From Halorubrum xinjiangense (lineage in GTDB: Archaea > Halobacteriota > Halobacteria > Halobacteriales > Haloferacaceae), in contig NZ_FNBO01000009.1 of assembly GCF_900102375.1 (NCBI RefSeq), positions 62,001-126,000 of the forward strand: a stretch of DNA of 64,000 nucleotides, given 5' to 3'. The notes beneath the pieces were generated by a model, which was given only the letters and a program-made list of their open reading frames with translations, was not told where the DNA came from and did not search any database. Every line of letters starts with the position of its first letter. Positions within the stretch are counted from its first letter, which is position 1. Both the position numbers and the translations under genes were made by a program. Shown in pieces: positions 1 through 64,000 of the stretch.

Positions 1-658
1 CGAGCCGGCGGCCGTGTTCGACGAGTTCGCCGCGCTGACCGCCGGCACCGACGCCGACTGCTCCGGCGTCTCGTACGACCGGCTCCGGGAGGAGCGGGCC
101 GTCCGCTGGCCCGCCCCGTCCGCGAAGTCGGCGGGCGGCTACCGGTACTACGACGACGGCGAGTGGTCGTTCCGGACGCCCTCCGGCCGCGCCCGGTTCT
201 CGACCGGAACGCACGGCGAGGTCCCGGAGCCGACAGACGAGTCGTATCCGCTCACGCTGACGACGGGCCGCGAGCCCGACGGGTACAACACCGGGATCCG
301 GTCGCGGGACGAGGGGGCGGACCCCGCGGTTGTCGCACGGGTGAACCCGGACACGATCGCGGACCTGAACGGCGGGCACGCGTTGGGCGACGAGGCGGCC
401 GTCGAACCCGGCGAGACGGCGCGTCTCTCCTCCCGCCGCGGGTCGATCGCCGTCCGCGTCGCGACCGACACAGCTGTCCCCGCGGAAATGGTCTGGCTGC
501 CGATCCACCGCGCCGCGACGAACGACCTGACGCTTCCGGCCACCGACCCGCGCTCGAACGAACCGAACTACAAGCAGTGCGCGGTCGCACTGGCGCCGGC
601 AACCGGCGAGACCGCCGCGGAGGAGCCGCATCGAAGCAAGCCGACCGCCGACGACTGA
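1..658 (+). CDS. nasA: Assimilatory nitrate reductase, C-terminal part (5' truncated by window)
   Basis: The reading frame is open from base 2, so the gene begins before the window and only about 219 C-terminal residues are visible. They form the molybdopterin-dinucleotide-binding beta-barrel domain of the DMSO-reductase superfamily: the segment LTLTTGREPDGYNTGIRSR and the near-terminal run TNDLTLPATDPRSNEPNYKQ are typical of assimilatory nitrate reductases that bind Mo-bis-MGD and reduce nitrate to nitrite in the cytoplasm. The protein ends in an acidic, low-complexity tail. Assignment to nitrate rather than another oxyanion rests on that C-terminal resemblance; the Fe-S and catalytic domains are outside the window. 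Confidence 0.8.
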   Translation, partial: EPAAVFDEFAALTAGTDADCSGVSYDRLREERAVRWPAPSAKSAGGYRYYDDGEWSFRTPSGRARFSTGTHGEVPEPTDESYPLTLTTGREPDGYNTGIRSRDEGADPAVVARVNPDTIADLNGGHALGDEAAVEPGETARLSSRRGSIAVRVATDTAVPAEMVWLPIHRAATNDLTLPATDPRSNEPNYKQCAVALAPATGETAAEEPHRSKPTADD

Positions 659-685
659 ACGCGGAGCCGCCACACCACGCAACCC

Positions 686-967
686 ATGTCAAACCGAATC
701 ACGACCGTGAACGCGTACACGACGCTCGACCTCGTCGCCGCCCGGGTCGAGACCCACGAGACGACCCTGTCGCTCGACGGGGTGGTCGACGTCGCCGTCG
801 CGGACGACTCGCCGGATCGCGTCGTCTTGAGCGTCGAGTTGGACACCGTCGGCGTCGACGAGATACCGCCGCACGCCGACCGCGTCGAGTTGACCCCAGA
901 ACAGGCGGAGACGCTGGCCGACGACTTACGGGAGTACGCCGATGACGCGAGGGGCGAGTCCGACTGA
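686..967 (+). CDS. Conserved small haloarchaeal protein (DUF6360-like)
   Basis: A 93-residue acidic protein without membrane segments or cysteines, starting 27 bp after the nitrate reductase stop and probably co-transcribed with it. The pattern (VNAYTTLDLV near the N-terminus, HADRVELTPEQAETLADDL near the C-terminus) resembles a small haloarchaeal family that I recall as DUF6360. No biochemical function is known to me. Its place directly after nasA suggests a link to nitrate assimilation, but that is context only. Confidence 0.7.
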   Translation: MSNRITTVNAYTTLDLVAARVETHETTLSLDGVVDVAVADDSPDRVVLSVELDTVGVDEIPPHADRVELTPEQAETLADDLREYADDARGESD

Positions 968-1021
968 GAACCATGCCGCTCCGGCGGTCACGTCACAGCG
1001 AGAACCGAGCCGATCCGGCGG

Positions 1022-1570
1022 TCAGAGCACGTCGAGTGCGTCCTCGACCGGCATGTGGCCGTCGCGGACGGCCTCTAAGATCGTTCGGCGCTCCTCGGTC
1101 TCCGGGTCGGTCGCGTCCGCGTCGTCGCCGTCTCCGCCCACCTCCGCGAGCGTCACCTTCTCCGTCTCGCCGACGAACTCGGGAAAGTCGGTGCCGTCGG
1201 CCAGCGCTTTCTCCTTCTTCACACGATACGAGCCGGCGTCGGTGGTGTAGAGGTCACCCGGGTGGAAGAAGAACCAGTCCTCGCGGTCGAACCGCACCGC
1301 GATCCGCGCTTTCGCGCCGAAGTTCCGCGCGAAGAACAAAAGCGCCTCCACCTCCTCGCCGGTGAGGTAGATGGGGTCGCCCGCGCTCGATTTCGCCTCG
1401 ATGGCGTAGAACGTCTCGCCGTCGCCCGCGAGCACGTCGGGGAGCTCCCGCTCCGTGGCGGAGCCGCTGGCCGGCGCGCGCATCACGGCGAACCCCGCCT
1501 CGTCCAAGGCGTTTACCAGCTCGCGCTCGCGGCGGTCCCCCTTCCGGTTAGCGGACACGGTCGTCGTCAC
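1022..1570 (-). CDS. hjc: Holliday junction resolvase Hjc
   Basis: A 182-residue archaeal Hjc, the nuclease that cuts four-way DNA junctions during recombination. The PD-(D/E)xK core is visible: an N-terminal acidic residue in RRERELV (about residues 13-19), D45 in LPDVLA, and E58-x-K60 in AIEAKSS. The first 110 residues cover the usual Hjc domain; a C-terminal extension of about 70 acidic residues is typical of haloarchaeal homologues. It stands alone, convergent with the upstream 93-residue gene, and is followed upstream (bases 1571-1773) by a repeat-rich spacer. Confidence 0.92.
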
Positions 1571-1646
1571 CCGGTTCGGTCATGGGGGTCGTAGACGGGA
1601 GCCGGGCAAAAGCCCGGCGGGTCGGCTGTCCACCGGTCGCCGGGTA

Positions 1647-1750
1647 GTCCCCTTCGCGCAGCGCCGTCGCGGGTCGGTCCCCCTCGCGCAGCGCCGTCGC
1701 AGGGCGGTCCCCCTCGCGCAGCGCCGTCGCAGGGCGGTCCCCCTCGCACC
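1647..1750. repeat. 30-bp tandem repeat (3.5 units) plus 9-bp repeat
   Basis: A 30-bp unit beginning GTCCCCYTCGCGCAGCGCCG starts at 1647, 1677 and 1707, with a partial fourth copy from 1737. Copies two and three are identical and copy one differs at a few positions. It is followed at 1752-1778 by three copies of a 9-bp unit CGCGTYACT that runs into the stop codon of the rhodanese gene. There are no spacers, so this is not a CRISPR array. No function is apparent; it fills the gap between hjc and the rhodanese gene. Confidence 0.9.
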
Positions 1751-1773
1751 TCGCGTCACTCGCGTTACTCGCG

Positions 1774-2145
1774 TCACTCGCGCAGCCGCCACCACAGCGA
1801 CCGGATCCGGTAGCCGAGCGACCCGCGCTCGTACCCGTTCCAGCCGCTCATCCCGCCGGCGAGCGTCGACGCCTCGTAGCCCGACTCGTCGAGCACGCGG
1901 GTCGCGCGCTTGGCGACGATCCCCATCTTGCAGACGGTGACGACCTCGCGGTCGTCGGGCACCTCGTCGAGCCGGCGACGGAGCGCGGCGTCGTCGCCGC
2001 TCCGGAGGTCGTCGTACACGGGGACGTTCCGGCTCCCCTCGATCGCGCCGCCCTCGTAGTCCGACGCGGGGCGGATGTCCAGCAGGAACGGCTCGTCGTC
2101 GGTGCCGAGGCGCTCGTCCAGCTCGTCCGGGCGGATGCGACTCAT
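1774..2145 (-). CDS. Rhodanese-like domain protein
   Basis: A 123-residue single-domain rhodanese. The fold markers FLLDIRPASDY (about 20-30) and GSRNVPV (38-43) precede the active-site loop VCKMGIVAKR with Cys72, the residue expected to carry persulfide, and a closing LAGGMSGWNGYERG. Such proteins move sulfane sulfur to acceptors in the cytoplasm; the specific acceptor is not shown by the sequence. The last codons lie within the short 9-bp repeat described above. No operon partner overlaps it. Confidence 0.88.
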   Translation of the reverse strand: MSRIRPDELDERLGTDDEPFLLDIRPASDYEGGAIEGSRNVPVYDDLRSGDDAALRRRLDEVPDDREVVTVCKMGIVAKRATRVLDESGYEASTLAGGMSGWNGYERGSLGYRIRSLWWRLRE

Positions 2146-2201
2146 CGACGAACGGTTAGCCTCGCGGCGGAAATCCCTGCCGACCGCGGCCGCGATCGGT
2201 G

Positions 2202-2249
2202 CTCGACGGTCGCCGCCGCCCTCACCTCGACGGTCGCCGCCGTCCTCAC
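2202..2249. repeat. 24-bp direct repeat, two units
   Basis: Two adjacent units starting CTCGACGGTCGCCGCCG (2202 and 2226), differing by one base, lie between the rhodanese start and the end of the FMN reductase gene. The second unit runs into the reductase stop codon. This is probably slippage-derived; no function is apparent. Confidence 0.75.
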
Positions 2250-2812
2250 CCCCGCATGCGTTCGGCGTGTTCGACGACGACGCGGCCCAGCCGCTCCGTG
2301 CGGCGGCGGAGGTCGTCGTCGGTGATTCGGGGTCCGTCGTCGGGGGTGTCTGCGTCCGTGCCTCCGCCCGTCTCGATCTTCGAGGAGGCGCCCTGAATCC
2401 CGACCTCGTGGGGGACTGTCCACGCGTGCACGTTCCGGAACGTCGACCGGAGGTGTTCGAGCGTCCCGCCGTAGGAGCCGCCGCCCGCGGTCGCGAGCAG
2501 CCCCACGGCCGTGTTCGCGTACTCGTCGGAGCCGCAGAAGTCGTGGAAGTTCTTAAACGTCGACGAGTAGGAGCCGCGGTAGACGGGCGTGCCCGCGAGG
2601 ACGCCGTCGGCCTCGCGGACGCGGCGCTTCAGTTCTTCGCTGTCGCCCTGCGCGCCCTCGTCCGGGTGATACAGCGGGAGGTCGACGGCGGCGAGGTCGA
2701 TCAGGTCGGTCTCCGCGCCGGCGTCGGCCGCGGCGTCGAGCGCGACGCGGAGCGCGGCCCGCGTGGTGCTGTCCGCGCTCCGACTGCCGGAGACGGCCGC
2801 GATTCGGGTCAT
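2246..2812 (-). CDS. NAD(P)H-dependent FMN reductase family protein
   Basis: Flavodoxin-fold oxidoreductase of about 188 residues. The phosphate loop of the FMN site is seen at the N-terminus (AAVSGSRSADSTTRAAL), followed by the family motif GTPVYRGSYSSTFKNFHDF and the loop LLATAGGGSYGGTLEHLR. It probably reduces FMN or a quinone-like acceptor with NAD(P)H in the cytoplasm. I chose the ATG at 2812 over the one at 2836 because the protein then begins with the canonical strand MTRIAAVSGS and because a TTTATAA box lies 24-30 nt upstream, as expected for a leaderless mRNA. That box belongs to structured repeat A, so this gene appears to use a repeat-borne promoter. Confidence 0.85.
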   Translation of the reverse strand: MTRIAAVSGSRSADSTTRAALRVALDAAADAGAETDLIDLAAVDLPLYHPDEGAQGDSEELKRRVREADGVLAGTPVYRGSYSSTFKNFHDFCGSDEYANTAVGLLATAGGGSYGGTLEHLRSTFRNVHAWTVPHEVGIQGASSKIETGGGTDADTPDDGPRITDDDLRRRTERLGRVVVEHAERMRG

Positions 2813-2835
2813 AATCCAGATTCGGGAGCCACTCA

Positions 2836-2842
2836 TTTATAA
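2836..2842 (-). promoter_or_regulatory. TATA box at the tail end of repeat A
   Basis: The palindromic-core TTTATAA at the distal end of repeat element A lies 24-30 nt before the ATG at 2812, the usual spacing for a leaderless haloarchaeal transcript. Equivalent boxes occur in the inner tail unit at about 2893. Position supports promoter activity; transcription is not demonstrated. Confidence 0.6.
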
Positions 2843-3297
2843 ATAGCCAACTGTCGAACGGCGGAGACCACCGCCAAAGCCCCAGCCGCTCGCTTATAAA
2901 CACCCGATCACAGATCGACGGAGACCACCGCCAAAGCCCCAGCCGCTCGGCGATACGTGATTTGCGACTCTTCCGAGAACACCTCCAAAGCCCCAGCCGG
3001 GAGGCGGGCGCACGCTCGCTGCGGTCCTCAGTCGGTCGCTGCCGCTCCCTCCTTGCGGTCCTTGCGTCACCTGCGCCGCCCTCGCGGCTGCCCCTTTGAG
3101 TCCCACCCGACCGCGACCGCACCGCAACCTCACACCTCCCCAGCCTCGTCGGTCGGCCTTCGCTTCGCTCCGGCCGACCGACTCCAGCGAGGGACCGAAG
3201 GTCCCTCTGGCAGCCGGCGCGCAGCGCCGGCGACCTCGCGCGTGCGATTCGCGCCCTCCGGGCGCTCACCAGCACGCGCCGCCGGGGTTGTTTATAA
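2836..3297 (-). repeat. Structured dispersed repeat, copy A (462 bp)
   Basis: Read on the minus strand, the element starts at a TTTATAA near 3297 and ends at the TTTATAA at 2836. Hairpin I pairs GCGCGTGC (3272-3279) with GCACGCGC (3238-3245). Two extra perfect hairpins follow (3213-3231, arms GCCGGCGC/GCGCCGGC; 3189-3207, arms GAGGGACC/GGTCCCTC). Hairpin II pairs 3172-3182 with 3148-3158 (11 bp) around a GGAGCGAAGC-type loop. Box 2 lies at 3086-3106, hairpin III has arms at 3072-3089 and 2995-3012 with a few mismatches, and three tail units carrying GGCTGGGGCTTTGG follow with a period of about 57 bp. The inner tail has lost its TATA. It fills the space between the FMN reductase and phosphohexomutase genes. 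Open frames through it are not conserved among copies. Confidence 0.85.
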
Positions 3298-3375
3298 AGA
3301 GCCGCTATCGACTTGGTCGCGCAAGCCTCGCGACCGACACCGGGCATTATTGTCCCCGCCGCCGACGTGGGCGAC

Positions 3376-4800
3376 ATGGATCAGATTGCCTTCGGCACGG
3401 ACGGCTGGCGCGCGACGCTCGACACCTTCACCGACGAGCGCGTGCGGATCGTCGGCCAAGCGGTCGCCGACCACCTCGACGCCGCGGGGCACGACGGGAC
3501 GGTCGCGGTGGGGTACGACGCCCGCGAGACCTCGGAGGGGTTCGCCGAGAGCCTCGCCGAGGTGTTCGCCGGCAACGGCTTCGACGTGATCCTCCCCGAG
3601 CGCGACTCGCCGACGCCCGTCATCGCCCACGCCATCGTCAATCGCGGGCTCGCCGGTGCGTGTATGGTGACGGCCTCCCACAACCCGCCCGAGTACAACG
3701 GCGTGAAGTTCATTCCGCACGACGGCGCCCCCGCGCTCCCCGACGTCACCGAGGACGTCGTCGACCGGCTCGCCGAGCCCGACCTCCTGCCCGAAGCGGA
3801 GCGCGGCGAGATCGAACGCGTCGACCTCGTGAGCGAGCACGCCGACGCGGCCCGCGAGGTCGTCGGGCGCGTCGCCGGGACCGGGAGCGGGAGCGGAAGC
3901 GGAGGCGACGCGGTCGACCTCTCCGGGCTCACGGTCGCGTACGACGGGATGCACGGGAGCGGGCGCGGCGTCACCGACGCGCTCCTCGAGTCCGCCGGCG
4001 CCGAGGTCGTCCGCCTGCGCTGCGAGCGCGACGTGACGTTCGGCGGCGACTCCCCCGAGCCCTCGGCCGAACACCTCGAAGCGCTGGCCGAGCGCGTGAC
4101 GGACCCCGAAAGCGACGTGGACCTCGGGGTCGCCAACGACGGCGACGCCGACCGGATCGCGGTCGTCACGCCCGAGCGCGGCGTCCTCGACGCCAACCTC
4201 TTCTACGCCGCCTGCTACGACCGCCTTCTGGAGACCGACTCGGGGCCCGCGGTCCGCACCGTCTCGACGACGTTCCTCGTCGACCGCATCGCGGAGGCGC
4301 ACGGCGAAGACGTGTACGAGACGCCGGTCGGCTTCAAGTGGGTCGCCGAAGCGATGGGCGAGCACGACGCGCTGTTCGGCGGCGAGGAGTCGGGCGGGTT
4401 CACCCTCCGCGGCCACGTCCGCGAGAAGGACGGCGTGCTGATGGCGCTGCTCGCGGCCGCGACCCACGCGGCCGAGCCGTTCGACGAGCGCGTCGACCGC
4501 CTGCTCGACGAACACGGGCGCATCGCCGCGGGGAAGGTGTCGCTCGACTGCCCCGACGCCCGGAAGGCGGGCGTCCTCGACGAGCTGGAGGACCACATCC
4601 CGGAGTCCGTCTGCGGCTCCCCCGTCGCGAAGGTCGTCACCCTCGACGGGTTCAAGCTCCTCTTGGAGAACGGCTCCTGGCTGCTCGTCCGCCCCTCGGG
4701 CACCGAGCCGAAGCTGCGGGTGTACGCCGAGGCCGACAGCGACGAGGCGGTCACCGAACTCCTCGCCGAGGGGCGCGACCTCGTCGAACCCCTGATCTGA
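3376..4800 (+). CDS. Phosphohexomutase (phosphoglucomutase/phosphomannomutase family)
   Basis: A 474-residue alpha-D-phosphohexomutase that moves phosphate between C1 and C6 of hexose phosphates for glycosylation and surface-polymer precursors. All four family motifs are visible: the phosphoserine loop TASHNPPEYNG (Ser101), the Mg-binding loop NDGDADRIA, the sugar-specificity loop GGEESGGF, and the C-terminal phosphate loop RPSGTEPK. I chose the ATG at 3376 because the protein then starts MDQIAFGTDGWR as in relatives; a TATA-like CATTATT lies about 25-31 nt upstream. The frame stays open further upstream to 3313. Which hexose it prefers (glucose, mannose or glucosamine phosphate) cannot be told from sequence. 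Confidence 0.9.
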   Translation: MDQIAFGTDGWRATLDTFTDERVRIVGQAVADHLDAAGHDGTVAVGYDARETSEGFAESLAEVFAGNGFDVILPERDSPTPVIAHAIVNRGLAGACMVTASHNPPEYNGVKFIPHDGAPALPDVTEDVVDRLAEPDLLPEAERGEIERVDLVSEHADAAREVVGRVAGTGSGSGSGGDAVDLSGLTVAYDGMHGSGRGVTDALLESAGAEVVRLRCERDVTFGGDSPEPSAEHLEALAERVTDPESDVDLGVANDGDADRIAVVTPERGVLDANLFYAACYDRLLETDSGPAVRTVSTTFLVDRIAEAHGEDVYETPVGFKWVAEAMGEHDALFGGEESGGFTLRGHVREKDGVLMALLAAATHAAEPFDERVDRLLDEHGRIAAGKVSLDCPDARKAGVLDELEDHIPESVCGSPVAKVVTLDGFKLLLENGSWLLVRPSGTEPKLRVYAEADSDEAVTELLAEGRDLVEPLI

Positions 4801-4937
4801 GCGCGGCACGAGCGACAGCCGGTGACCGGTCGGGCCCGCCCGCTCGGACGAGTTTCAGTTTCGCCTTGCGTTCGGCTCGTTTATTTATAAATTAACCTCG
4901 TATCGTCGCGTACGGCCTACCCCGGCCGAGAGACGAG

Positions 4938-5309
4938 ATGATCGACGAGCCACTGCCAGCAGCCGAGCGTGACGGAATCGGATCGAACTCAGCCGACGAG
5001 CCGCCGGACCGCGACGCGTCCAGCCGCGACGCACCCAGCTACGACGCACCCAGCCGCGACGCGATTGATCCGTCTCGCGAGCGGGCGACGCCCGAGCGTG
5101 ACCCGCGGGAGGAGCCGGATCGAGCCACGGATCCGCCGCCCGACCGCCCCGACCGGGACGCGGCCTGCGAGTGCGGCCGCGAACCGGTTAGCGAGGGCGA
5201 CGAGGCGAGCGAACCCGACGGGCGCGAATACCGGCTCGAACGGCTCCGACTGTGGCGAACCGTCGTCACGCTCGCGGTCGTCGTCGCCCGGCTGATCCGG
5301 ACGCTTTGA
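4938..5309 (+). CDS. Hypothetical acidic protein with C-terminal hydrophobic helix
   Basis: A 123-residue protein with an Asp/Pro/Arg-rich, low-complexity N-terminal half that contains short repeats of the form DAPS/DASS, one CxC pair (ACECGRE), and a C-terminal hydrophobic stretch (about residues 106-120) that could be an amphipathic helix or membrane anchor. A strong AT-rich TATA region (TTTATTTATAAATTAA, 4882-4897) lies about 40-55 nt upstream and supports transcription in this direction. It precedes pcn by 61 bp and could share its transcript. I do not recognise a family; an overlapping frame on the other strand is also open, so coding status is moderately certain. Confidence 0.5.
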   Translation: MIDEPLPAAERDGIGSNSADEPPDRDASSRDAPSYDAPSRDAIDPSRERATPERDPREEPDRATDPPPDRPDRDAACECGREPVSEGDEASEPDGREYRLERLRLWRTVVTLAVVVARLIRTL

Positions 5310-5370
5310 GCGGCCGGTCGCCGCTCCGATCGGGTGCCTTTTTAGGTGATACCGCCCTAGCCGAACGTAT

Positions 5371-6114
5371 ATGTTCAAGGCCATCGTGGGCGCGTCGACG
5401 TTTCAGGACGCGCTCGATTCGGTGAGCGTGTTGGTCGACGAGTGTAAGATCCGCCTGAACGAGGAGGAGCTCTCCATCCGGGCCGTCGACCCCGCCAACG
5501 TCGGCATGGTCGACCTCACGCTGGAGGCGGCCGCGTTCGAGTCCTACGACGCCGACGGCGGCGTCATCGGCGTCAACCTCGCCCGCTTGGAGGACATCGC
5601 CGGCATGGCCAACTCGGGCGATTTGATCCACCTCGAACTCGACGAGGAGACCCGCAAGCTCCACATCGAGATCGACGGCCTCTCGTACACCCTCGCGCTC
5701 ATCGACCCCGACTCGATCCGCCAGGAGCCGGACATCCCGGACCTCGATCTCGCCTCCGAGATCGTCGTCGAGGGCGCCCAGCTCGACCGCGGAATCAAGG
5801 CGGCCGACATGGTCTCCGACCACATCCGCCTCCGCGTCGACGAGACCGACGAGGCGTTCTTCATCGAGGCCGAGGGCGACACCGACGACGTCAACCTCAA
5901 GCTCGACCGCGAGGACCTGATCGCGCTCACCGCCGGCCCCGCGGACTCGCTTTTCAGCCTCGATTACCTGAAGGACATGAACAAGGCGATCCCTTCCGAC
6001 GCCGAGGTCACCGTCGAGCTCGGCGAGGAGTTCCCCGTCAAGCTCCACTACGGGTTTGCGGAGGGGCTGGGGAAAGTTACTTTCATGCTAGCCCCGAGAA
6101 TACAAAGTGACTGA
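5371..6114 (+). CDS. pcn: DNA polymerase sliding clamp (PCNA)
   Basis: A 247-residue haloarchaeal PCNA, the ring that tethers DNA polymerases, Fen1, ligase and RFC to DNA. It starts [27 protein letters not shown] in relatives' style, has the IDCL region with [18 protein letters not shown], and ends in the conserved terminal strand MLAPRIQSD. The first 234 codons use GC-rich host codons. The last 13 (from base 6073) include AAA, GTT, ACT, CTA, AGA, ATA, CAA and AGT, codons otherwise avoided here, although the amino acids are conserved. The stop codon overlaps the start of the homing endonuclease gene by 8 nt, so the 3' end looks replaced by incoming DNA. Confidence 0.95.
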
Positions 6115-6853
6115 CGCGGTCTGTCCGACCTGTAACGAGGAATTCAAACGAGTCGGGAGTCACTGGGCGAACGGTTCCTGCCCGTACCCACGGATTCCTC
6201 CGCGCAAACAGGAGATGATTCTGGGGTTGCTCATGGGTGACGGTTCGATACCCACGCAGCCTGACGGTAGAAACGGCGTGTTTCACGTCCCGATGGTTAA
6301 TCGGCAGTTTCTGGAATGGTACGACAATCGGATGGGGCTGTTCACTACCGGAGTGTCATTGAAGAAAACTGCCGAGGAACTCGCCGAGAACAATCGGGAA
6401 TCCGGATTCAGCCCGAACGCGAAAGCCGAGAATTACCACGATATGTACAGCGTTTGGAGTCGAGGTCATCCATACTTCACCCGGCTCCGGGGTTGGTACG
6501 AGTCAGGTACCAAGCGAATACCAGCGGATTTCGAATTAACTCCGAAAATGGCGAAATTCTGGTATATTTCAGATGGATTTCTCGATGTAGATCGGAATCG
6601 AACGCCAAGAGCCGAAATTCGAACTCACACTGAGTCAGATCGTTCCGAGTTCCTTCTCGATCTGTTCAGAGAACACGGGTTCGATCCGAATTTTCGACGA
6701 GGTACTGTTCGATTCTCCCGAGATGAAACCCGTTCTTTCCTCAACTGGATGGGCACCCCACCGCCCGGATTCGAGTACAAGTGGGTACTCGACTCGCGAG
6801 AGCGCTACGATCGCCTGAAGGCACAGGCGTACGGCGAGGCGCACGTCTTATAG
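6107..6853 (+). CDS. Free-standing LAGLIDADG homing endonuclease
   Basis: A 248-residue protein starting at a GTG that overlaps the last two pcn codons. It has an N-terminal zinc knuckle (C6, C9, H19, C25) and two LAGLIDADG-type helices: [11 protein letters not shown] (38-48, Asp45 as metal ligand) and [12 protein letters not shown] (149-160, Asp156). The length fits a monomeric two-motif enzyme that cuts a long asymmetric DNA site. No intein splicing motifs are present and PCNA is not interrupted. The gene is clearly AT-richer than its neighbours. Its TAG stop overlaps the 3' end of the convergent histidine kinase gene, so it fits exactly between the two host genes. Likely role: intergenic homing into clamp genes. 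Confidence 0.85.
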
Positions 6854-8671
6854 ATCGTCCACGACCGGAACCGACACCGTCACCCGCGTCCCCCGCGGCT
6901 CCCGGTCCGCGTACTCCACGTCGGCGCCGACCGCGGCGGCGCCCCACGCGACGACCCACATCCCCAGCCCGGAGCCGTGTTCGAGGGCGGTCTCCCGCCC
7001 AGATTCGACTGCCTCGACCTCGTGGTCGGGGATGCCGGGGCCGTCGTCCTCGACGGTGAGGACGAAGCGGGCGTCGTCACCCAAGGTCTCGCCTTCGGCG
7101 CCGCTCTCCCTGCGGAGCGACGTGCGCACCCACGTCCCGCCGTCCTCGCGCTCGGTACCCTCGCCGTCGTGGTGGTCGACCGCGTTCTCCACCGTGTTCT
7201 CGACGACCGCCTGAAGCGCGTCGGGCCGTACGCGCGTGACCCAATCGGCGTCGGCGTCCGAACCCCCCTCGACGTCGAGTTCGACCGTCGCCGCGTCGTC
7301 CCGCTCGCGGGCGTCCGCGACGACCGAGCCGATGAGGTCGCGGACGTCCGTCGCCACGGCGTCGTTGTCGGCGAGCAGGGTCTCGACCGTGCCCGCCTTC
7401 TCACCGAGCGCGGCCAGCGCGCCGGCGCGACGCTCGACGGCGTCGGCCATCTGAACGAGTTCGGGGTCCTCAAGGCGGTCGTGGAGGATCTCGCCGTAGC
7501 CGTGGACGACGCCGGCGTCGTTGCGGAGGTTGTGGCGGAGGATTCGGTTGAGCACCTCCAGCTGCTGGCGGCGGCGCTCGCGCTCGGTGACGTCGGAGAG
7601 GACGACCGTGTAGCCGACGTGGGTCCCGTTCGGGTCGGTCAGCCGGGAGACCGACACCGCGTAGGTGCGGCGGCCGGTGCCGGCGCCGGCGTCGATCTCG
7701 ACCGTCTCGCGGGAGCCGCTGCTCGCGTCCTCGTCGGGGCCGGACTCGGCGGCGTTCGGTTGGTCCGGGCTCCCGTCGTCGACCCCGACCGGCAGGTCGA
7801 GGAAGTCGGCGAGTGGCCGGTCGCGGGCGGTCTCGGCGTCGACGCCCAGGACCGTTTCGGCGGCGGGGTTGAGCCGGACCACGCGGCGGTCGAGCGCGAG
7901 CGCGACGATGGGGTCCCGGAGGTCGTCGATGGCGGTGCGCTCGGCGGCGCGGCTGGTCGTCGGGTTCCGGTCGAACATCTCCGCGCGGTCGAACGCGTAC
8001 GCGTCGAGCAGGACGTGCGGGACGAACATGATCGGCGCGAGCTGGAGCTGCGGCACCGGGCCGAGCGCCAGCGCCCACGCGACCAGGGCGAACCCGGGCG
8101 GCAGCGAGCTCAGCGCGACCGCGGCGCTCTCGCGGCGGTAGAGGGGCCCGTAGCTGAGCAGCGTGTCGACGAGGAGGAAGACCGCGCTGGCGACGAGGAC
8201 GGTCTCCGCGGCGACCGTCAGGTACGCCCACGGGCCGAACGCGTAGGAGACGGTCTCGACGCCGAAGACCGGGTCGCGGCCGAAGTCGGTCCAGAAGGAG
8301 CCGTGGAGCGGGTTCGTGGCGACGAGCGCGGACGAGAGGAGGCCGAACCCGAGGATCGACCCGAACAGGCGGCTCCGGACCACGTCGCTCCGGCCGGTGT
8401 ACTCCAACGCGAAGCCGAGGAAGGCGATCCCGGTCCAGATCACGCCGAGCCACGTCGTCGCCTCGAGCGCGGCCCGGAGCGTCGGGTCGGCGACGAGGAG
8501 TCCGAGCCCGTAGGAGAGACACCACGTTGCCTGCGCGGCGAAGACGCCGAGGAACCAGTCGACGCCGGGACGGCCGCGGTGTTCGCGGACCGCCCACGCG
8601 AGCGCGAGCGCCCCCGCCCCGCCAGCGAGCGAGCCGACGGCGGGCCACGCGGGGACGAGGTCGAGGGCCAT
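6848..8671 (-). CDS. Membrane histidine kinase with N-terminal 7TM sensor and PAS domain
   Basis: A 607-residue sensor kinase. About seven hydrophobic helices occupy residues 1-215 (a 7TM sensor module of the histidine-kinase type). A PAS domain follows (DDLRDPIVALALDRRVVRLNPAAETVLGV onward), then the phospho-acceptor H-box ILRHNLRND, and a HATPase domain with N-box ENTVENAVDHHD, G1 box DDGPGIP and G2 box GSGLGMWVV. It should autophosphorylate on the H-box His and pass phosphate to a response regulator that is not in this window. No operon partner overlaps upstream; its stop overlaps the homing endonuclease stop in convergent orientation. The ligand is unknown. Confidence 0.88.
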   Translation of the reverse strand: MALDLVPAWPAVGSLAGGAGALALAWAVREHRGRPGVDWFLGVFAAQATWCLSYGLGLLVADPTLRAALEATTWLGVIWTGIAFLGFALEYTGRSDVVRSRLFGSILGFGLLSSALVATNPLHGSFWTDFGRDPVFGVETVSYAFGPWAYLTVAAETVLVASAVFLLVDTLLSYGPLYRRESAAVALSSLPPGFALVAWALALGPVPQLQLAPIMFVPHVLLDAYAFDRAEMFDRNPTTSRAAERTAIDDLRDPIVALALDRRVVRLNPAAETVLGVDAETARDRPLADFLDLPVGVDDGSPDQPNAAESGPDEDASSGSRETVEIDAGAGTGRRTYAVSVSRLTDPNGTHVGYTVVLSDVTERERRRQQLEVLNRILRHNLRNDAGVVHGYGEILHDRLEDPELVQMADAVERRAGALAALGEKAGTVETLLADNDAVATDVRDLIGSVVADARERDDAATVELDVEGGSDADADWVTRVRPDALQAVVENTVENAVDHHDGEGTEREDGGTWVRTSLRRESGAEGETLGDDARFVLTVEDDGPGIPDHEVEAVESGRETALEHGSGLGMWVVAWGAAAVGADVEYADREPRGTRVTVSVPVVDDL

Positions 8672-8728
8672 GCGTGGGAGACGACGGCGACGGCGGGGGT
8701 AAAACTGTCGCGCGGCGGCGGTCGAATC

Positions 8729-10150
8729 TCACTGCCGGCTTCGGCGTCCGAACGCGACCGCCACGGGGACCAGCAGCAGCGCGCCGATCAGGAACGGCGA
8801 CGCGACGGCGACGGTGTAGAGGACCGCCATCAGCGGCGGACCGACGGTCCGCCCGAGGCTCGACGCGCCCTGCGTCACCCCGAAGGCCGCGCCCTGTTCC
8901 GCGTCGTCGGCCGAGGCGGAGACGAGCGTCGCCAGCGAGACGTTGACGAGGGCGTTGCCGAGCGAGAGCGCCGCGAGCGCGGCGAGCAGCGCGAGCAGGG
9001 GGAGTGTGAGCCACCCCGGGCCGCCGAGGGCGACGCCGCCCGCGACCCGGTCGACGAGCCCGGTCGCGGGGATCGCGACGAGCGCGACCCCGAGGACGAC
9101 CGAGCCGGCGGCGACGAGCGTCCGCGAGGAGACGACCCGCGAGAGCCGGCCGACGAGGACGCCCTGATTGATCGCGCCGAGGACGCCGACGTAGGTGATT
9201 AAAAAGGCCGCGCTCGTCGCGTCGTAGCCGAACGCGTCCGCGACGTACGGGATGAACATCACCTGAACGCCCGCGAACGCGACCGCAACGACGAAGTACG
9301 CGACCGTCAGCGGCCGGAGCGAAGCGGAGGCGAGCGCGTCGCGGAACTGCCCGATCGCGGTCGTCCGGCGGCCGTCGGACTCCGCGGTCGACCGGGTCCG
9401 CGCCGGCTCTTCGAGGAAGGCGAACCCGACGGCGACCGCGAGGAAGCTCATTCCCGCCGCCGCGAAGCTCGGCAGGGAGTAGGCGGTGGCCGGGACGACC
9501 GCCGGCAGGAGCGCGTCGGCGCGGGCCACCACGGCGTCGGCCGCGAGCAGCCCGCCGATCGCCGGCCCGAAGACGAACCCGAGCGCGAACGACGCGCCGA
9601 CGAGGCCGAGCGCGCCCGCCCGTCGGTCGCGGGGCGTGATGTCGGCGACGTACGCCTGCGCGGCGGCGATGTTCCCGCCCATCGCGCCCGCGAGCGTCCG
9701 AGAGGCGAACAGCGTCGCGAGCGCCGCGACGGGCCCGAAGCGCGCCCCCGCGGCCCCGGCGTAGCCGAACGTCACCCACGCGACCCCGGCGGTCGCGAGC
9801 GACGCGAGGAGGACGGGCCGGCGCCCGATCCGGTCTGAGAGCCGGCCGAGCGTGGGCGCCGCGAGGAACTGCGCGAGCGAGTACGACGCCGCGAGCAGTC
9901 CGATGAAGGCATCGCTGACGCCGAAGGACCTGACGTAGAAGGGAAGGATGGGGATCACGATCCCGAAGCCGACGAGGTCGATGAACACGACGCCGATCAC
10001 GACCGCGAGCGCGCGCCGCGGGTTGGCGACCGCCGGGGGTCGGTCGGAGCCGCCCTCGCCGTCGGAGGAGTCGGCGTCCGCGGCGTCGGCGTCCGCGGCG
10101 TCATCGAGGCCACCCCCGCTCGACGCCGCGCCGGCTTCCGGATGTGTCAC
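8729..10150 (-). CDS. MFS transporter, probable drug/proton antiporter
   Basis: A 473-residue major facilitator with about 12 hydrophobic segments after an Asp/Ala-rich, low-complexity N-terminal tail of about 40 residues. The first-half signature GRLSDRIGRRPVLLASL is the MFS loop 2-3 motif, and the helix-5 region GRLVGASFALGFVFGPAIGGLLA resembles motif C of antiporters of the TetA/multidrug type. Probably exports a small compound by proton or sodium antiport across the cytoplasmic membrane; the substrate cannot be inferred. It is transcribed alone between the kinase gene and the 10200-10793 gene. Confidence 0.85.
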   Translation of the reverse strand: MTHPEAGAASSGGGLDDAADADAADADSSDGEGGSDRPPAVANPRRALAVVIGVVFIDLVGFGIVIPILPFYVRSFGVSDAFIGLLAASYSLAQFLAAPTLGRLSDRIGRRPVLLASLATAGVAWVTFGYAGAAGARFGPVAALATLFASRTLAGAMGGNIAAAQAYVADITPRDRRAGALGLVGASFALGFVFGPAIGGLLAADAVVARADALLPAVVPATAYSLPSFAAAGMSFLAVAVGFAFLEEPARTRSTAESDGRRTTAIGQFRDALASASLRPLTVAYFVVAVAFAGVQVMFIPYVADAFGYDATSAAFLITYVGVLGAINQGVLVGRLSRVVSSRTLVAAGSVVLGVALVAIPATGLVDRVAGGVALGGPGWLTLPLLALLAALAALSLGNALVNVSLATLVSASADDAEQGAAFGVTQGASSLGRTVGPPLMAVLYTVAVASPFLIGALLLVPVAVAFGRRSRQ

Positions 10151-10199
10151 GGCGGTGAGACGGTACGCGGGGACTTAAGCGGGCGGCAGAGAGGAGCGC

Positions 10200-10793
10200 T
10201 CAGAGATGGCGTTCGATGACGCGCTTCGCCGACTGGCCCTTCTCCTTCCAGCCGTACCCCTCGTCGTACACGTGGCGCTTGGCGTCGACGAGCTCCTCGG
10301 GGGTCGACTCCTCGAAGCCGCCGCGGTCCCACGCGCCCGACTCGCGGAGCCACTCGATCACGTTCTCGCGGGTCTCGGGCCATGAGAGGCCGACCATCTC
10401 GTACCACGCCACCATCGCGAAGACGGCGTTGTCGTGGCAGCCGGGGACGGAGCCGTGCTCGTAGACGGTCCGCATCGGATCGCGGGTGGGCTCGGAGACG
10501 CGCTCCTTGAACTCTGCCGCGGTGAGCAGGCGGAGGCGGTCGCCGTCCTCGACGACGCGCTGGTCGCGGCGGAGCGCGCCGAGCGCCGCCTTGTGAAGCC
10601 CGCCCCAATCCGCGGGGACCGCGTCCCGCAGCGCCGCCTCCGAGAGGCCGTCGGGCTCCGCGGACAGCACCGACAGGAGGTCCGTGTACGCCTTCTCGAC
10701 GGTCGGCCAGCTCACGCCCTCGAACTCGCAGTCGGCGTCGTGGAGGCTGTTCGTCGTCCGACAGCCGGGACACGGGTAGCGGAACGTCGGCAC
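10200..10793 (-). CDS. Conserved haloarchaeal protein with N-terminal zinc finger
   Basis: About 197 residues when started at the GTG at 10793, which gives [19 protein letters not shown]. The N-terminus holds a C-x2-C pair (CPGC) with a later H-x3-C (HDADC), a likely zinc site. The middle ([15 protein letters not shown] ... [14 protein letters not shown]) looks like a small helical, winged-helix-like region, and the C-terminus ([23 protein letters not shown] ... [30 protein letters not shown]) is strongly helical and charged. I recognise it as a haloarchaeal conserved protein but know no function. The alternative upstream ATG at 10868 would add a basic, unlikely leader. Confidence 0.7.
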
Positions 10794-10926
10794 TGGATGG
10801 GTGTGTGCGGCCGCCGGAGTTAGGGTTTTCGCGACGGGTCGCCGGGAGCGACGCGCCCGAATTAGCACGGACGTTCGTAGGGGTTCCGAAACGTTTACTC
10901 GGTGTCCGACCGCGGCTTCACACGGT

Positions 10927-11841
10927 ATGACAAAGGTCAGCGTTATCGGTGCGGCGGGGACCGTCGGAGCCGCGGCCGGCTACAACCTCGCGTTACGCGA
11001 CGTGGTCGACGAGCTCGTCTTCGTCGACATCCCGGACCAGCGCGAAACGACGATCGGACAGGCCGCCGACGCGAACCACGGCGTCGCCTACGACTCGAAC
11101 ACGACCGTCCGGCAGGGCGAGTACGCGGACACCGCCGGCTCGGACGTCGTCGTCATCACGGCCGGCATCCCGCGGCAGGAGGGGCAGACCCGGATCGACC
11201 TCGCGGGCGACAACGCGCCGATCATGGAGGACATCGGCTCGTCGCTCGCCGAGCACAACGACGACTTCGTCACCGTCACCACCTCGAATCCGGTCGACCT
11301 GCTCAACCGCCACCTCTACGAGGCGGGCGACCGCAACCGGCACAAGGTGGTCGGCTTCGGCGGCCGGCTCGACTCCGCGCGCTTCCGCTACGTCCTCTCG
11401 CAGCGCTTCGACGCGCCCGTCAAGAACGTCGAGGCGACGATCCTCGGCGAGCACGGCGACGCGCAGGCGCCCGTCTTCTCGAAGGTACGCGTCGACGGCC
11501 GCGACCCATCGTTCGACGCCGAGGAGAGAGAGGAGATCCTGGGTGACCTCCAGGAGTCCGCGATGGACGTGATCAGCCGGAAGGGCGCCACGCAGTGGGG
11601 CCCGGCCACCGGCGTCGCCCACACCGTCGAGGCAATCGTAAACGACACCGGCGAGGTGCTCCCCTGCTCGGTCGTGCTCGACGGCGAGTACGGCTACGAG
11701 GACACCGCGCTCGGCGTGCCCGCGAAGCTGGGCTCGAACGGCGTCGAGAAGGTCGTCGAGTGGGAGCTCGACGAGTACGAGGCCGAGCTGCTCGACGAGG
11801 CCGCCGAGAAGCTCTCCGAGCAATACGAGAAGATCGCGTAA
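10927..11841 (+). CDS. mdh: Malate dehydrogenase
   Basis: A 304-residue member of the LDH-like malate dehydrogenases of haloarchaea, interconverting malate and oxaloacetate with NAD(H) in the citric acid cycle. The Rossmann loop [18 protein letters not shown] is at residues 5-22. The substrate loop carries Arg ([15 protein letters not shown]), the catalytic His is in LGEHGDAQ, and Asn/Arg contacts appear in [12 protein letters not shown] and [10 protein letters not shown]. Asp near residue 37 (FVDIPDQ) marks NAD specificity. I used the ATG at 10927; the frame is open further upstream but lacks homology-like sequence. Confidence 0.95.
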
Positions 11842-11908
11842 GGGCAGCTCGCGGACTCGCTCGCCGCCAGCCATCGGATTTTTACCGCTGCCGCGCGCTC
11901 CTCCGAGC

Positions 11909-12097
11909 ATGAACCGCGCCGAGATCGACACCGACGACCTCCTGAAGGTCGTGCTGCTGCTCGTCGTCGTGTGGCTTCTCCTGGAGATCGTCGGGGCCGT
12001 CCTCGATATCGCCTTCTGGCTGCTCGACGCCCTCCCGACGCTGATCGGGATCGCGCTCGTCGTCGTGATCGCCTTACACCTCACCGATCGGATCTGA
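11909..12097 (+). CDS. Small two-helix membrane protein
   Basis: A 62-residue protein with an acidic N-terminus (MNRAEIDTDDLLK) and two hydrophobic helices separated by a short turn (about 14-33 and 37-57). The T-rich TTTTTA at about 11880 lies some 25-30 nt before the ATG and fits a leaderless promoter. It is followed 13 bp later by the LigT-like gene, with which it probably forms an operon. The family is common in haloarchaea to my memory, without a known role. Confidence 0.65.
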   Translation: MNRAEIDTDDLLKVVLLLVVVWLLLEIVGAVLDIAFWLLDALPTLIGIALVVVIALHLTDRI

Positions 12098-12110
12098 GGC
12101 GGGAGGCAAC

Positions 12111-12668
12111 GTGTTCAGCCTCAACGTCCCGCTGCCGCCCGCAGTCGACCGCCTCGCGGCCGATCTCCACTCGAAACTGTCGGGCTTCGACCGGGTCCGT
12201 GAGCGTCAGACGCTCGTCTGTAAGCGGTTCGGCGCCGCGGACGTGCGGGTCGACGAGGACAAAGGGGCTCGTGAGCGAGGCCCTCCGCCCCGACAGGAGG
12301 CCCTCGACCGCCTGCGCGAGCGCCTCCGCCGTCCGCTCGCCGAGGTCGATTCCTTCGAGGTCGCCGCGACCGGAATCGACGTCTTCGACGCGCCGCGGTC
12401 GGGGTCGCGGCCGGTCGTTTATCTGGCGATTGAGAGCGGCGCTCTGCTTCGGCTTCACCGGCGGCTCTGTGCGGCGTTCGGTGCGGTAGAGGGGATCGAG
12501 GGCGACGAGTACGTGCCGCACGTCACGCTGGCCCGGGGTGGGAATCCGGAGCCGGGGGCGGTCGTCGACCTCGTCGACGCCGAGTTCGACCCGATCCGGT
12601 GGCGGGTCCACGCGCTCGACGTGTGGGACCCGGAATATCGGGAGGCTGCCGCGACCGTCGATTTATAA
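12111..12668 (+). CDS. 2'-5' RNA ligase (LigT)-family protein, first HxT motif altered
   Basis: A 185-residue 2H-phosphoesterase-fold protein. The second HxT motif is intact (PHVTLARG, about residues 139-146), but the first, expected as HTLV in relatives, reads RQTLVCKRFG, so the catalytic His is Gln. Activity as ligase or cyclic phosphodiesterase is therefore doubtful. Translation starts at GTG 12111, supported by a ribosome-binding-site-like GGGAGG 5-10 nt upstream. The last codon and stop are TTA-TAA, inside the terminal TTATAA of structured repeat B; TTA is very rare in this genome. A second, intact paralogue lies at 18755-19339, next to repeat C. Confidence 0.8.
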   Translation: MFSLNVPLPPAVDRLAADLHSKLSGFDRVRERQTLVCKRFGAADVRVDEDKGARERGPPPRQEALDRLRERLRRPLAEVDSFEVAATGIDVFDAPRSGSRPVVYLAIESGALLRLHRRLCAAFGAVEGIEGDEYVPHVTLARGGNPEPGAVVDLVDAEFDPIRWRVHALDVWDPEYREAAATVDL

Positions 12669-13081
12669 ATAATCGGTAGCGGATCAGCGGTGAATGCCTC
12701 CGAAGCCTCAGCCGCTCGTTTATAAAGCGCTGATAACGGATCGGCGGTGAACAGCTCCAAAGCCCCAGCCGGCGAGGACTCGCGCGACTCGCTGTCGCCC
12801 GAAAATCGGAGATTTTCGGGATGACGAGAGAGCTTCGCTCTCTCGAACCACGCGCCTCACTCGGTCGCTCACTGCGTTCGCTCCCTCGTTGCGGTGCTTG
12901 CGTCGTCGAGCGTCGTCCTCGCCGGCTGCCCCTTTGAGTCCCGCCCCGCACAGCAACCGCACCTCACACCTCCCCAGCCTCGTCGCTGGCGCCGGCGGCG
13001 CCAGCGACTCCCTCGCGCGTGCTCCTCGCGCCCGCTGGGCGCTCGGCGGCACGCGCCGACCGCAGGGGTACTTGTTTATAA
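12662..13081 (-). repeat. Structured dispersed repeat, copy B (420 bp)
   Basis: Minus-strand copy between TTTATAA at 13075 and TTTATAA at 12662. Hairpin I arms are GCGCGTGC/GCACGCGC (13049-13056 and 13015-13022). Hairpin II has a perfect 12-bp stem (12982-12993 with 12997-13008) and, unlike the other copies, only a GCC loop. Box 2 is at 12924-12942. Hairpin III has a perfect 13-bp basal stem (12915-12927 with 12767-12779) and an enlarged top containing two extra perfect hairpins (arms CGAGAGAGC/GCTCTCTCG and CCCGAAAATC/GATTTTCGGG). Two tail units follow, the second with degenerated box (GGCTGAGGCTTCGG). The distal TTATAA forms the last codon and stop of the LigT-like gene. Confidence 0.85.
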
Positions 13082-13114
13082 CTGAAAGACCGCATGACCG
13101 GCGGTCGAGACCGG

Positions 13115-13321
13115 CTACGCGTCGTCGACCGCGTTCCGCTCGTCGACCGCGTGGTGTGGCCCCACCGGCCCGTGCGTCGGACAGACGCCGGCGATGGGAG
13201 TCGCGTTGAGACAACAGGCGCGCTGGCCGCTCGCGACGAGGCCCCGCGAGAGGGGGTCGCCGCAGCGGGCGCAGTAGGCGTCGGCGTCGCCCCCGTCGCT
13301 CGCCTCGTCGGCGCCAGCCAT
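13115..13321 (-). CDS. Small zinc-finger protein
   Basis: A 68-residue protein with three cysteine pairs or near pairs: YCARCGDPL (CxxCG), ACC around residue 36, and CPTHGP. This is the pattern of the many haloarchaeal zinc-binding microproteins. It starts 2 bp after the cytochrome P450 stop codon and so is very likely translated from the same mRNA. Function unknown; partner or regulator of the P450 is only a contextual guess. Confidence 0.65.
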   Translation of the reverse strand: MAGADEASDGGDADAYCARCGDPLSRGLVASGQRACCLNATPIAGVCPTHGPVGPHHAVDERNAVDDA

Positions 13322-13323
13322 CC

Positions 13324-14718
13324 CTATCGCTCGCGGATCCGCATCGGCACCGGGTGGTTCGGGTGCATCGTCAGCGACCCGCGTAAGGAGAGGTCCGGCC
13401 CCTCGTAGTCGAGCGCGAACCGCGAGCAGATCGTCGCGAGGATGATCTTGGCCTCAAGCAGCGAGAACGCCTTCCCGATACAGTGGCGGGGCCCGCCGCC
13501 GAACGGGAAGAAGGCGAACCGGGGCCGTTGGCTCCGGCGCTTTGAGGTCCAGCGGTCGGGGTCGAACGTCTCCGGGTCGTCGTACCAGCGCTCGGAGCGG
13601 TGGATCACCCACTGCGAGACCATCAGCGCCGAGCCCTCGGGTATCCGGTACCCCCCCAGTTTCACGTCGAGCTTCGGCTCGCGAAACAGGGTGTAGACGG
13701 GCGGGTAGAGCCGCATCGACTCGTTGAGCACGCGCTCGGTGTACTCCATCCCGCGGACCGCGTCCGCGGTCAGGCGGCCGGTACTCACAGCTTCCTCGGC
13801 CTCGCTCTCGACCCGTCCGCGGGCCTCGGGGTGGTTCGAGAGGAGGTAGAACGCGTAGGTGAGCGCGAGCGCGGTGGTGTCGTGGCCGGCGAGCAGCATC
13901 GTCACCAGCTCGTCGCGGAGGTTCTCGTCGGTCTGCTCGCCGCGGTCGCGGGCGCGGAGCAGGACGGAGAGCAGGTCCATCGGGAGGTCGGCGTCGGGGT
14001 CGCCCGGCGGCCCCCGAACGCCGGTCCCGTCCGGGCCGGCGGGGTCGACGCTCGGGTCGCGCTCCGTGCCGCGGCGGCGCTCGACGATGCCGTCGATGAC
14101 GGATTCGAGCGTGTCGATGGCGGCGTCGAACTCGCGGTTCTCGCGGGTCGGCACCCAGTCCGGGATCAGGTACCGGCGCGGGTCGGGCTCGAAGCGGGCG
14201 CCGAGCGGTTCGAGGTTCTCTTGGACCGTCTTCACCTCCTCGTCGTCGATGTCGGCGCCGAACATCGCCGTGACGATGATCTTCACGGTGAGCCGCGCCA
14301 GCTCAAGCTGGAGGTCGACGACGTCGCCGTCGCTCCACTCCGCGACGTGCGACTCGGCGTGGTCGGCCATCACGCCGGCGAGCGCACCGATCCGGCGGTT
14401 GTGGAACGCGGGGTTCGCGAGCGTGCGCTGGCGCTGCCACGTCTCGCCCTCGCTCAGCAGGAGGCCGTCGCCGAGCAGCGTGTCCATCGCGTCGTCGCCG
14501 AACTGCGGCTTGCGGTAGCGTTCCGCGTCGGCGACGAGGACGCGCTCCACGTCGGCGGGGTTCGTGAGCAGGTACGTCTCGCGGGGACCGAGGTCGAGCC
14601 GCACCACGTCGCCGTAGCTGTCGGCGCAGGCGCGCAGGAAACCGAACGGGTCGTCAGCGAACTGGCGACCGTTCCCAAACAGGGGGTCGCCGAGCGGTCC
14701 GGGCGGCGTAACGGACAT
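13324..14718 (-). CDS. Cytochrome P450
   Basis: A 464-residue class-type soluble P450 without an N-terminal membrane anchor. The oxygen-activating I-helix motif AGHDTT (277-282), the K-helix ExxR as ESMR (333-336) and the heme loop FGGGPRHCIG (406-415, axial Cys413) are all present. It should hydroxylate a hydrophobic substrate with electrons from a ferredoxin; no redox partner gene is adjacent. A proline/glycine-rich insertion with acidic residues lies at about 218-246. The small zinc protein gene follows at once. Substrate cannot be deduced. Confidence 0.93.
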   Translation of the reverse strand: MSVTPPGPLGDPLFGNGRQFADDPFGFLRACADSYGDVVRLDLGPRETYLLTNPADVERVLVADAERYRKPQFGDDAMDTLLGDGLLLSEGETWQRQRTLANPAFHNRRIGALAGVMADHAESHVAEWSDGDVVDLQLELARLTVKIIVTAMFGADIDDEEVKTVQENLEPLGARFEPDPRRYLIPDWVPTRENREFDAAIDTLESVIDGIVERRRGTERDPSVDPAGPDGTGVRGPPGDPDADLPMDLLSVLLRARDRGEQTDENLRDELVTMLLAGHDTTALALTYAFYLLSNHPEARGRVESEAEEAVSTGRLTADAVRGMEYTERVLNESMRLYPPVYTLFREPKLDVKLGGYRIPEGSALMVSQWVIHRSERWYDDPETFDPDRWTSKRRSQRPRFAFFPFGGGPRHCIGKAFSLLEAKIILATICSRFALDYEGPDLSLRGSLTMHPNHPVPMRIRER

Positions 14719-14846
14719 ACGATTTCTGGGGGCTGAGCGGTGTTAAACGTTCGCCGGAGCGAGAACGAAGCGCGGGAGAAACGGACGGGGTCGGGGGATC
14801 GTCGCGGGCGCCGGGCGTCGGCGGACGTCGCCAGGCGTCGCCGGGG

Positions 14847-16457
14847 TTACCGCGCGTCGAGCTGCTCGACGCGGGCGATCAGCTCGTCGACGGCTGCCTC
14901 CTGGTCGTCGGTGGCGTCGACGATGCGATCGGTCGCGTCCTCGGTGCGGTCGGAGCGCTCGCGGACCGCCTCAAGCGAGGAGGTGAGCTCCTCGACGGTC
15001 GCGGCCTGGTCGTCGGTGGTGCGCGCGACTTCTGCGACGCCCGCGGCCGCCTCGTCGACCGCGTCGGCGATCTCCTCTAGCGAGTCGAGGACCGTCTCGA
15101 TCTCGGTCCCCGCGTCCTCGATGCGCTCGTGGGAGCGCTCGACGGCGGTCGTCGTCTCCGCGGACTGCGCCTGGAGCTTGTCGAGGCTCTCCGTGATCTC
15201 CTCGGTGTAGCCGCGTGTCTCGTCGGCGAGCTTCTTCACCTCCTCGGCGACGACCGCGAAGCCGTCGCCGCCCTCGCCGGCGCGGGCGGCCTCGATGTTG
15301 GCGTTTAAGGCGAGCAGGTTCGTCTGCTCGGCGACGTCTGAGATGACCTCGATGACCTCCTCGATGTCGTCCATGCGCTCGGAGAGCGCGCCGACGCTCT
15401 CGACGAGCTCGTCGCCGATCTCGACGACGTCCTCGGTCGCCTCGCGGGCGTCTTCGCTGGCGTCGAGGCCCTCGTCGGCGGCGTCTGCGGCCGCGACCGC
15501 GGCGGAGTCGACCTCGTCGGCGGTCGCAGCCACTTCTTCCATCCCCGCGGAGAAGGACTGCATCTCGGAGACGCTCTCCTCTAAGAGCTCGTTCTGCTCG
15601 TCGACGTTCTCGGCGATGTCGGCGGCCGCCTCGCTCGCCTCCTCGACCGTCTCGTCGAGGTCACGCGCCTGCTCGTGGACGCTCTCCGAGAGGTCTTCGA
15701 GGTTCTCGGCCATCCGGTTGACGACGCCGATGACGCTCAACAGCTCCTCGTCGAGGATCTCGCACTCCTCGCGGCAGACGGCGCGGGCCTCCAGGTTCCC
15801 CTCCCCGATCTCCTCTGCGGTCTGGCGGATCTCGGAGACGAGCTCCCTCGTCGCGTCGCGCTCGTTGACGTTCTCCGTGCGGTCGATGACGACCTCCGTC
15901 ACGCCGACGAGCTCGTCGCCGTCGTACAGCGGCGTCGCGGTGAACTCGATGTGTTTCTCGTCGCCGTACTGGTCGACCATCGTGCTGGTGTCGCGGTACC
16001 GGGTCCGTGCCGAGTCGCAGCGCTCGACGCCGTACACCTCGTCCGCGTCCTCGGGCGCGCTGAGCACCTTGTCCGCGAGGGTGTCGGCCCGGCGGCCGTC
16101 GGGGTAGAACAGCTCCGAAACGTGGCTGTGACCGACCGCGTCCTCCCGCTCGCTCCCGGTGAGCGAGGCGATCGACTCGTTCCACTCGGCGACGTTGCCC
16201 TCGGCGTCGAGGATGAACGTCGGGACGCTCGTGGCGTTGAACACCTGTTGGAAGCCCGCGGCGGCCAGCGTCTCGGCGCGGTCGACGCCCTCCTCATCGG
16301 TTATCTCGTACTCTTCGTCCTCGGTTTCGGTCCCGCTACCCCCCGCCGGGCCGGTCTCGCCGGGCGACTCGTCGACGACGACGCCCCCGTCCGGGACCGA
16401 CCGCGAGTGATCGTCCCGGCCGAACGCGCGTCCGAGCAGCCCTCGAAGTCCCGTCAT
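14847..16457 (-). CDS. Cytoplasmic PAS-domain transducer (methyl-accepting chemotaxis type)
   Basis: About 536 residues from the ATG at 16457, with no membrane helices. After an acidic N-terminus, a PAS domain begins at [20 protein letters not shown] and ends in YTE-like linker [15 protein letters not shown]-like region with [14 protein letters not shown] follows, then a long coiled coil with the highly conserved hairpin tip [20 protein letters not shown] and flanking Glu-rich methylation helices. It should act on CheA/CheW at arrays and sense a cytoplasmic signal, perhaps redox or a PAS-bound cofactor. No che genes are nearby. An upstream ATG at 16511 exists but adds a basic, unlikely leader. 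Confidence 0.88.
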
Positions 16458-16598
16458 TACTACGTGACGCTCCCGAAAGCATTCTGATAAACCGTTCCCT
16501 CTCGTACTCACGAGTGATAATCGGCGGGCGACGGCGGGCGACGCGGCCCCGCCCCGCAGCGTTCAAACGCGTTCGGCGGCTACGGGAATCTGAGACCG

Positions 16599-18374
16599 AT
16601 GAACGCCGACGCGGTTCGCGAGCGGGCCCGAGACCTCCCGACCGAGCCGGGGGTCTACCAGTTCCGAGCCGGCGAGGCGACCCTGTACGTCGGGAAGGCG
16701 CTCGACCTCCGCGACCGGGTGCGGTCGTACGCGGACCCGCGCTCGGGCCGCATCCGCGGAATGGTCGAGCGCGCCGATCGGATCGAGTTCGCGGTCACCG
16801 ACACGGAGACGCAGGCGCTGCTCTTAGAGGCGAACCTCATCAAGCGGCTCCGCCCGCGGTACAACGTCCGGCTGAAAGACGACAAGTCGTACCCGCTCGT
16901 CGCCTTCTCCGACCACGAGGTGCCGCGGATCGAAGTGACCCGCGACCCGGAGGCGGGCGCGGTCGCGTACGGCCCGTTCACCGACGTGGGCCGCGTCGAG
17001 ACCGTGGTGAAGGCGATCCGCGACGAGTACCGGCTGCGTGGCTGCTCCGACCACAAGTACGAGGGGCGCGACCGGCCCTGCCTCGACTACGAGATGGGGA
17101 TCTGCTCGGCGCCGTGTACCGGCGAGATATCCCCGGAGCGCTACGCGGAGGACGTGGCCGCCGCGCGGCGCTTCTTCGAGGGCGAGACCGGCGTCCTCGC
17201 GGACCCCCTGCGGCGCCGGATGGAGGCCGCGGCCGAGGCGAACGAGTTCGAGCGCGCCGCGAACCTCCGCGACCGCCTCGAGGCCGTCGAGGCGTTCCAC
17301 GGTGAGGGCGGCGAGGCCGTCAGCGACCGGAGCGACGACCGCACCGTCGACGTGCTGGCGGCCGCCGTCGAGGGCGACACCGCCCGCGTGGCCCGGCTCC
17401 ACAGCGAGCGCGGCCAGCTGGTCGACCGGAGCCGACACCGACTCGACGCGGCGGCGGCGGAGGGGTCGACCGACGACGAGAGCCCCGGCGACGCCGCCGA
17501 CGCCAACACCCCCGCGGCCGTCCTCGCCGCGTTCCTCGCGCAGTACTACGCCGAGCGGGAGTTCCCGGACGCGGTCCTCCTGGCCGAGCGGCCCGCGGAC
17601 CCGGACGTGGTCGACTGGCTGGAGGGCGAGGGGGTGGCGGTCCGGGTTCCGGGCGCCGGTCGGGAGGCGAAGCTCGTCGAGCTTGCCCTCAAGAACGCCC
17701 GGAAGCGCGGCGGGCGCGACGACCCCGTGGGCGCGCTGGGCGACCGGCTCGGGATCTCCAGCCCGACCCGGATCGAGGGGTTCGACGTGAGCCACGCGCA
17801 GGGGACCGCCGTGGTCGGCTCCGACGTGTGCTTCGTCGACGGGAGCGCGGAGACGGCCGACTACCGGCGGAAGAAGCTCACCGACCGCAACGACGACTAC
17901 GCCAACATGCGCGAGCTGATCCGGTGGCGCGCCGAGCGCGCGGTCGAAGAGCGAGACGACCGTCCCGACCCCGACCTCCTCCTGATCGACGGCGGCGAGG
18001 GGCAGTTGGGCGCCGCCCGCGACGCGCTCGCGGAGACGGGGTGGGACGTCCCCGTCGTCGCGCTCGCGAAGGCCGAGGAACTGGTCGTCACCCCGACTGG
18101 CACCCGGAGATGGCCCGACGACGCGCCTGAACTCCACCTGCTCCAGCGCGTTCGCGACGAGGCGCACCGCTTCGCCGTCTCCTACCACCAGACCGTCCGC
18201 GACGAGGTCAGGACGGTCCTCGACGACGTGCCCGGCGTCGGCCCCCAGACCCGCCGCCGCCTCCTCCGGCGGTTCGGCTCGGTGGAGAACGTCCGCGGCG
18301 CCTCTCGCGAGGACCTCACCGACGTCGACGGCGTCGGCGACGCGACCGCCGACACGCTCCGCGAACGCTTATAA
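16599..18374 (+). CDS. uvrC: Excinuclease ABC subunit C
   Basis: A 591-residue UvrC, which makes both incisions in nucleotide excision repair with UvrA and UvrB. Domains in order: GIY-YIG nuclease ([18 protein letters not shown], about 18-35, and downstream [12 protein letters not shown]), a four-Cys cluster ([20 protein letters not shown] then ICSAPC), a UVR motif ([20 protein letters not shown]), an RNase-H-like endonuclease domain ([15 protein letters not shown] ... [13 protein letters not shown]) and a C-terminal helix-hairpin-helix pair ([28 protein letters not shown]). The last codon and stop are TTA-TAA and coincide with the first TTATAA of structured repeat C. Confidence 0.95.
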
Positions 18375-18728
18375 ACGAATCCGCGGTGGCGCGTGCCTCC
18401 GAGCGCCCGGCAGGGCGCGAGGAGCACGCGCGAGGGACGCGGCGACCGGAGCGAAGCGGAGGGAGCCGCGAGGCTGGGGAGGTGTGAGGTGTGGGGCGGT
18501 CGGGGTGGGACTCAAAGGGGCAGCCGGCGAGGCGGACGCAGGCGACGTAAGCACCACAACGAGGGAGCGAACGGAGTGAGCGACCGAGTGAGGAGCGCAG
18601 CGAGCGTGTGTCCGCCTCCCGGCTGGGGCTTTGGAGGAGTTCACGGTCGATCCGCAGTCAATCATTTATAAGCGATCGTCCGGGCGTTGGAAGTCGTCGC
18701 CGTCGATCCGCTATCAATTATTTATAAA
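18369..18728 (+). repeat. Structured dispersed repeat, copy C (360 bp)
   Basis: Plus-strand copy from the TTATAA that holds the uvrC stop (18369) to a TTTATAA at 18721-18727. Hairpin I: GCGCGTGC 18389-18396 with GCACGCGC 18424-18431, and an inner stem GCGCCC/GGGCGC. Hairpin II: GCGGC 18439-18443 with GCCGC 18465-18469 around GGAGCGAAGCGG. Box 1 GAGGCTGGGGAGGTGTGAGG at 18470, box 2 GTGGGACTCAAAGGGGCAGC at 18505. Hairpin III: 18522-18537 with 18610-18624. Box 3 GGCTGGGGCTTTGGAGG at 18621-18637, TTTATAA at 18665, then a second, diverged tail unit. The final TTTATAA is 28-34 nt before the thpR start codon. Confidence 0.87.
18721..18728 (+). promoter_or_regulatory. TATA box at the tail end of repeat C
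   Basis: TTTATAAA ending repeat C lies 27-34 nt upstream of the ATG at 18755. This matches a leaderless promoter for thpR. The first tail unit has another TTTATAA at 18665-18671 that is too far away for a leaderless start. Confidence 0.6.
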
Positions 18729-18754
18729 CCGTCATCCACAACGCCCCACTCGTA

Positions 18755-19339
18755 ATGCGCGCGTTCTTCGCCGTCGACCTTCCGGACTCCCTCGCGCCCG
18801 CCGTCGCGGACGCGCAGGCACCCTTCGCGGACGCGCCCGGTATCAACCCTGTCGACCCCGAGCAGGCGCACGTGACGCTGAAGTTCCTCGGCGAGGTCGC
18901 CGAGGGCGACGAAAACGACGCCCGAGACGCCCCCACGGTCGACGACGTGATCGCGGCCGGCGAGCGCGCGGTCGACCGCGAGGGCGTCGCTCCATTTAAT
19001 TGCGCAGTCGGCGGTCTCGGCGTCTTCCCGAACCGCGAGTACATCTCCGTCGTCTGGGCCGGGGTCAACCGCGGCGGCGACGAACTCACCGCGCTCCACG
19101 AGGCCTTCGAAGCCGAGACGACCGCGCTCGGCGTCGACCCGGCCGACCACGAGTTCGCGCCGCACGTCACGCTGGCGCGGGTCGAGAACGCGACCGGGGC
19201 CGACGCGGTTCGGGACGCGCTCGACGCCGAGGACCCGGAAGTCGGGACGTTCTCGGTCGACGAGGTTCGACTGATACAATCGACGCTGACCGCGTCCGGG
19301 CCGGAGTACCGCGTCGTCCGGGAGTTCGGGCCCGGCTGA
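18755..19339 (+). CDS. thpR: RNA 2',3'-cyclic phosphodiesterase / 2'-5' RNA ligase
   Basis: A 194-residue 2H phosphoesterase with both catalytic motifs: HVTLKFLGEV (about residues 39-48) and HVTLARVEN (about 138-146). Such enzymes open 2',3'-cyclic phosphates to 2'-phosphates, or join tRNA halves 2'-5' in vitro. It starts MRAFFAVDLP as in relatives. Compared with the usual length it has an acidic insertion (EGDENDARDAP) near residue 50. It is monocistronic and its promoter seems to lie inside repeat C. The paralogue at 12111 has lost one catalytic His. Confidence 0.92.
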   Translation: MRAFFAVDLPDSLAPAVADAQAPFADAPGINPVDPEQAHVTLKFLGEVAEGDENDARDAPTVDDVIAAGERAVDREGVAPFNCAVGGLGVFPNREYISVVWAGVNRGGDELTALHEAFEAETTALGVDPADHEFAPHVTLARVENATGADAVRDALDAEDPEVGTFSVDEVRLIQSTLTASGPEYRVVREFGPG

Positions 19340-19429
19340 CGCGGGCTCGTCCGCGGGCCGGAAGGTAATTCTCACCGGTGATAGCCACGGGCGTACGTTT
19401 AACGTGCCGGACCAGTGACGGTTTTACAG

Positions 19430-20956
19430 ATGGACGACAGGCCGCGACCGGAGGGCGCCACGGGATCGGCTGAGAGCGGCGCGGCCGGGCGCGACGGGCG
19501 CCCGGCTGACGGTGGCCCCCCGGCGTTGGCGCGGCTCGACCGGCGGTTCGACGCGTCGACGCGACGCGAGGCGGCCGAGGCGCTCGGTAACCCCTCCAGT
19601 TCGATGAGCGCCGACGCGGGGCGCATCGTCGAGGGGCTCTTCGAGACCGCGCTGGGCGACCCCGACGAGGTCGTCCGCGCGGCGGCGATCGAATCGCTGT
19701 ACTTCCACGGCGACGAGCACGTCGACCGGCTGGCCCGGCGGATCGCACAGCGGCGGCGAAGCGGCGACGGCGACAACGACGGCGACGACGGCCACGGCGG
19801 CGACGGTGCCCACGACGCCGACGACGGCAACGGCGGCCACAGCGGCCACGGCGGCGACGGGGACCGGGAAGCGAGACGCGGCGTCGCCGAGACGTTCTCG
19901 CGATGGCTGGAGCACGACCGGGCGGCGTATCGGATGCTCGGCGCAACGGGGCTGTCGGCCGTCGGTCAGGGGGACGCCGCGCCCCGCCTCCGCGAGGCGT
20001 TCGACGACGACGACGCGCGGGTCCGCGCTCGGGCCGTAACGGGGTACGCGCGGGTCGGCGGCGAGGCGGTCGCGGCGGTTCGGCCGCTGGTGAACGCGCC
20101 GAACGACCTCGTGCGCGGCGCCGCGGTCGACGCGCTCGTTGCGATGGACAGCGACGACGCGGTCGAACTGCTCGCGCTCGCAGCGCGGCGCGGCAACGAG
20201 CGGCTCCGGCTAGCCGTCGTGCGCCGGCTCGGAGCGCTCGGTCGGCGGGACGCGACCGGAGTGTTGATCGGGTCGCTTCGGGACCCCTCGGCGGCGGTGC
20301 GCCGAGCGGCGGCGAAATCGACCGCCGCGGTGATCGCCGAGGCGGACGCGGTCCCCGCGGGCGACGTTCGCGACCGACTCCTCGACGAGCGCCCCTTCGA
20401 GACCGACGGCCTGCTCGCGGTGTTTCGGAGGGTGGCCGCGGAACGAACCGCGGCCGACGGGACGGGCGAGAGCGGGGACGGGGTCGATGGAAGCGGGGCC
20501 GGCACCGACGAGAGCGGGGACGGGGCCGTCCGGTCGCGGGGACGCGTCGACCCCGGGACCAAGCGGTACGCGGCGTGGCTGTACTGCGAGCTCCTCGAGG
20601 CAGCGGACCCAACCGTGGCAGACCGGTCGGCCGCCGTCGAGTGGCTGATCGACGCGCTCGGTCACCGCGACCGGCTGGTGGCGGACCTCGCGGCCGCGTA
20701 CCTACCGCGGATCGCCTCGTCGGACGCGGCGGGGGAGGACCCGGACCGCGGGAGCGAGCCGTCGCTCGGCGTCGACGTCGAGCGGAACCTACGGTCACTC
20801 GCGAGCGACGAGACCGCTCCCGAGGCCGCGCGAGAGCGCGCCAGGGCGGTGCTACGGCGATTCAAGCGAGCGGTCGTCGAGGCGGCCGCGAACCGCGACG
20901 TGGAGTACGTCTACGTCCGCTGGCCGGCAGACTACACGGAGAGCTACAACGAGTGA
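19430..20956 (+). CDS. HEAT-repeat protein
   Basis: About 508 residues (from ATG 19430; a GTG at 19415 adds five). Repeated helical pairs of HEAT/PBS-lyase type run through the protein, for example VVRAAAIESLYFHGDE, AYRMLGATGLSAVGQ, DARVRARAVTGYARVG, DLVRGAAVDALVAMDS, RLRLAVVRRLGALGRRD and AAVRRAAAKSTAAVI. Around residues 108-143 a low-complexity Gly/Asp/His linker splits the array, and a second Gly/Asp-rich linker lies near 340-375. HEAT arrays are protein-binding scaffolds; no partner is shown. The gene ends 37 bp from the convergent 20994-21824 gene. Confidence 0.85.
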   Translation: MDDRPRPEGATGSAESGAAGRDGRPADGGPPALARLDRRFDASTRREAAEALGNPSSSMSADAGRIVEGLFETALGDPDEVVRAAAIESLYFHGDEHVDRLARRIAQRRRSGDGDNDGDDGHGGDGAHDADDGNGGHSGHGGDGDREARRGVAETFSRWLEHDRAAYRMLGATGLSAVGQGDAAPRLREAFDDDDARVRARAVTGYARVGGEAVAAVRPLVNAPNDLVRGAAVDALVAMDSDDAVELLALAARRGNERLRLAVVRRLGALGRRDATGVLIGSLRDPSAAVRRAAAKSTAAVIAEADAVPAGDVRDRLLDERPFETDGLLAVFRRVAAERTAADGTGESGDGVDGSGAGTDESGDGAVRSRGRVDPGTKRYAAWLYCELLEAADPTVADRSAAVEWLIDALGHRDRLVADLAAAYLPRIASSDAAGEDPDRGSEPSLGVDVERNLRSLASDETAPEAARERARAVLRRFKRAVVEAAANRDVEYVYVRWPADYTESYNE

Positions 20957-20993
20957 CCGGGCGCGACGGAACAGCGGCGTCGGCTGCTCGCGG

Positions 20994-21824
20994 TCACGGC
21001 CGACGAACGAACCGGCCGTCGTCGACCGCGACCCGCAGGTCGATCGTCTCGTCGAGGAAGTTCAAGACGGTGGCGACGTTGGGGTCCGCGTCGGCGTCGA
21101 CGTACAGCTGTAACACGCCGCCAGCGTCGGCGAGGCGCGCGGCGAGCATGCGGACGAACGCCACCGCCCGTTCGACGTCGAAGGAGGCGACGATCTGGTG
21201 GAAGACGCTCACCTCCAGCGAGACGCGCTCGCCGGGCTCGTGGTTGTCGTCGAGGATTCGCGAGACGGTCTCGCCGACCTCGGCCGGGGAGAGCCGCGGG
21301 TCGAGCTCGACGATTTCGACGTTGCGGCCCTCGAAGTCCACGTCGGGCGTCGCCTCGAAGTCGTACTCCCCGGTGCTAACGATCACCGCCCGCCGAGGCC
21401 ACGCGCCGAGGGCTTCGTCGAGCGCGCGTACCAGCCGCTCCGGGGTGGGAGTCACGGCCACCACGAGCCCTGCGGCGTCGTGGAAGTGCGTCCGGAGCGC
21501 GTCGGCCTCGTCGCCGGCCGCCGCCGCGTCGACGCGGACGACCCCGTCCCACCCCACGCGGTCGGCCACGTGAGCGCCGCCGGCGATCCGGTCGGCCACG
21601 TGCTCGTGGAGGTGCGTCTTGAACTCGGCGACGGCGCCGTCGGTGTCGTAGGCCGTCTTGGCCGTGGCGCAGTACGGGCAGTCCCAGCTGACGCGGAAGT
21701 CGGACTGAGAGAGCGCGTCGGAGTGGTGCGCGAGCAGGTGCGAGCCCGTCACCTCGGCCATCTCCGACGGGTCCCGCGTCCACGCGACGAACCCGCACCG
21801 GTCACACGCCCAGCGGCTCACCAT
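20994..21824 (-). CDS. Two-zinc-finger protein with RecA/KaiC-like C-terminal domain
   Basis: A 276-residue protein. Two Cys/His fingers are at the N-terminus: CDRCGFVAWTRDPSE with HLLAHH downstream (residues about 7-35) and CPYCATAKTAYDTDG with HLHEH (about 49-75). The remainder looks like a RecA/KaiC-fold domain without a visible Walker A: AGLVVAVTPTPERLVRALDEAL, RRAVIVSTGEY, NVEIVELDPRLSPAEVGETVS, a domain I know from haloarchaeal Htr-like or signal-transduction proteins. Possibly a regulatory protein acting with a kinase; function not established. A short palindrome ATCTCacGAGAC lies upstream at about 21837. Confidence 0.65.
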   Translation of the reverse strand: MVSRWACDRCGFVAWTRDPSEMAEVTGSHLLAHHSDALSQSDFRVSWDCPYCATAKTAYDTDGAVAEFKTHLHEHVADRIAGGAHVADRVGWDGVVRVDAAAAGDEADALRTHFHDAAGLVVAVTPTPERLVRALDEALGAWPRRAVIVSTGEYDFEATPDVDFEGRNVEIVELDPRLSPAEVGETVSRILDDNHEPGERVSLEVSVFHQIVASFDVERAVAFVRMLAARLADAGGVLQLYVDADADPNVATVLNFLDETIDLRVAVDDGRFVRRP

Positions 21825-21918
21825 GATCGAGAACGTATCTCACGAGACCCGTCGGACGTACATGTATGTTGTGTCACGTGTAGGCGGCCACCGCGTGCGG
21901 CGAGCCCGACGGCAGGAC

Positions 21919-23217
21919 TCACGCGGGGTCGGCCGTCGCGTCGCCATCGACCCCGGCCGCGAACCCGTCCTCGTCGGCGTGCTCTACCCGAATCCGAGTC
22001 ACGCGCGTCGCGGTCGCCCCGGTGACGGCGAACGTGACGTCGCCGACCGCGACGCGGTCGCCCTCGGCGGGAAGCCGGCCGAGCTGGCGGCTGACGAGCC
22101 CCGCGACGGTCTCGGCGCCCGCGTCCGCGGGCAGCGAGAGCCCGAGCGTCTCGTTGAGGTGCGACACCGTCGTCCAGCCGCAGACGATCGCCGCATCGGG
22201 GGCAACCACGTCGACGGCGTCAGTCTCCCACCGCCCGACCAGCTCGCCGACCACCTCCTCGAAGAGGTCCTCCAGCGTCGCGATCCCGACGACCGCGCCG
22301 TGCTCGTCGACGACGACCACCATCCGCGCCTCGCTCGCGCGCATCTCCGCGAACAGCTCGTCCAGCGGCTTCGTCTCGGGGACGAACGCCGGCTCGCTGA
22401 GCGCGCTCGCGAGGTCGGCGCCCGTCTCGTCGGCGCGGATCGCGTCGCGCACGTCGACGATCCCAACCACGTCGTCGCGGTTCTCGCCGTAGACGGGCAT
22501 CCGGGTGACCCCCTCGCTCGCGGCCCGCGAGAGCGCGTCCGCCGGCGTCGCCGTCGCCGGGAGCGCGACCACGTCGGTCCGGGGGACCATCACCGCGGCG
22601 ACGGTCGTGGTCTCTAAATCGAGGACGCCGCGGATCATCGCGCCCTCGTCGGGGTCGAGCGCGCCCGCGGCCTCGCCGGAGCGAACGAGCGTCACGATCT
22701 CCTCGCGGGTGAGGTACGACTCGATGGCGGCCTCGCCGCCGGTGAAGCGGTTGACGACGCCGGAGAGCGCCTCGAACACGAACAGGACCGGGCGAAGGAC
22801 GCGCTGGACCGCGACGACGATCCGGGAGACGCGCAGGGCGTGTTGCTCCGCGTTGGCGACCGCGTACGACTTCGGCGCGATCTCGCCGAACACGATGACG
22901 AACACCGAGGTGACGAGCGTCGAGCCCGTGGCCGCCTCGCCGCCGGAGAAGCCGAACCGGACGAACACCGCGGTCGCGACCGACGCCGCGGCGATGTTGG
23001 CGACGTTGTTGCTCACAAGCGCCGTCACGAGGAAGCGGTGCGAGTCGTCGCGCAGCGCCGACAGCGCCCGGGCGCCCGGGACATCGGTCGCGACGAGCGA
23101 GTCGATCCGGTGGGTCGGCACCGAGAACACCGCCAGCTCCGAACTGGAAAAGAAGGCGCTCACGGCGGTGAGGGCGAGGATGGCGCCGACGCCGACGAAC
23201 GCGATCGTGAGGCTCAT
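21919..23217 (-). CDS. CNNM/CorC-HlyC-type transporter-associated membrane protein
   Basis: About 432 residues from the ATG at 23217. The N-terminal DUF21 domain has four hydrophobic helices, the first after MSLTIAFVGVGAILAL, with the conserved FFSSSELAVFSVP. Two CBS domains follow (VMVPRTDVVALPATATPADAL; PLDELFAEMRASEARMVVVVDEHGAVVGIATLEDL), and a CorC_HlyC domain closes the protein. Family members are linked to Mg or Co efflux or sodium-driven Mg extrusion. A TATAAAA 20-26 nt before the ATG supports this start over the upstream ATG at 23337. Divergent from serA. Confidence 0.88.
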   Translation of the reverse strand: MSLTIAFVGVGAILALTAVSAFFSSSELAVFSVPTHRIDSLVATDVPGARALSALRDDSHRFLVTALVSNNVANIAAASVATAVFVRFGFSGGEAATGSTLVTSVFVIVFGEIAPKSYAVANAEQHALRVSRIVVAVQRVLRPVLFVFEALSGVVNRFTGGEAAIESYLTREEIVTLVRSGEAAGALDPDEGAMIRGVLDLETTTVAAVMVPRTDVVALPATATPADALSRAASEGVTRMPVYGENRDDVVGIVDVRDAIRADETGADLASALSEPAFVPETKPLDELFAEMRASEARMVVVVDEHGAVVGIATLEDLFEEVVGELVGRWETDAVDVVAPDAAIVCGWTTVSHLNETLGLSLPADAGAETVAGLVSRQLGRLPAEGDRVAVGDVTFAVTGATATRVTRIRVEHADEDGFAAGVDGDATADPA

Positions 23218-23236
23218 ACCGTCACATGCGGCCGGG

Positions 23237-23243
23237 TATAAAA
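23237..23243 (-). promoter_or_regulatory. TATA box of the CNNM/CorC-type gene
   Basis: TTTTATA read on the minus strand, 20-26 nt before the ATG at 23217. It fits a leaderless or nearly leaderless start and lies in the divergent spacer with serA (23218-23387). Confidence 0.55.
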
Positions 23244-23387
23244 GGGAGTACCGCCGGCAGGGGTACCCACGAACGCGCATTCTCCACCGGAAACGGAGGG
23301 GTCGATACGCACGAGCGCGGATCCGATCGGGCGGCAAAACGGCGCGATTCGGAAAGCGTTAACCCCGCGCCGCGGGTGCGTTTCGAC

Positions 23388-24992
23388 ATGAAGGTACTCG
23401 TGACCGACCCCATCGCAGACGCGGGGTTGGACCGACTCAGAGACGCCGGCCACGAGGTCGTCACCGACTACGAGAGCGAGGGGGAGGCGTTGCTCGACGC
23501 CGTCGCCGACGCCAACGCGCTGATCGTGCGCTCCGGGACCGACGTGAGCGAGGCCGTCTTCGAGGCCGCGAGCGACCTCGTCATCGTCGGCCGCGCGGGC
23601 ATCGGCGTCGACAACATCGACATCGAGGCCGCCACCGACCACGGCGTCATCGTCGCCAACGCGCCCGAGGGGAACGTCCGCGCCGCCGCCGAACACACCG
23701 TCGCGATGACGTTCGCCGTCGCGCGCTCGATCCCGCAGGCGCACGGCCGCCTCGTCGGCGGCGAGTGGGCGAAAGGCGAGTTCCTCGGCACCGAAGTGAA
23801 CAACAAGACGCTCACCATCGTCGGCCTCGGCCGCGTCGGCCAAGAGGTCGCGAAGCGCCTCGACTCGCTCGGGATGGACCTCGTCGTCTACGACCCGTAC
23901 ATCTCCGAGGAGCGCGCCGACCGGATGGGCGCCGAGCTGGTCGAGGACCTCCACGACGCGCTCGCCGCGGGCGACTTCGCGACGATCCACACGCCGCTCC
24001 TCCCAGAGACGGAGGGGATGATCGGCGAGGCCGAGCTGGCCCAGCTGGAGGGCGGCTACCTCATCAACTGCGCCCGCGGCGGCATCGTCGACGAGGACGC
24101 GCTCGCCGAGGCGGTCGACGACGGCGTCCTCGCGGGCGCCGCGCTCGACTCCTTCGCCGAGGAGCCGCTCCCCGACGACTCGCCGCTGCTCGACGTCGAG
24201 GAGATCGTCCTCACGCCGCACCTCGGCGCGTCGACGGAGGCGGCCCAGGAGAACGTCGCGGTCGACACCGCGGAGGCGGTGCTGGCCGCGTTCGACGACG
24301 AGCCGGTCCTGACCGCGCTCAACGCGCCCTCGGTCGACGAGAGCGCCTTCCCGCGGATCGAGCCGTACATCGACGTGGCCGAGACCGCCGGGAAGGTCGC
24401 CGCCCAGCTGCTCGACGGCCGGATCACCGAGGTGGAGGCGACCTACGAGGGCGACATCGCCGAGGAGGAGGTCGACCTCGTCACCGCGAGCGCGCTGAAG
24501 GGCGTCTTCGAGCCCTTGGAGTGGCAGGTGAACTCCGTCAACGCGCCCCGGCTCGCCGAGGAGCGCGGCATCGAGGTGACCGAGTCGAAGACCCGCCAGA
24601 CCGAGGACTTCCAGAGCCTCGTCCGCGTCACCGTCCGCAACGGCGACGACGAGATCGCGGTCGAGGGGACGCTGTTCGCGGGCGAGGACGCCCGCATCGT
24701 CCGGATCGACGGGTTCCGCGTCGACGCGGTCCCGTACGGCCACATGCTCGTCGCGCGCAACACCGACGAGCCGGGCGTCATCGGGCTCATTGGTACCGTC
24801 CTCGGCGACCACGACGTCAACATCGCCGGAATGTTCAATGGCCGCGAGACGCAGGGCGGGGAGGCGCTCACCGTCTACAACCTCGACTCGGTCGTCCCCG
24901 ACGCCGCGATCGATGAGCTGCTCGCGGACGACCGCGTCGTCGAGATCACCGAGATCACGCTGGACGGCGCCGACGGACGCGCGGACGAGTAG
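23388..24992 (+). CDS. serA: D-3-phosphoglycerate dehydrogenase
   Basis: A 534-residue long-form SerA, first enzyme of serine synthesis. The start MKVLVTDPIADAGLDRLRDAG at 23388 matches relatives. NAD is bound by GLGRVGQEVAKRLDSLGMD; the catalytic triad is in RGGIVDEDAL (Arg), the Glu of EEPLPDDSPL and HLGAST (His). After the catalytic domain comes the allosteric substrate-binding domain and a C-terminal ACT domain (MLVARNTDEPGVIGLIGTVL), the likely serine-feedback site. Single gene; divergent from the CorC-type gene. Confidence 0.95.
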   Translation: MKVLVTDPIADAGLDRLRDAGHEVVTDYESEGEALLDAVADANALIVRSGTDVSEAVFEAASDLVIVGRAGIGVDNIDIEAATDHGVIVANAPEGNVRAAAEHTVAMTFAVARSIPQAHGRLVGGEWAKGEFLGTEVNNKTLTIVGLGRVGQEVAKRLDSLGMDLVVYDPYISEERADRMGAELVEDLHDALAAGDFATIHTPLLPETEGMIGEAELAQLEGGYLINCARGGIVDEDALAEAVDDGVLAGAALDSFAEEPLPDDSPLLDVEEIVLTPHLGASTEAAQENVAVDTAEAVLAAFDDEPVLTALNAPSVDESAFPRIEPYIDVAETAGKVAAQLLDGRITEVEATYEGDIAEEEVDLVTASALKGVFEPLEWQVNSVNAPRLAEERGIEVTESKTRQTEDFQSLVRVTVRNGDDEIAVEGTLFAGEDARIVRIDGFRVDAVPYGHMLVARNTDEPGVIGLIGTVLGDHDVNIAGMFNGRETQGGEALTVYNLDSVVPDAAIDELLADDRVVEITEITLDGADGRADE

Positions 24993-25072
24993 GGCGACCC
25001 CGCGCGAGCGGGCCGGCTATTTTTCCGCCGCGAGCGGTCCCGATGGCGCGACGAACGCGTCCGGGTCGGCGA

Positions 25073-25126
25073 CCGGGCCGGCGTCGACGACCGCGCCGGC
25101 GTCGACGACCGCGCCGGCGTCGACGA
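25073..25126. repeat. 18-bp tandem repeat, three units
   Basis: Three units of CCGSGCCGGCGTCGACGA start at 25073, 25091 and 25109, the last two identical. They sit in the 174-bp spacer between serA and the lactonase gene and precede the AT-rich promoter region (TTTATGAACTATCATGATAA, 25146-25165). Confidence 0.85.
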
Positions 25127-25166
25127 CCCTCGGCCCGAGAGGCATGTTTATGAACTATCATGATAA

Positions 25167-25985
25167 ATGACGACCGGTATGGTGGAAGCTGAGGTCCACG
25201 TCATCGACCGCGGCGGGCTGTACTGCGATATGAACTACATGATGGAGGCGAACACCATCGGAAGCCACGACGAGCCGAACCCCGACACCGAGTACGGGGA
25301 GATCCCGGTGTGGAACCTCGTCATCGACCACCCCGAGGGGACGATCCTCTGGGACACCGGGTCGCACCACGACGCCGCCGACGGCCACTGGCCGGAGGGG
25401 CTCGTCCAGGCGTTCTACCCCCACGACGCGAGCGAGCACCGCCTCGACGACGACCTGGAGGCGGCGGGCTACTCGCTCGACGACATCGATGCGGTGTTCC
25501 AGAGCCACCTCCACCTCGACCACGCCGGCGGCCTGGAGTTCTTCGCGGGCACCGACACGCCCGTCTACGTCCACGAGGAGGAGCTGAAGTTCGCCTACTA
25601 TAGCGCGAAGACCGACGAGGGGAGCGCCGCGTACGTCCTCGACGACTTCGACCACGACCTGAACTGGCGGGTCCTCCACCGCGACCGCGAGGAGCACTTC
25701 ACCGACCTCGAGTTCGTCCGCTTCCCCGGCCACACGCCCGGGCTCACCGGCTCCGTGATCCACCTCGACGCCGAGGGCACCGTCGTGTTCACCGGCGACC
25801 AGGTGTACATGGACGAGAACTACGAGGCGGGGACGCCGCTCGGCGGGCCCCTCGTGTGGGGGAAGACGGAGTGGGCCGACAGCATGAACCGGATCCGCGA
25901 GCTGGAGCGGCGCCACGACGCCGAGGTCGTGTTCGGGCACGACCCCGAGCAGTTCGAGGCGATCCAACCGGGGTGGGGGGTGTGA
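25167..25985 (+). CDS. Metallo-beta-lactamase-fold lactonase (AHL/gamma-lactonase family)
   Basis: A 272-residue member of the N-acyl-homoserine-lactonase branch of the MBL fold. The dinuclear metal site is shown by HLHLDH (114-119), FPGHTPG and the Asp in TGDQ, with a C-terminal GHD. It should hydrolyse the ester of a lactone ring. An internal ATG at 25179 is an alternative start that puts the TTTATGAA box at better leaderless spacing. The stop overlaps the next gene's GTG by 4 nt, so the lactonase and the alcohol dehydrogenase are coupled. This pair recalls the Agrobacterium blcC/blcB genes for gamma-butyrolactone use. Confidence 0.85.
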   Translation: MTTGMVEAEVHVIDRGGLYCDMNYMMEANTIGSHDEPNPDTEYGEIPVWNLVIDHPEGTILWDTGSHHDAADGHWPEGLVQAFYPHDASEHRLDDDLEAAGYSLDDIDAVFQSHLHLDHAGGLEFFAGTDTPVYVHEEELKFAYYSAKTDEGSAAYVLDDFDHDLNWRVLHRDREEHFTDLEFVRFPGHTPGLTGSVIHLDAEGTVVFTGDQVYMDENYEAGTPLGGPLVWGKTEWADSMNRIRELERRHDAEVVFGHDPEQFEAIQPGWGV

Positions 25986-27295
25986 GCTACGAGCGCTCCG
26001 TCTCCGCCGAGCCGCACGAGCTCTCGCCCGAGACCGTCTGGGAGGTCCGGATGCCGGCGGTCCGCGTCGGAGCGGGCGCCGCCGACGAGCTCGGCTACCA
26101 GCTCGGGCAACTCGGCCTCTCCGGCAACGAGCGCGGGCTTATCGTCACCGATTCGGACCTCATCTCGCTGGGCCACGTCGACCGCGTCGCGGACGAGCTG
26201 GCAGCGGACGGCCTCGACGTCGACGTGTACGACGGCGTCGAGCGCGAGCCGAGCGTCGAGGCGGTCGGGGAGTGCATCGCGTTCGTCCGCGAGGAGATAG
26301 GTGAGGACGGGTACGACTTCTACCTCGGGCTGGGCGGCGGCAGCTGTATGGACACCGCGAAGGCGACCCGGGCCGTCATCGCGAACGGCGGCGACGTGCT
26401 CGACTACGTGGCCGCGCCGACGGGCGCAGGCGAGGACCTCACCGAGTCCGGCGCGCCGCTGATCCTGCTCCCGACGACCGCGGGCACGGGCTCCGAGATC
26501 TCGCCGGTGGCGATCCTCTCGGTCCCCGAGAAGAACATCAAGGAGGGGATCTCCAGCCCGCACGTCCGCGCCGACGCCGCGGTGCTGGACCCGACGCTCA
26601 CTACGACGCTGCCGCCGGACCTCACGGCGAAGACCGCGATGGACGCGCTCGGTCACGCGATCGAGGGGTACACCACCCACCGCTACGACGACCTCCTCCG
26701 CCCCGAGGACCCCGCAGATCGCCCCGTGTACGCCGGCCGCACCGGCTTCACGGAGATGTTCAGCGAGAAGGCGATCGACCTGCTCTCCTCGAACGTGCGC
26801 CGCGTGGTCAACAACGGCGACGACATCGAGGCGCGCGGCGCGATGCTGAAGGGCGCCCTGTTCGGCGCGATCGCCGGGCTCACCGCCGGCGCGAGCCTCG
26901 CGCACGCGATGGCGTACCCCGTCGGCAACAACTATCACACCTACCACGGGGAGACCATCGCCGCGCTCACGCCCGCCAGCACCCTCGGCTACAACGTCGC
27001 CAGCGACCCGCCGCGGTTCGCGAGGGTGGCGGAGATGCTCGGCGCCGACACCTCGGGGATGAGCACCCGCGAGGCCGCCGACGAGGCCCGCGAGGAGTTC
27101 GTGCGGCTCCAGCGCGACCTCAACGTGCTCCCGAGCGGCCTCAACGAGCTCGCGGGGATCACCGTCGACGACACCGGCGCGCTCGCCGAGAGCACCGTCG
27201 AGAGCCAGCAGCGACTGCTTCGGTGTAACCCGCGGCCCGTGACGAAGGAGGACGTCGAGGCGGTGTTCCAGGACGCGCTGTACAACTGGGAGTAG
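25982..27295 (+). CDS. Iron-containing alcohol dehydrogenase (hydroxyacid-oxoacid transhydrogenase-like)
   Basis: A 437-residue group III alcohol dehydrogenase starting at GTG 25982, inside the GTGA overlap with the lactonase stop. The nucleotide site reads LGLGGGSCMDTAKA and PTTAGTGSE; the metal ligands are expected in MDALGHAIEGY (His) and later SLAHAMAYPVGNNYHTYHGE. Length and the segment around GALFGAIAGLTAGASLAHAMAYP resemble hydroxyacid-oxoacid transhydrogenases, which oxidise gamma-hydroxybutyrate. Paired with a lactonase, a role in lactone or hydroxyacid catabolism is plausible but not proven. Confidence 0.87.
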   Translation: MSYERSVSAEPHELSPETVWEVRMPAVRVGAGAADELGYQLGQLGLSGNERGLIVTDSDLISLGHVDRVADELAADGLDVDVYDGVEREPSVEAVGECIAFVREEIGEDGYDFYLGLGGGSCMDTAKATRAVIANGGDVLDYVAAPTGAGEDLTESGAPLILLPTTAGTGSEISPVAILSVPEKNIKEGISSPHVRADAAVLDPTLTTTLPPDLTAKTAMDALGHAIEGYTTHRYDDLLRPEDPADRPVYAGRTGFTEMFSEKAIDLLSSNVRRVVNNGDDIEARGAMLKGALFGAIAGLTAGASLAHAMAYPVGNNYHTYHGETIAALTPASTLGYNVASDPPRFARVAEMLGADTSGMSTREAADEAREEFVRLQRDLNVLPSGLNELAGITVDDTGALAESTVESQQRLLRCNPRPVTKEDVEAVFQDALYNWE

Positions 27296-27329
27296 CGCGC
27301 GGTCGGCTCGAACCGGTCGCGCGACCCGG

Positions 27330-28613
27330 TCAGTCCCGCAGGTGGTCGACGACCGCGTCGACGTCGTTCGGGACCGGCTCGGGGTCGCCGCCGGCCTCGT
27401 AGGCGGCGTCGGGATCTTTTAAAAGGTGGCCGGTCGTGAGGCAGACGACCCGCTCGTCGTCGTCGACGACGCCCGAGCGCCGGAGCTTCTTGAGGCCCGC
27501 GAGGCTCGCGGCGGAGGCGGGTTCGACGCCGACGCCCTCGCTGGCGAGGTGGCGCTGCGCCGCGGTAATCTCCGGGTCGCTGACGGCGACGGCGGTGCCG
27601 CCGGTGTTCCGAATTCCGGGGAGCGCCTTCGGCGCGTTAACCGGGTTGCCGATGCGGATCGCGGTCGCGCGCGTCTCGACCTCCTCCCAGCGACGGATCT
27701 CGTCGTTGCCTTCCTCGATCGCCTCGACCATCGGCGCTGCCCCCTCGGCCTGGACGCCGGTGAGCTTGGGCACGTCGTCGACGTCGAGCGCGCCCGACTG
27801 GACGAGTTCGCGGAATCCCTTATAAAGCGCCGAGGTGTTCCCCGCGTTGCCGACGGGGAGGACGATCCGGTCGGGGAACGTCCCGTAGTCGGCGTAGAAC
27901 TCCTCTAAGATCTCGAAGCCGATCGTCTTCTGGCCCTCCAACCGGAACGGGTTCAGCGAGTTGAGGAGGTACGCCTCGCCGCGGGCGGCCAGCGCCTGGA
28001 CGATGTCGAGGCAGGCGTCGAAGTTGCCGTCGACCTCCAGGATGCGCGCGCCGTGGAGGCTCGCCTGCGCGACCTTCCCGGCCGCGACCTTCCCGGCGGG
28101 GAGGAGGACGAGCGTCTGCATCCCGCCGCGGCCGCCGTAGGCGGCGAGCGCGGCCGAGGTGTTGCCCGTCGAGGCGCACGCGAGCGCCCCGACGCCCAGT
28201 TCCTTCGCGACGCGGACGCCGACGGTCATCCCGCGGTCCTTGAACGAGCCGGTGGGGTTCATCCCCTCGTGTTTGATCCGGAGCGCCTCGACGCCGACCG
28301 ACTCCTCGATGCGCGGGACGCGGTGGAGCGGCGTGTCGCCCTCGGGGAGGGTGACGCCGAGGTCGAACGGGAGCGCCTCGCGGTAGCGCCAGACGCCGCG
28401 CTCGGGCCCGTCGGAGGGCGCGCCCGCGCCGAACTCGTCGAACGTCGGCGGGTCGTCGTACCGCACTTCGAGCAGGCCGCCGCACTCGTCGCAGGTGTAC
28501 CGGACGGCCTCGAAGGGGGCGAACGTCTCGTCGCACGCGATACACGCGAGCCACGTCCCGTCGTCGGCGCAGTCGGGCGCCGCCGGGGCCGGGGCGTCGA
28601 TGGCGAAGTCCAT
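27330..28613 (-). CDS. thrC: Threonine synthase
   Basis: A 427-residue PLP enzyme converting O-phosphohomoserine to threonine. An N-terminal zinc ribbon (LACIACDETF ... YTCDECGGLL) is followed by EGDTPLHRVPRIEE, the PLP lysine in NPTGSFKDRGMTVGV, the phosphate loop PVGNAGNTSALYKG and NTGGTAVAVSD. This zinc-ribbon form is usual in haloarchaea. The gene is monocistronic and convergent with the alcohol dehydrogenase. Together with lysC (51347) it belongs to the aspartate family pathway, though the genes are not linked here. Confidence 0.94.
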   Translation of the reverse strand: MDFAIDAPAPAAPDCADDGTWLACIACDETFAPFEAVRYTCDECGGLLEVRYDDPPTFDEFGAGAPSDGPERGVWRYREALPFDLGVTLPEGDTPLHRVPRIEESVGVEALRIKHEGMNPTGSFKDRGMTVGVRVAKELGVGALACASTGNTSAALAAYGGRGGMQTLVLLPAGKVAAGKVAQASLHGARILEVDGNFDACLDIVQALAARGEAYLLNSLNPFRLEGQKTIGFEILEEFYADYGTFPDRIVLPVGNAGNTSALYKGFRELVQSGALDVDDVPKLTGVQAEGAAPMVEAIEEGNDEIRRWEEVETRATAIRIGNPVNAPKALPGIRNTGGTAVAVSDPEITAAQRHLASEGVGVEPASAASLAGLKKLRRSGVVDDDERVVCLTTGHLLKDPDAAYEAGGDPEPVPNDVDAVVDHLRD

Positions 28614-28692
28614 TACGTCGGCGTCGGTTCCGGCGAGGCTTAAGACGGCCGGTCGGAACGGACGTTGCCGGCCGGAGCGAAGGTGTTCGGTC

Positions 28693-28908
28693 TCAGTCGA
28701 CGATGATCTCGGAGCCCTCGTCGCTCCCGTCCCCGCCGGAGCCGAGGCGGTCCTGATAGCGCTGGATCCAGTCGGCGAAGCAGTCGGGACAGAGCCGCTG
28801 GGTGTCGATGTTCGCCCGGTCGACGCTCAGCCGGACGGTGCGCGCGAGCGCGTCCGTCGTGGGGTCGCCGCAGGCGTCGCAGGGCTCGGTCGTCGGCGCG
28901 TCGCTCAT
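28693..28908 (-). CDS. Small CPxCG-type zinc protein
   Basis: A 71-residue protein with CDACGDP (about residues 10-16) and CPDCFADW (about 40-47), i.e. two CxxC knuckles forming one zinc site, a charged middle and an acidic tail. Such single-domain zinc proteins are abundant in haloarchaea, and some influence stress or motility; this one has no assigned role known to me. It lies between upp and thrC on the same strand, with 87-bp and 79-bp spacers. Confidence 0.7.
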   Translation of the reverse strand: MSDAPTTEPCDACGDPTTDALARTVRLSVDRANIDTQRLCPDCFADWIQRYQDRLGSGGDGSDEGSEIIVD

Positions 28909-28995
28909 GTCGTACCGGTCGCGGCGCCGGCTCTTAAAAGTACGTCGGCGGCGGGGAACGGACCCGGCGGCGGCGACGCAGTCGCCGTCCCGGGT

Positions 28996-29673
28996 TCACA
29001 CCGTCCGGAACGCGCGGTCGCCGGCGTCACCGAGACCGGGGACGATGAACCCGTCGTCGTCGAGCCGGTCGTCGATGGCGACCGTCAGCAGGTCCGCCTC
29101 GGGGACCGCCTCGCTCACGCGGACGAGGCCGGCGGGCGCGGAGACGGCGGAGAGGACGAACAGGTCCTCGAAGTCGTCGGCCTCCTCGAGGACGTGGTCG
29201 AGGACGGCGACCATCGTCGACCCCGTCGCAAGCATCGGATCGGCGACGATGACGGTGTCTCCCGGTCGGATCTCCGGGAGCTTCACGTAGTCGATGGTGA
29301 TCGGGAACTCGCCGTCCGCGGTCATCCCGGCCTCCTCGTCGCGGCCGGCGGAGATGACCCCCTGCTTCGCGCGGGGGAACGCCTTCAGGAGCCCCTCGAC
29401 GAACGGGGTCGCGGCGCGGAGGACGTTGATGATCACCACATCGTCGAGGCCCTTCACGCGCTCGCCGGTGGTCTCCGCGAGGGGGGTCTCGACGGGGACG
29501 TACTCCGTCTCCATCGCGCCGTCGATGATCTCGTAGCCGCAGATGCGGCCGAGCTTCACCAGTCCCTTCCGGAACGCGACCTGCTCCGTCTCGACGTCAC
29601 GCAGCCGAGAGAGGGTGTCCGTCGCCAGCGCGTGGGTGATGAGGTACGCGTCGTCGCGGTCTTCGATGGTCAT
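28996..29673 (-). CDS. upp: Uracil phosphoribosyltransferase
   Basis: A 225-residue enzyme that salvages uracil to UMP using PRPP. The PRPP-binding loop is [20 protein letters not shown], preceded by [18 protein letters not shown] and SAGRDEEAG, and the uracil site at the C-terminus is [20 protein letters not shown]. Full length. It appears to be transcribed alone or with the small zinc protein gene downstream. Confidence 0.94.
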
Positions 29674-29784
29674 TGTCGGGAGAGGGGCCGCGTTCGGCTT
29701 AAAAGATGGCGGAAATCGCCGGTTCGAGGGAGCGCGTTCGGCGCGGAGGTCGGCGGCGCGGGAGCGGCGAGCACGCCGCCGCGG

Positions 29785-30021
29785 TCACCGCAACACGACG
29801 ACGTACGTCAGCGCGAAGATGACGAGCGCGAGGGACGCGACGTTCGTCGCGGTGACCTCGGCGACGTCGAGCAGCTGGAGCCCCCAGAACGCGGTCCACG
29901 CGAACAGCCCGGAGAGGACGGCGTTCAGGAGCAACACCACCCGCGGGTCGCCCTGTGACCCCTCGACGCCCTCGCGGATCCCTTCGCGGTCCTCCCTCGT
30001 TTCTCGCTGATCGTCGCTCAT
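29785..30021 (-). CDS. Small membrane protein, two helices
   Basis: A 78-residue protein with a very charged N-terminal 25 residues (SDDQRETREDREG...) and two hydrophobic helices (about 29-48 and 56-76). No signal peptide or cysteine. It is divergent from the 30116 membrane gene and separated from upp by 111 bp. Family and function not recognised. Confidence 0.6.
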   Translation of the reverse strand: MSDDQRETREDREGIREGVEGSQGDPRVVLLLNAVLSGLFAWTAFWGLQLLDVAEVTATNVASLALVIFALTYVVVLR

Positions 30022-30115
30022 ACGCCTACGCCGGGCGGAGCGTCACTTAGCCTTTCGCCACAAGGCCCGCGACGTTTTGTTCGTCCGGACCGTAGTGACC
30101 CCCACGCCGATCGAG

Positions 30116-30430
30116 ATGCACGTTCACAACAAGCACGGCGACCGGATCGACCCCGTTCCCTTCCTCGTCACCGTCGGGCTCGCGTTCATGGTCGCGTTCT
30201 CCTTCGGCCCGATATACGGGCTCGCGTACGGGTTCGCGCTGCGGGCGGCGCTGGCGCTGTCGGGGGCGGCGTTCGTCGGCGCGACGACGCTCGCGTACCG
30301 CCAGTTGGTCCGGAGCGCGCCCGCGCTCGACGCCGGCCCCCTCCCGCCGGGACCGCGCGTCGAGCGGCTGTTCTACGGGGCGATCGGGCTGGTCGTCGTG
30401 CTGTCCGCGCTCACGGTCCCGCTGCTCTGA
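30116..30430 (+). CDS. Small membrane protein, about three helices
   Basis: About 104 residues from the ATG at 30116 (start MHVHNKHGDRIDPVPF), with hydrophobic segments near residues 17-38, 40-58 and 83-103 and a short hydrophilic loop. The frame is open to 30077 upstream, but the histidine-rich start reads as the natural N-terminus. Divergently transcribed from the neighbouring small membrane gene, with which it may share a promoter region. Function unknown. Confidence 0.6.
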   Translation: MHVHNKHGDRIDPVPFLVTVGLAFMVAFSFGPIYGLAYGFALRAALALSGAAFVGATTLAYRQLVRSAPALDAGPLPPGPRVERLFYGAIGLVVVLSALTVPLL

Positions 30431-30539
30431 CGCGGATCGACCTCCCCGCCGCCGCGCCGCCACGCCGCCGGATCACGCTAATGCGTCACAATCGCACAGC
30501 AGCGGGAGAGTAAGGAACTAGCACGGCGTACCCCGTCGC

Positions 30540-30779
30540 ATGAGCGTCTTCGACAGGCTGTCGAACGCGTTGCGCGGGTCGACGCGGAGCGCGCCGGAGG
30601 TCGCCGGCGACGACGGCTCCGAGGGGTCGTACTGGTGCGACGACTGCGGCGTGCGCGTCCGCGACGTCGCCGTCGACGAGGAGGGGCTCGACCGCGACGA
30701 CGAGGGGGTGCCGGCGTGCCCGGACTGCGGCGATGCCATGCGCTTTGAGCGCGCGAGCGGCCCCGGCTGCGCCTGCTGA
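30540..30779 (+). CDS. Small zinc-ribbon protein
   Basis: A 79-residue protein with CDDCGVRV (about 33-40) and CPDCGDAM (about 60-67), a two-knuckle zinc ribbon, plus a terminal CAC. The N-terminal third is basic and Ser-rich. It lies immediately before a 41-bp tandem repeat array that separates it from the convergent CobW-type GTPase gene. Being next to a putative zinc chaperone gene is suggestive but not evidence of partnership. Confidence 0.65.
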   Translation: MSVFDRLSNALRGSTRSAPEVAGDDGSEGSYWCDDCGVRVRDVAVDEEGLDRDDEGVPACPDCGDAMRFERASGPGCAC

Positions 30780-30804
30780 GCGCTGTCACCTCGTTTTAGC
30801 ACCA

Positions 30805-30962
30805 GATCAGGGCTCCCGGAGTACCCTCGACTCGCTCTCCCGATCGATCAGGGCTCCCGGAGTACCCTCGACTCGCCCTCCCGATCGATCAGGGCTCCCG
30901 GAGTACCCTCGACTCGCCCTCCCGATCGATCAGGGCTCCCGGAGTACCCTCGACTCGCCCTG
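30805..30962. repeat. 41-bp tandem repeat (about 3.9 units) duplicating the 3' end of the CobW-type gene
   Basis: Units beginning GATCAGGGCTCCCGGAGTAC start at 30805, 30846, 30887 and 30928 and are nearly identical. The fourth unit contains the final codons (GESRVLREP) and stop of the minus-strand CobW-type gene, so the array consists of extra copies of that gene's 3' end placed beyond its stop codon. Each copy keeps the same codon-plus-stop sequence. No spacers, so not CRISPR. Confidence 0.9.
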
Positions 30963-32270
30963 ATCGGTCGGAAACGGCGCAGGATCGGCGTCGATGGGGT
31001 CGTCGCCGACGCCCGGGTCGCCGAGCGCCGCGAGCTCGTCGTCGGTTAGGAGCGCGTCGTCGAGCCGGTCGACGAGCGCGGCCTCGTCAATCCCCGTGCC
31101 GATGACGACGAACTCGGTCCGGCGGTCGCCGTGCTCGTCGTCCCACGCCAGGTCGGGGCGATTCGAGCGCAGCATGTCGCGCTCGACCGACGGGAGGCTC
31201 GCGATCCACGGCCCGAGCGCCTCGACGCGGACCGACCGCCCGGCCTGCCCGACCTGCTGGCGCTGGTCGGTGCCGGCCACCCACAGCGTCCCCTTCGACC
31301 GGACCACGTCGTCGGGGAGGTCCCGGAGGAGGGCGGCGATCCGGTCGGGGTGGAACGGTCGCCGGCGGCGGTAGGTGAAGGAGGTGACGCCGTACACCTC
31401 GTCGGGGTGGCGGTGGTCGTGAGCGTGCCCGGCTTCGTGGGCGTGTCCGTCGCCGTCGTGGGCGTGTCCGTCGTCGTGAGCGTGTCCATCGCCCGAATCG
31501 GCTTCCGGGTCGCCGTCGTCGACTTCCGCGAGCGCGCGCTTCCAGCCGGGGAGGTCGCCGAGTTCCCGCTCGTCGAACAGCCCGACGTCGAGGATCCGGT
31601 CCGGGTCGACCGCGGAGAACTCCGTGACGACCGTCTCCGCGTCGGGCTGGAGCGCGCCCACGAGGTCGACCGCCTCGTCGACCTCCGCATCGGTACAGAG
31701 GTCCGCCTTGTTACACACCACGAGGTTCGACACCTCGACCTGCTCGACGAGGAGGTCCGAGAGCGGGCGGTCGGCGTCCTCGTCGCCCGCGTCGCCGCCG
31801 GTCGCGCCGCCCGCGTCCGGGTCGACGCGCCGCTCCGGCGCCTCGTCGCCCGCGAAGGCGTCGAGGAACTGCCGCGTGTCGATCACGGTCACCAGCGCGT
31901 CGACGCGATACCGGGCCGCCGCGCGCGACTCGGTCGTGAACAGCCGCGCGACCGGCGCGGGCTCGGAGATCCCCGAGGACTCGACGACCAGGGCGTCGAA
32001 GGAGCGCTGGTTGGCGAGCCGCACCACAGCGCTCTCGAGGTCGTCTTGCAGCTCACAGCAGATACAGCCGTTCGACAGCTCCGTGACCCCCTCGACGTCG
32101 ACCTCGGACTCCTCGGCGATCAGGTCCGCGTCGACGTTCACGTCGCCCATGTCGTTGACGAGGACCGCGACGTCGCGGTCGCCGGCGTTCCGGAGCAGGT
32201 GGTTCAGGAGCGTCGTCTTTCCCGCGCCGAGTCCCCCCGAGAGCACGGTCACCGGGATGCGGTCGTTCAT
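30930..32270 (-). CDS. CobW/ZNG1-type GTPase, probable metal chaperone
   Basis: About 446 residues from the ATG at 32270. G3E-family GTPase with Walker A LSGGLGAGKTTLLNHLL (about 8-24), the metal-binding CxCC motif in NGCICCELQDD, the Mg/switch region VVESSGISEP, and the base-specificity motif NKADL. A long His-rich loop (repeats of GHAH and HDD, about 25 residues) lies before the C-terminal CobW_C domain (TFTYRRRRPFHPDRIAALL). It likely delivers zinc or another transition metal to client proteins in a GTP-dependent way. The upstream ORF extension to 32723 is not supported. Confidence 0.9.
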   Translation of the reverse strand: MNDRIPVTVLSGGLGAGKTTLLNHLLRNAGDRDVAVLVNDMGDVNVDADLIAEESEVDVEGVTELSNGCICCELQDDLESAVVRLANQRSFDALVVESSGISEPAPVARLFTTESRAAARYRVDALVTVIDTRQFLDAFAGDEAPERRVDPDAGGATGGDAGDEDADRPLSDLLVEQVEVSNLVVCNKADLCTDAEVDEAVDLVGALQPDAETVVTEFSAVDPDRILDVGLFDERELGDLPGWKRALAEVDDGDPEADSGDGHAHDDGHAHDGDGHAHEAGHAHDHRHPDEVYGVTSFTYRRRRPFHPDRIAALLRDLPDDVVRSKGTLWVAGTDQRQQVGQAGRSVRVEALGPWIASLPSVERDMLRSNRPDLAWDDEHGDRRTEFVVIGTGIDEAALVDRLDDALLTDDELAALGDPGVGDDPIDADPAPFPTDQGESRVLREP

Positions 32271-32393
32271 ACGCTCGGATTGGACACGACGCTCTTGAAC
32301 CCCCGGGCGGCGCAGGAGCGGGCGAACGCCGTGACCCGCTTCGGACCGTCCCGAGCCGATACGTTGATAGGCTGCGGTCGTCGAACTCGCGGT

Positions 32394-32603
32394 ATGGTTC
32401 TGTCCGTCTCCGCCGTGTCGCTCGTCAGCGTCGCGGTGACCGTCCTGATGGTCGCCGCGATGCTGTATCTCGTCTGGGGAGCGCTCGGCAGCGATATCCA
32501 CACGCCGAGTCCCGATAACGGGGACCAACCGGAACTGGACGACGCCGACGACGCCGAATCCGACGAGGCGTCGAGCGAACTCACCGACGGAAGCTCGGCC
32601 TGA
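32394..32603 (+). CDS. Small single-pass membrane protein
   Basis: A 69-residue protein: one hydrophobic helix (about residues 3-30, VSAVSLVSVAVTVLMVAAML) and an acidic cytoplasmic or external tail rich in Asp/Glu/Ser. It begins at the ATG at 32394, divergent from the CobW-type gene with a 123-bp spacer. This architecture is common among haloarchaeal small membrane proteins; no function is known to me. Confidence 0.6.
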   Translation: MVLSVSAVSLVSVAVTVLMVAAMLYLVWGALGSDIHTPSPDNGDQPELDDADDAESDEASSELTDGSSA

Positions 32604-32614
32604 CGCGCCGCACG

Positions 32615-32668
32615 CCGAGAGACCCGCACTCCGAGAGACCCGCGCGCCGAGAGGCCCGCGCGCTGAGG
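32615..32668. repeat. 16-bp tandem repeat, three and a half units
   Basis: Units beginning CCGAGAGRCCCGC start at 32615, 32631 and 32647, with a degenerate partial copy at 32663. They fill the 142-bp space before the 98-residue gene. No other feature is seen there apart from the T-rich ATTTTAAC at about 32714, a candidate TATA box. Confidence 0.8.
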
Positions 32669-32745
32669 GACGCCCGACCGCGGGTCGGCGCCGCACCGAC
32701 CCGGCCGCGACAGATTTTAACACGGCAGGGTTGTCATGAAGGACG

Positions 32746-33042
32746 ATGACAGTAGCCGATCGGATCGAGCGGTTCCGGGCGGTCCTCGAGGAGTGGGCCC
32801 GAGGGCTGTACCACGGGATGATAACGCACCCGGCCTACGAGAAGATCGAGAAGGAGGCCGAGGACGCCGAAGACGAGTTCATGCTGGCGTGTTTCCCGGA
32901 CGCCTTCGGGATCCCGTCGCCCGTCTCGTACTACACCGCCGAGCTGCTCCCGTACCTCGAAGACGAGTTCGAGGCGTGGGAGCGGCGGCTGTGGGACCGC
33001 GAGACGCTGATCGAGCGGAAGGGCCAGCAGTACCACTTCTGA
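32746..33042 (+). CDS. Conserved hypothetical protein upstream of ArsA-type ATPase
   Basis: A 98-residue soluble, helical, acidic protein rich in Glu, Trp and Tyr (RLWDRETLIERKGQQYHF at the end). Start MTVADRIERFRAVLEEWARG follows a TATA-like ATTTTAACA about 25-32 nt upstream. It precedes the ArsA-type gene by 28 bp on the same strand and should be in the same operon, so it may act with that ATPase. The family is conserved in haloarchaea to my memory, without a role. Confidence 0.7.
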   Translation: MTVADRIERFRAVLEEWARGLYHGMITHPAYEKIEKEAEDAEDEFMLACFPDAFGIPSPVSYYTAELLPYLEDEFEAWERRLWDRETLIERKGQQYHF

Positions 33043-33070
33043 TGACCGGACGCCGATCTTCCGCCGACTG

Positions 33071-34024
33071 ATGGAGCGGTTCGTCTTCTTCGGCGGCAAG
33101 GGCGGGGTCGGGAAGACCACCGTCTCGTGTGCGTACGCCCACCGCTGCGCGCGCGACGGGCTCCGGACGCTCGTCGTCTCCACCGACCCGGCCCACTCCG
33201 TGTCGGACGTGTTCGACCAGCAGTTCGGCGACGAGCCGGAGTCGGTCGCGGGCGTCGACGGGCTGGACGCATTGGAGATCGACCCCGAAGACGAGATGCA
33301 GCGGCATCTCGACGAGATCCGCGAGTCGCTCTCCGAGCAGGTGTCTGCGGCGATGGTCTCGGAGATCAACCGCCAGCTGGAGATGTCCCACGGGACGCCC
33401 GGCGCGTACGAGGCAGCGCTGTTCGACGCGTTCGTCGACGTGATGCGTACCGAGAGCGAGCCGTACGACCGCGTCGTCTTCGACACCGCGCCCACGGGCT
33501 CGACGCTCCGGCTGCTCGGGCTCCCGGAGTTCCTCGGCGACTGGATCGACCGGCTGCTGTACAAACGCGAGCAGTCGATCGACCTGTTCGAGAAGGCGGC
33601 GATCGGCGACATGGAGCCGCGGCGCCTGCTTGAGGGCGACCCCGTGATCGAGCGGCTCCGCGAGCGCAAGGAGTTCTTCGAGTACGCCGGCGAGACGATG
33701 CGGTCTGACGCCGCCTTCTTCCTCGTGTTCAACCCCGATCAGCTGTCCGTCAACGAGACGGCTCGGGCGATCGAGGGGTTCACCGACCGCGACCTGCGCG
33801 TCCGCGGCCTCGTGGCGAACAAGCTCACGCCGTCGCCCGACGAGGACGAGGAGGGGCGCGGCGCGCGCTACCTCCGGGAGAAGGTCGAGACCGAGCGCGA
33901 CCGCCTCGCGCAGGTTCGCGAGGGGTTCGACCCGCCGCTCGTCGCCGAGATCGAGTCGCGCACGACGGAGGTCCGCGGCGACGTGCTCGCCGACGTCGCC
34001 GCCTCGCTCGACGTGGAGCCGTAA
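33071..34024 (+). CDS. ArsA/Get3-family ATPase
   Basis: A 317-residue single-domain P-loop ATPase with deviant Walker A FFGGKGGVGKTTVSCAYAHR (residues 4-23) and the switch sequence STDPAHSVSDVFDQQFG. Further motifs are VVFDTAPTGSTLRLLGLPEF and VFNPDQLSVNETARAIEGF. Single-domain ArsA proteins of archaea are closer to Get3, which targets tail-anchored membrane proteins, than to arsenite pumps; there is no arsB or arsR nearby and no CxxC dimer site was found. Probably co-transcribed with the 98-residue protein. Confidence 0.88.
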   Translation: MERFVFFGGKGGVGKTTVSCAYAHRCARDGLRTLVVSTDPAHSVSDVFDQQFGDEPESVAGVDGLDALEIDPEDEMQRHLDEIRESLSEQVSAAMVSEINRQLEMSHGTPGAYEAALFDAFVDVMRTESEPYDRVVFDTAPTGSTLRLLGLPEFLGDWIDRLLYKREQSIDLFEKAAIGDMEPRRLLEGDPVIERLRERKEFFEYAGETMRSDAAFFLVFNPDQLSVNETARAIEGFTDRDLRVRGLVANKLTPSPDEDEEGRGARYLREKVETERDRLAQVREGFDPPLVAEIESRTTEVRGDVLADVAASLDVEP

Positions 34025-34301
34025 CGCGCGCCTCCGGAGGTAGCAACCCGGTCGCGACGGCCGACGGCTACATGTGCGGTCGCGGCGCCCCGCGGCGGAG
34101 CGGTCCGGGAGGAGCGCGGTGGAAGTCGCGCGCGAGGTCGATCGAGGGATCGGCGGCACGAATTTTAGCTGGGAGGCGGGGAAAAAAACCGTCTCACGGC
34201 GACGACGCCGGGGCGGGTGGCAGATATTGTCGTTAACCATCATGAACGAAAGTAACGTTTAAGTTGAACATAGTGAACCGATACCACGAGGCAGGGAACC
34301 T

Positions 34302-36158
34302 ATGACAAGTGTAATTTGGATCGTGGTTGCTGTGCTCGGCACGTTCACCGTGGGGTATATGGGGTACTCGCGGTACCTCTCGCAGTTCGTCGAACTCGAC
34401 GACGAGCGAGAGACGCCGGCGCACAAGTACGAGGACGGACAGGAGTACGTACCGTCGAAGAAGCCGGTACTACTGGGGCATCACTTCTCAAGCATCGCGG
34501 GCGGCGCGCCGATCGTCGGCCCGATCACGGCGGGGGCGATCTGGGGATGGGTCCCCGCGCTGTTGTGGGTCGCCATCGGGAACCCGCTGATGGGCGCGGT
34601 CCACGACTTCATCTCGCTGTCGAGCTCGATCCGCCACGAGGGGCGGTCGATCGGGTACATCGTCGGGGAGTACGTCGGGGAACGCGGGAAGAACCTGCTG
34701 TTGTGGTTCGCGTTCCTCACGATCATCCTCGTCGTCGCCGTGTTCGCGCTGGTCGTCGGGATCGTGTTGAACGCGTTCCCGTCGGCGGCGACCGCGAGCT
34801 TCGTGTACATCGCGCTCGCGGTCGTGTTCGGCGTCTACCTCTACCAGCTCGACGGGCCGTTCATCCCCGGGACCGTCGTGTTCGTCGCCGGCGTGTTCGC
34901 CGGCGTCTGGGTCGGTATCCAGTACCCGTTCGCGTTCTTCGAGCTGGCGGGCGAGGCCTCCCACACCGCGGGCACGTTCGTCCTCTTCGAGGGGAGCACG
35001 GGCTCGTGGGTTCCCGGCGCGGGCGCGCTCGGCGGTAACACCGCCGCCTGGGTGCCCGTCATCCTGATATACGCGGTGATCGCCAGCGCGCTTCCGGTCT
35101 GGACGCTGCTCCAGCCGCGCGACTACCTGTCGTCGTTCCTGCTGTACGCGGGGGTCGGCGGCGCGCTGATAGCGATCATCGTCGGGACGGTGCTCGGGAC
35201 GTCCTCGCAGCCGCTCGTCGTCGACAGCAGCATCCAGCCGTTCCAAGGGTTCATGGGGGTCGACAGCCGGGCGCCGTACCCGCTTTTCCCCATGCTGTTC
35301 GTGACGATCGCCTGCGGGACGATCAGCGGCTTCCACTCGCTGGTCTCCTCGGGGACGACCGCCAAGCAGCTGAACAAGGAGAGCGACGCCCGGCTCATCG
35401 GCTACGGCGGCATGCTCGGTGAGGGGCTGCTCGCCGCGACGGCGCTGTCCGCGCTCGCGATCGCCGGGTTCGCGTCCGACGCCGCGGCCGGCGGCATCGG
35501 CGGCGCGCTGCCGAACTTCGCGACCGGCGGCGGGATCATCCTCACGAGCCTGAACATCCCCACCGCGTACGGCGCCCCCTTCATGGCGCTGGTGCTCGTG
35601 AGCTTCCTGCTCACCTCCACGGACACGGCCGCGCGGCTCGGCCGCTACATGATGGAGGAGATCGTCGGGACGAAGGGGACCCAGAGCGAGACCGGCTTCG
35701 CCGGCGGCGTCGGTTCGTTCGCCCGCGGCCGGTACACGAACCCGGTCATTCAGGGGCTCATCGCGTACGCGCTGGTCATCTCCGGCGAGTGGGCGACCCT
35801 GTGGGCGCTGTTCGGGAGCGCGAACCAGCTGCTCGCCGCGCTCGCGCTGCTCACCGGAACGGTCTGGCTCGCCAACTGGGACGAGACGAAACAGCTCGTC
35901 AGCACGGGCGTGCCGATGGCGATCATGGTCGCGATCACCGTGATCGCCTTGGCCTTCCTGGCGGGGTATCAGTGGTTCTTCGTCAACCTGATCCAGGGCG
36001 GCGTCACCGGGATCGGCGGCCAGATATCGATGGTCGTGCGCATCGCGCTCGCGGTCGTCCTCGTCTACCTCGCGCTGTCGCTCGTGCGCATCGGCTACGG
36101 CAACATCACGAGCGTCCGCGGCGGCGACCGCCCCGCGGCGGAGCCGAGCGACGACTGA
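34302..36158 (+). CDS. cstA: Carbon starvation protein CstA (peptide/pyruvate transporter family)
   Basis: A 618-residue membrane protein with about 15-16 hydrophobic helices. The conserved CstA N-terminus is visible: KKPVLLGHHFSSIAGGAPIV and GPITAGAIWGWVPALLWV (about 48-90). The family transports peptides or pyruvate and is induced under starvation in bacteria. The 277-bp upstream gap (34025-34301) is AT-rich at its end; TTTAAG at about 34257 is a TATA candidate, giving a short 5' leader. No regulator or CstA-associated small gene adjoins. Confidence 0.92.
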   Translation: MTSVIWIVVAVLGTFTVGYMGYSRYLSQFVELDDERETPAHKYEDGQEYVPSKKPVLLGHHFSSIAGGAPIVGPITAGAIWGWVPALLWVAIGNPLMGAVHDFISLSSSIRHEGRSIGYIVGEYVGERGKNLLLWFAFLTIILVVAVFALVVGIVLNAFPSAATASFVYIALAVVFGVYLYQLDGPFIPGTVVFVAGVFAGVWVGIQYPFAFFELAGEASHTAGTFVLFEGSTGSWVPGAGALGGNTAAWVPVILIYAVIASALPVWTLLQPRDYLSSFLLYAGVGGALIAIIVGTVLGTSSQPLVVDSSIQPFQGFMGVDSRAPYPLFPMLFVTIACGTISGFHSLVSSGTTAKQLNKESDARLIGYGGMLGEGLLAATALSALAIAGFASDAAAGGIGGALPNFATGGGIILTSLNIPTAYGAPFMALVLVSFLLTSTDTAARLGRYMMEEIVGTKGTQSETGFAGGVGSFARGRYTNPVIQGLIAYALVISGEWATLWALFGSANQLLAALALLTGTVWLANWDETKQLVSTGVPMAIMVAITVIALAFLAGYQWFFVNLIQGGVTGIGGQISMVVRIALAVVLVYLALSLVRIGYGNITSVRGGDRPAAEPSDD

Positions 36159-36224
36159 CGCGGCCGACCGACCCCGCCGCCGCGCCCGCGCCCTCCGCGC
36201 TCATTTTTCGGTGCGCTCCGACCG

Positions 36225-36899
36225 TCAGTGCCAGAACCGCTTCGCGAGCCGCGAGAAGAACCCCTCGTCCGGCTCCGCGACCGGCTCCCAGAGGCGGAAC
36301 GCGCCGGCGACGTCCGCGGCCTCGCTCGCGACCAGCTCCTCGCGGTCGGGCGCGACGACGACCAGGTTCACTTCGTAGTGGCCGTAGTAGCCGAACTTCA
36401 GGAGCGTCCGGTCGCGGAACCCGTCGACGAAGTCGGCGACCGCCTCCGGGACGCGGTCCGCGACGAGCACGACGGTGACATCCGTGCCGAAGTGTTCCTC
36501 GTCGCCCTCGACGCGGTCGTCGGCCACCCCGTGAGCGAACTCGACGAGCCGTTCGAGGTCGCCGACCGACGGGGTCGAGACCCGCCGCGCGAACAGGAAC
36601 TCCATCATGTCGTGGTCCGCGTAGCTCAGCGCCGGGTGGAGGAACTGCTTCTGGTTGCGCACCCGCATCTCGGCGGTCAGCTCGAAGCGCTCGCCGTCGA
36701 CGACGACGTCGCGGTCGAGGTCGTAGCTGTACATCAGCCGGTCGGAGACCCGGTCGAGGTACTCGTCGTCGTAGTCCGGGACGGCCTCGCGGATCTCGGC
36801 CGGCAGCTCCTCGGGCGCCCGCCGGTCGTCCGCTCCCGCCGAGGTCGCGGCGTCGGCGACCGCCTCGTCGTCGGCCCCCGGGTCGGCGCGCTCACTCAT
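36225..36899 (-). CDS. Conserved haloarchaeal protein
   Basis: A 224-residue soluble protein. Residues 1-40 are acidic and low complexity. The rest is conserved-looking: YDLDRDVVVDGERFELTAEM, QKQFLHPALSYADHDMMEFL, DVTVVLVADRVPEAVADFVDGF and KFGYYGHYEVNLVVVAPD. No motif tells its activity. The ATG overlaps the stop of the upstream cupin gene by 8 nt, so the two are translationally linked and probably act in the same process. Confidence 0.65.
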   Translation of the reverse strand: MSERADPGADDEAVADAATSAGADDRRAPEELPAEIREAVPDYDDEYLDRVSDRLMYSYDLDRDVVVDGERFELTAEMRVRNQKQFLHPALSYADHDMMEFLFARRVSTPSVGDLERLVEFAHGVADDRVEGDEEHFGTDVTVVLVADRVPEAVADFVDGFRDRTLLKFGYYGHYEVNLVVVAPDREELVASEAADVAGAFRLWEPVAEPDEGFFSRLAKRFWH

Positions 36900-37272
36900 C
36901 GGCCGGCTCGTACGCGACCGCGTCGCCGTCGGCCGGGGGCGCGCCGATCGCGAGCACGGTCACCGGCCCGTCGGCGTCGGCCGGGTTGTACGCTCGCTGG
37001 GGGCTCTCCGGGTCGACGACGAACAGGTCGTCCGCGGGCACCTCGTAGGTCCGGTCCGGCGTCTCGACCGCGAGAGCGCCGTCGAGGACGTAGAACGCCT
37101 CCTGTTGCGTCTCGTGGAAGTGGTACGCGAGCGGGAGCTGCTCGCCGGGGTCGGCCCTGAATCGGTTGATCGCCGCGGCGTCGAGGCCGCCGGGATCGGA
37201 CAGCTTTCGGCACTCGCACGGCCGGTCCGGCTCCGGGTCGACCGAGTCCACGTCGACGACGCGATATCCCAT
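36892..37272 (-). CDS. Cupin-domain protein
   Basis: A 126-residue single-cupin protein from the ATG at 37272. The first cupin motif appears as PLAYHFHETQQEAFYVLDGALAVET (metal ligands His in HFHET, Glu in QEAFYV), the second as FVVDPESPQRAYNPADADG. An N-terminal CECR pair precedes it. It probably binds a metal and a small ligand, as sugar isomerases or regulators do. Its 3' end overlaps the next gene, so they form an operon. Confidence 0.8.
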   Translation of the reverse strand: MGYRVVDVDSVDPEPDRPCECRKLSDPGGLDAAAINRFRADPGEQLPLAYHFHETQQEAFYVLDGALAVETPDRTYEVPADDLFVVDPESPQRAYNPADADGPVTVLAIGAPPADGDAVAYEPADE

Positions 37273-37442
37273 GCCAACGAATTCCACGGAGGGATAAAAA
37301 GAGCGTCGGGAGCGGTGCCGTCGACGGAGCGGGGCGCCGAGACGGAAACACGCGGCCGGCGGAGACAACGGGCGGAACAGGCGCGATCGAGGCCGAGGCA
37401 CGGTTTTAAGGAGACGGGCGGCCTAACATGGGATGAGAGATC

Positions 37443-37703
37443 ATGACAGACGAGCGAGACCGGTCCGACGGGGACGACGGCGCGACCGAGGTCGAGGCCT
37501 GCGGCCGATGCTCGATGTCGACGGTCGTCGGGGCGGTGACGAAAGACCAGTCGCCCGAGGAGCGGGCCGAGCGCGACCCGTTCTCGGGCGAGCGGATCGA
37601 GGTCGACGAGTCGGCGGTCCGGCGCGTCTCGCCGGCCGGCTACTTCGGCGACATCAAGGCGCGGATCGACGCGGTCGCGCGCCGGATCGCGTACCGGAAG
37701 TAG
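37443..37703 (+). CDS. Small conserved protein with CxxC
   Basis: An 86-residue acidic protein with a single CGRC (about residues 21-24) and a basic C-terminal helix (GDIKARIDAVARRIAYRK). The first 20 residues are disordered and acidic. Divergent from the cupin gene. I recognise no family; the CGRC could be a half zinc site or redox pair. Confidence 0.6.
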   Translation: MTDERDRSDGDDGATEVEACGRCSMSTVVGAVTKDQSPEERAERDPFSGERIEVDESAVRRVSPAGYFGDIKARIDAVARRIAYRK

Positions 37704-37796
37704 CGGTCGCCGCGGGTCCGACCGGCGAGTCGCGCTCGGGGGGTCACGTCAGGTCGGAGAGACTTATACGCGTCCGTGTCGTAACGGGGGCAACCG

Positions 37797-38483
37797 ATGG
37801 AAGAGAGCATCTCCGGGTTCAAGGTGCGCGGCGACTGGGGCGACGTCGTCGAACACGGCGAGCGGATCGCCTTAGCCCTCCGGGAGGTCGGCGTCGACGG
37901 CGACGCCTACTACGAGTTCGACGAGTGGCGTCCCAAGACCCACGAGCGCATCGACGAGGACGTCTCGGAGAAAACCGCGGCGCAGGCCTCCGTCGACGAG
38001 GGCGAGGGGGAGCGCGCGGGGAAGTCGCCCGGCGACGACCTCCAGACGGCCGGCGAGAAGCTCACCGAGTCCTACGAGAAGGTCGAGGAGAACGACACCG
38101 AGAGCGCCCGCGAGAGCTGGGGGGAGTCGATCGAACACGTCGCCCGCGCGGCCGACTCGGCGAGCCGGAAGGCGCTCCGAAAGGTGGAGGACGCCGTCTA
38201 CCGGAACGTGATGACCCAGATGGCGCCGTACTACTTCGACAACGAGCTGGTCAGCGCCAACATCCAGGAGGTCGCCCGCGCCGAGGACGGCGAGACGTTC
38301 ATCTTCGAGGTGAACGTCAACGACGACGAGCTGAAAGGCGAGGTGTCAGACGTCTTGGGCGAGTACGAGTCCGAGATCGACCGCTGGCACGTCGAGACCG
38401 AGAAGCGGACCGACGACATCGCGGCCGCCGAGGGCGTCGAGCCGCCGGCCGAGGAGGGCGGGCCGGACTCGACGACGACGTGA
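37797..38483 (+). CDS. DUF5828-like haloarchaeal protein
   Basis: A 228-residue soluble protein that begins MEESISGFKVRGDWGDVVEHGERI, a start I associate with DUF5828. A conserved N-terminal domain (about 1-65), a Glu/Ala-rich helical linker (65-125), and a second conserved part (ALRKVEDAVYRNVMTQMAPYYFDNELVSA, FEVNVNDDELKGEVSDVL) make up the protein, and the tail is acidic. Function unknown. A TATA-like ACTTATAC lies about 28-35 nt upstream. Confidence 0.75.
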   Translation: MEESISGFKVRGDWGDVVEHGERIALALREVGVDGDAYYEFDEWRPKTHERIDEDVSEKTAAQASVDEGEGERAGKSPGDDLQTAGEKLTESYEKVEENDTESARESWGESIEHVARAADSASRKALRKVEDAVYRNVMTQMAPYYFDNELVSANIQEVARAEDGETFIFEVNVNDDELKGEVSDVLGEYESEIDRWHVETEKRTDDIAAAEGVEPPAEEGGPDSTTT

Positions 38484-38559
38484 GAGCGGGAGGGGAGGGC
38501 GGCCACGGGCGCGGAGCCACATCGGTCGCTTTTAACTCGCCGACCGTCGAATCGATCCC

Positions 38560-38799
38560 ATGAGCGAGGTACTCCGAGTCGAGGCGGGCGAGCTGTCAGT
38601 CGACGAGCTCATCGACGCGCTCAACGACGGCAGCCGCGTCCTCGTCGACGTCGAGGTCGCCGGCGCCAGCCACGAGGTCGCCCTCCGCTACGACGGGGAG
38701 ACGTACCACTGCGACACGCCGACGAACCTCCACCGGCACGCGGAGGAGTCGGGGATGCGGGGCTGTATCGACCAGATGGGGTACGCGGCGGACGAATGA
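38560..38799 (+). CDS. Small conserved haloarchaeal protein
   Basis: A 79-residue protein with a strand-rich pattern (LRVEAGELSVDELIDAL, RVLVDVEVAGASHEVALRYDG, TYHCDTPTNLHRHAEESGMR). One Cys and several His residues at the C-terminal half might bind a metal, but no standard motif is seen. TTTTAAC about 27-33 nt upstream of the ATG supports expression. Same orientation as the HTH regulator gene that follows 55 bp later. Confidence 0.65.
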   Translation: MSEVLRVEAGELSVDELIDALNDGSRVLVDVEVAGASHEVALRYDGETYHCDTPTNLHRHAEESGMRGCIDQMGYAADE

Positions 38800-38854
38800 T
38801 CGGGTCGACCCGCCGTCGCCGGTATTTAACAGCACCGCGCGCGAATCCGCCCGC

Positions 38855-39229
38855 ATGAGCGATCCCGAGATCGAGGACCTCGTCGGCGACACCTCCCCTT
38901 CCTTCGAACACGTCCTCTCTTGCGTCTTCGGCGTGCGCGACCACGAGAGCCGCGCGTACCTCGCGCTGTTGGAGTACCCGGGCAGCACCGTCTCGGAACT
39001 CGCCGACGCGCTCGACCGCGACCGGTCGAACGTGAACCGCTCGCTGTCGACGCTCCGGGAGAAGGGACTCGTCGAGCGCCGCCGCCGGCTGCTCGATTCC
39101 GGCGGCTACGTCTACCAGTACACCGCGATCCCGGTGCCGGAGGCCAAGCGCCGCCTCCACGACGCCCTCGACGAGTGGGTCGCGGACGTCCACGACGCCA
39201 TCGACGGGTTCGAACCCCACGAGGCCTGA
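38855..39229 (+). CDS. Winged-helix transcriptional regulator (TrmB/MarR-like)
   Basis: A 124-residue DNA-binding protein. The wHTH reads SRAYLALLEYPGSTVSELADAL-DRDRSNVNRSLSTLREKGLV (split here for clarity; residues about 31-73), with recognition helix RSNVNRSLSTLREK and wing ERRRRLLDSGGYVYQYTA. The C-terminus is a short helix that may dimerise. Similar small haloarchaeal regulators sense through an added domain, absent here. The TATA-like TATTTAAC is about 25-32 nt before the ATG. Targets are unknown; the convergent peptidase gene is not obviously controlled by it. Confidence 0.82.
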   Translation: MSDPEIEDLVGDTSPSFEHVLSCVFGVRDHESRAYLALLEYPGSTVSELADALDRDRSNVNRSLSTLREKGLVERRRRLLDSGGYVYQYTAIPVPEAKRRLHDALDEWVADVHDAIDGFEPHEA

Positions 39230-39258
39230 GTCGGGCGTGCTCAGCGACGGGGCGCCGG

Positions 39259-41382
39259 TCAGGCGTCCTCGTCCGGCTCCTCGCCCGCGGTCAGCCCGTC
39301 GTCCTCGGGGCGGTTGAGCGCGCGGTCGGCGTCGTGGTGATCGGAGTAGCCGTCGAACCAGCGGACGATCCGCTCGATGCGGTCGACAATATGGGCCGGC
39401 TCGCCGGACCGGGAGAGCTCGTGGCCCTCGCGGGGGTACCTGACGAACCGCGTGTCGACGCCGTTCTTGCGGAGGATCCGGTGGTACAGCTCCGCCGTAC
39501 AGATCGGCGTCCGGGTGTCGTCCTCGGAGTGGATCAGGAGCGTTGGGGTGTCGACCGCGTCGGCGTGGCCGGTCGGCGACTGCTCCCAGAGCCACTCGGG
39601 CTCGTCGGACGGCACCGCGTCGAAGTCGCCCTCGACGAGCTTGTAGGCGGCGTCGGTCGAGCCGTAGAAGCCGGTGAGGTCGTAGACGCCGCGCTGGGAG
39701 ACGGCCGCGCGGAAGTAGTCGGTCTGCCCGACCGCCCACGCGGTCATGAAGCCGCCGAAAGAGCCCCCGGTGACGAAGGCGTTCGACGCGTCGATCTCGG
39801 GGCGGTCGGCGACCGTCTCGACGCCTGCCATCACGTCGCGGAGGGTGACCGCGCCCCAGTCGCGCTCGATCGCTTTCATGAACTCCTCGCCGTAGCCGGT
39901 CGACCCGCGCGGGTTCGACCAGAAGACGGCGTAGCCGCGGGCCGCGAGCGTCTGGAACTCGTGCCACATCGTCCCGGCCGTCGACCACATCGCGTGCGGG
40001 CCGCCGTGGATCTCGACCGCGAGGGGGTACGGCTCGTCCCCGTCGGCGGCGTCCGCGGAATCGGCGCCAGCCTCCGCCGGCGGCGTCAGCAGCCATCCCT
40101 GGATCTCGACGCCGTCGGACTCGAAGCTGAGCTCCTCCGGCTCGCCGATCGCCCGCTCGGCGAGGTAGTCGGCGTTCAGCTCGGTCAGCCGGGTCGTCTC
40201 GTCGGCCGCGGCGTCGTAGACGAACGCGTCGCCCGGGTGGTCCCACTCGCTGGCGGCGTACGCGACGGCCACCGACTCGGGGCCCGCGCCGGCCTCGCCG
40301 CCGACGGTCGCGGCCGAGACGGTGCCGGGCCGGAGCAGGCGCTCGGGGTCGGCGCTCCCGTCGGCCGAGACGTGCCACAGCGCCGTCTTCCCCTCGTCGG
40401 GCGTCGCGAAGTAGATCGTCTCGTCGTCCGGCCCCCACTGCGGGGTCGTCCCCCGACCGAGCCCGCGGTCGAGGTCGCCGGTGAGGTCGGTGACGTCTCC
40501 GGACTCGACGTCGAGGACGCGGAGGTCCGTCGGTTGTATCGACACCTGCTCGGGCTCCGCGTGCGTGAACGCGACGCGGCCGTCCGCGGTCGCAGCGAGG
40601 TCGGCGCCCCAGCCGGTCGTGGTGTGGACGCGCTCCGCCTCGTCGGCCGCCAGATCGTGTGCGTAGATGGCGATGTCGACGGAGTCGTCCGGGTCCTCGC
40701 CGACCGCCTCGGTGTAGTACAGCGTGTCGGCGTCGCCCCACGACGGGGCGGCGAAGTCGGCGTCGCGGTCGGTGACGCGCGTGATCGCCCCCGACTCGGC
40801 CGGGTCGGGGTCGGTGACGCCCCCGACGGTCGCGTCCGCGTCGACGACGTACACGCCGGGGCGCCGGCCGTCGAAGTAGCGCTCGGCGGCGCGGTAGACG
40901 GTCCGGTCGATGACGCGCGGGTCGGGGTGGTCGTCGGGCTCGTAATCGTCCGGCACCGCGAGGTCGCGGTCGGCCTCGCGGTCGTCGGCCGTCACCGACT
41001 GGACGAACGCTATCTGCTCGCCGTCGGGCGACCACGCGACCTGCGAGACGCCGCCGACGACGTCGGTGACGCGGCGGGCCTCGCCCCCATCGAGCGGGAG
41101 GACCCACAGCTGCTGGCGGTCGTCGTCCGCCCCTCGGGTGGAGGTGAAGGCGATCCGGTCGCCGGAGGGGCTCCAGCGCGGTTCGGCGTCGGAGCCCTCG
41201 GCGAGCGTGAGTCGACGCGGGTCGCCCTCCCCCGCGGCGTCGACGAGGTACACCGTCGTCTCGTACTCTTCGTCGTCATTTGGCTGTCGGCGCACGAAGG
41301 CGACGCGGTCGCCGTCCGGCGAGATCCGGGGGTCGGACGGGACGGCGATGTCGTGGTAGTCGGCCGCGGTGACGCGCTCCAT
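39259..41382 (-). CDS. S9-family prolyl oligopeptidase / acylaminoacyl peptidase
   Basis: A 707-residue S9 peptidase from the ATG at 41382 (start MERVTAADYHDIAVPSDPRI). A seven-bladed beta-propeller of repeated DGDRVAF- and WSPDG-like strands fills the N-terminal two thirds. The alpha/beta-hydrolase catalytic domain has the nucleophile elbow VTGGSFGGFMTAW, the Asp in LIHSEDDTRTP and the His in YPREGHELSRSG. No signal peptide, so it probably degrades short or N-acylated peptides inside the cell. The frame continues upstream to 41535 without support. Confidence 0.92.
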   Translation of the reverse strand: MERVTAADYHDIAVPSDPRISPDGDRVAFVRRQPNDDEEYETTVYLVDAAGEGDPRRLTLAEGSDAEPRWSPSGDRIAFTSTRGADDDRQQLWVLPLDGGEARRVTDVVGGVSQVAWSPDGEQIAFVQSVTADDREADRDLAVPDDYEPDDHPDPRVIDRTVYRAAERYFDGRRPGVYVVDADATVGGVTDPDPAESGAITRVTDRDADFAAPSWGDADTLYYTEAVGEDPDDSVDIAIYAHDLAADEAERVHTTTGWGADLAATADGRVAFTHAEPEQVSIQPTDLRVLDVESGDVTDLTGDLDRGLGRGTTPQWGPDDETIYFATPDEGKTALWHVSADGSADPERLLRPGTVSAATVGGEAGAGPESVAVAYAASEWDHPGDAFVYDAAADETTRLTELNADYLAERAIGEPEELSFESDGVEIQGWLLTPPAEAGADSADAADGDEPYPLAVEIHGGPHAMWSTAGTMWHEFQTLAARGYAVFWSNPRGSTGYGEEFMKAIERDWGAVTLRDVMAGVETVADRPEIDASNAFVTGGSFGGFMTAWAVGQTDYFRAAVSQRGVYDLTGFYGSTDAAYKLVEGDFDAVPSDEPEWLWEQSPTGHADAVDTPTLLIHSEDDTRTPICTAELYHRILRKNGVDTRFVRYPREGHELSRSGEPAHIVDRIERIVRWFDGYSDHHDADRALNRPEDDGLTAGEEPDEDA

Positions 41383-41470
41383 GCGCGTCAGTCGGACGGG
41401 GGAGGCAAAAGGCGTCGGGAGGCGGAAAGGCGGGCGGCCGCTTCCGGTGGCCCCCGTTCCGCTCGACCAG

Positions 41471-42064
41471 TCAGTCGTCGCCGTTGTCGAACGCGAGCGA
41501 GACGCCGTCGCCGTCGACGGTCGCGCCCGCGGCACAGACCGGGTGTTCGAGGTCGGCGCCGAGCAGTTCGGTCGCGACCGATTCGGCGTCGCTCGCGGTC
41601 AGGTCGTACGGCTCCGGCGAGTCCGTCTCGTAAGTCGCGACCACGGTGGGCTCGTCGACGGCCTCGACGAGCAGCGCGTCGCGGCGGACGACGCCGATCG
41701 TCGCCGCGTCGGCGCCGACGACGCCGGCGACGCGGGGCGTGTCGTAGTCGTCCTTCTCGTAGTCGAGCGCGAGCAGCGCCGACGCGAGCGCGTCGCGGGC
41801 GGGGTAGCCGCGCTCCAACTTCTCCGCGATCGGGTCGACGTGCGAGCCGTTACCGAGGGCGGCCAGCGGCTCCCCGGTCGGGGCCTCGACCGCCCGCGCG
41901 CAGTTGTACGAGACGTACGGGTTGTCGGTCTCGGGTGCGTCCGGGGTCGGGCCGACGGTGAGCGTCTCGCCGCGGTCGCGGACGCGGCGGTTCGGGAACG
42001 AGCGCGAGGAGACGCGGTAGCCGCCGATGCCGGGCGCGACGACGACGAATCGTCCGACGTACAT
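41471..42064 (-). CDS. purO: Archaeal IMP cyclohydrolase PurO
   Basis: A 197-residue member of the archaeal-specific IMP cyclohydrolase family, which closes the ring of FAICAR to IMP, the last step of purine synthesis in place of bacterial PurH. The start [26 protein letters not shown] and the motifs [12 protein letters not shown] and [13 protein letters not shown] match the family. It is divergent from the tRNA-Gln gene, with a 195-bp spacer. Confidence 0.92.
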
Positions 42065-42225
42065 ACAGCTTCGTGCGTATTCTCTCGATTAAAGCGCGTC
42101 GATGTACGCACGAACGCGATCCCGCGAGCGGGGTTCGCCGCCGTCGCCGCCGCGGTCCTCTCGCCTCGGCGTCAGCGATGCGACGCCACCGTCAACGGAT
42201 CGCACGGCGGCCGCGACGCGCAACG

Positions 42226-42233
42226 CTTACAAA
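42226..42233 (+). promoter_or_regulatory. Candidate TATA box of tRNA-Gln
   Basis: CTTACAAA lies 27-34 nt before the mature 5' end of the tRNA, the spacing expected for an archaeal tRNA promoter with little or no leader. Confidence 0.5.
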
Positions 42234-42259
42234 CACGTACTGGTTATCGGAGAGTGCGC

Positions 42260-42332
42260 AGTCCATTGGGGTAGTGGCCAATCCTGTTGCCTTCTGGGGG
42301 CAACGACCCTGGTTCGAATCCAGGATGGACTA
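42260..42332 (+). tRNA. tRNA-Gln (CTG anticodon)
   Basis: A 73-nt cloverleaf: acceptor arms AGTCCAT/ATGGACT with discriminator A, D stem TTGG/CCAA, anticodon stem TTGCC/GGCAA with loop TTCTGGG (anticodon CTG), and T stem CCTGG/CCAGG with loop TTCGAAT. CCA is not encoded. No intron is seen. It stands alone between purO and cgi121. Confidence 0.93.
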
Positions 42333-42431
42333 CTTTTCCGCGCCTCGCTTCGACTGGAACGGAGCGGCGTCTCCGTCTCCGGGTTTCCAGTCGAAACGAA
42401 GGGGTTCGGTCGGCGGCCCGGGAACCCGCGG

Positions 42432-43064
42432 TCACTTCTCGACGTCTAGCAGCGCGACGCGCTCGCGGACGATGTCGGCGAGGGTGCCGTTCGTCGCGGC
42501 GAGTTCGCGGTCGGTGACGCCGTAGAACTCGCGGACGCGACTCCCGTCGAACGCGCAGTCGAGCGCGTCGTCGTCAGGGATTTCGGTCGAATCGGTCGAA
42601 TCAGTCGCGAGGTCTCGAAGCGCCTCGGCCGCCCCGTCGAGGTCGGCGGGCGGGTTGTCGGCGCGGGCGACACCGCCGAAGTCCGCGGCGAGGACGACCG
42701 CGGGGCGCTCGCCCTCCGAGACGCCGAGGTCGAGGGCACGGTCTATCTGCCTGCGTCCGGCCGCGTACAACAGGATCTCGACGCCGGGGTCGCGCGCGAC
42801 CGCCTCGCCGCGAGCGACGGCACGCGCCGCGAGCCGCGCCGCCTCGCGGAGCTGCGTCGCGGAGACGATGAGGTCGGCGTCGAACGCCTGGACGACGGCG
42901 TCGGTCGCCGTGGCGATCCCGTCGAGGTCGGCGAGGAACCCGTCGAGGTCGTCGATCGTGAAGGTGCCGCGAACGAGGCGGACCGGGGGGTCGGGCGCCG
43001 GTTCTCTCTCCGCATCGGCCGTCGGCTCCGCGTCGCCGTCGGCGCCGGCCGCGGAGTCGGTCAT
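42432..43064 (-). CDS. cgi121: KEOPS complex subunit Cgi121
   Basis: A 210-residue Cgi121 homologue, the KEOPS subunit that binds the tRNA 3' end for t6A synthesis. After an acidic N-terminal extension (about 28 residues), the core shows [40 protein letters not shown] and the C-terminal [20 protein letters not shown]. Its ATG overlaps the Hel308 stop by 4 nt; the hel308-cgi121 pair is a frequent archaeal arrangement, so they should be co-expressed. Confidence 0.9.
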
Positions 43065-45523
43065 CCGAAATCACCCAGGCTCGCCTGTCCGTCGCCGTCG
43101 CCGTCGGCGTCCGCGCCGGCGGTCGCCGCGGCGGAGGCCGAGCGGTCGGGGTCGACGCCGTCGAGCGAGGGGTCCTCGCGGCCGGCGTTCTCCAGGATGC
43201 GCTCGGCGGTGCGCTCGCGGCCGCGGAGCGCGCCCAGCACGACCGCCTTGTCGGCCTCCCGGAGATCCGCGCGGCTTTCGATGCCGGCCTCGTAGAGCCG
43301 GCGGGCGCGCTTACGGCCGACGTTGCGGACGCCGGCGAGGTCGAGCAGCTCCTCGCGGACGCCGTACTCCAGCCGCTTGCGGGCCTCCCGGACCTGAACG
43401 ACGACGTCGCCGTCGATACCCTCCACGTCGCGAGCGAGCGTCTCCGCGGCCCGGAGGAGCCACTCGGCAGTGTCGACCTTGCCGCGGATGTCGCCGGGGC
43501 CGACGCCGTACCGCTCCGCGATCCGGTCTTCGTCGACCTCGTTCGCCCAGTCCTCCAGCAGGCGCGCCGTCTTCAGCGCGGCGAGCCAGTCCTCGAAGCG
43601 CACGTCCTCGTACTCGGAGGGGACGTCGCCGAGGAACTCCGTCTCGCGCTCGTAGCAGACCTCCGTGTACTCCTCGCGGTCGCCGGACTTGAGGTACAGC
43701 TCGTAGGTGTCCGGCGTCCGGCTGACGAGGTGATAGAGGCCGAGCGGGGTGACGGCGGGGGGCTCCGATTGGGTCGCTTCGTTCGACTCCGCACCGGCAT
43801 CGCGCTCTTCGTCGTCCGCCCGCGTGTACGTCGTGAACCCCGGCTCGTCGCCGTCGGCGCCGGGGTCCGCGTCGGCGCCGTCCGCCGGAACGAACGCGCC
43901 GTCCGCGGCGTCGGCGCCCGCGTCCGCGCCGTCCGCCACAGTCCGGAGGCCGTCGAGTATCTCGGCCGCGCTCATCGGGTCGAGGTAGAGCCGCGAGACG
44001 GTGTGGCCGATGCCGGTGGCCGCGAGGCTCTCGCTCCCGCCCTCGCGGTCGCGGTCGACGAAGCCGTTGACCTCGAGGTAGTCGAGGACGGTGTCGGTGA
44101 CCGCGGCGAGGCGCCCCTCGTCGTCGGTCTGGGTCGCGTAGAGGGTGTTATCGAGGAAGGAGAGCAGCCCCTCGCGGGTGGCGGCGAAGCCGGACGCGAC
44201 CGTCGCGAGGACGTGGGTCCGGAGCGCGGGTTCGGCCGCCAGCTTCGAGCGGACCGGCTCGGCCTCGGCCCAGACGTAGCGGTCGAACAGCTCCTCGCGG
44301 GTGTCGGCGTCGTTCGCGAGCAGCACCGCCTCGCCGTAGGGGTCGAGGCCGGGGCGCCCCGCGCGGCCGCACATCTGGTGGACTTCGAGGACGTCGAGGG
44401 GTTTCATCCCGCCGAACTCGCCGTCGTAGCGGCGCCAGTCGCGGACGATCACCCGGCGCGCAGGAGTGTTGACGCCCGCCGCGAGCGTCGGCGTCGCGGA
44501 GACGCACTTGATCAGGCGGTCGCGGAACGCGTCCTCGATCAGGCTGCGGTGTTCGCTCGCGAGGCCGGCGTGGTGGAACGCCGAGCCCTGCTCGACCGCG
44601 TCCGCGAGGTCCTCGGAGGTGTCGGTGTCGGAGACGCCGCGGATCTCCTCGGCCAGTTCGCGGAGGCGGTCGCGCTCGTCGCCGGTGAGCCGCGGCGCGG
44701 TGACCTCGCCCAGCTTGCGGGCCGACGACTCCGCGTTGCGCCGGGAGTTGACGAACACGAGCGAGGAGCCGCCCTGTCCGTCCTCCTCGGTGTCTAAGGC
44801 GTCGGCGACGAGCCGCGCGGTCTGGTCTTCGCCGCGCTCGACGGGCACCTCGCGCTGGCTCCCGTCGTCGAAGTTGATCGCGTTGCCGAAGTGGACGCCC
44901 GTCCGGAGTTCGATGGGTCGCCAGTCGGACTCGACGAGCTCGGCGTCGAGCCAGTTGGCGATGACGTCGGCGTTGCCGACGGTCGCGGAGAGCGCGACCG
45001 TCTGGAGGCCGGGGTTCACCTTGCGGAGCTTCGCGAGGGTGACTTCGAGGGTGGGGCCGCGGTGCGAGTCGTCGACGAGGTGGACCTCGTCGCTGACGAC
45101 GCAGGTGAGGTCGTCGATCCACGGGGCGCCGTTCCGGATGAGCGAGTCCACCTTCTCGGAGGTGGCGACGATGATGTCGCGGCTCGCGAGCCACTCGCCA
45201 TCGGAGTCGTAGTTGCCCGTGGAGACGCCGACCGTGACGCCAAACTCCTCCCAGCGCTCGAACTCGGCCTTCTTCTCGCTGGCGAGCGCGCGCAGCGGAA
45301 CGATGTACAGGGCCTTGCCGCCGCGCTCGATCGAGGAGAGCATCGCCAGCTCGGCGATCAGCGTCTTCCCCGAGGCGGTCGGCACGGCCGCGACGAGGCT
45401 CTCGCCGTCGACGACGCCCGCGTCGACCGCCGCCTCCTGTGGCGGGTACAGCTCCGCGACGCCCTCCGCTTCGAGCGCCTCGCCGACGCCCGCGGGGAGC
45501 CCGGAGAGCGAACTCGGTTCCAT
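43061..45523 (-). CDS. hel308: ATP-dependent DNA helicase Hel308
   Basis: An 820-residue Ski2-like superfamily 2 helicase that unwinds lagging strands at stalled forks. Motif I is [14 protein letters not shown], motif [18 protein letters not shown], motif [20 protein letters not shown] and motif [14 protein letters not shown]. The winged helix, ratchet helices and a C-terminal helix-hairpin-helix ([20 protein letters not shown]) follow. An insertion of about 70 acidic, low-complexity residues ([13 protein letters not shown]... to ...EATQSE) lies near residues 525-595. A small acidic tail ends the protein. It starts 97 bp from structured repeat D. Confidence 0.94.
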
Positions 45524-45619
45524 TACCGGAGTCTGGGCCCCGACCCGATTTAAACCGTCGGAAGACCGCGATGAAGGGAGACGGAGGGCGCGGCCGCGAC
45601 CGCCGAAACCGAGGTACCC

Positions 45620-45920
45620 TTATAAATAGATCCGCGGTGGCGCGTGCCTGCGAGGCCGCATCGCGGCCGAGCAGCACGCGCGAGGGAGTCGGCCGGCCGG
45701 AGCGAAGCGGGGGCCGGCCGACGAGGCTGGGGAGGCGTGAGGTGCGGGGCTGTGCGGTCGGGGTGGGACTCAAAGGGGCAGCCGTGAGGAGGGCGCAGGC
45801 GATGTAAGCACTGGAAGGAGCGAACGAAGTGAGCGACTGAAGCGCGCAACGAGCGTGCGCCCTCCTCACGGCTGGGGCTTTGGAGGTGTTCTCCGCCGAT
45901 CCGTTTTCAGTCATTTATAA
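45620..45920 (+). repeat. Structured dispersed repeat, copy D (301 bp, simplest copy)
   Basis: Plus-strand copy between TTATAA (45620) and TTTATAA (45914-45920), one tail unit only. Hairpin I arms 45640-45647 and 45674-45681 (8 bp) with inner stem GGCCGC/GCGGCC. Hairpin II: perfect 11-bp stem 45688-45698 with 45712-45722 around GGAGCGAAGC. Box 2 GTGGGACTCAAAGGGGCAGC at 45763. Hairpin III: perfect 18-bp stem AGCCGTGAGGAGGGCGCA (45780-45797) with 45856-45873. Box 3 GGCTGGGGCTTTGGAGG begins at 45870. It lies between the hel308 start and the convergent end of the methyltransferase gene; the remaining 91 bp to 46011 holds only another CTTATAA at about 45965. Confidence 0.88.
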
Positions 45921-46011
45921 ATATGTGGCTGTGTCTTCGGAGACGGTCGCCGCAGCAACGAATACTTATAAAAAGAGAAACCGGGCGACGACGATCGTAC
46001 ATGGGTATACG

Positions 46012-46689
46012 TCAGGGTGCCACGCCGACCGTCAACAGCGTCCCCCACGTCCGGTAGCGGTCGACCATCGCCTCGCGTGTCTCGTACCCCTCAGTGGGAA
46101 ACGCCGACGCGTCCGGAATCTCCACCTCCCGGTCCGGGATCGCGTCCTGCTCGGCGACGTACAGGCCCGCCTCGCGGAACGCCTCGCGGTACTCTCCGCG
46201 CGACCAGAGCGTCATGTCGACGGAGATGTGCTCCTGCCACGCGTGGGTCGTCTCGCTCTCCTCGAAGTAGTTGACGGCGCAGTAGAAGGTGCCGCCCGGC
46301 TTCAGCACGCGACGGACCTCTTCGAGCGTGTGGACCGGGTCGGCCGCGTAGTAGAACGCCTCCATCGAGAACACGTGGTCGAGCGAGTCGTCGGCGAACG
46401 GGAGCTCGTCGAAGTCGCCGACGAGGTAGCCGACCGCGTCATCGTCGGTGTACCCGCGGGCGTTGCGCGCCATCTCCGGGGCGCCGTCGAGGCCGTAGCC
46501 GCGCCCAATTCCCCGCTCGCGGAGCGCGCGGAGCGCGTAGCCGGAGCCGGTGCCTAAATCGAGGACGGCGTCGCCTTCCTCGGCCGGCATCCGCGCTAAG
46601 ACGTGTTTCGCGGTGTGCCAGTGGCGGTCCTCCATGCCGCGGTCCTTCCCGCTCGCCGCCCACTCGTCGAACTCCTCGCGAACGCTCAT
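46012..46689 (-). CDS. SAM-dependent methyltransferase
   Basis: A 225-residue class I methyltransferase from the ATG at 46689. Motif I AVLDLGTGSGYALRALRERG (SAM loop), the acidic loop GYGLDGAPEMARNARG, motif II FDELPFADDSLDHVFSMEAF and post II VHTLEEVRRVLKPGGTFYCAV are all present. It resembles small-molecule methyltransferases of the UbiE/methyltransf_11 type; the substrate is unknown. The C-terminal half carries family-specific sequence (HAWQEHISVDMTLWSRGEYR). Divergent from the DUF2391-like gene. Confidence 0.88.
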   Translation of the reverse strand: MSVREEFDEWAASGKDRGMEDRHWHTAKHVLARMPAEEGDAVLDLGTGSGYALRALRERGIGRGYGLDGAPEMARNARGYTDDDAVGYLVGDFDELPFADDSLDHVFSMEAFYYAADPVHTLEEVRRVLKPGGTFYCAVNYFEESETTHAWQEHISVDMTLWSRGEYREAFREAGLYVAEQDAIPDREVEIPDASAFPTEGYETREAMVDRYRTWGTLLTVGVAP

Positions 46690-46812
46690 ACGGGCCGCGA
46701 GGGGCGGGCGGGTGAAAATGCGTTCGGAGCGGGGCGGCGGCGAAGGCTCCCACCCGTCGGCGCCGACCGCGAAGCGGCGACGTTTTATTCGCGCCGGGCG
46801 CGTGGAGGAGGT

Positions 46813-47256
46813 ATGAAGCGGCCGAAGGGGCTCCGCCGTCCGACGTACCGGCTGGCGGACTCCGCCCAGCAGGCCGTCGGGGGGTTCCTGCTCGCCGGGC
46901 CGTTCGTCGTCACCGAGGAGGTGTGGGTGCTGGCGGCCGGCATGCACTGGATCCAGGGCGTGGCGACCGCCGGGGTCGTCGCCCTGATCGGCTATGCCGC
47001 GCTCTATCGCGCCGACACGGACCGGGACCCGGACGGCGAACAGGAGATCGCCGGCGTCCCCGCGCGGTTCCTCTCGCTGATGATCGTCGCCTTCGGGTCG
47101 GTGCTGCTGCTGGCGCTCCTCTTTGACGCGCCGGCCACGTTCCTCATCGATCAGGGAATCGCCGGGCGGGAGCTGTGGGAGACGACGCTCAAGGCCGTCG
47201 CCGTCAGCGCGGTGTTCAGCGTCGTCGGCGCGGCGACCGCCGACAGCGTGTTCTGA
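46813..47256 (+). CDS. DUF2391-like integral membrane protein
   Basis: About 147 residues from the ATG at 46813, with four hydrophobic helices (about 24-42, 48-66, 85-106 and 127-145). The pattern AQQAVGGFLLAGPFVVTEEVW resembles the DUF2391 (COG4711) family of membrane proteins. Function unknown. Convergent with the MgtE-half gene at 47292; 35-bp spacing. Confidence 0.75.
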   Translation: MKRPKGLRRPTYRLADSAQQAVGGFLLAGPFVVTEEVWVLAAGMHWIQGVATAGVVALIGYAALYRADTDRDPDGEQEIAGVPARFLSLMIVAFGSVLLLALLFDAPATFLIDQGIAGRELWETTLKAVAVSAVFSVVGAATADSVF

Positions 47257-47291
47257 ACGCGACCGGTTCGTATCCCGCCTTCCGCGCCGGT

Positions 47292-47867
47292 TCACAGCAC
47301 GACCGAGACGACCGCGAAGAGGATCAACACGCCGGCGATGTCACAGAGGTTCGTCACCACGGGGATCGTCGTGTCGTCGGGGTTGAGCCCGACGCGGTAG
47401 GAGACCTCGACGGCGGCGACGCTGGCGACGACGACGAGGACGGCGAGACAGAGCCCGGAGACCAGAGAGATAAGCAGCACCCGGCCGAGCGCGAGCGACC
47501 CGCCGAGCGCGAGGCCGATCCCCCACGCGGCGATCCCCACCGCGCCGAAGACGGTCGCCGCGAGGGCGAACACCGCGCCCGCGTTCGCCCGGAGCGCGGG
47601 GTTCGAGGGGCTGAGCTCGTAGGTCCCCAGGTACAGCTGGGTGGTGAGCCGCGAGCAAGTGATCGACGCGAGGTTGCCGGCCGTGCCGATCTGGACGGGT
47701 ACCAAGACGAGGAGCGCCGGGTACCGCAGAAGGACCGCCTCGTAGGTCTCAAGTACGGTCCCGGAGACGAGCTGAAGCACCGACAGCGCGGCCAGAAGCG
47801 GGATCATCGTCCGGACGATGCGCCATATCGACCACTCGTCGACGGCGGTCGACTGAGGGTCCGTCAC
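47292..47867 (-). CDS. MgtE-type magnesium transporter membrane half, second of pair
   Basis: A 191-residue membrane domain with five hydrophobic segments, matching the MgtE/SLC41 integral domain without the cytoplasmic N and CBS domains. The conserved Mg-path segments are visible as VPVQIGTAGNLASITCSRLTT and GLNPDDTTIPVVTNLCDIAG. It starts at GTG 47867 within a GTGA overlap with the first half, so the two are coupled and likely form a heteromeric channel. Confidence 0.85.
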   Translation of the reverse strand: MTDPQSTAVDEWSIWRIVRTMIPLLAALSVLQLVSGTVLETYEAVLLRYPALLVLVPVQIGTAGNLASITCSRLTTQLYLGTYELSPSNPALRANAGAVFALAATVFGAVGIAAWGIGLALGGSLALGRVLLISLVSGLCLAVLVVVASVAAVEVSYRVGLNPDDTTIPVVTNLCDIAGVLILFAVVSVVL

Positions 47868-48436
47868 GACACCGCCCCCACGACGGCGACCCCGACGAGG
47901 AGGAAGAACACCCCGAACACGTCCCCGAGCGTCGTGACGACCGGCCCGATGACGTTGTCGGGGTCGAGGCCGCGCCGGTAGCCGACGAAGATGACCGCGA
48001 TCAGGACGGTGATCATCAGCACCGCCGAGAGGAACCCGGCGACGACCATCACGCCGACCAGCTGGAAGAGGCTCCCGCCGTCGCCGAAGAGGACGAGCGT
48101 CGCGTAGGTGACGACCGCGATGAACACGGAGACGGTCATCCCGTTGAGGAAGGAGGCCACGACCGCGTTCGTGAGCCGGCGGTCGAGCCGGAACCGCGGC
48201 TCGATGATCCCCTGGTGGAGCCCCGTCGAGAGCCGGGCGCCGAGCGAGCCGTACACCCCCCCGCGGGTGGCGAGGAACGCAGGCAGAAGGAGGAGGAGGC
48301 CGGGGACCTCCGCGATGTTCGCGCGCATGGTGTCGGAGGCGAGTATCGTCCCTGCGAACAGCCCGGCGAGCAGACTGACGCCGATCACCGGAAGCGCCTG
48401 CCGGTAGATGTCGCGCGCGGAGTCGTGCCCGGGCAT
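47864..48436 (-). CDS. MgtE-type magnesium transporter membrane half, first of pair
   Basis: A 190-residue membrane protein from the ATG at 48436. Again a lone MgtE integral domain: LLLLLPAFLATRGGVYGSLGARLST and GLDPDNVIGPVVTTLGDVFG are the counterparts of the segments in the downstream half. In bacteria one MgtE domain dimerises; here two related domains are encoded in tandem, as in eukaryotic SLC41 where they are fused. No regulatory CBS domain is present, so gating must differ from MgtE. Confidence 0.85.
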   Translation of the reverse strand: MPGHDSARDIYRQALPVIGVSLLAGLFAGTILASDTMRANIAEVPGLLLLLPAFLATRGGVYGSLGARLSTGLHQGIIEPRFRLDRRLTNAVVASFLNGMTVSVFIAVVTYATLVLFGDGGSLFQLVGVMVVAGFLSAVLMITVLIAVIFVGYRRGLDPDNVIGPVVTTLGDVFGVFFLLVGVAVVGAVS

Positions 48437-48644
48437 CGAACGCACCGAGGGCGGGCGGGGCAAAAAAACCGACCGGCGCGGGGACGGCCGGCGCACACCT
48501 ATCGGGATCTCCAGACGAAACGGTGGTGGGTCGCGGCGAAGCGGGCGCGGCGGCCGCCGCGAGCGGCGATCGACCCGACGGGGTCGGTCGGTCTCGGAGC
48601 GACCCGTCCCGCATCGTTAAGTCGGTCGGGCGATTGCCGATCCC

Positions 48645-49223
48645 ATGGACTACACGCTCGCCGTCGAGAACGGGCCGGAAACGATACCGGGCGGGACCGG
48701 GCTCCTCCTCGTCCACCCGAGCATCGGCGAGACGGACCGGATCGACACGGACTTCTTAAAAACTGACACCGACGCCTTCCTCGTCGTCTCGACCCGGACC
48801 ACCGCGCGCGAGGTCGAGCAGAAACTGGAGTACTACGACGTCGACGAGACGAAGGCGACCATCCTCGACACGCTCTCCGTCGAGCGCGGCTACTCGCGGC
48901 GCACTGCTGACGACGTCTACTACGTCTCCGCGCCGGACGACCTCGACGGGGTCGTCGACCGCGTGGAGCGGTTCCTCACCGAGAGCGATGGGAAGCGGCG
49001 CGTCTCGGTCGACTCGCTCACCGAGATGGCCTACTACGCCGACGACGACGCGGTGTACGAGGCGGCCGCCGAGATCCTCGACCTCCTCGATGAACACGAC
49101 GCGGTCGGCATCTTCCACCTCTCCGAGGAGGTCCACGAGGTGGCGACGCTCGACCGGTTCCGCGACCTGTTCGACGGCGTCATCGACCTCGACGAGGACG
49201 GAAACGTCGTCGTCGACATCTGA
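48645..49223 (+). CDS. RecA/KaiC-like protein without Walker A, haloarchaeal
   Basis: A 192-residue soluble protein. The strand/helix order (GTGLLLVHPSIGETDRIDTDFL, DAFLVVSTRTTAREVEQKL, ATILDTLSVERGYSRRTADD, HDAVGIFHLSEEVHEVATLD) resembles haloarchaeal KaiC-related proteins, but the P-loop position GGTGLLL lacks a GKT/S, so ATP hydrolysis is unlikely. A regulatory or scaffold role is a guess. TATA-like GTTAAG lies about 26-31 nt upstream. Confidence 0.65.
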   Translation: MDYTLAVENGPETIPGGTGLLLVHPSIGETDRIDTDFLKTDTDAFLVVSTRTTAREVEQKLEYYDVDETKATILDTLSVERGYSRRTADDVYYVSAPDDLDGVVDRVERFLTESDGKRRVSVDSLTEMAYYADDDAVYEAAAEILDLLDEHDAVGIFHLSEEVHEVATLDRFRDLFDGVIDLDEDGNVVVDI

Positions 49224-49270
49224 AACGGGGTTCCGCCGCGGGTGTCCTAGTTCTCGGGGAGGGTGCTCTG

Positions 49271-50188
49271 TCACTCCTCGTCGCCGACGAGCGCCGCGAA
49301 CGTCTTCTCCGCCCACGCGACGGCGTAGGCCGCCCCTCGGTCTCGGTAGGCCGTGGTGTCGAGCGCGCCGTACGGCGCCGGGAGGTCGAGGTCGTGTTTC
49401 ACCGCCGAGCAGGCGTACTCCGTCGCGCTCGGGAACTCCGTGTCGCCGCGCGCGACCTCGCCGGAGAGGTCGCCCAGCCGACCGGAGAGCCGCTCGCCGG
49501 CGTCGATCCACGCGTCGAACAGCCGAGGGTGCTCACCCTCCCACGAGGCGAACGCGTCTCGGGTGTGGAGCCCGACCCACGCGTCGAACAGCGCGTTCGC
49601 GACCTGGAAGACGTCGGTCGGGCCGAACCCGGTCGTCGATTCGCCCGTGTCCGGGTCCGGACGGCGGATCGCCGCGTCGAGGTCGCGGTAGCGGTCGCCG
49701 AAGAAGGGGAAGAACGACTCGGGGAGCCCGGGGGAACTGCCGCCGTTCGAGGCACCACCGTTCGACGCGCCGGAGTTCGCGGCGGCGGCGTCGCCCACGA
49801 CGGCACTCGGCGCCGGCTCGCAGTCGATCTGGACCAGTCGCTCGGCGACGAGGAAGGCGAGGAAGTCGTCCGGGGTCCCCTCCGCGCGCCGCTTGACGAG
49901 GACGGCCGACGGCTCGGTCTGCGTCGTCCGGACGACGGTCCCGTCGCCCGGTAACCCAATGGTGAACGCCGGCCCGGCGTGCTTCCGGAGCAGGTCCGGG
50001 ACCGCCTCCGGGAGCCACTCGGCGGGGTACGACGCGGGGGCGAGCGCGTCGACGAAGAGCCCGAGATCCTCCGCGGCGGCCGGCGGGAGCGTCTCGAAGT
50101 CTGACTCGACGTCGAGGACGGGCGATCCCGGCGCGTAGCGGTCGCGGACCGCCGCGAGGTCGTCGTCGAGCGGCCGGGTCGAGAACAT
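49271..50188 (-). CDS. Conserved haloarchaeal protein
   Basis: About 305 residues from the ATG at 50188. An N-terminal domain (MFSTRPLDDDLAAVRDRYAPGS, AEWLPEAVPDLLRKHAGPAFTIGLPGDGTVV) and a helical C-terminal domain (FFPFFGDRYRDLDAAI, FQVANALFDAWVGLHTRDAF, EYACSAVKHDLDLPAPYGAL) are joined by a Ser/Gly/Asn-rich linker (about 160-180). No known motif. Its ATG overlaps the stop codon of a 29-codon membrane peptide gene (TGATG), so both are translated together. Confidence 0.65.
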   Translation of the reverse strand: MFSTRPLDDDLAAVRDRYAPGSPVLDVESDFETLPPAAAEDLGLFVDALAPASYPAEWLPEAVPDLLRKHAGPAFTIGLPGDGTVVRTTQTEPSAVLVKRRAEGTPDDFLAFLVAERLVQIDCEPAPSAVVGDAAAANSGASNGGASNGGSSPGLPESFFPFFGDRYRDLDAAIRRPDPDTGESTTGFGPTDVFQVANALFDAWVGLHTRDAFASWEGEHPRLFDAWIDAGERLSGRLGDLSGEVARGDTEFPSATEYACSAVKHDLDLPAPYGALDTTAYRDRGAAYAVAWAEKTFAALVGDEE

Positions 50189-50277
50189 CAGCCGAGGACG
50201 TACGAGAGGATGATGAGCACCGAGAGGACGGCCGAGATGCCGACCGTTCCGACCACGATCTTCGTTGATTTGGACAT
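50188..50277 (-). CDS. 29-residue single-pass membrane peptide
   Basis: A short frame from the ATG at 50277 encodes MSKSTKIVVGTVGISAVLSV followed by LIILSYVLG. A basic N-terminus and one hydrophobic helix make a tiny membrane protein. The stop TGA overlaps the ATG of the downstream gene by one base (TGATG), a typical translational coupling, and codon use is host-like. I recall similar small membrane peptides in haloarchaea. Too short for usual gene callers. Confidence 0.7.
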   Translation of the reverse strand: MSKSTKIVVGTVGISAVLSVLIILSYVLG

Positions 50278-50366
50278 GCGCGTCCGTGCGTCCGCCGGTC
50301 GTTAAAATCATCCGGTCCGCGGCAGGCGTGCGGCGATTTTATGTCGTCCGGCGAGAGTGCGAAGGT

Positions 50367-50840
50367 ATGCGAGTTCGCGACGCGGTCGAGGCCGACGCCG
50401 CGGCCCTGGGGTCGATGACTGGCCGGCCCGAAGGCGTCGTCCGCGACATGATCCACGACCGGTCGGTGCGCGTCGCGGTGACCGACGGAGCGGCCGACCG
50501 CGACGGCGCCGGCGACGAGAGAGAGTCGGCGAGTCGGAGCGCCGACGACGGCGCCGACACCCCGGTCGACGCGGTCGACGGGTTCGTCGCGTTCGACGTG
50601 CGCGACGGCGTCGTCCACGTGACGAACGTCGAGGGGAGCTCCGACGCGGTCCGGCGGCTGTTCGAGGAGCCGGTTCGGTTCGGGACCCGGGAGGGGATGC
50701 CCGTCGAGGCTGTCCTCCCGACCGACGGGAGCGCCGGGAACGCGGCCGAAGCCGTCGGGTTCGCGGCGGTCGGCTCGGGGCCCCGGATCGACGGCGCGTC
50801 GACGACGCGGTACCGGTTCGACCCGGAAGAGAGCGACTGA
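50367..50840 (+). CDS. Hypothetical protein, GNAT-like fold suspected
   Basis: About 157 residues from the ATG at 50367 (MRVRDAVEADAAALGSMTGR). The beginning reads like a GNAT acyltransferase first strand-helix, and later VDGFVAFDVRDGVVHVTNVEGS resembles its central strands, but the acetyl-CoA loop (Q/RxxGxG/A) is missing, so catalysis is doubtful. An acidic linker splits the protein at about 45-70. TTTTATG lies about 29 nt upstream of the start. Family not certain. Confidence 0.6.
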   Translation: MRVRDAVEADAAALGSMTGRPEGVVRDMIHDRSVRVAVTDGAADRDGAGDERESASRSADDGADTPVDAVDGFVAFDVRDGVVHVTNVEGSSDAVRRLFEEPVRFGTREGMPVEAVLPTDGSAGNAAEAVGFAAVGSGPRIDGASTTRYRFDPEESD

Positions 50841-51045
50841 GGGTCGGAGCGGACTGAACGCCGATCTCGGTACTCTGGTGAGATCCGTCGCTGATGACGC
50901 ATTCCGGCAGGAACGCCGAGTACAGCGCACATATCACTCGACAGACTACTTCCACCGGAATGTGAATAATTAACACACTGTGTGAGAGAGGAAAAGCGGG
51001 TCGGTTGTCGTCGAGTTGCCGCTCAAGATCGGCGGGTGAGCAAAC

Positions 51046-51255
51046 ATGGGATCAAATCGCAGCTCCGAATCGGAGTTATCCGACACCCAGCAGGCACTCC
51101 TCCAGAGTGCCGTACAGAACTGTTATTTCGAAATACCACGGGGGATTTCGACAACCGAACTGGCCGAAGCGAACGGACTGTCAAGCCGGGAAGCGAGCGA
51201 GGAGATGACCCGCGCTCTCGGTATCGTCTTGCGTGACGCCGGCTTCGATGGGTGA
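51046..51255 (+). CDS. Stand-alone HTH_10 (Bat-type) DNA-binding domain
   Basis: A 69-residue protein that consists of the helix-turn-helix normally found at the C-terminus of haloarchaeal Bat-like regulators: TQQALLQSAVQNCYFEIPRG, STTELAEANGLSSREASEEM. No sensor domain is present. The upstream region is AT-rich and contains a perfect CACACTGTGTG palindrome (50974-50984). The base composition is lower in GC than in neighbours, so transfer or a remnant of a larger regulator is possible. It ends just before a hairpin followed by T residues. Confidence 0.7.
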   Translation: MGSNRSSESELSDTQQALLQSAVQNCYFEIPRGISTTELAEANGLSSREASEEMTRALGIVLRDAGFDG

Positions 51256-51262
51256 CATCCTC

Positions 51263-51286
51263 CCCGCCCTTCAGGGCGGGATTTTT
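51263..51286 (+). terminator. Hairpin followed by T-run (terminator or IS200/IS605-type end)
   Basis: CCCGCCCT (51263-51270) and AGGGCGGG (51273-51280) form an 8-bp stem followed by ATTTTT. This could terminate the HTH_10 transcript. The wider sequence TGACATCCTCCCCGCCC resembles, from memory, right-end hairpins of haloarchaeal IS200/IS605-type elements. No transposase is nearby. A second short hairpin AGCGC/GCGCT lies at about 51316-51330. Confidence 0.6.
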
Positions 51287-51346
51287 CCCTTGTGAATTCG
51301 GCGGGATCGAATTCTAGCGCTTGAGGCGCTAAAACAGACGTTCGAC

Positions 51347-52528
51347 TCAGTCGAACCGATCTTGAACGATTTCGAGCGCCTCCTCGCGGTCGTCCCAGTC
51401 GACGAACACCGCGACGGAGGTCGCGCTCGTGATCAGGTCGATGATGTTGATGCCGGCCTCCGCGATGGGCGCGATGATGTCCTGAATGACGCCCGACTGG
51501 TTGGGGAGCTCGCCGCCCGTGACGCGGATCACGGCGATGGGGTCGGCGACGGTGACCGAGGAGAGCGCCTCGTCGGTGACGACCGTCTCGTGGAGCAGCG
51601 CCTCGGCGGTCTCCGCGACGTCGACGTCGACGTAGAAGGTGACCGAGTCCATCCCGGAGGCGACCGCGTCGATATTGATCTCCTCGGCGCGGAGCGCGTT
51701 CGTCAGCTCGGAGAGGATCCCCGGCCGGTTGCGGATCGCCCGGCCCGCGATGGTGAGACACGCCAGCGGCTCCTCGCGCATGTCGATCAGGCTCTCGAAC
51801 TCGCCTTCGATCCGGGTGCCGCCCCGGAGCAGGTCGCCGTGCTGGTAGTGGACGACCCGGACCGCGAGGTCCTCGTCCTTGTACGAGAGCGCGGAGGGCG
51901 CGACCACCTCGGCGCCGCGGAAGGAGAGGTTCCGCAGCTCGTCGACGGTGATCTGCCCGACGTTGCGCGCCCCCTCGACAACCCGCGGGTCGCCCGTCAT
52001 CACGCCCTCGACGTCGGTAACGATCACGACCTCGTCGGCGTCCATGTAGTTGCCGAGCATGACCGCGGTCGTGTCCGACCCGCCACGCCCGAGCGTGGTG
52101 ACGTTGCCGTCGTGGTCCTCGGCGAGGAATCCCGTGATGATCGGGACGACGCCGTCCATGTCGGCGGCGATCTCCCGCGCCCGGCGCTTCGTCTCCGCGA
52201 CGTCGACCTCGCCGCGCTCGTCCGTGATGACCGGCCAGTCGGGGTGCCCGGGTTCGAGGAAGACCGCGTCGACGTCGCGGACGGATAGCGCGGCCTTCAG
52301 CATACGGACGCTGGTGCGCTCGCCCATCGAGACGATCTCCGCGCGGTCGGCGTCGTCCGTCTCGAAGGTGATGTCGTCGAGGAGATCGTCCGTTGTCGAC
52401 CCCATCGCGCTCGCGACGACCGCGATCTCGTGGCCGGCCGCGACCGCGCTCGCCACCGAGTCGGCCGCGCGCTCGATCCGGTCCCCGCTTCCGAGGCTCG
52501 TGCCGCCGAACTTCGCGACTACGCGCAT
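51347..52528 (-). CDS. lysC: Aspartate kinase
   Basis: A 393-residue aspartokinase from the ATG at 52528, catalysing the first step from aspartate to threonine, methionine and lysine precursors. The kinase signature KFGGTSLGSGDRIERAA is at residues 5-21, with GRGGSDTTAVMLGNYM and VYTD-like VIVTDVEGVMTGDPRVV. Two C-terminal ACT domains (CLTIAGRAIRNRPGILSEL; VIRVTGGELPNQSGVIQDI) are expected to give feedback control. No pathway partner adjoins. Confidence 0.94.
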   Translation of the reverse strand: MRVVAKFGGTSLGSGDRIERAADSVASAVAAGHEIAVVASAMGSTTDDLLDDITFETDDADRAEIVSMGERTSVRMLKAALSVRDVDAVFLEPGHPDWPVITDERGEVDVAETKRRAREIAADMDGVVPIITGFLAEDHDGNVTTLGRGGSDTTAVMLGNYMDADEVVIVTDVEGVMTGDPRVVEGARNVGQITVDELRNLSFRGAEVVAPSALSYKDEDLAVRVVHYQHGDLLRGGTRIEGEFESLIDMREEPLACLTIAGRAIRNRPGILSELTNALRAEEINIDAVASGMDSVTFYVDVDVAETAEALLHETVVTDEALSSVTVADPIAVIRVTGGELPNQSGVIQDIIAPIAEAGINIIDLITSATSVAVFVDWDDREEALEIVQDRFD

Positions 52529-52883
52529 GCGGCTACCCCGTTGCGAGTCCGGGACGGTCGGTCGCTGGCGGACGGTCGCGCCGGTCGCTTTCCGGCGGGT
52601 TGTCGGCGGCGAGCGGGCGAAACGGCGCGGTCCGGACCGAGGCCGGAGTCCCGGCTCGGTCGACGGCGATCGGTAAACATGCGACTCCGTAGCGGAGGAA
52701 GCCGGATAACAGTATCTTCTTCGACAAGGGTCGCCCGAATCACAGAACCGCACGAAGTGGCGGCCGCGAGGGGATGAAAACGGAACGAACGATCACCGAA
52801 GTGAGAGATCGCGGGCGCGAGAAGAAAAAAACGACGCCACGCTCGCGTCACCGAGCGGGCGTTACGGACCGGGGAGGACGGCG
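52529..52883. other. Intergenic region between lysC and oapC
   Basis: 355 bp without a supported gene. Near the oapC end a T7 run on the minus strand (52825-52831, about 55 nt past the oapC stop) is a plausible archaeal terminator. TGTTTACC on the minus strand (about 52672) is a weak TATA candidate for lysC with a long leader. I see no repeats, hairpins of note or replication-origin boxes. Confidence 0.5.
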
Positions 52884-53585
52884 CTACTCGTCTTGAATCC
52901 CCCACGCGTCGGGCATCTCGATGACGTAGCGGCCGTCCTCCTGGAGGGAGATGATGTACTCCTGTCTGTCGTACAGCTCCATCAGGTTGAGCTCGTACTG
53001 CCCGGGGCTGACGATGCGGATGCTCTCGAACTGGTCGTTCAGCTCGTCGCGGAGCGCGTCGATGCCCGGCTGCGGCTCCTCCTCGGCCGGCGGCGTCTCG
53101 GCGGGGTCGACGTCGCGGCTCGCGCGGTCGAGCTCGTCCGGGGACACCACCTCGGAGCGCGCGCTCGCCTGCGCGGTGTCCTCGTCGCTCCGGTCCGCGA
53201 TCTGCTCCGTGCCGTCGGCCTCGGTCGGGGAGTCGGCGCTCGCGGCGGCGTCGCTCGACGCCGACTCGACCTGATCGCTCGGCGTCGCGTCCGCGGAATC
53301 GGCCGGACGGCGGTCGACCGAGCCCTCGTCCGGAGTCGGTGCCGCCTGATCGCCGGTCGGCGTCGTCCGATCGGACGGTTCGGCGGCGGCCCCGGACGCG
53401 TCGGCGGCAGAGTCGGGCGAGTCGGGGGCAGATCCGGACGGCTGGCCGACCTCGTCGGCGTGGTTGTCCGTCGCGCCGGCGGGCTTGAACTGGAACTTGT
53501 TCCCGCCGCAGTCGGGACAGCCCGACAGCATCTCCTTGGAGCCGTCGGGGAACGTCCGCCCGCAGGAGGTACACTGGTGGGGCAT
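52884..53585 (-). CDS. OapC/ArvC-family zinc-ribbon protein
   Basis: A 233-residue protein: N-terminal zinc ribbon (CTSCGRTF ... CPDCGGNKF, residues 5-27), a Ser/Asp/Ala/Pro-rich disordered middle of about 130 residues, and a C-terminal domain (FESIRIVSPGQYELNLMELY ... GRYVIEMPDAWG). It directly follows oapB with no gap. The three-gene set is conserved in archaea; in Haloferax volcanii it is named arvABC because the GTPase is needed for extracellular vesicle formation. Confidence 0.88.
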   Translation of the reverse strand: MPHQCTSCGRTFPDGSKEMLSGCPDCGGNKFQFKPAGATDNHADEVGQPSGSAPDSPDSAADASGAAAEPSDRTTPTGDQAAPTPDEGSVDRRPADSADATPSDQVESASSDAAASADSPTEADGTEQIADRSDEDTAQASARSEVVSPDELDRASRDVDPAETPPAEEEPQPGIDALRDELNDQFESIRIVSPGQYELNLMELYDRQEYIISLQEDGRYVIEMPDAWGIQDE

Positions 53586-53999
53586 CTACTTGCGGGAGAC
53601 GAGCGTGCTGATGAGGTTCTCGTCTTTGTGGAGGGTCTCGATGCGGTTCGCCGGGCCGATCACCGTGAGCTTCTGGGTCGACTCCCGACCCATCAGCTTG
53701 TCGAGGAAGCTCTGGTCGCCCGCCTCGGCCTTCGGGTACGTCTCTATCTCGATGCCGGTGAAGTCGTCGGGGCTGATCTCGGTCATCGTCACCTCGATGA
53801 GCCGCGACTCCTCGTCCGGGGAGAGCCCCTCTTCGAGGATGACGATGTTGCCGTCGCGGACGCCGTCGAGGATGAGGCGGATCTTCTCCATGGTCGTGAG
53901 CCCCTCCATCCGCGCGCCGCTTATCATGTCGATCCGGACGCCGTCGTCGCCGTCGTCCGGGTCGTCCGCGGCGTCGACGTTGGCTTTCGGGCCGGGCAT
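53586..53999 (-). CDS. OapB/ArvB-family protein (DUF2073)
   Basis: A 137-residue protein with an acidic N-terminal leader, then GARMEGLTTMEKIRLILDGV, GNIVILEEGLSPDEESRLIE, TMTEISPDDFTGIEIETYP and KLTVIGPANRIETLHKDEN. This is the DUF2073/OapB family. Its ATG overlaps the oapA stop (TGATG), and its stop abuts the oapC ATG. It presumably works with the GTPase of this operon. Confidence 0.88.
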   Translation of the reverse strand: MPGPKANVDAADDPDDGDDGVRIDMISGARMEGLTTMEKIRLILDGVRDGNIVILEEGLSPDEESRLIEVTMTEISPDDFTGIEIETYPKAEAGDQSFLDKLMGRESTQKLTVIGPANRIETLHKDENLISTLVSRK

Positions 54000-54640
54000 C
54001 AGCCGAAGTACTCCGCTATCTTGGTGTACACTTCGTCCATGTTGTCGCCCTCCAGCGCGGACAGCGGAATCGTCTCGTGTTGCGGGAAGGCGTTCGCGAT
54101 CTGCTGGACGTCCGACCCCGGCAGGTCCGTCTTGTTCGCGAGGATGAGCGCGGGGAGGTCCTGCGACTCGATGATCCCGATCAGCATCGTGTTCACCTGC
54201 GTGAACGGGTCCGTCGTGGAGTCGAGCACGTAGATGACGCCGTCGACGTCCTCGCGGAGCCAGTGCATCGCCTCCGCGACGCCCTCGGTCGCCTCGCGCG
54301 ACCGGCGGACGGCGTCGTCCTTCTCCATGTCGTGGTCTAAGAACTCCTTGTAGTCGACCTTCGTCGTCACCCCGGGGGTGTCGACGATGTCGATGGTTAC
54401 CTTGCGCCCGTTGCGCTCGATCTCCACGTTCTCCTTCCGGCGGGCCCGGCGAGTCTCGTGCGGGATGTGGCTCTCGGGCCCGACGGCGTCACCCGTCCAG
54501 TCGCGTGCGATCCGGTTTGCGAGGGTCGTTTTGCCGGCGTTCGGCGGTCCGTAGATCCCGATCCGCTTGGGCTCGTCGGCCGCGAACAGGCCGTCCGTGA
54601 CCCGCGATATGCTGTCTCTGAGATTCGTGAGCAGTCCCAT
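53999..54640 (-). CDS. OapA/ArvA GTPase
   Basis: A 213-residue Ras/Era-like GTPase from the ATG at 54640 (MGLLTNLRDSISRVTDGLF). G1 YGPPNAGKTTLANRI, G3 VDTPGVTTKVDY, G4 NKTDLPG, and a switch region HIPHETRRARRKE. First gene of the oapABC (arvABC) operon; in Haloferax it drives vesicle budding, and the oap name comes from its proximity to replication origins in some genomes. No orc gene or origin box is visible here. Confidence 0.88.
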   Translation of the reverse strand: MGLLTNLRDSISRVTDGLFAADEPKRIGIYGPPNAGKTTLANRIARDWTGDAVGPESHIPHETRRARRKENVEIERNGRKVTIDIVDTPGVTTKVDYKEFLDHDMEKDDAVRRSREATEGVAEAMHWLREDVDGVIYVLDSTTDPFTQVNTMLIGIIESQDLPALILANKTDLPGSDVQQIANAFPQHETIPLSALEGDNMDEVYTKIAEYFG

Positions 54641-54834
54641 CCTGGCCTCCAATCCGTGTGGTTTACCCGAACACCGCGGTCGTTTCGCGACGCCGTTCGA
54701 TCCGAGCGCTCGACGCCCGTTCGGGGAATTACGGTAGCCTCCACGCCGCGGTCACTTAAGAACTGCGTCAGACATCGCCGATCCGGAGCGTCGGCGCCGG
54801 ACGAACCCGAAATGCGGAAGTGGGGTAGTTCGAG

Positions 54835-55296
54835 TCAGTTCTCGTCGCCGTCGCTCTCCCCGTCACCGTTGCTCTCCCCGTCGCCCTCGCTCGCGGCGTC
54901 GAGGAAGACGATTGCGCCGCCGAGCAGGGCGAGGTTCTTCAGGAAGTTGATCTTGTTCCCCTGCCGCTCTTTGCTCTCCATCGTCCAGAAGTCGTGGATC
55001 GCGGGCGTCGTCCCGAGGAAGAAGACGACGAGCGCGCCCGCAGCCGCCCGCGGGAGCCGCCAGAGGACGATGCCGAGGTTGGCGACCAACAGCATCCCGG
55101 TGACGAACGGGACGAGGACGTCGGGCATCGGGACGCCCTTCTCCTCGGCGACGGCGACGCGCTTGTCGTTGTTTTTGAACCCGTCGACGGCCATGTACGC
55201 GAGGACGCCGCCGTACAGCGAGCGGCCGAGCAGCGACGGCGCGTCGCGACCCCGGTCCGCCTCCGACTCGTCGGGAGAATCAGTCTCGCCCGCCAT
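54835..55296 (-). CDS. DoxX-family membrane protein
   Basis: A 153-residue protein with acidic, disordered ends and about four hydrophobic segments between residues 24 and 135. The DoxX features are LLGRSLYGGVLAYMAVDGFK, VLVPFVTGMLLVANLGIVLWRL and GTTPAIHDFWTM. DoxX proteins take part in redox or quinone chemistry in membranes; the exact role is unknown. It starts 1 bp after the BNR-repeat gene stop and is co-transcribed with it, so it falls under the same palindromic operator. Confidence 0.8.
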   Translation of the reverse strand: MAGETDSPDESEADRGRDAPSLLGRSLYGGVLAYMAVDGFKNNDKRVAVAEEKGVPMPDVLVPFVTGMLLVANLGIVLWRLPRAAAGALVVFFLGTTPAIHDFWTMESKERQGNKINFLKNLALLGGAIVFLDAASEGDGESNGDGESDGDEN

Positions 55297-56358
55297 TCAG
55301 ACCACCTCGATCCGGCTGACGTTCGCGTCGACGCGCCCGACCGTCTCGTAGGTCGGCCCCTCGTCGGCCTCGCCGCCGAGGCGCCGCATGATCCGGCCCT
55401 CCACGTCGTCGCGCTCGTCGGGGACGTCGAAGAGCCCGGAGCCGCAGACCACGTCGCCGTCGTGGACCGCCCACGTCTCGATGATCTCGTGGGGCTCGCC
55501 GGGGAAGTCGACGCGCTCGAAGTCGCGGCCGAAGTTCGTCGACTCGAAGAGGGCGACCCCGTGGTCGTCGTTCACCCACGCCGGGGGCGCCTCCTCGCCG
55601 CCGCAGAAGATCACCCGGCCGTCGTGGACGAACACCCGACGGATATACGAGAAGTCGTTGCCGACGTCGACTCGGTCCCACGATTTGCCGGCGTCGGTCG
55701 TCCGCCACAGGCCGCCCTCGCCGACCGCGTGGCCGAGGCCGAGGTTCTCTAAGTCGTGGTCGAGGTAGCCCGTCGCCGCCAGCCAGACGTCCTCCGAGAT
55801 CGGGAGGATCTGGTGGACGTCGTCGACGATGGCGTCGCGGTGGTCGGACCACGTCCGGCCGCCGTCGCGGCTGACGTGAATCCCGCCCGCCTCGACGCCC
55901 GCGATCAGGTGGTCGGGGCGGCCGGGGACCGCCTCGAGCGCACGAAGGCGGGCGTAATGCGGGTCGATCGGCGACTCCCAGTGGCCGCGCGAGGGGAGCT
56001 CGCGGAACCCCTTCTGTTCGGTCCACGTCTCGCCGCCGTCGACCGAGCGGAAGACGTACGGGTCGTTGGTGCCGGCGTACAGCGCGCCGTCCGCTGTCGC
56101 GAGGATCGACCACACCTCGCTTTGCCCCGCGTGCCAGAAGCGGTCGCCGAGGGGGACCTCGAGGTCGGTCCACGTCTCGCCGCCGTCGAGCGAGCGGTAC
56201 GCGCCCGTCGAGGAGGCGACGAAGACGCCCTCGGTGTGGTCCCACGACTTCACCGCGGTGACGACCCCGCAGTCGAGGACGGGGTCGAGGTCGCCGCGCT
56301 CGAAGGGGACGTCGTCGGTTCGGTACAGCCCGGAGTCTGTCCCGATCAACAGTGTCAT
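55297..56358 (-). CDS. BNR/Asp-box beta-propeller protein
   Basis: A 353-residue cytoplasmic-looking propeller without signal peptide. Asp-box repeats are at SLDGGETWTDL, SVDGGETWTEQ, SRDGGRTWSDH and TTDAGKSWDRV, as in sialidase/VPS10 and photosystem-assembly folds, but catalytic sialidase residues are not recognisable. A TATA (TTTATTA on the minus strand, about 56381-56387) lies 23-29 nt before the ATG, overlapped by a palindromic operator. Divergent from the TatD-like hydrolase gene. Possibly a lactone hydrolase or binding protein; function open. Confidence 0.75.
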   Translation of the reverse strand: MTLLIGTDSGLYRTDDVPFERGDLDPVLDCGVVTAVKSWDHTEGVFVASSTGAYRSLDGGETWTDLEVPLGDRFWHAGQSEVWSILATADGALYAGTNDPYVFRSVDGGETWTEQKGFRELPSRGHWESPIDPHYARLRALEAVPGRPDHLIAGVEAGGIHVSRDGGRTWSDHRDAIVDDVHQILPISEDVWLAATGYLDHDLENLGLGHAVGEGGLWRTTDAGKSWDRVDVGNDFSYIRRVFVHDGRVIFCGGEEAPPAWVNDDHGVALFESTNFGRDFERVDFPGEPHEIIETWAVHDGDVVCGSGLFDVPDERDDVEGRIMRRLGGEADEGPTYETVGRVDANVSRIEVV

Positions 56359-56387
56359 ATCCGTGAGTGAGTCGGGCGCATAATAAA

Positions 56388-56407
56388 GTTTTACCAATCT
56401 GTAAAAC
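56388..56407. promoter_or_regulatory. Palindromic operator between the BNR and TatD-like genes
   Basis: Perfect inverted repeat GTTTTAC-CAATCT-GTAAAAC. The inner 16 bp TTTACCAATCTGTAAA (56390-56405) matches the site at 60300-60315 upstream of the amidohydrolase gene. It adjoins the TATA box of the minus-strand gene and lies 31-50 nt before the plus-strand ATG, so binding would block both promoters. The nearby TetR protein is the natural candidate. Confidence 0.7.
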
Positions 56408-56437
56408 GCTAAGTGGCCGGGGCACGATGGAGAATCC

Positions 56438-57445
56438 ATGCCCGCGCCCCACGCCACGGTCCGCCCGACTGACGCCGATTACGTGGACGAGTCGGCCGCC
56501 GACCTCCCGACCGAACTGCTGAACGTTCCGTGGATCGACCCGCACAACCACGCGCACACGCTCTCGTGGGAGGACCGCGAGCGGTACGCGCTCTCCGGCT
56601 GCCGCTCGATGGTGATGGTGTCGTCGGGGTACCACTGGACCCCCTACAAGCCAGTGGAGGCGAGCGACATCCGATTCCTGTGGGACGACGCGGTCAACCG
56701 TCGGCAAGCGATCGAGCGCAACCACTTCTTCGAGGCGAAGCTGAGCCTCGGCGTCCACACCGGCGTTCGGATCGAGAACCTCGATGAGCTGCTGGCCGCG
56801 ATGGGCGACTACTGCGCGCTCGACGAGGTCGTCGCCGTCGGCGAGACGGGCGTCACGCCGAGCCAGCACGTCGAGCGCTGGGACATCGACGAACAGCAGG
56901 CGGTCGTCCAGGCGCAGATGGAGCTGGCCGCCGACCACCGCCTCCCCGTCCTGCTCCACACGCCGAACACCTCGCCCGAGGCGAAACGGGAGTACCGCGA
57001 CGACCTCGGCGTCACCCCCGGCTACGAGAAGAACGCCGGACTCGGCACGGAGCCGGTCCTCGACGGCGAGAACCCGGCGCTGGAAGCAGTAAAGCGCGAC
57101 GTCGAGGCCGCGCACGACGCCGGACTCGACGAGGAGCGCGTCGTCGCCTCGCACGCGGACGCGAACAACACTGCGTACCTGGTGGAAGAGACTGACTGCT
57201 ACCTGAGCTACACCATCGGCCACTCGTGGCTCGTGGGCGTCGACGCCGCCGACGTGGCGAACGCCATCGACGAGTACGGCCCCGAGCGAGTCATGATCGA
57301 CACCGACACCGCGAACGTGCTGCGCACGGACCCGTACGCCGTGAAGCGCGCGATATTCGAGCTGTACCGCTACGGCATCGACGTCGACGACATCCGCACC
57401 GTCGTGTACGAGAACCCGCGGGACGTGTTCGGGCTGGCGGAGTAG
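56438..57445 (+). CDS. TatD-like metal-dependent hydrolase
   Basis: A 335-residue TIM-barrel amidohydrolase. Metal ligands are suggested by HNH in IDPHNHAHTLS (about residues 32-36), Glu in AVGETGVTPSQ, His in VLLHTPNTSPEAKRE, His in VASHADANNTA, and Asp in MIDTDTANVL. The family includes TatD DNases and small lactonase- or imine-type hydrolases; here a catabolic role is likelier because of the shared operator with the BNR/DoxX genes. Its 3' end runs to a TTTAAA that begins repeat E. Confidence 0.8.
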   Translation: MPAPHATVRPTDADYVDESAADLPTELLNVPWIDPHNHAHTLSWEDRERYALSGCRSMVMVSSGYHWTPYKPVEASDIRFLWDDAVNRRQAIERNHFFEAKLSLGVHTGVRIENLDELLAAMGDYCALDEVVAVGETGVTPSQHVERWDIDEQQAVVQAQMELAADHRLPVLLHTPNTSPEAKREYRDDLGVTPGYEKNAGLGTEPVLDGENPALEAVKRDVEAAHDAGLDEERVVASHADANNTAYLVEETDCYLSYTIGHSWLVGVDAADVANAIDEYGPERVMIDTDTANVLRTDPYAVKRAIFELYRYGIDVDDIRTVVYENPRDVFGLAE

Positions 57446-57449
57446 ACTA

Positions 57450-57866
57450 TTTAAATCGATCCGTGCGGTGCGGTGGCGCGTGCCTCCGAGTGGCCGCCGC
57501 AGGCGGCCGCGAGGAGCACGCGCGAGGGAGTCGGCGGTCCGGAGCGAAGCGGAGGACCGCCGACGAGGCTGGGGAGGCGTGAGGTGCGGTTGCTGTGCGG
57601 GGTGGGACTCAAAGGGGCAGGCGCGAGGCCGCCGTAGGCGACGTAAGTACCGCAGGGAGGGAGCGCCAGCGACCGACTGAGGAACGCAGCGAGCGTACGG
57701 CGGCCTCGCGGCTGGGGCTTTGGAGGTGTTTGTGGTCGATCTACTGTCAGCAACTTATAAGCGAGCAACTGGGGCTTTGGAGGTGTTCGTCGCCGATCCG
57801 GTATCAGCCATTTATAACGGGTGACTGAGGACTTTGAAGGATTCGCTATGCCGGCTCTATTTATAA
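57450..57866 (+). repeat. Structured dispersed repeat, copy E (417 bp)
   Basis: Plus-strand copy starting at TTTAAA (5 bp after the hydrolase stop) and ending at TTTATAA (57860-57866). Hairpin I arms 57476-57483 and 57516-57523 with inner GGCCGCC/GGCGGCC. Hairpin II: perfect 11-bp stem 57530-57540 with 57554-57564 around GGAGCGAAGC. Box 2 at 57602. Hairpin III: perfect 14-bp stem 57623-57636 with 57696-57709. Three tail units begin at 57711, 57768 and 57824 (periods 57 and 56); the third is diverged. The next gene is convergent, so the tail does not drive it. Confidence 0.87.
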
Positions 57867-57886
57867 ACTCCGACGACCCAAGGGTC

Positions 57887-58813
57887 CTACTCCGTCTCGA
57901 ACTCGGTCGTCAGTTCGCCGACGCCCTCGACGCCGACGGTGACGGTGTCGCCGTCGCCGAGCAGCACCGGGGGCTCGCGGTAGACGCCGACGCCGGGTGG
58001 CGTCCCGGTAAACACCAGGTCGCCGGGTTCGAGGGTGAACGCCTGACTACAGAAGGAGATCAGCTCGTCGACGCCGAAGATCAGGTTCTCGGTCGACGAC
58101 TCCTGGAGGCGCTCGCCGTTGATCTCGGCGAAGATCTCGAGGTCGTGGGGGTCGTCCACCTCGTCGGTCGTGACGAGGTCCGGACCGGTCGGCGCAAAGG
58201 TGTCGAGGCTCTTCCCGCGGACCCACTGGCCGTCGCCGTGCTGGAGGTCGCGCGCGGAGACGTCGTTGCCGACGGTGAAGCCCGCGACGTGTTCCATGGC
58301 CTCGTCGGGGTCGACGCGGCGGGCACGCTCGCCGATCACGGCGACGAGTTCGGCCTCGTAGTCGACCTTCTCGGTGTACTCGGGGTCCCAGCGGACCGCG
58401 TCCTCGGGACCGACGACCGACGTGGGGAACTTCGAAAAGAGGACCGGCTCGTCCGGGATGGGGTTGTCGCCCTCCTCGGCGTGGTCGCGGTAGTTCAGCC
58501 CGACGCAGACGACCTTCTGCGGGTCGTCGACGGGCGCGGCGCGGTCGAGGTCGGCGGGGTCGCGGAGGCCGACGCCGGTCGACGCGGCGTACTCGACCGC
58601 GAGGTCGGCCTTGCGGCGCCACTCCCAGTCGGCGAGGAGGTCGGTCGTCTTCGGGCCGATGTCGACGCCGGCGGCCGCGCCGGCGGTCGCGAGGTCGACG
58701 ACGCCGTCGTCGGTGGCGACGCCGACCCAGGGGTCGGCCGTGGATGTGCTGTCGGTCGGGGCTGTGCCGTCGGTTCGCGTTGTGTCGCTGTCGGTGTATT
58801 GTCCGATTCGCAT
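57887..58813 (-). CDS. Fumarylacetoacetate hydrolase-family protein
   Basis: A 308-residue FAH-superfamily enzyme. After a Thr/Asp-rich N-terminal segment, the catalytic domain shows VVCVGLNYRDHAEEG, PVLFSKFPTSVVGPEDAV, metal ligands in YEAELVAVIGE and NDVSARDLQ, and FTGTPPGVGVYREPPVLL. Members cleave C-C bonds of acylpyruvates or hydrate 2-hydroxy-dienoates in aromatic and sugar-acid degradation. It is 96 bp downstream of the amidohydrolase gene on the same strand. Confidence 0.9.
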   Translation of the reverse strand: MRIGQYTDSDTTRTDGTAPTDSTSTADPWVGVATDDGVVDLATAGAAAGVDIGPKTTDLLADWEWRRKADLAVEYAASTGVGLRDPADLDRAAPVDDPQKVVCVGLNYRDHAEEGDNPIPDEPVLFSKFPTSVVGPEDAVRWDPEYTEKVDYEAELVAVIGERARRVDPDEAMEHVAGFTVGNDVSARDLQHGDGQWVRGKSLDTFAPTGPDLVTTDEVDDPHDLEIFAEINGERLQESSTENLIFGVDELISFCSQAFTLEPGDLVFTGTPPGVGVYREPPVLLGDGDTVTVGVEGVGELTTEFETE

Positions 58814-58909
58814 TGGGTGTCGTGTGCGTTGTCGTCGGATTGGTGGCTCGGAAGGTTCGTTAGGGGCGATTGCGGTGGACCCGAAACGGAGGGGGCGGCT
58901 CTGTGCGGG

Positions 58910-60265
58910 TTACGCGTCGATGCCGGCCTCGTCGAGCAGTCGCTCGCCGGAGGCGACGAACCGGTCGAACTCCGCGTCGACCTTCGGGTTCGTCAGCTCG
59001 CCGTCGCGCTTGACGACCTCGCCGTCGACGAGGACGGTGTCGATGTGCGAGGGGTCAGACTGGAACACGACGGTTTGGATCGGGTTGTGGCAGGGAGCGG
59101 TCAGGAAGTCGTCGGCGTCGAACAAGACGAGGTCGGCGCGCTTGCCGGGCGTGATCGTCCCGATCTCGTCGTCGAGGCCGAGCGCCCTCGCGCCCTCGAT
59201 GGTCGCCATCTCCAGGGTGTCGCGCGCGGAGATGCTCACCTCGGTGACCTCCTCGTCGCCCTCTAAGACCGCCTGATTGTCGAACATGCGCTGGAGCTGC
59301 ATCCCGATACGCATCTGGCTCCCCATGTCGCCGCTGACGTTCGAGCAGACGTCGACGCCCCACGTCGGGCGCCCGCCCGCTTCGAGCACCTTGCCGGTGA
59401 CGGGGATGCCGTGGCCCATCTGCATCTCGACCTCCGGGGTCGACGAGAAGGAGACCCCCTGCTCGACGGCGTGGTCGATGTCCTCCTGTGAGAAGTGGTT
59501 CCCGTGGGCAACGTTGACGTCCGGGCCGAGCATGTCCTCGATGGCGCCGAAGCCCTGGTAGTCGTCGCCGTACTCGGAGGACGGCCACAGCGCGGCGCCC
59601 ATGTGGATCGTCGAGAGGGCGCCGAGGTCGCGCGCCAGTTCGAGGTCCGCGCGGGCGGTCCCGTCGGTACAGAAGTCCGGGCCGCGGAGCCCGAGCGCGA
59701 GGCTGAGCAGGTCGTCGTCGCGGATTTTCTCCTCGTGGAGTTCGCGGACGTTCTCCTCGGGGAGCCCCACGTCGCTCTCGTACCACCACTTCGCCGCGTC
59801 GTCGCCCGGCGGGCCGTAGGTGTACACCGCGCGCAGGCCGGCGTCCTGCAGCGCGTCGACCGCGCGTTCGCCGTGTTCGAGCGTGTTGGGGTACGACCAG
59901 TCGAGGGCCGTCGTCGTCCCGGTGTAGAGCTTCTCGAACGCGCCGAAGAGGCCGCCGAGATACATGTCCTCGGGCCGGTAGAGCCCGGTGATGTTCCCGA
60001 GCATGTGGTCGAAGTACTCGCCCATGAGCGACCAGTCGCCGGCGATCCCGCGTACCTGCGTCTGCGCGAGGTGGATGTGCGAGTCGACGAAGCCGGGGAC
60101 GACGATCTTCCCGGCGGCGTCGATCTCCTCGGCGTTCGACGCCGACAGCCCGGTGCCGACCTCGAGTATCTCGCCGTCCTCGATCAGGACGTCCGCCTCG
60201 TCGAACTCCCCCACGTCCGGGTCGAGCGAGACCACGGTCCCGTTTCGCACGATCGTTTGTGTCAT
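58910..60265 (-). CDS. Amidohydrolase (TrzA/AtzB/SAH-deaminase-like)
   Basis: A 451-residue metal-dependent amidohydrolase. The typical order is seen: strand MTQTIVRNGTVVSLDPD, metal site VVPGFVDSHIHLAQTQVRG, catalytic His in STIHMGAAL and VNVAHGNHFSQEDI, Asp in TWGVDVCSNVSGD, and a C-terminal GTITPGKRADLVLFDADDF. It likely deaminates or dechlorinates a heterocycle (triazine/purine-like), but the substrate is unknown. Two palindromic operators lie 15-50 nt upstream of its ATG, and a TetR gene is divergent, so it should be repressed by that regulator. Confidence 0.88.
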   Translation of the reverse strand: MTQTIVRNGTVVSLDPDVGEFDEADVLIEDGEILEVGTGLSASNAEEIDAAGKIVVPGFVDSHIHLAQTQVRGIAGDWSLMGEYFDHMLGNITGLYRPEDMYLGGLFGAFEKLYTGTTTALDWSYPNTLEHGERAVDALQDAGLRAVYTYGPPGDDAAKWWYESDVGLPEENVRELHEEKIRDDDLLSLALGLRGPDFCTDGTARADLELARDLGALSTIHMGAALWPSSEYGDDYQGFGAIEDMLGPDVNVAHGNHFSQEDIDHAVEQGVSFSSTPEVEMQMGHGIPVTGKVLEAGGRPTWGVDVCSNVSGDMGSQMRIGMQLQRMFDNQAVLEGDEEVTEVSISARDTLEMATIEGARALGLDDEIGTITPGKRADLVLFDADDFLTAPCHNPIQTVVFQSDPSHIDTVLVDGEVVKRDGELTNPKVDAEFDRFVASGERLLDEAGIDA

Positions 60266-60279
60266 GTTCGATAATAGGG

Positions 60280-60315
60280 TTTGACCAAGAGGTTAAAAGT
60301 TTACCGGGCGGTAAA
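60280..60315. promoter_or_regulatory. Operator pair upstream of the amidohydrolase gene
   Basis: A perfect palindrome TTTACCGGGCGGTAAA (60300-60315) and an imperfect one TTTGACCAAGAGGTTAAA (60280-60297, one mismatch), 2 bp apart. The first shares the pattern TTTACC-NNNC-KGTAAA with the site at 56390-56405. They cover the expected promoter of the amidohydrolase gene. Confidence 0.7.
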
Positions 60316-60370
60316 TGAGAGCGGATCGGAGTATGGGGAGAAGGAGGAGGAGCAATCGTATTATGTACCT

Positions 60371-60385
60371 CACACGTAGAGTGTG
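60371..60385 (+). promoter_or_regulatory. Inverted repeat before the TetR start codon
   Basis: CACAC-GTAGA-GTGTG lies between a TATTATG box (about 60358-60364) and the ATG at 60389, within the leader or start-site region of the regulator gene. It differs from the TTTACC operator, so it may be a separate site or a chance palindrome. Confidence 0.45.
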
Positions 60386-60388
60386 GGT

Positions 60389-61120
60389 ATGAGCGAATTA
60401 CACGGCGGATCGGCGAGCGAACCCGCCGAGTCCCCGACCGACGACGCCGACACCGGCGACCCCAACACGGGCGATGCCGACACAGGCGACGCCAACACGG
60501 GCGACGCCGACACAGGCGACGAGACGGTGTCCTCCAAGAACACGAAGGAGGTGATCATGGAGGCGACGTTCCGCGCGCTGAGCAAGCACGGGTACAAGGA
60601 CCTTCGGATGCGCGACATCGGCGAGGAGATGGACCTCACGCGGCAGGTGATCCACTACCACTTCGACGGGAAGTACGACCTCATATCCTCGTTCCTCGAA
60701 CACATCATCGACCAGTACGAGGGGAGCGTGGTCGTCGAGGGCGACGCGGACCCGCGGACCGAGCTTCGCGCCCGCGTCGACCAGTGCCTGTTCGGCCCCG
60801 AGTTCGAGGAGTTCAGCCACTGGGACCGGATGAAGGTGTACCACGAGCTGTACACGCACGCGCAAAACGACGGCGAACACCGCGAGCTGTTCAACGACCA
60901 CTACGAGCGCATCCGCGGCAGCATCGTCGAGGTCGTCGAGGAGGGGATCGAGGAGGGCGTCTTCCGCGACGTCGACGCGGAGCGCATGGGCCAGCTGGTG
61001 ACCGACGTCATCCACGCCGCCCGCGGGCGCCGGATCTCGCTCGGTCACGAGGACGCGCCCGAGGAGGCTCGGAAGGCGATGGACGAGTTCATCTTCGAGT
61101 CGCTCGAACGGACGGAGTAG
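60389..61120 (+). CDS. TetR/AcrR-family transcriptional regulator
   Basis: A 243-residue regulator from the ATG at 60389. An acidic N-terminal extension of about 48 residues has five repeats of the type DADTGD/PNTGD encoded by an 18-bp DNA repeat. The HTH follows: KEVIMEATFRALSKHGYKDL, MRDIGEEMDLTRQVIHYHFD, with GKYDLISSFLEHIIDQYEG beginning the ligand-binding domain. TATTATG is 25-31 nt upstream of the start. It is divergent from the amidohydrolase gene and probably binds the TTTACC-type operators there and at 56388. Confidence 0.88.
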   Translation: MSELHGGSASEPAESPTDDADTGDPNTGDADTGDANTGDADTGDETVSSKNTKEVIMEATFRALSKHGYKDLRMRDIGEEMDLTRQVIHYHFDGKYDLISSFLEHIIDQYEGSVVVEGDADPRTELRARVDQCLFGPEFEEFSHWDRMKVYHELYTHAQNDGEHRELFNDHYERIRGSIVEVVEEGIEEGVFRDVDAERMGQLVTDVIHAARGRRISLGHEDAPEEARKAMDEFIFESLERTE

Positions 61121-61176
61121 GTCTGAAACGGTCGGAACCAGTTGAATCAGGAGTCACGGCGGCGTTTTTACGATCG

Positions 61177-61554
61177 TTACGGCTCGTCAATCGCGACGAG
61201 CCGCGGGTCGGTCCGCTCGCGCCCGTCGCGAAGCCGATGGGAGCCGTCGAATCGAACGCGATCGCCGGGAGACAGCTCGCCGTCGGCCGCCTGCGCGATC
61301 AGTTGAACCTCGTCGAACCGGACCAGCGCGAGGTGGTTCGGGGCGCGGACGTCCGGCGGCGTAGTCTCGACCGTCGACGTCGCGACGACCGCCCCGGTTT
61401 CGAGTCGAACCGTCGCGGCGTCCGCCGACGAGCGGCCGCAGTCCGGGCAGCGGCGCCGGTCGTAGTACCAGCGTCGATCGCAGTCAGGGCAGGCGAAGGC
61501 GCGGTCCGCGGGGAGATCGCGGTCCTCAGATGTCTCTCCCTTCGGACCCGTCAC
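61177..61554 (-). CDS. DUF35 zinc-ribbon/OB-fold thiolase partner
   Basis: About 125 residues from GTG 61554, which overlaps the thiolase stop (GTGA). A zinc ribbon (FACPDCDRRWYYDRRRCPDC, cysteines in two CxxC pairs) is followed by an OB fold (VVATSTVETTPPDVRAPNHL, GELSPGDRVRFD). DUF35 proteins bind thiolases and shape a channel for CoA intermediates; here the partner is the adjacent thiolase-like protein. Confidence 0.88.
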   Translation of the reverse strand: MTGPKGETSEDRDLPADRAFACPDCDRRWYYDRRRCPDCGRSSADAATVRLETGAVVATSTVETTPPDVRAPNHLALVRFDEVQLIAQAADGELSPGDRVRFDGSHRLRDGRERTDPRLVAIDEP

Positions 61555-62753
61555 GCGCGCAACACCGTACAGACGCTGTTGTTGCCGAACCCGGCGACGT
61601 TGATCGCGAAACCCGTCTCCGCGCCGTCGACGCGGCGGTCCGCAGGGAGGTCGCCGCGCAGCTGCCACACGAGCTCGACGATCTGCGAGAGTCCGGTCGC
61701 GCCGAGCGGGTGGCCGCGGGCCTTGAGCCCGCCGCCGGGGTTGACCGGGAGGTCGCCGTCGAGCGCGGTGTCGCCGTCGAGCGTCGCCTCCCACGCGGTT
61801 CCGGGCTCGTAGAACCCCAGCTCTTCGAGTTCGATCAGTTCGAGGACCGTGAACGCGTCGTGGATACAGGCGACGTCGACGTCGTCCGGGCGGATCCCGG
61901 CGCGGTCGAAGACGCGCTCGCCCGCGGTCCGGACGGAGTCGATAGAGAGGGGGTCCGGACGCTCGGCGACGGCGTGGGTGCCCGTCGCGCTCGCGATACC
62001 TGCGACGCGCGGGGCGGGAGCGGCTTCGGTCCCGCGGTCCGTGGCGGGCTCACCCCCGTCTGTCCGCGTCAGGACGACCGCCGCGGCGCCGTCGGACATC
62101 GGACAGCAGTCGTACAGTCGGAGCGGCGCGGCGACGATCGGGGAGTCGAGCGCGTCCTCGACGTCGACCGGCTTGCGGAACTGCGCGACGGGGTTGTCGA
62201 CCGCGTTCCCGTGGTTCTTCGCGGCGACCGCGGCGAGCGCCTCGCGGGGCGCGTCGTGGCGGTCGAGGTAGGCGCCCGCGGCGAGCCCGCCGAAGGAGGG
62301 GAGGGTGATCCCCTGCGCGTACTCGCGCCGGTGGACGAGCCGGCTGATCGCCTCGGTGACGCTCCGCGTGTCGCCCGCCGACATCTTCTCGGCGCCGACG
62401 ACGAGCGCGACGTCGGTGCGGTCGCTCCCGGCGCCTCCCGCGGCGCGGCTCCCGATGCCCTCGACGCCGCGGTGAAACGCGCTCGCGCCGGTCGCGCTCG
62501 TGTTCTCGATCCGGTCCGCGGACGCGCCGTCGAGGCCGAGAGCGGCCGCCAGCGCGTTCGCGAGCCCCGCGCTATCGTCGAGCGCCTCGGCGAGGGCGTT
62601 GCCGAAGTGGAGCGCGTCGACGGCCGCAGGATCGACTGCGGCGTCCGCGAGGGCCTCCTCGGCGGCCGCGGCGGCGAGGTCGACGAGCGACCGGCCGGAG
62701 TCGCTCTCGAACGGAGTCATGCCGACGCCGCCGACGCGGACTTCAGTCGTCAT
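61551..62753 (-). CDS. Thiolase-family protein with nucleophile Cys replaced
   Basis: A 400-residue thiolase fold of SCP-x/acetyl-CoA acetyltransferase type. The C-terminal motifs are intact (ACIHDAFTVLELIELEELGF, NPGGGLKARGHPLGATGLSQ, and VAGFGNNSVCTVLRA). At the site where active thiolases have the nucleophile Cys in a CASG-type sequence, this one reads ENTSATGASAFHRG, so Ser or Ala is there. It may therefore be non-thiolytic, or use another mechanism. It overlaps DUF35 downstream (4 nt) and CaiB upstream (11 nt), forming an operon. Confidence 0.85.
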   Translation of the reverse strand: MTTEVRVGGVGMTPFESDSGRSLVDLAAAAAEEALADAAVDPAAVDALHFGNALAEALDDSAGLANALAAALGLDGASADRIENTSATGASAFHRGVEGIGSRAAGGAGSDRTDVALVVGAEKMSAGDTRSVTEAISRLVHRREYAQGITLPSFGGLAAGAYLDRHDAPREALAAVAAKNHGNAVDNPVAQFRKPVDVEDALDSPIVAAPLRLYDCCPMSDGAAAVVLTRTDGGEPATDRGTEAAPAPRVAGIASATGTHAVAERPDPLSIDSVRTAGERVFDRAGIRPDDVDVACIHDAFTVLELIELEELGFYEPGTAWEATLDGDTALDGDLPVNPGGGLKARGHPLGATGLSQIVELVWQLRGDLPADRRVDGAETGFAINVAGFGNNSVCTVLRA

Positions 62754-64000
62754 TCCCGTCGGCGGTCGTGTCGTCGGCGTCGCCCTCATCGCCGAACACG
62801 CCCAGCTCCGAGAGGCGGTCGATCTCGGCCTCCGAGTAGCCGTGCTCGCGGAACACCTCACGGTTGTGTTCGCCGAGCAGCGGCGGCGGGAGCTCGAAGC
62901 CGCTCTCGGCGTTGCGGAACTTCAGCGGGTGTTCGATCACGGGCACCTCGCCGAGTTCGGGGTGTTCGATCTCGGTGATGGTGCCGCGGGCCTCGATCTG
63001 CGGGCTGTCGAGGGCCTCCTCGACGCTGTACACCGGCCCGGCGGGGACGCCGGCGTCCTCGGCGATGACCTCGATCCACTCGTCGGTCGTCTTGTCTGCG
63101 AGGGTGGCCTCGATCTCGGCTTCGAGCTCGTCGAGGTGCTCCACGCGGTCCGCGTTCATCTCGAAGCGGTCGTCCGCGGGGAGGTCCGGCCGGTCGAGCG
63201 CCTCGCAGAGCTCGCCCCAGAGCTTCTCGTTGAGGATACAGATGTTGATGAACCCGTCTTTCGTCTCGAACGTCTGGTACGGGGCGAGGACGGGGTCTTT
63301 CGTCCCCATGCGCTTTGTCTCCTCGCCCGCGAACACCATTCCGGCCTGCTTGGTGAGCCACGGCAGGGTGGCCTCGAGCATGCCGAGGTCGATATACTCG
63401 CCCTCACCGGTGCGCTCTCTGCGGTAGAGTGCCGTCGTCGCCCCGAAGGCGGCCCACATCGCCGTGATCAGGTCCGTCATCGGCAGGCCGACCTTCGCCG
63501 GTTGGCGGTCCGCCTCGCCGGTGACGCTCATGATTCCACTCATCCCCTGGATGAGGAGGTCGTAGCCGGAGCGCTCGCGCCACGGCCCGGTCTGTCCGAA
63601 CGCCGAGATCGCGAGATAGATCAGGTCCTCGTTGTGGTCGGTGAGCGTGTCGTAGTCGACGTCAAGCCGCTCCGCGGTCCCCGGCCGGAAGTTCTGGATG
63701 AAGATGTCCGCCTCCTCGACGAGCTCGTATAACGCCTCTTTCGCGTCGTCGTTTTTCAAGTCGAGCTCGAGGCTCTTCTTCCCGTAGCTCAGCGTCCAGT
63801 AATACGGGGACTCGCCCTTGATGAACGGCGGCCCGGAGTGGCGGACGGCGTCGCCGTAGCCGGGCTGTTCGATCTTGACGACCTCGGCGCCCTGGTTCGC
63901 CAGCATCGCCGAGCAGAAGCCGCCGGTGACGAACGTCGAGAGGTCGAGGACGGTGACCCCGTCCAGGATCCTCCCGCCGATCCCGGACTCATCAGTTCCC
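62743..64000 (-). CDS. CaiB/BaiF-family CoA transferase (5' end outside window)
   Basis: Reading continues past the ATG at 63906 to the window edge, with LDGVTVLDLSTFVTGGFCSA before MLANQGAEVVKIEQPGYGD, so the gene begins beyond 64000 and about 419 residues are visible. The class III CoA-transferase features are KKSLELDLKNDDAKEAL, NFRPGTAERLDVDYDTL, the catalytic Asp region IDLGMLEATLPWLTKQAG, and SPQIEARGTITEIEHPELG. It should move CoA between organic acids. Operon with thiolase and DUF35 suggests acid activation and cleavage. Confidence 0.9.
   Translation of the reverse strand, partial: GTDESGIGGRILDGVTVLDLSTFVTGGFCSAMLANQGAEVVKIEQPGYGDAVRHSGPPFIKGESPYYWTLSYGKKSLELDLKNDDAKEALYELVEEADIFIQNFRPGTAERLDVDYDTLTDHNEDLIYLAISAFGQTGPWRERSGYDLLIQGMSGIMSVTGEADRQPAKVGLPMTDLITAMWAAFGATTALYRRERTGEGEYIDLGMLEATLPWLTKQAGMVFAGEETKRMGTKDPVLAPYQTFETKDGFINICILNEKLWGELCEALDRPDLPADDRFEMNADRVEHLDELEAEIEATLADKTTDEWIEVIAEDAGVPAGPVYSVEEALDSPQIEARGTITEIEHPELGEVPVIEHPLKFRNAESGFELPPPLLGEHNREVFREHGYSEAEIDRLSELGVFGDEGDADDTTADGNDD

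Follow-up and report, generated by a model that had tools for sequence, protein, structure and literature searches.

A class-wide haloarchaeal family of interspersed three-hairpin elements that may fold as single-stranded DNA and is related to a plasmid region beside an RPA-like gene

The window analysed here, a stretch of 64,000 nucleotides from Halorubrum xinjiangense, carries five members of an interspersed family of elements (~300–420 nt, with three hairpins) that is class-wide in Halobacteria and, so far as we have found, undescribed. The reading that we prefer, and to which we give a nearly even chance, is that these elements fold as single-stranded DNA (ssDNA) and are related to a plasmid module for ssDNA handling.

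A first-pass annotation of the window had proposed five structured copies with common boxes in a common order. Reading and aligning these regions put all five where that annotation had placed them (Table 1), and a search of the window with a profile of the five returned these core copies and no others. Each contains three hairpins, the common unpaired boxes and a tail with a TTTATAA end. Most copies open at the 5' side with a TTATAA-type end. Hairpin I (GGCGCGTGCC...GCACGCGCGAGG) and hairpin II follow, then the unpaired box CGAGGCTGGGGAGG and a link rich in G. Hairpin III is flanked by the box GGGACTCAAAGGGGCAG on its 5' side and by GGCTGGGGCTTTGG on its 3' side, and after these comes at least one tail unit of ~57 bp ending in TTTATAA. 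The hairpin II stems quoted previously for copies D (GTCGGCCGGCC), E (GTCGGCGGTCC) and B (GTCGCTGGCGCC) were all found in the sequence; the stem of hairpin III is long in both D and E, and in B this hairpin is extended by an inserted two-hairpin module.

Table 1. Positions of the five elements and their parts in the window
Feature	Position	Strand	Evidence or remark
Copy A, whole	2836-3297	-	profile match
Copy A, tail units	2836-2984	-	
Copy A, hairpin III	2994-3090	-	
Copy A, hairpin II with inserted two-hairpin module	3148-3233	-	
Copy A, hairpin I	3238-3280	-	
Copy B, whole	12662-13081	-	profile match
Copy B, tail	12662-12756	-	tail end is the stop codon of the adjoining gene
Copy B, hairpin III with inserted module	12766-12928	-	
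Copy B, hairpin II	12982-13010	-	
Copy B, hairpin I	13015-13057	-	
Copy C, whole	18369-18728	+	profile match
Copy C, hairpin I	18388-18431	+	
Copy C, hairpin II	18436-18469	+	
Copy C, hairpin III	18521-18625	+	
Copy C, tail	18635-18728	+	
Copy D, whole (TTATAAAT...TTTATAA)	45620-45920	+	profile; ortholog sites in other species occupied
Copy D, hairpin I (GGCGCGTGCC...GCACGCGC, triloop)	45639-45681	+	covariation, loop counts
Copy D, hairpin II (GTCGGCCGGCC...GGCCGGCCGAC, GCGAAGC-type tip)	45686-45722	+	G.T/A.C arm count, loop counts
Copy D, conserved unpaired box CGAGGCTGGGGAGG	45722-45735	+	identical in 134/151 parsed copies
Copy D, box GGGACTCAAAGGGGCAG, 5' side of CAAAG/CTTTG helix and GGG/GGG internal loop	45765-45781	+	covariation
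Copy D, hairpin III, long stem with purine-rich internal loops	45779-45874	+	covariation, loop counts
Copy D, box GGCTGGGGCTTTGG, 3' side of CAAAG/CTTTG helix	45870-45883	+	covariation
Copy D, tail unit ending TTTATAA (tandem in other copies)	45884-45920	+	
Copy E, whole	57450-57866	+	between convergent genes
Copy E, hairpin I	57475-57523	+	
Copy E, hairpin II	57528-57564	+	
Copy E, hairpin III	57618-57714	+	
Copy E, tail units	57724-57866	+	

Two kinds of variable part were seen. Two-hairpin modules, exemplified by CCGGCGC-TAC-GCGCCGG CTGCCA GAGGGACC-TTC-GGTCCCTC GCTG, are inserted at varying points of hairpins II and III (copies A and B in the window; loci L153 and L084) and are present in other genera too; they are possibly nested mobile units. 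The ~57-bp tail units occur in tandem, with 0 to 4 extra units (the tails of copies A and E, among others), and their first TTATAA lies mostly at 36, 39 or 42 bp, that is, in steps of three. The 58-bp promoter repeats of halovirus HF2, a lead that arose from repeat length and TATA content, were rejected as the source of the tail since the published motifs are unlike it and phages gave no match.

The three-hairpin structure is accompanied by strong covariation, which was measured by pair counting against shuffled and slid controls in place of R-scape. Across 103 copies the covariation score reaches 0.375, with 97.7% of cells paired, whereas shuffled controls score 0.140 ± 0.004 and slid partners no more than 0.054, so that the compensatory stem change inferred from the original copies is borne out. 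RNAalifold on 103 non-identical copies yields 46 pairs, 30 of them with pair-keeping double changes, and a class-wide alignment of the hairpin III domain scores 0.563 against 0.177 when shuffled, with double changes in 22 of 30 pairs. Hairpin III is closed by a 5-bp helix, which encloses a constant GGG/GGG internal loop; this helix is CAAAG/CTTTG in most species and CGAAG/CTTCG in others, with GAAAG/CTTTC and GGAAG/CTTCC as further variants and almost no mixed state (one clearly mixed CAAAG/CGAAG-type helix among about 150 copies). The unpaired boxes are nearly invariant across haloarchaeal families. Covariation, tolerance of G.T on one strand (below) and the near-invariant boxes together support the earlier suggestion of selection on a folded RNA or ssDNA and not on protein, although the covariation may be due in part to DNA template switching or gene conversion and not to pair-by-pair selection. 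A protein-coding role was rejected: the elements lie between predicted genes, and hairpin length and sequence vary from copy to copy.

The + strand is the folded one, because G.T cells far outnumber A.C cells on it (320 versus 28 in the consensus structure; 89 versus 30 in a simpler arm-by-arm count); such tolerance is compatible with RNA as well as DNA. The choice between the two, left open in the first-pass annotation, is informed by the loops. Hairpin I has a 3-nt loop in 97 of its 127 distinct versions, most commonly C(GAA)G, and loops of the GNA and GNNA types are enriched on the + strand. Over 400 kb of chromosome, stems of at least 9 bp carry triloops in 24/24 cases inside elements versus 6/43 outside, and stems of at least 8 bp in 35/39 versus 38/194. 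RNA prefers GNRA and UNCG tetraloops. The 4-nt loops of hairpin I are mostly GNNA (GACA, GGCA, GATA, GTCA), and since their third base is mostly a pyrimidine they are not GNRA. When closed by G-C pairs, loops of both types, GNA and GNNA, give exceptionally stable DNA mini-hairpins (PMC4686876). The loop types thus point to ssDNA over RNA, short of proof.

The main rival is nevertheless a serious one, which we regard as quite possible: a family of structured non-coding RNA genes, in which + strand transcripts of the copies bind protein and the plasmid version described below is a large RNA of ~650 nt. Strand-specific, G.U-tolerant pairing and near-invariant internal-loop nucleotides would be expected of such genes, about half of the copies have a TATA-like TTATAA near the 5' end, and the plasmid region keeps a mean identity of 77% along ~650 nt. 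Against this, the loops are triloops nearly throughout and not RNA tetraloops, with GNNA rather than GNRA; the other half of the copies is without a TATA-like box, and TTATAA, where present, lies anywhere between 14 and 56 nt from hairpin I. In agreement with the earlier failure to recognise the family, the Rfam 15 covariance models at gathering threshold gave no match in the window, only chance-level matches were obtained for copy D and the plasmid loci, and no account of the family was found in the open-licence literature. The non-coding RNAs of extracellular vesicles were considered and dropped, as the published report gives no common motif.

Orientation relative to neighbouring genes, which is unbiased, also argues against RNA genes. 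With a home-made gene caller, 34 loci are intergenic or nearly so, often no more than tens of bases from stop codons, in 19 tandem, 11 convergent and 4 divergent gaps (baseline 207, 70 and 65), a mild convergent excess. The end of an element sometimes doubles as a neighbour's stop codon or TATA-like box; in copy C the 5' TTATAA gives a stop codon and the 3' TTTATAA directly precedes the next start codon. Such proximity, with the terminal TTTATAA able to act as the TATA box of the next gene, would suit a cis-acting mRNA element of the neighbours (3' UTR, terminator or leader). However, the elements in tandem gaps show no preferred orientation (7 co-directional versus 12 opposite), which disfavours a UTR element, and we consider a cis-acting role highly improbable.

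The family is far larger than the five-copy family first described: five is correct for the window, but the copies number in the hundreds and are class-wide. A profile search found 33 loci in 464 kb of the source genome, from which roughly 220 copies in its 3.26 Mb are extrapolated, not counted. Counts of the signature box in Halorubrum relatives are 152, 194, 113 and 11; the family thus has ~110–200 copies per Halorubrum genome with one species at 11, and makes up about 2% of Halorubrum chromosomes. The low count, obtained by pattern, belongs to genome G020, and 113 copies are carried by G016. A covariance model of the hairpin III (3') domain, R1, matches 113/145 Halobacteria genomes in 45/58 genera, with stems and internal loops in register across many genera. 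In a negative control of 120 genomes drawn from the phylum, all 16 with an R1 match are Halobacteria, and the domain was found in none of the about 100 non-Halobacteria genomes. Both searches are read here as presence or absence in a genome, since their per-genome numbers are capped and do not measure copy number.

This distribution bears on a further alternative, that the copies belong to the PATEs (non-autonomous elements of IS200/IS605 type) or to the MITEs and are still moved by a transposase supplied in trans. Palindromes, near-inverted TTATAAA/TTTATAA ends, high copy number and tandem tails are all reminiscent of such elements, and a few sites are absent or oppositely oriented between species. 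However, the Y1 transposase (PF01797) is absent from 6 of 24 element-bearing Halorubrum genomes, among them the 113-copy G016, which rules out dependence on IS200/IS605. Among plasmid records the Halorubrum form was met in only one, from Halorubrum, and in phages it was not met at all; most sites, as shown below, are common to species; we therefore think mobilisation in trans improbable. Chromosome-type copies were seen on large plasmids (L346, L341), in one case within a cobalamin gene cluster. Four viral contigs from IMG/VR (L331-L334) bear the class-wide motif GGGACTGAAAGGGGCC; in the stretches examined they contain no match to the profile of the plasmid region or to its OB-fold protein.

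Comparison of sites between species, with one genome per species, indicates that the sites are vertically inherited. For copies with usable flanks in 400 kb, the same site is occupied in 20/23 cases in G027 and 20/22 in G061; the sites of all five window copies are occupied in both genomes, and about 90% of testable sites are common to species. Ortholog flanks are 90% identical, and orientation is the same in 73 of 78 ortholog pairs. The opposite orientation at the same site was seen in the other 5/78; at site A, G016 and G022 differ in this way from the window. A region of G023 syntenic to the window (L186-L189), by contrast with G027 and G061, has none of the five window copies. No clean empty site, target duplication or defined boundary was found at sites A and B or at one G027-specific site.

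The bodies at these sites behave differently. In hairpins I, II and III, link and tail, orthologs are hardly more alike than random copies (mean likeness 0.68 versus 0.64–0.66 for hairpin II and 0.71 versus 0.66–0.68 for hairpin III). Copies with an identical hairpin I have hairpin II or III in common in 0/20 pairs, and those with an identical hairpin II have hairpin I or III in common in 0/56. Whole genomes have switched box type: among the listed exact sites, G016 has 57 CGAA and 3 CAAA boxes, and G061 has 47 CAAA and 3 CGAA. The family thus evolves in concert, with vertically inherited sites whose bodies turn over as exchanged hairpin modules. Ectopic gene conversion together with template switching (PMC8794818) would explain this pattern without a transposase.

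It could also be argued that template switching at inverted repeats, by copying one arm onto the other, produces the covariation as a mutational by-product with folding unselected. This is consistent with the near-perfect stems, with their wholesale change at the same site and with a documented mechanism (PMC8794818). However, template switching alone leaves unexplained the near-invariant unpaired boxes, kept across families, and both the excess of G.T over A.C on one strand and the stems and internal loops in register across many genera speak against it; we give this account only a slim chance. Fixed sites at which paired arms are replaced wholesale offer a natural test of stem evolution, in which selection can be told apart from template switching and gene conversion.

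A search with the element form of another genus matched 39 plasmid records. At 10 of the 12 loci examined, a gene encoding a protein of ~290 aa runs divergently from the hairpin III domain, which is situated ~420–560 bp upstream of it. The protein has a C-terminal OB fold (PF01336, under the curated cut-off), which matches models of archaeal replication factor A/ssDNA binding protein (NF005553, E about 1e-14, well under the model cut-off) and PDB 2kbn (E 6e-7). A TnpB gene is near only 1/12 of these loci, and a TnpB guide RNA was rejected. The profile of the ~650-bp region lying between the gene and the hairpin matches all 30 genomic loci of the OB-fold gene family that were examined, most near full length and two (L371, L373) in part only, and at nearly all of them the region adjoins the gene. 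This structured region, unmatched in Rfam, is seen beside the RPA-like gene at L335:3446-4107, L339:3536-4105 and the homologs L347-L376. Similarity to the chromosomal elements is confined to its last ~155 nt, and sequence comparison indicates that the hairpin III domain is homologous to its 3' end. R1 detects the domain at 18 of the 30 loci and therefore undercounts the plasmid form. On inspection, the other hairpins of the plasmid region are without the triloop habit. A close homolog of the OB-fold protein is absent from many high-copy Halorubrum genomes, including the source genome, so the protein is not required for the chromosomal copies, for which no association with an ssDNA-handling OB-fold gene was seen.

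Under our preferred reading of an ssDNA-folding family, the + strand retains the ability to form three hairpins, with conserved G-rich unpaired boxes between them; it would do so as ssDNA, and an OB-fold/RPA-type protein may recognise the folded strand. The plasmid region may work like a single-strand origin or ssDNA promoter, and the chromosomal copies would derive from it by dispersal, with ectopic gene conversion homogenising them and template switching repairing their stems. A more specific proposal, which we put forward tentatively and consider rather unlikely as a whole, is a two-part plasmid system in which the RPA-like OB-fold protein and a strand-specific folded ssDNA region form the archaeal counterpart of a single-strand origin or ssDNA promoter, with hundreds of recombining three-hairpin satellites of its terminal domain at fixed chromosomal sites, swapping hairpins as modules. 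The plasmid relative by the RPA-like gene is a testable link to archaeal ssDNA replication, transfer or transcription.

The single-strand origins of rolling-circle plasmids and the ssDNA promoters of conjugative leading regions are strand-specific multi-hairpin ssDNA with conserved unpaired boxes, situated near genes for single-strand-binding proteins; we liken the plasmid region to them by these features, not by sequence. To our knowledge, neither is found as a high-copy chromosomal family. The large ornate bacterial RNAs OLE, ROOL and GOLLD are ~600 nt long, highly structured and non-coding. In size and structure the plasmid form is comparable to OLE (PMC9723947), ROOL and GOLLD; unlike them, the family has no Rfam match, and its chromosomal form is short and dispersed. 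Among dispersed repeats, the bcr1–bcr18 elements of the Bacillus cereus group (PMC3446304) are also intergenic, some with conserved secondary structure, and the bcr18 type occurs on plasmids, as does the plasmid relative of the present family. They belong to another domain of life and, in the available part of the published account, body turnover at fixed sites is not reported, the comparison being one by description. REP/BIME sequences with their RAYT transposase (PMC3733652) are likewise extragenic palindromic repeats of high copy number, but REPs are 20–40 nt long with a tag tetranucleotide (GTAG/CGTC), whereas the present elements are multi-hairpin structures of 300–400 nt with other boxes, present also in genomes without a Y1 transposase. 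Another parallel is with the PATEs of Haloquadratum (PMC3119063), which are haloarchaeal, non-coding, palindromic and several hundred bases long, with many divergent copies and no target duplication seen. PATEs have ends in common with IS605-type transposons and strain-specific insertions; the present family, by contrast, can do without the Y1 transposase, its sites are for the most part inherited vertically, and it conserves three hairpins and unpaired boxes.
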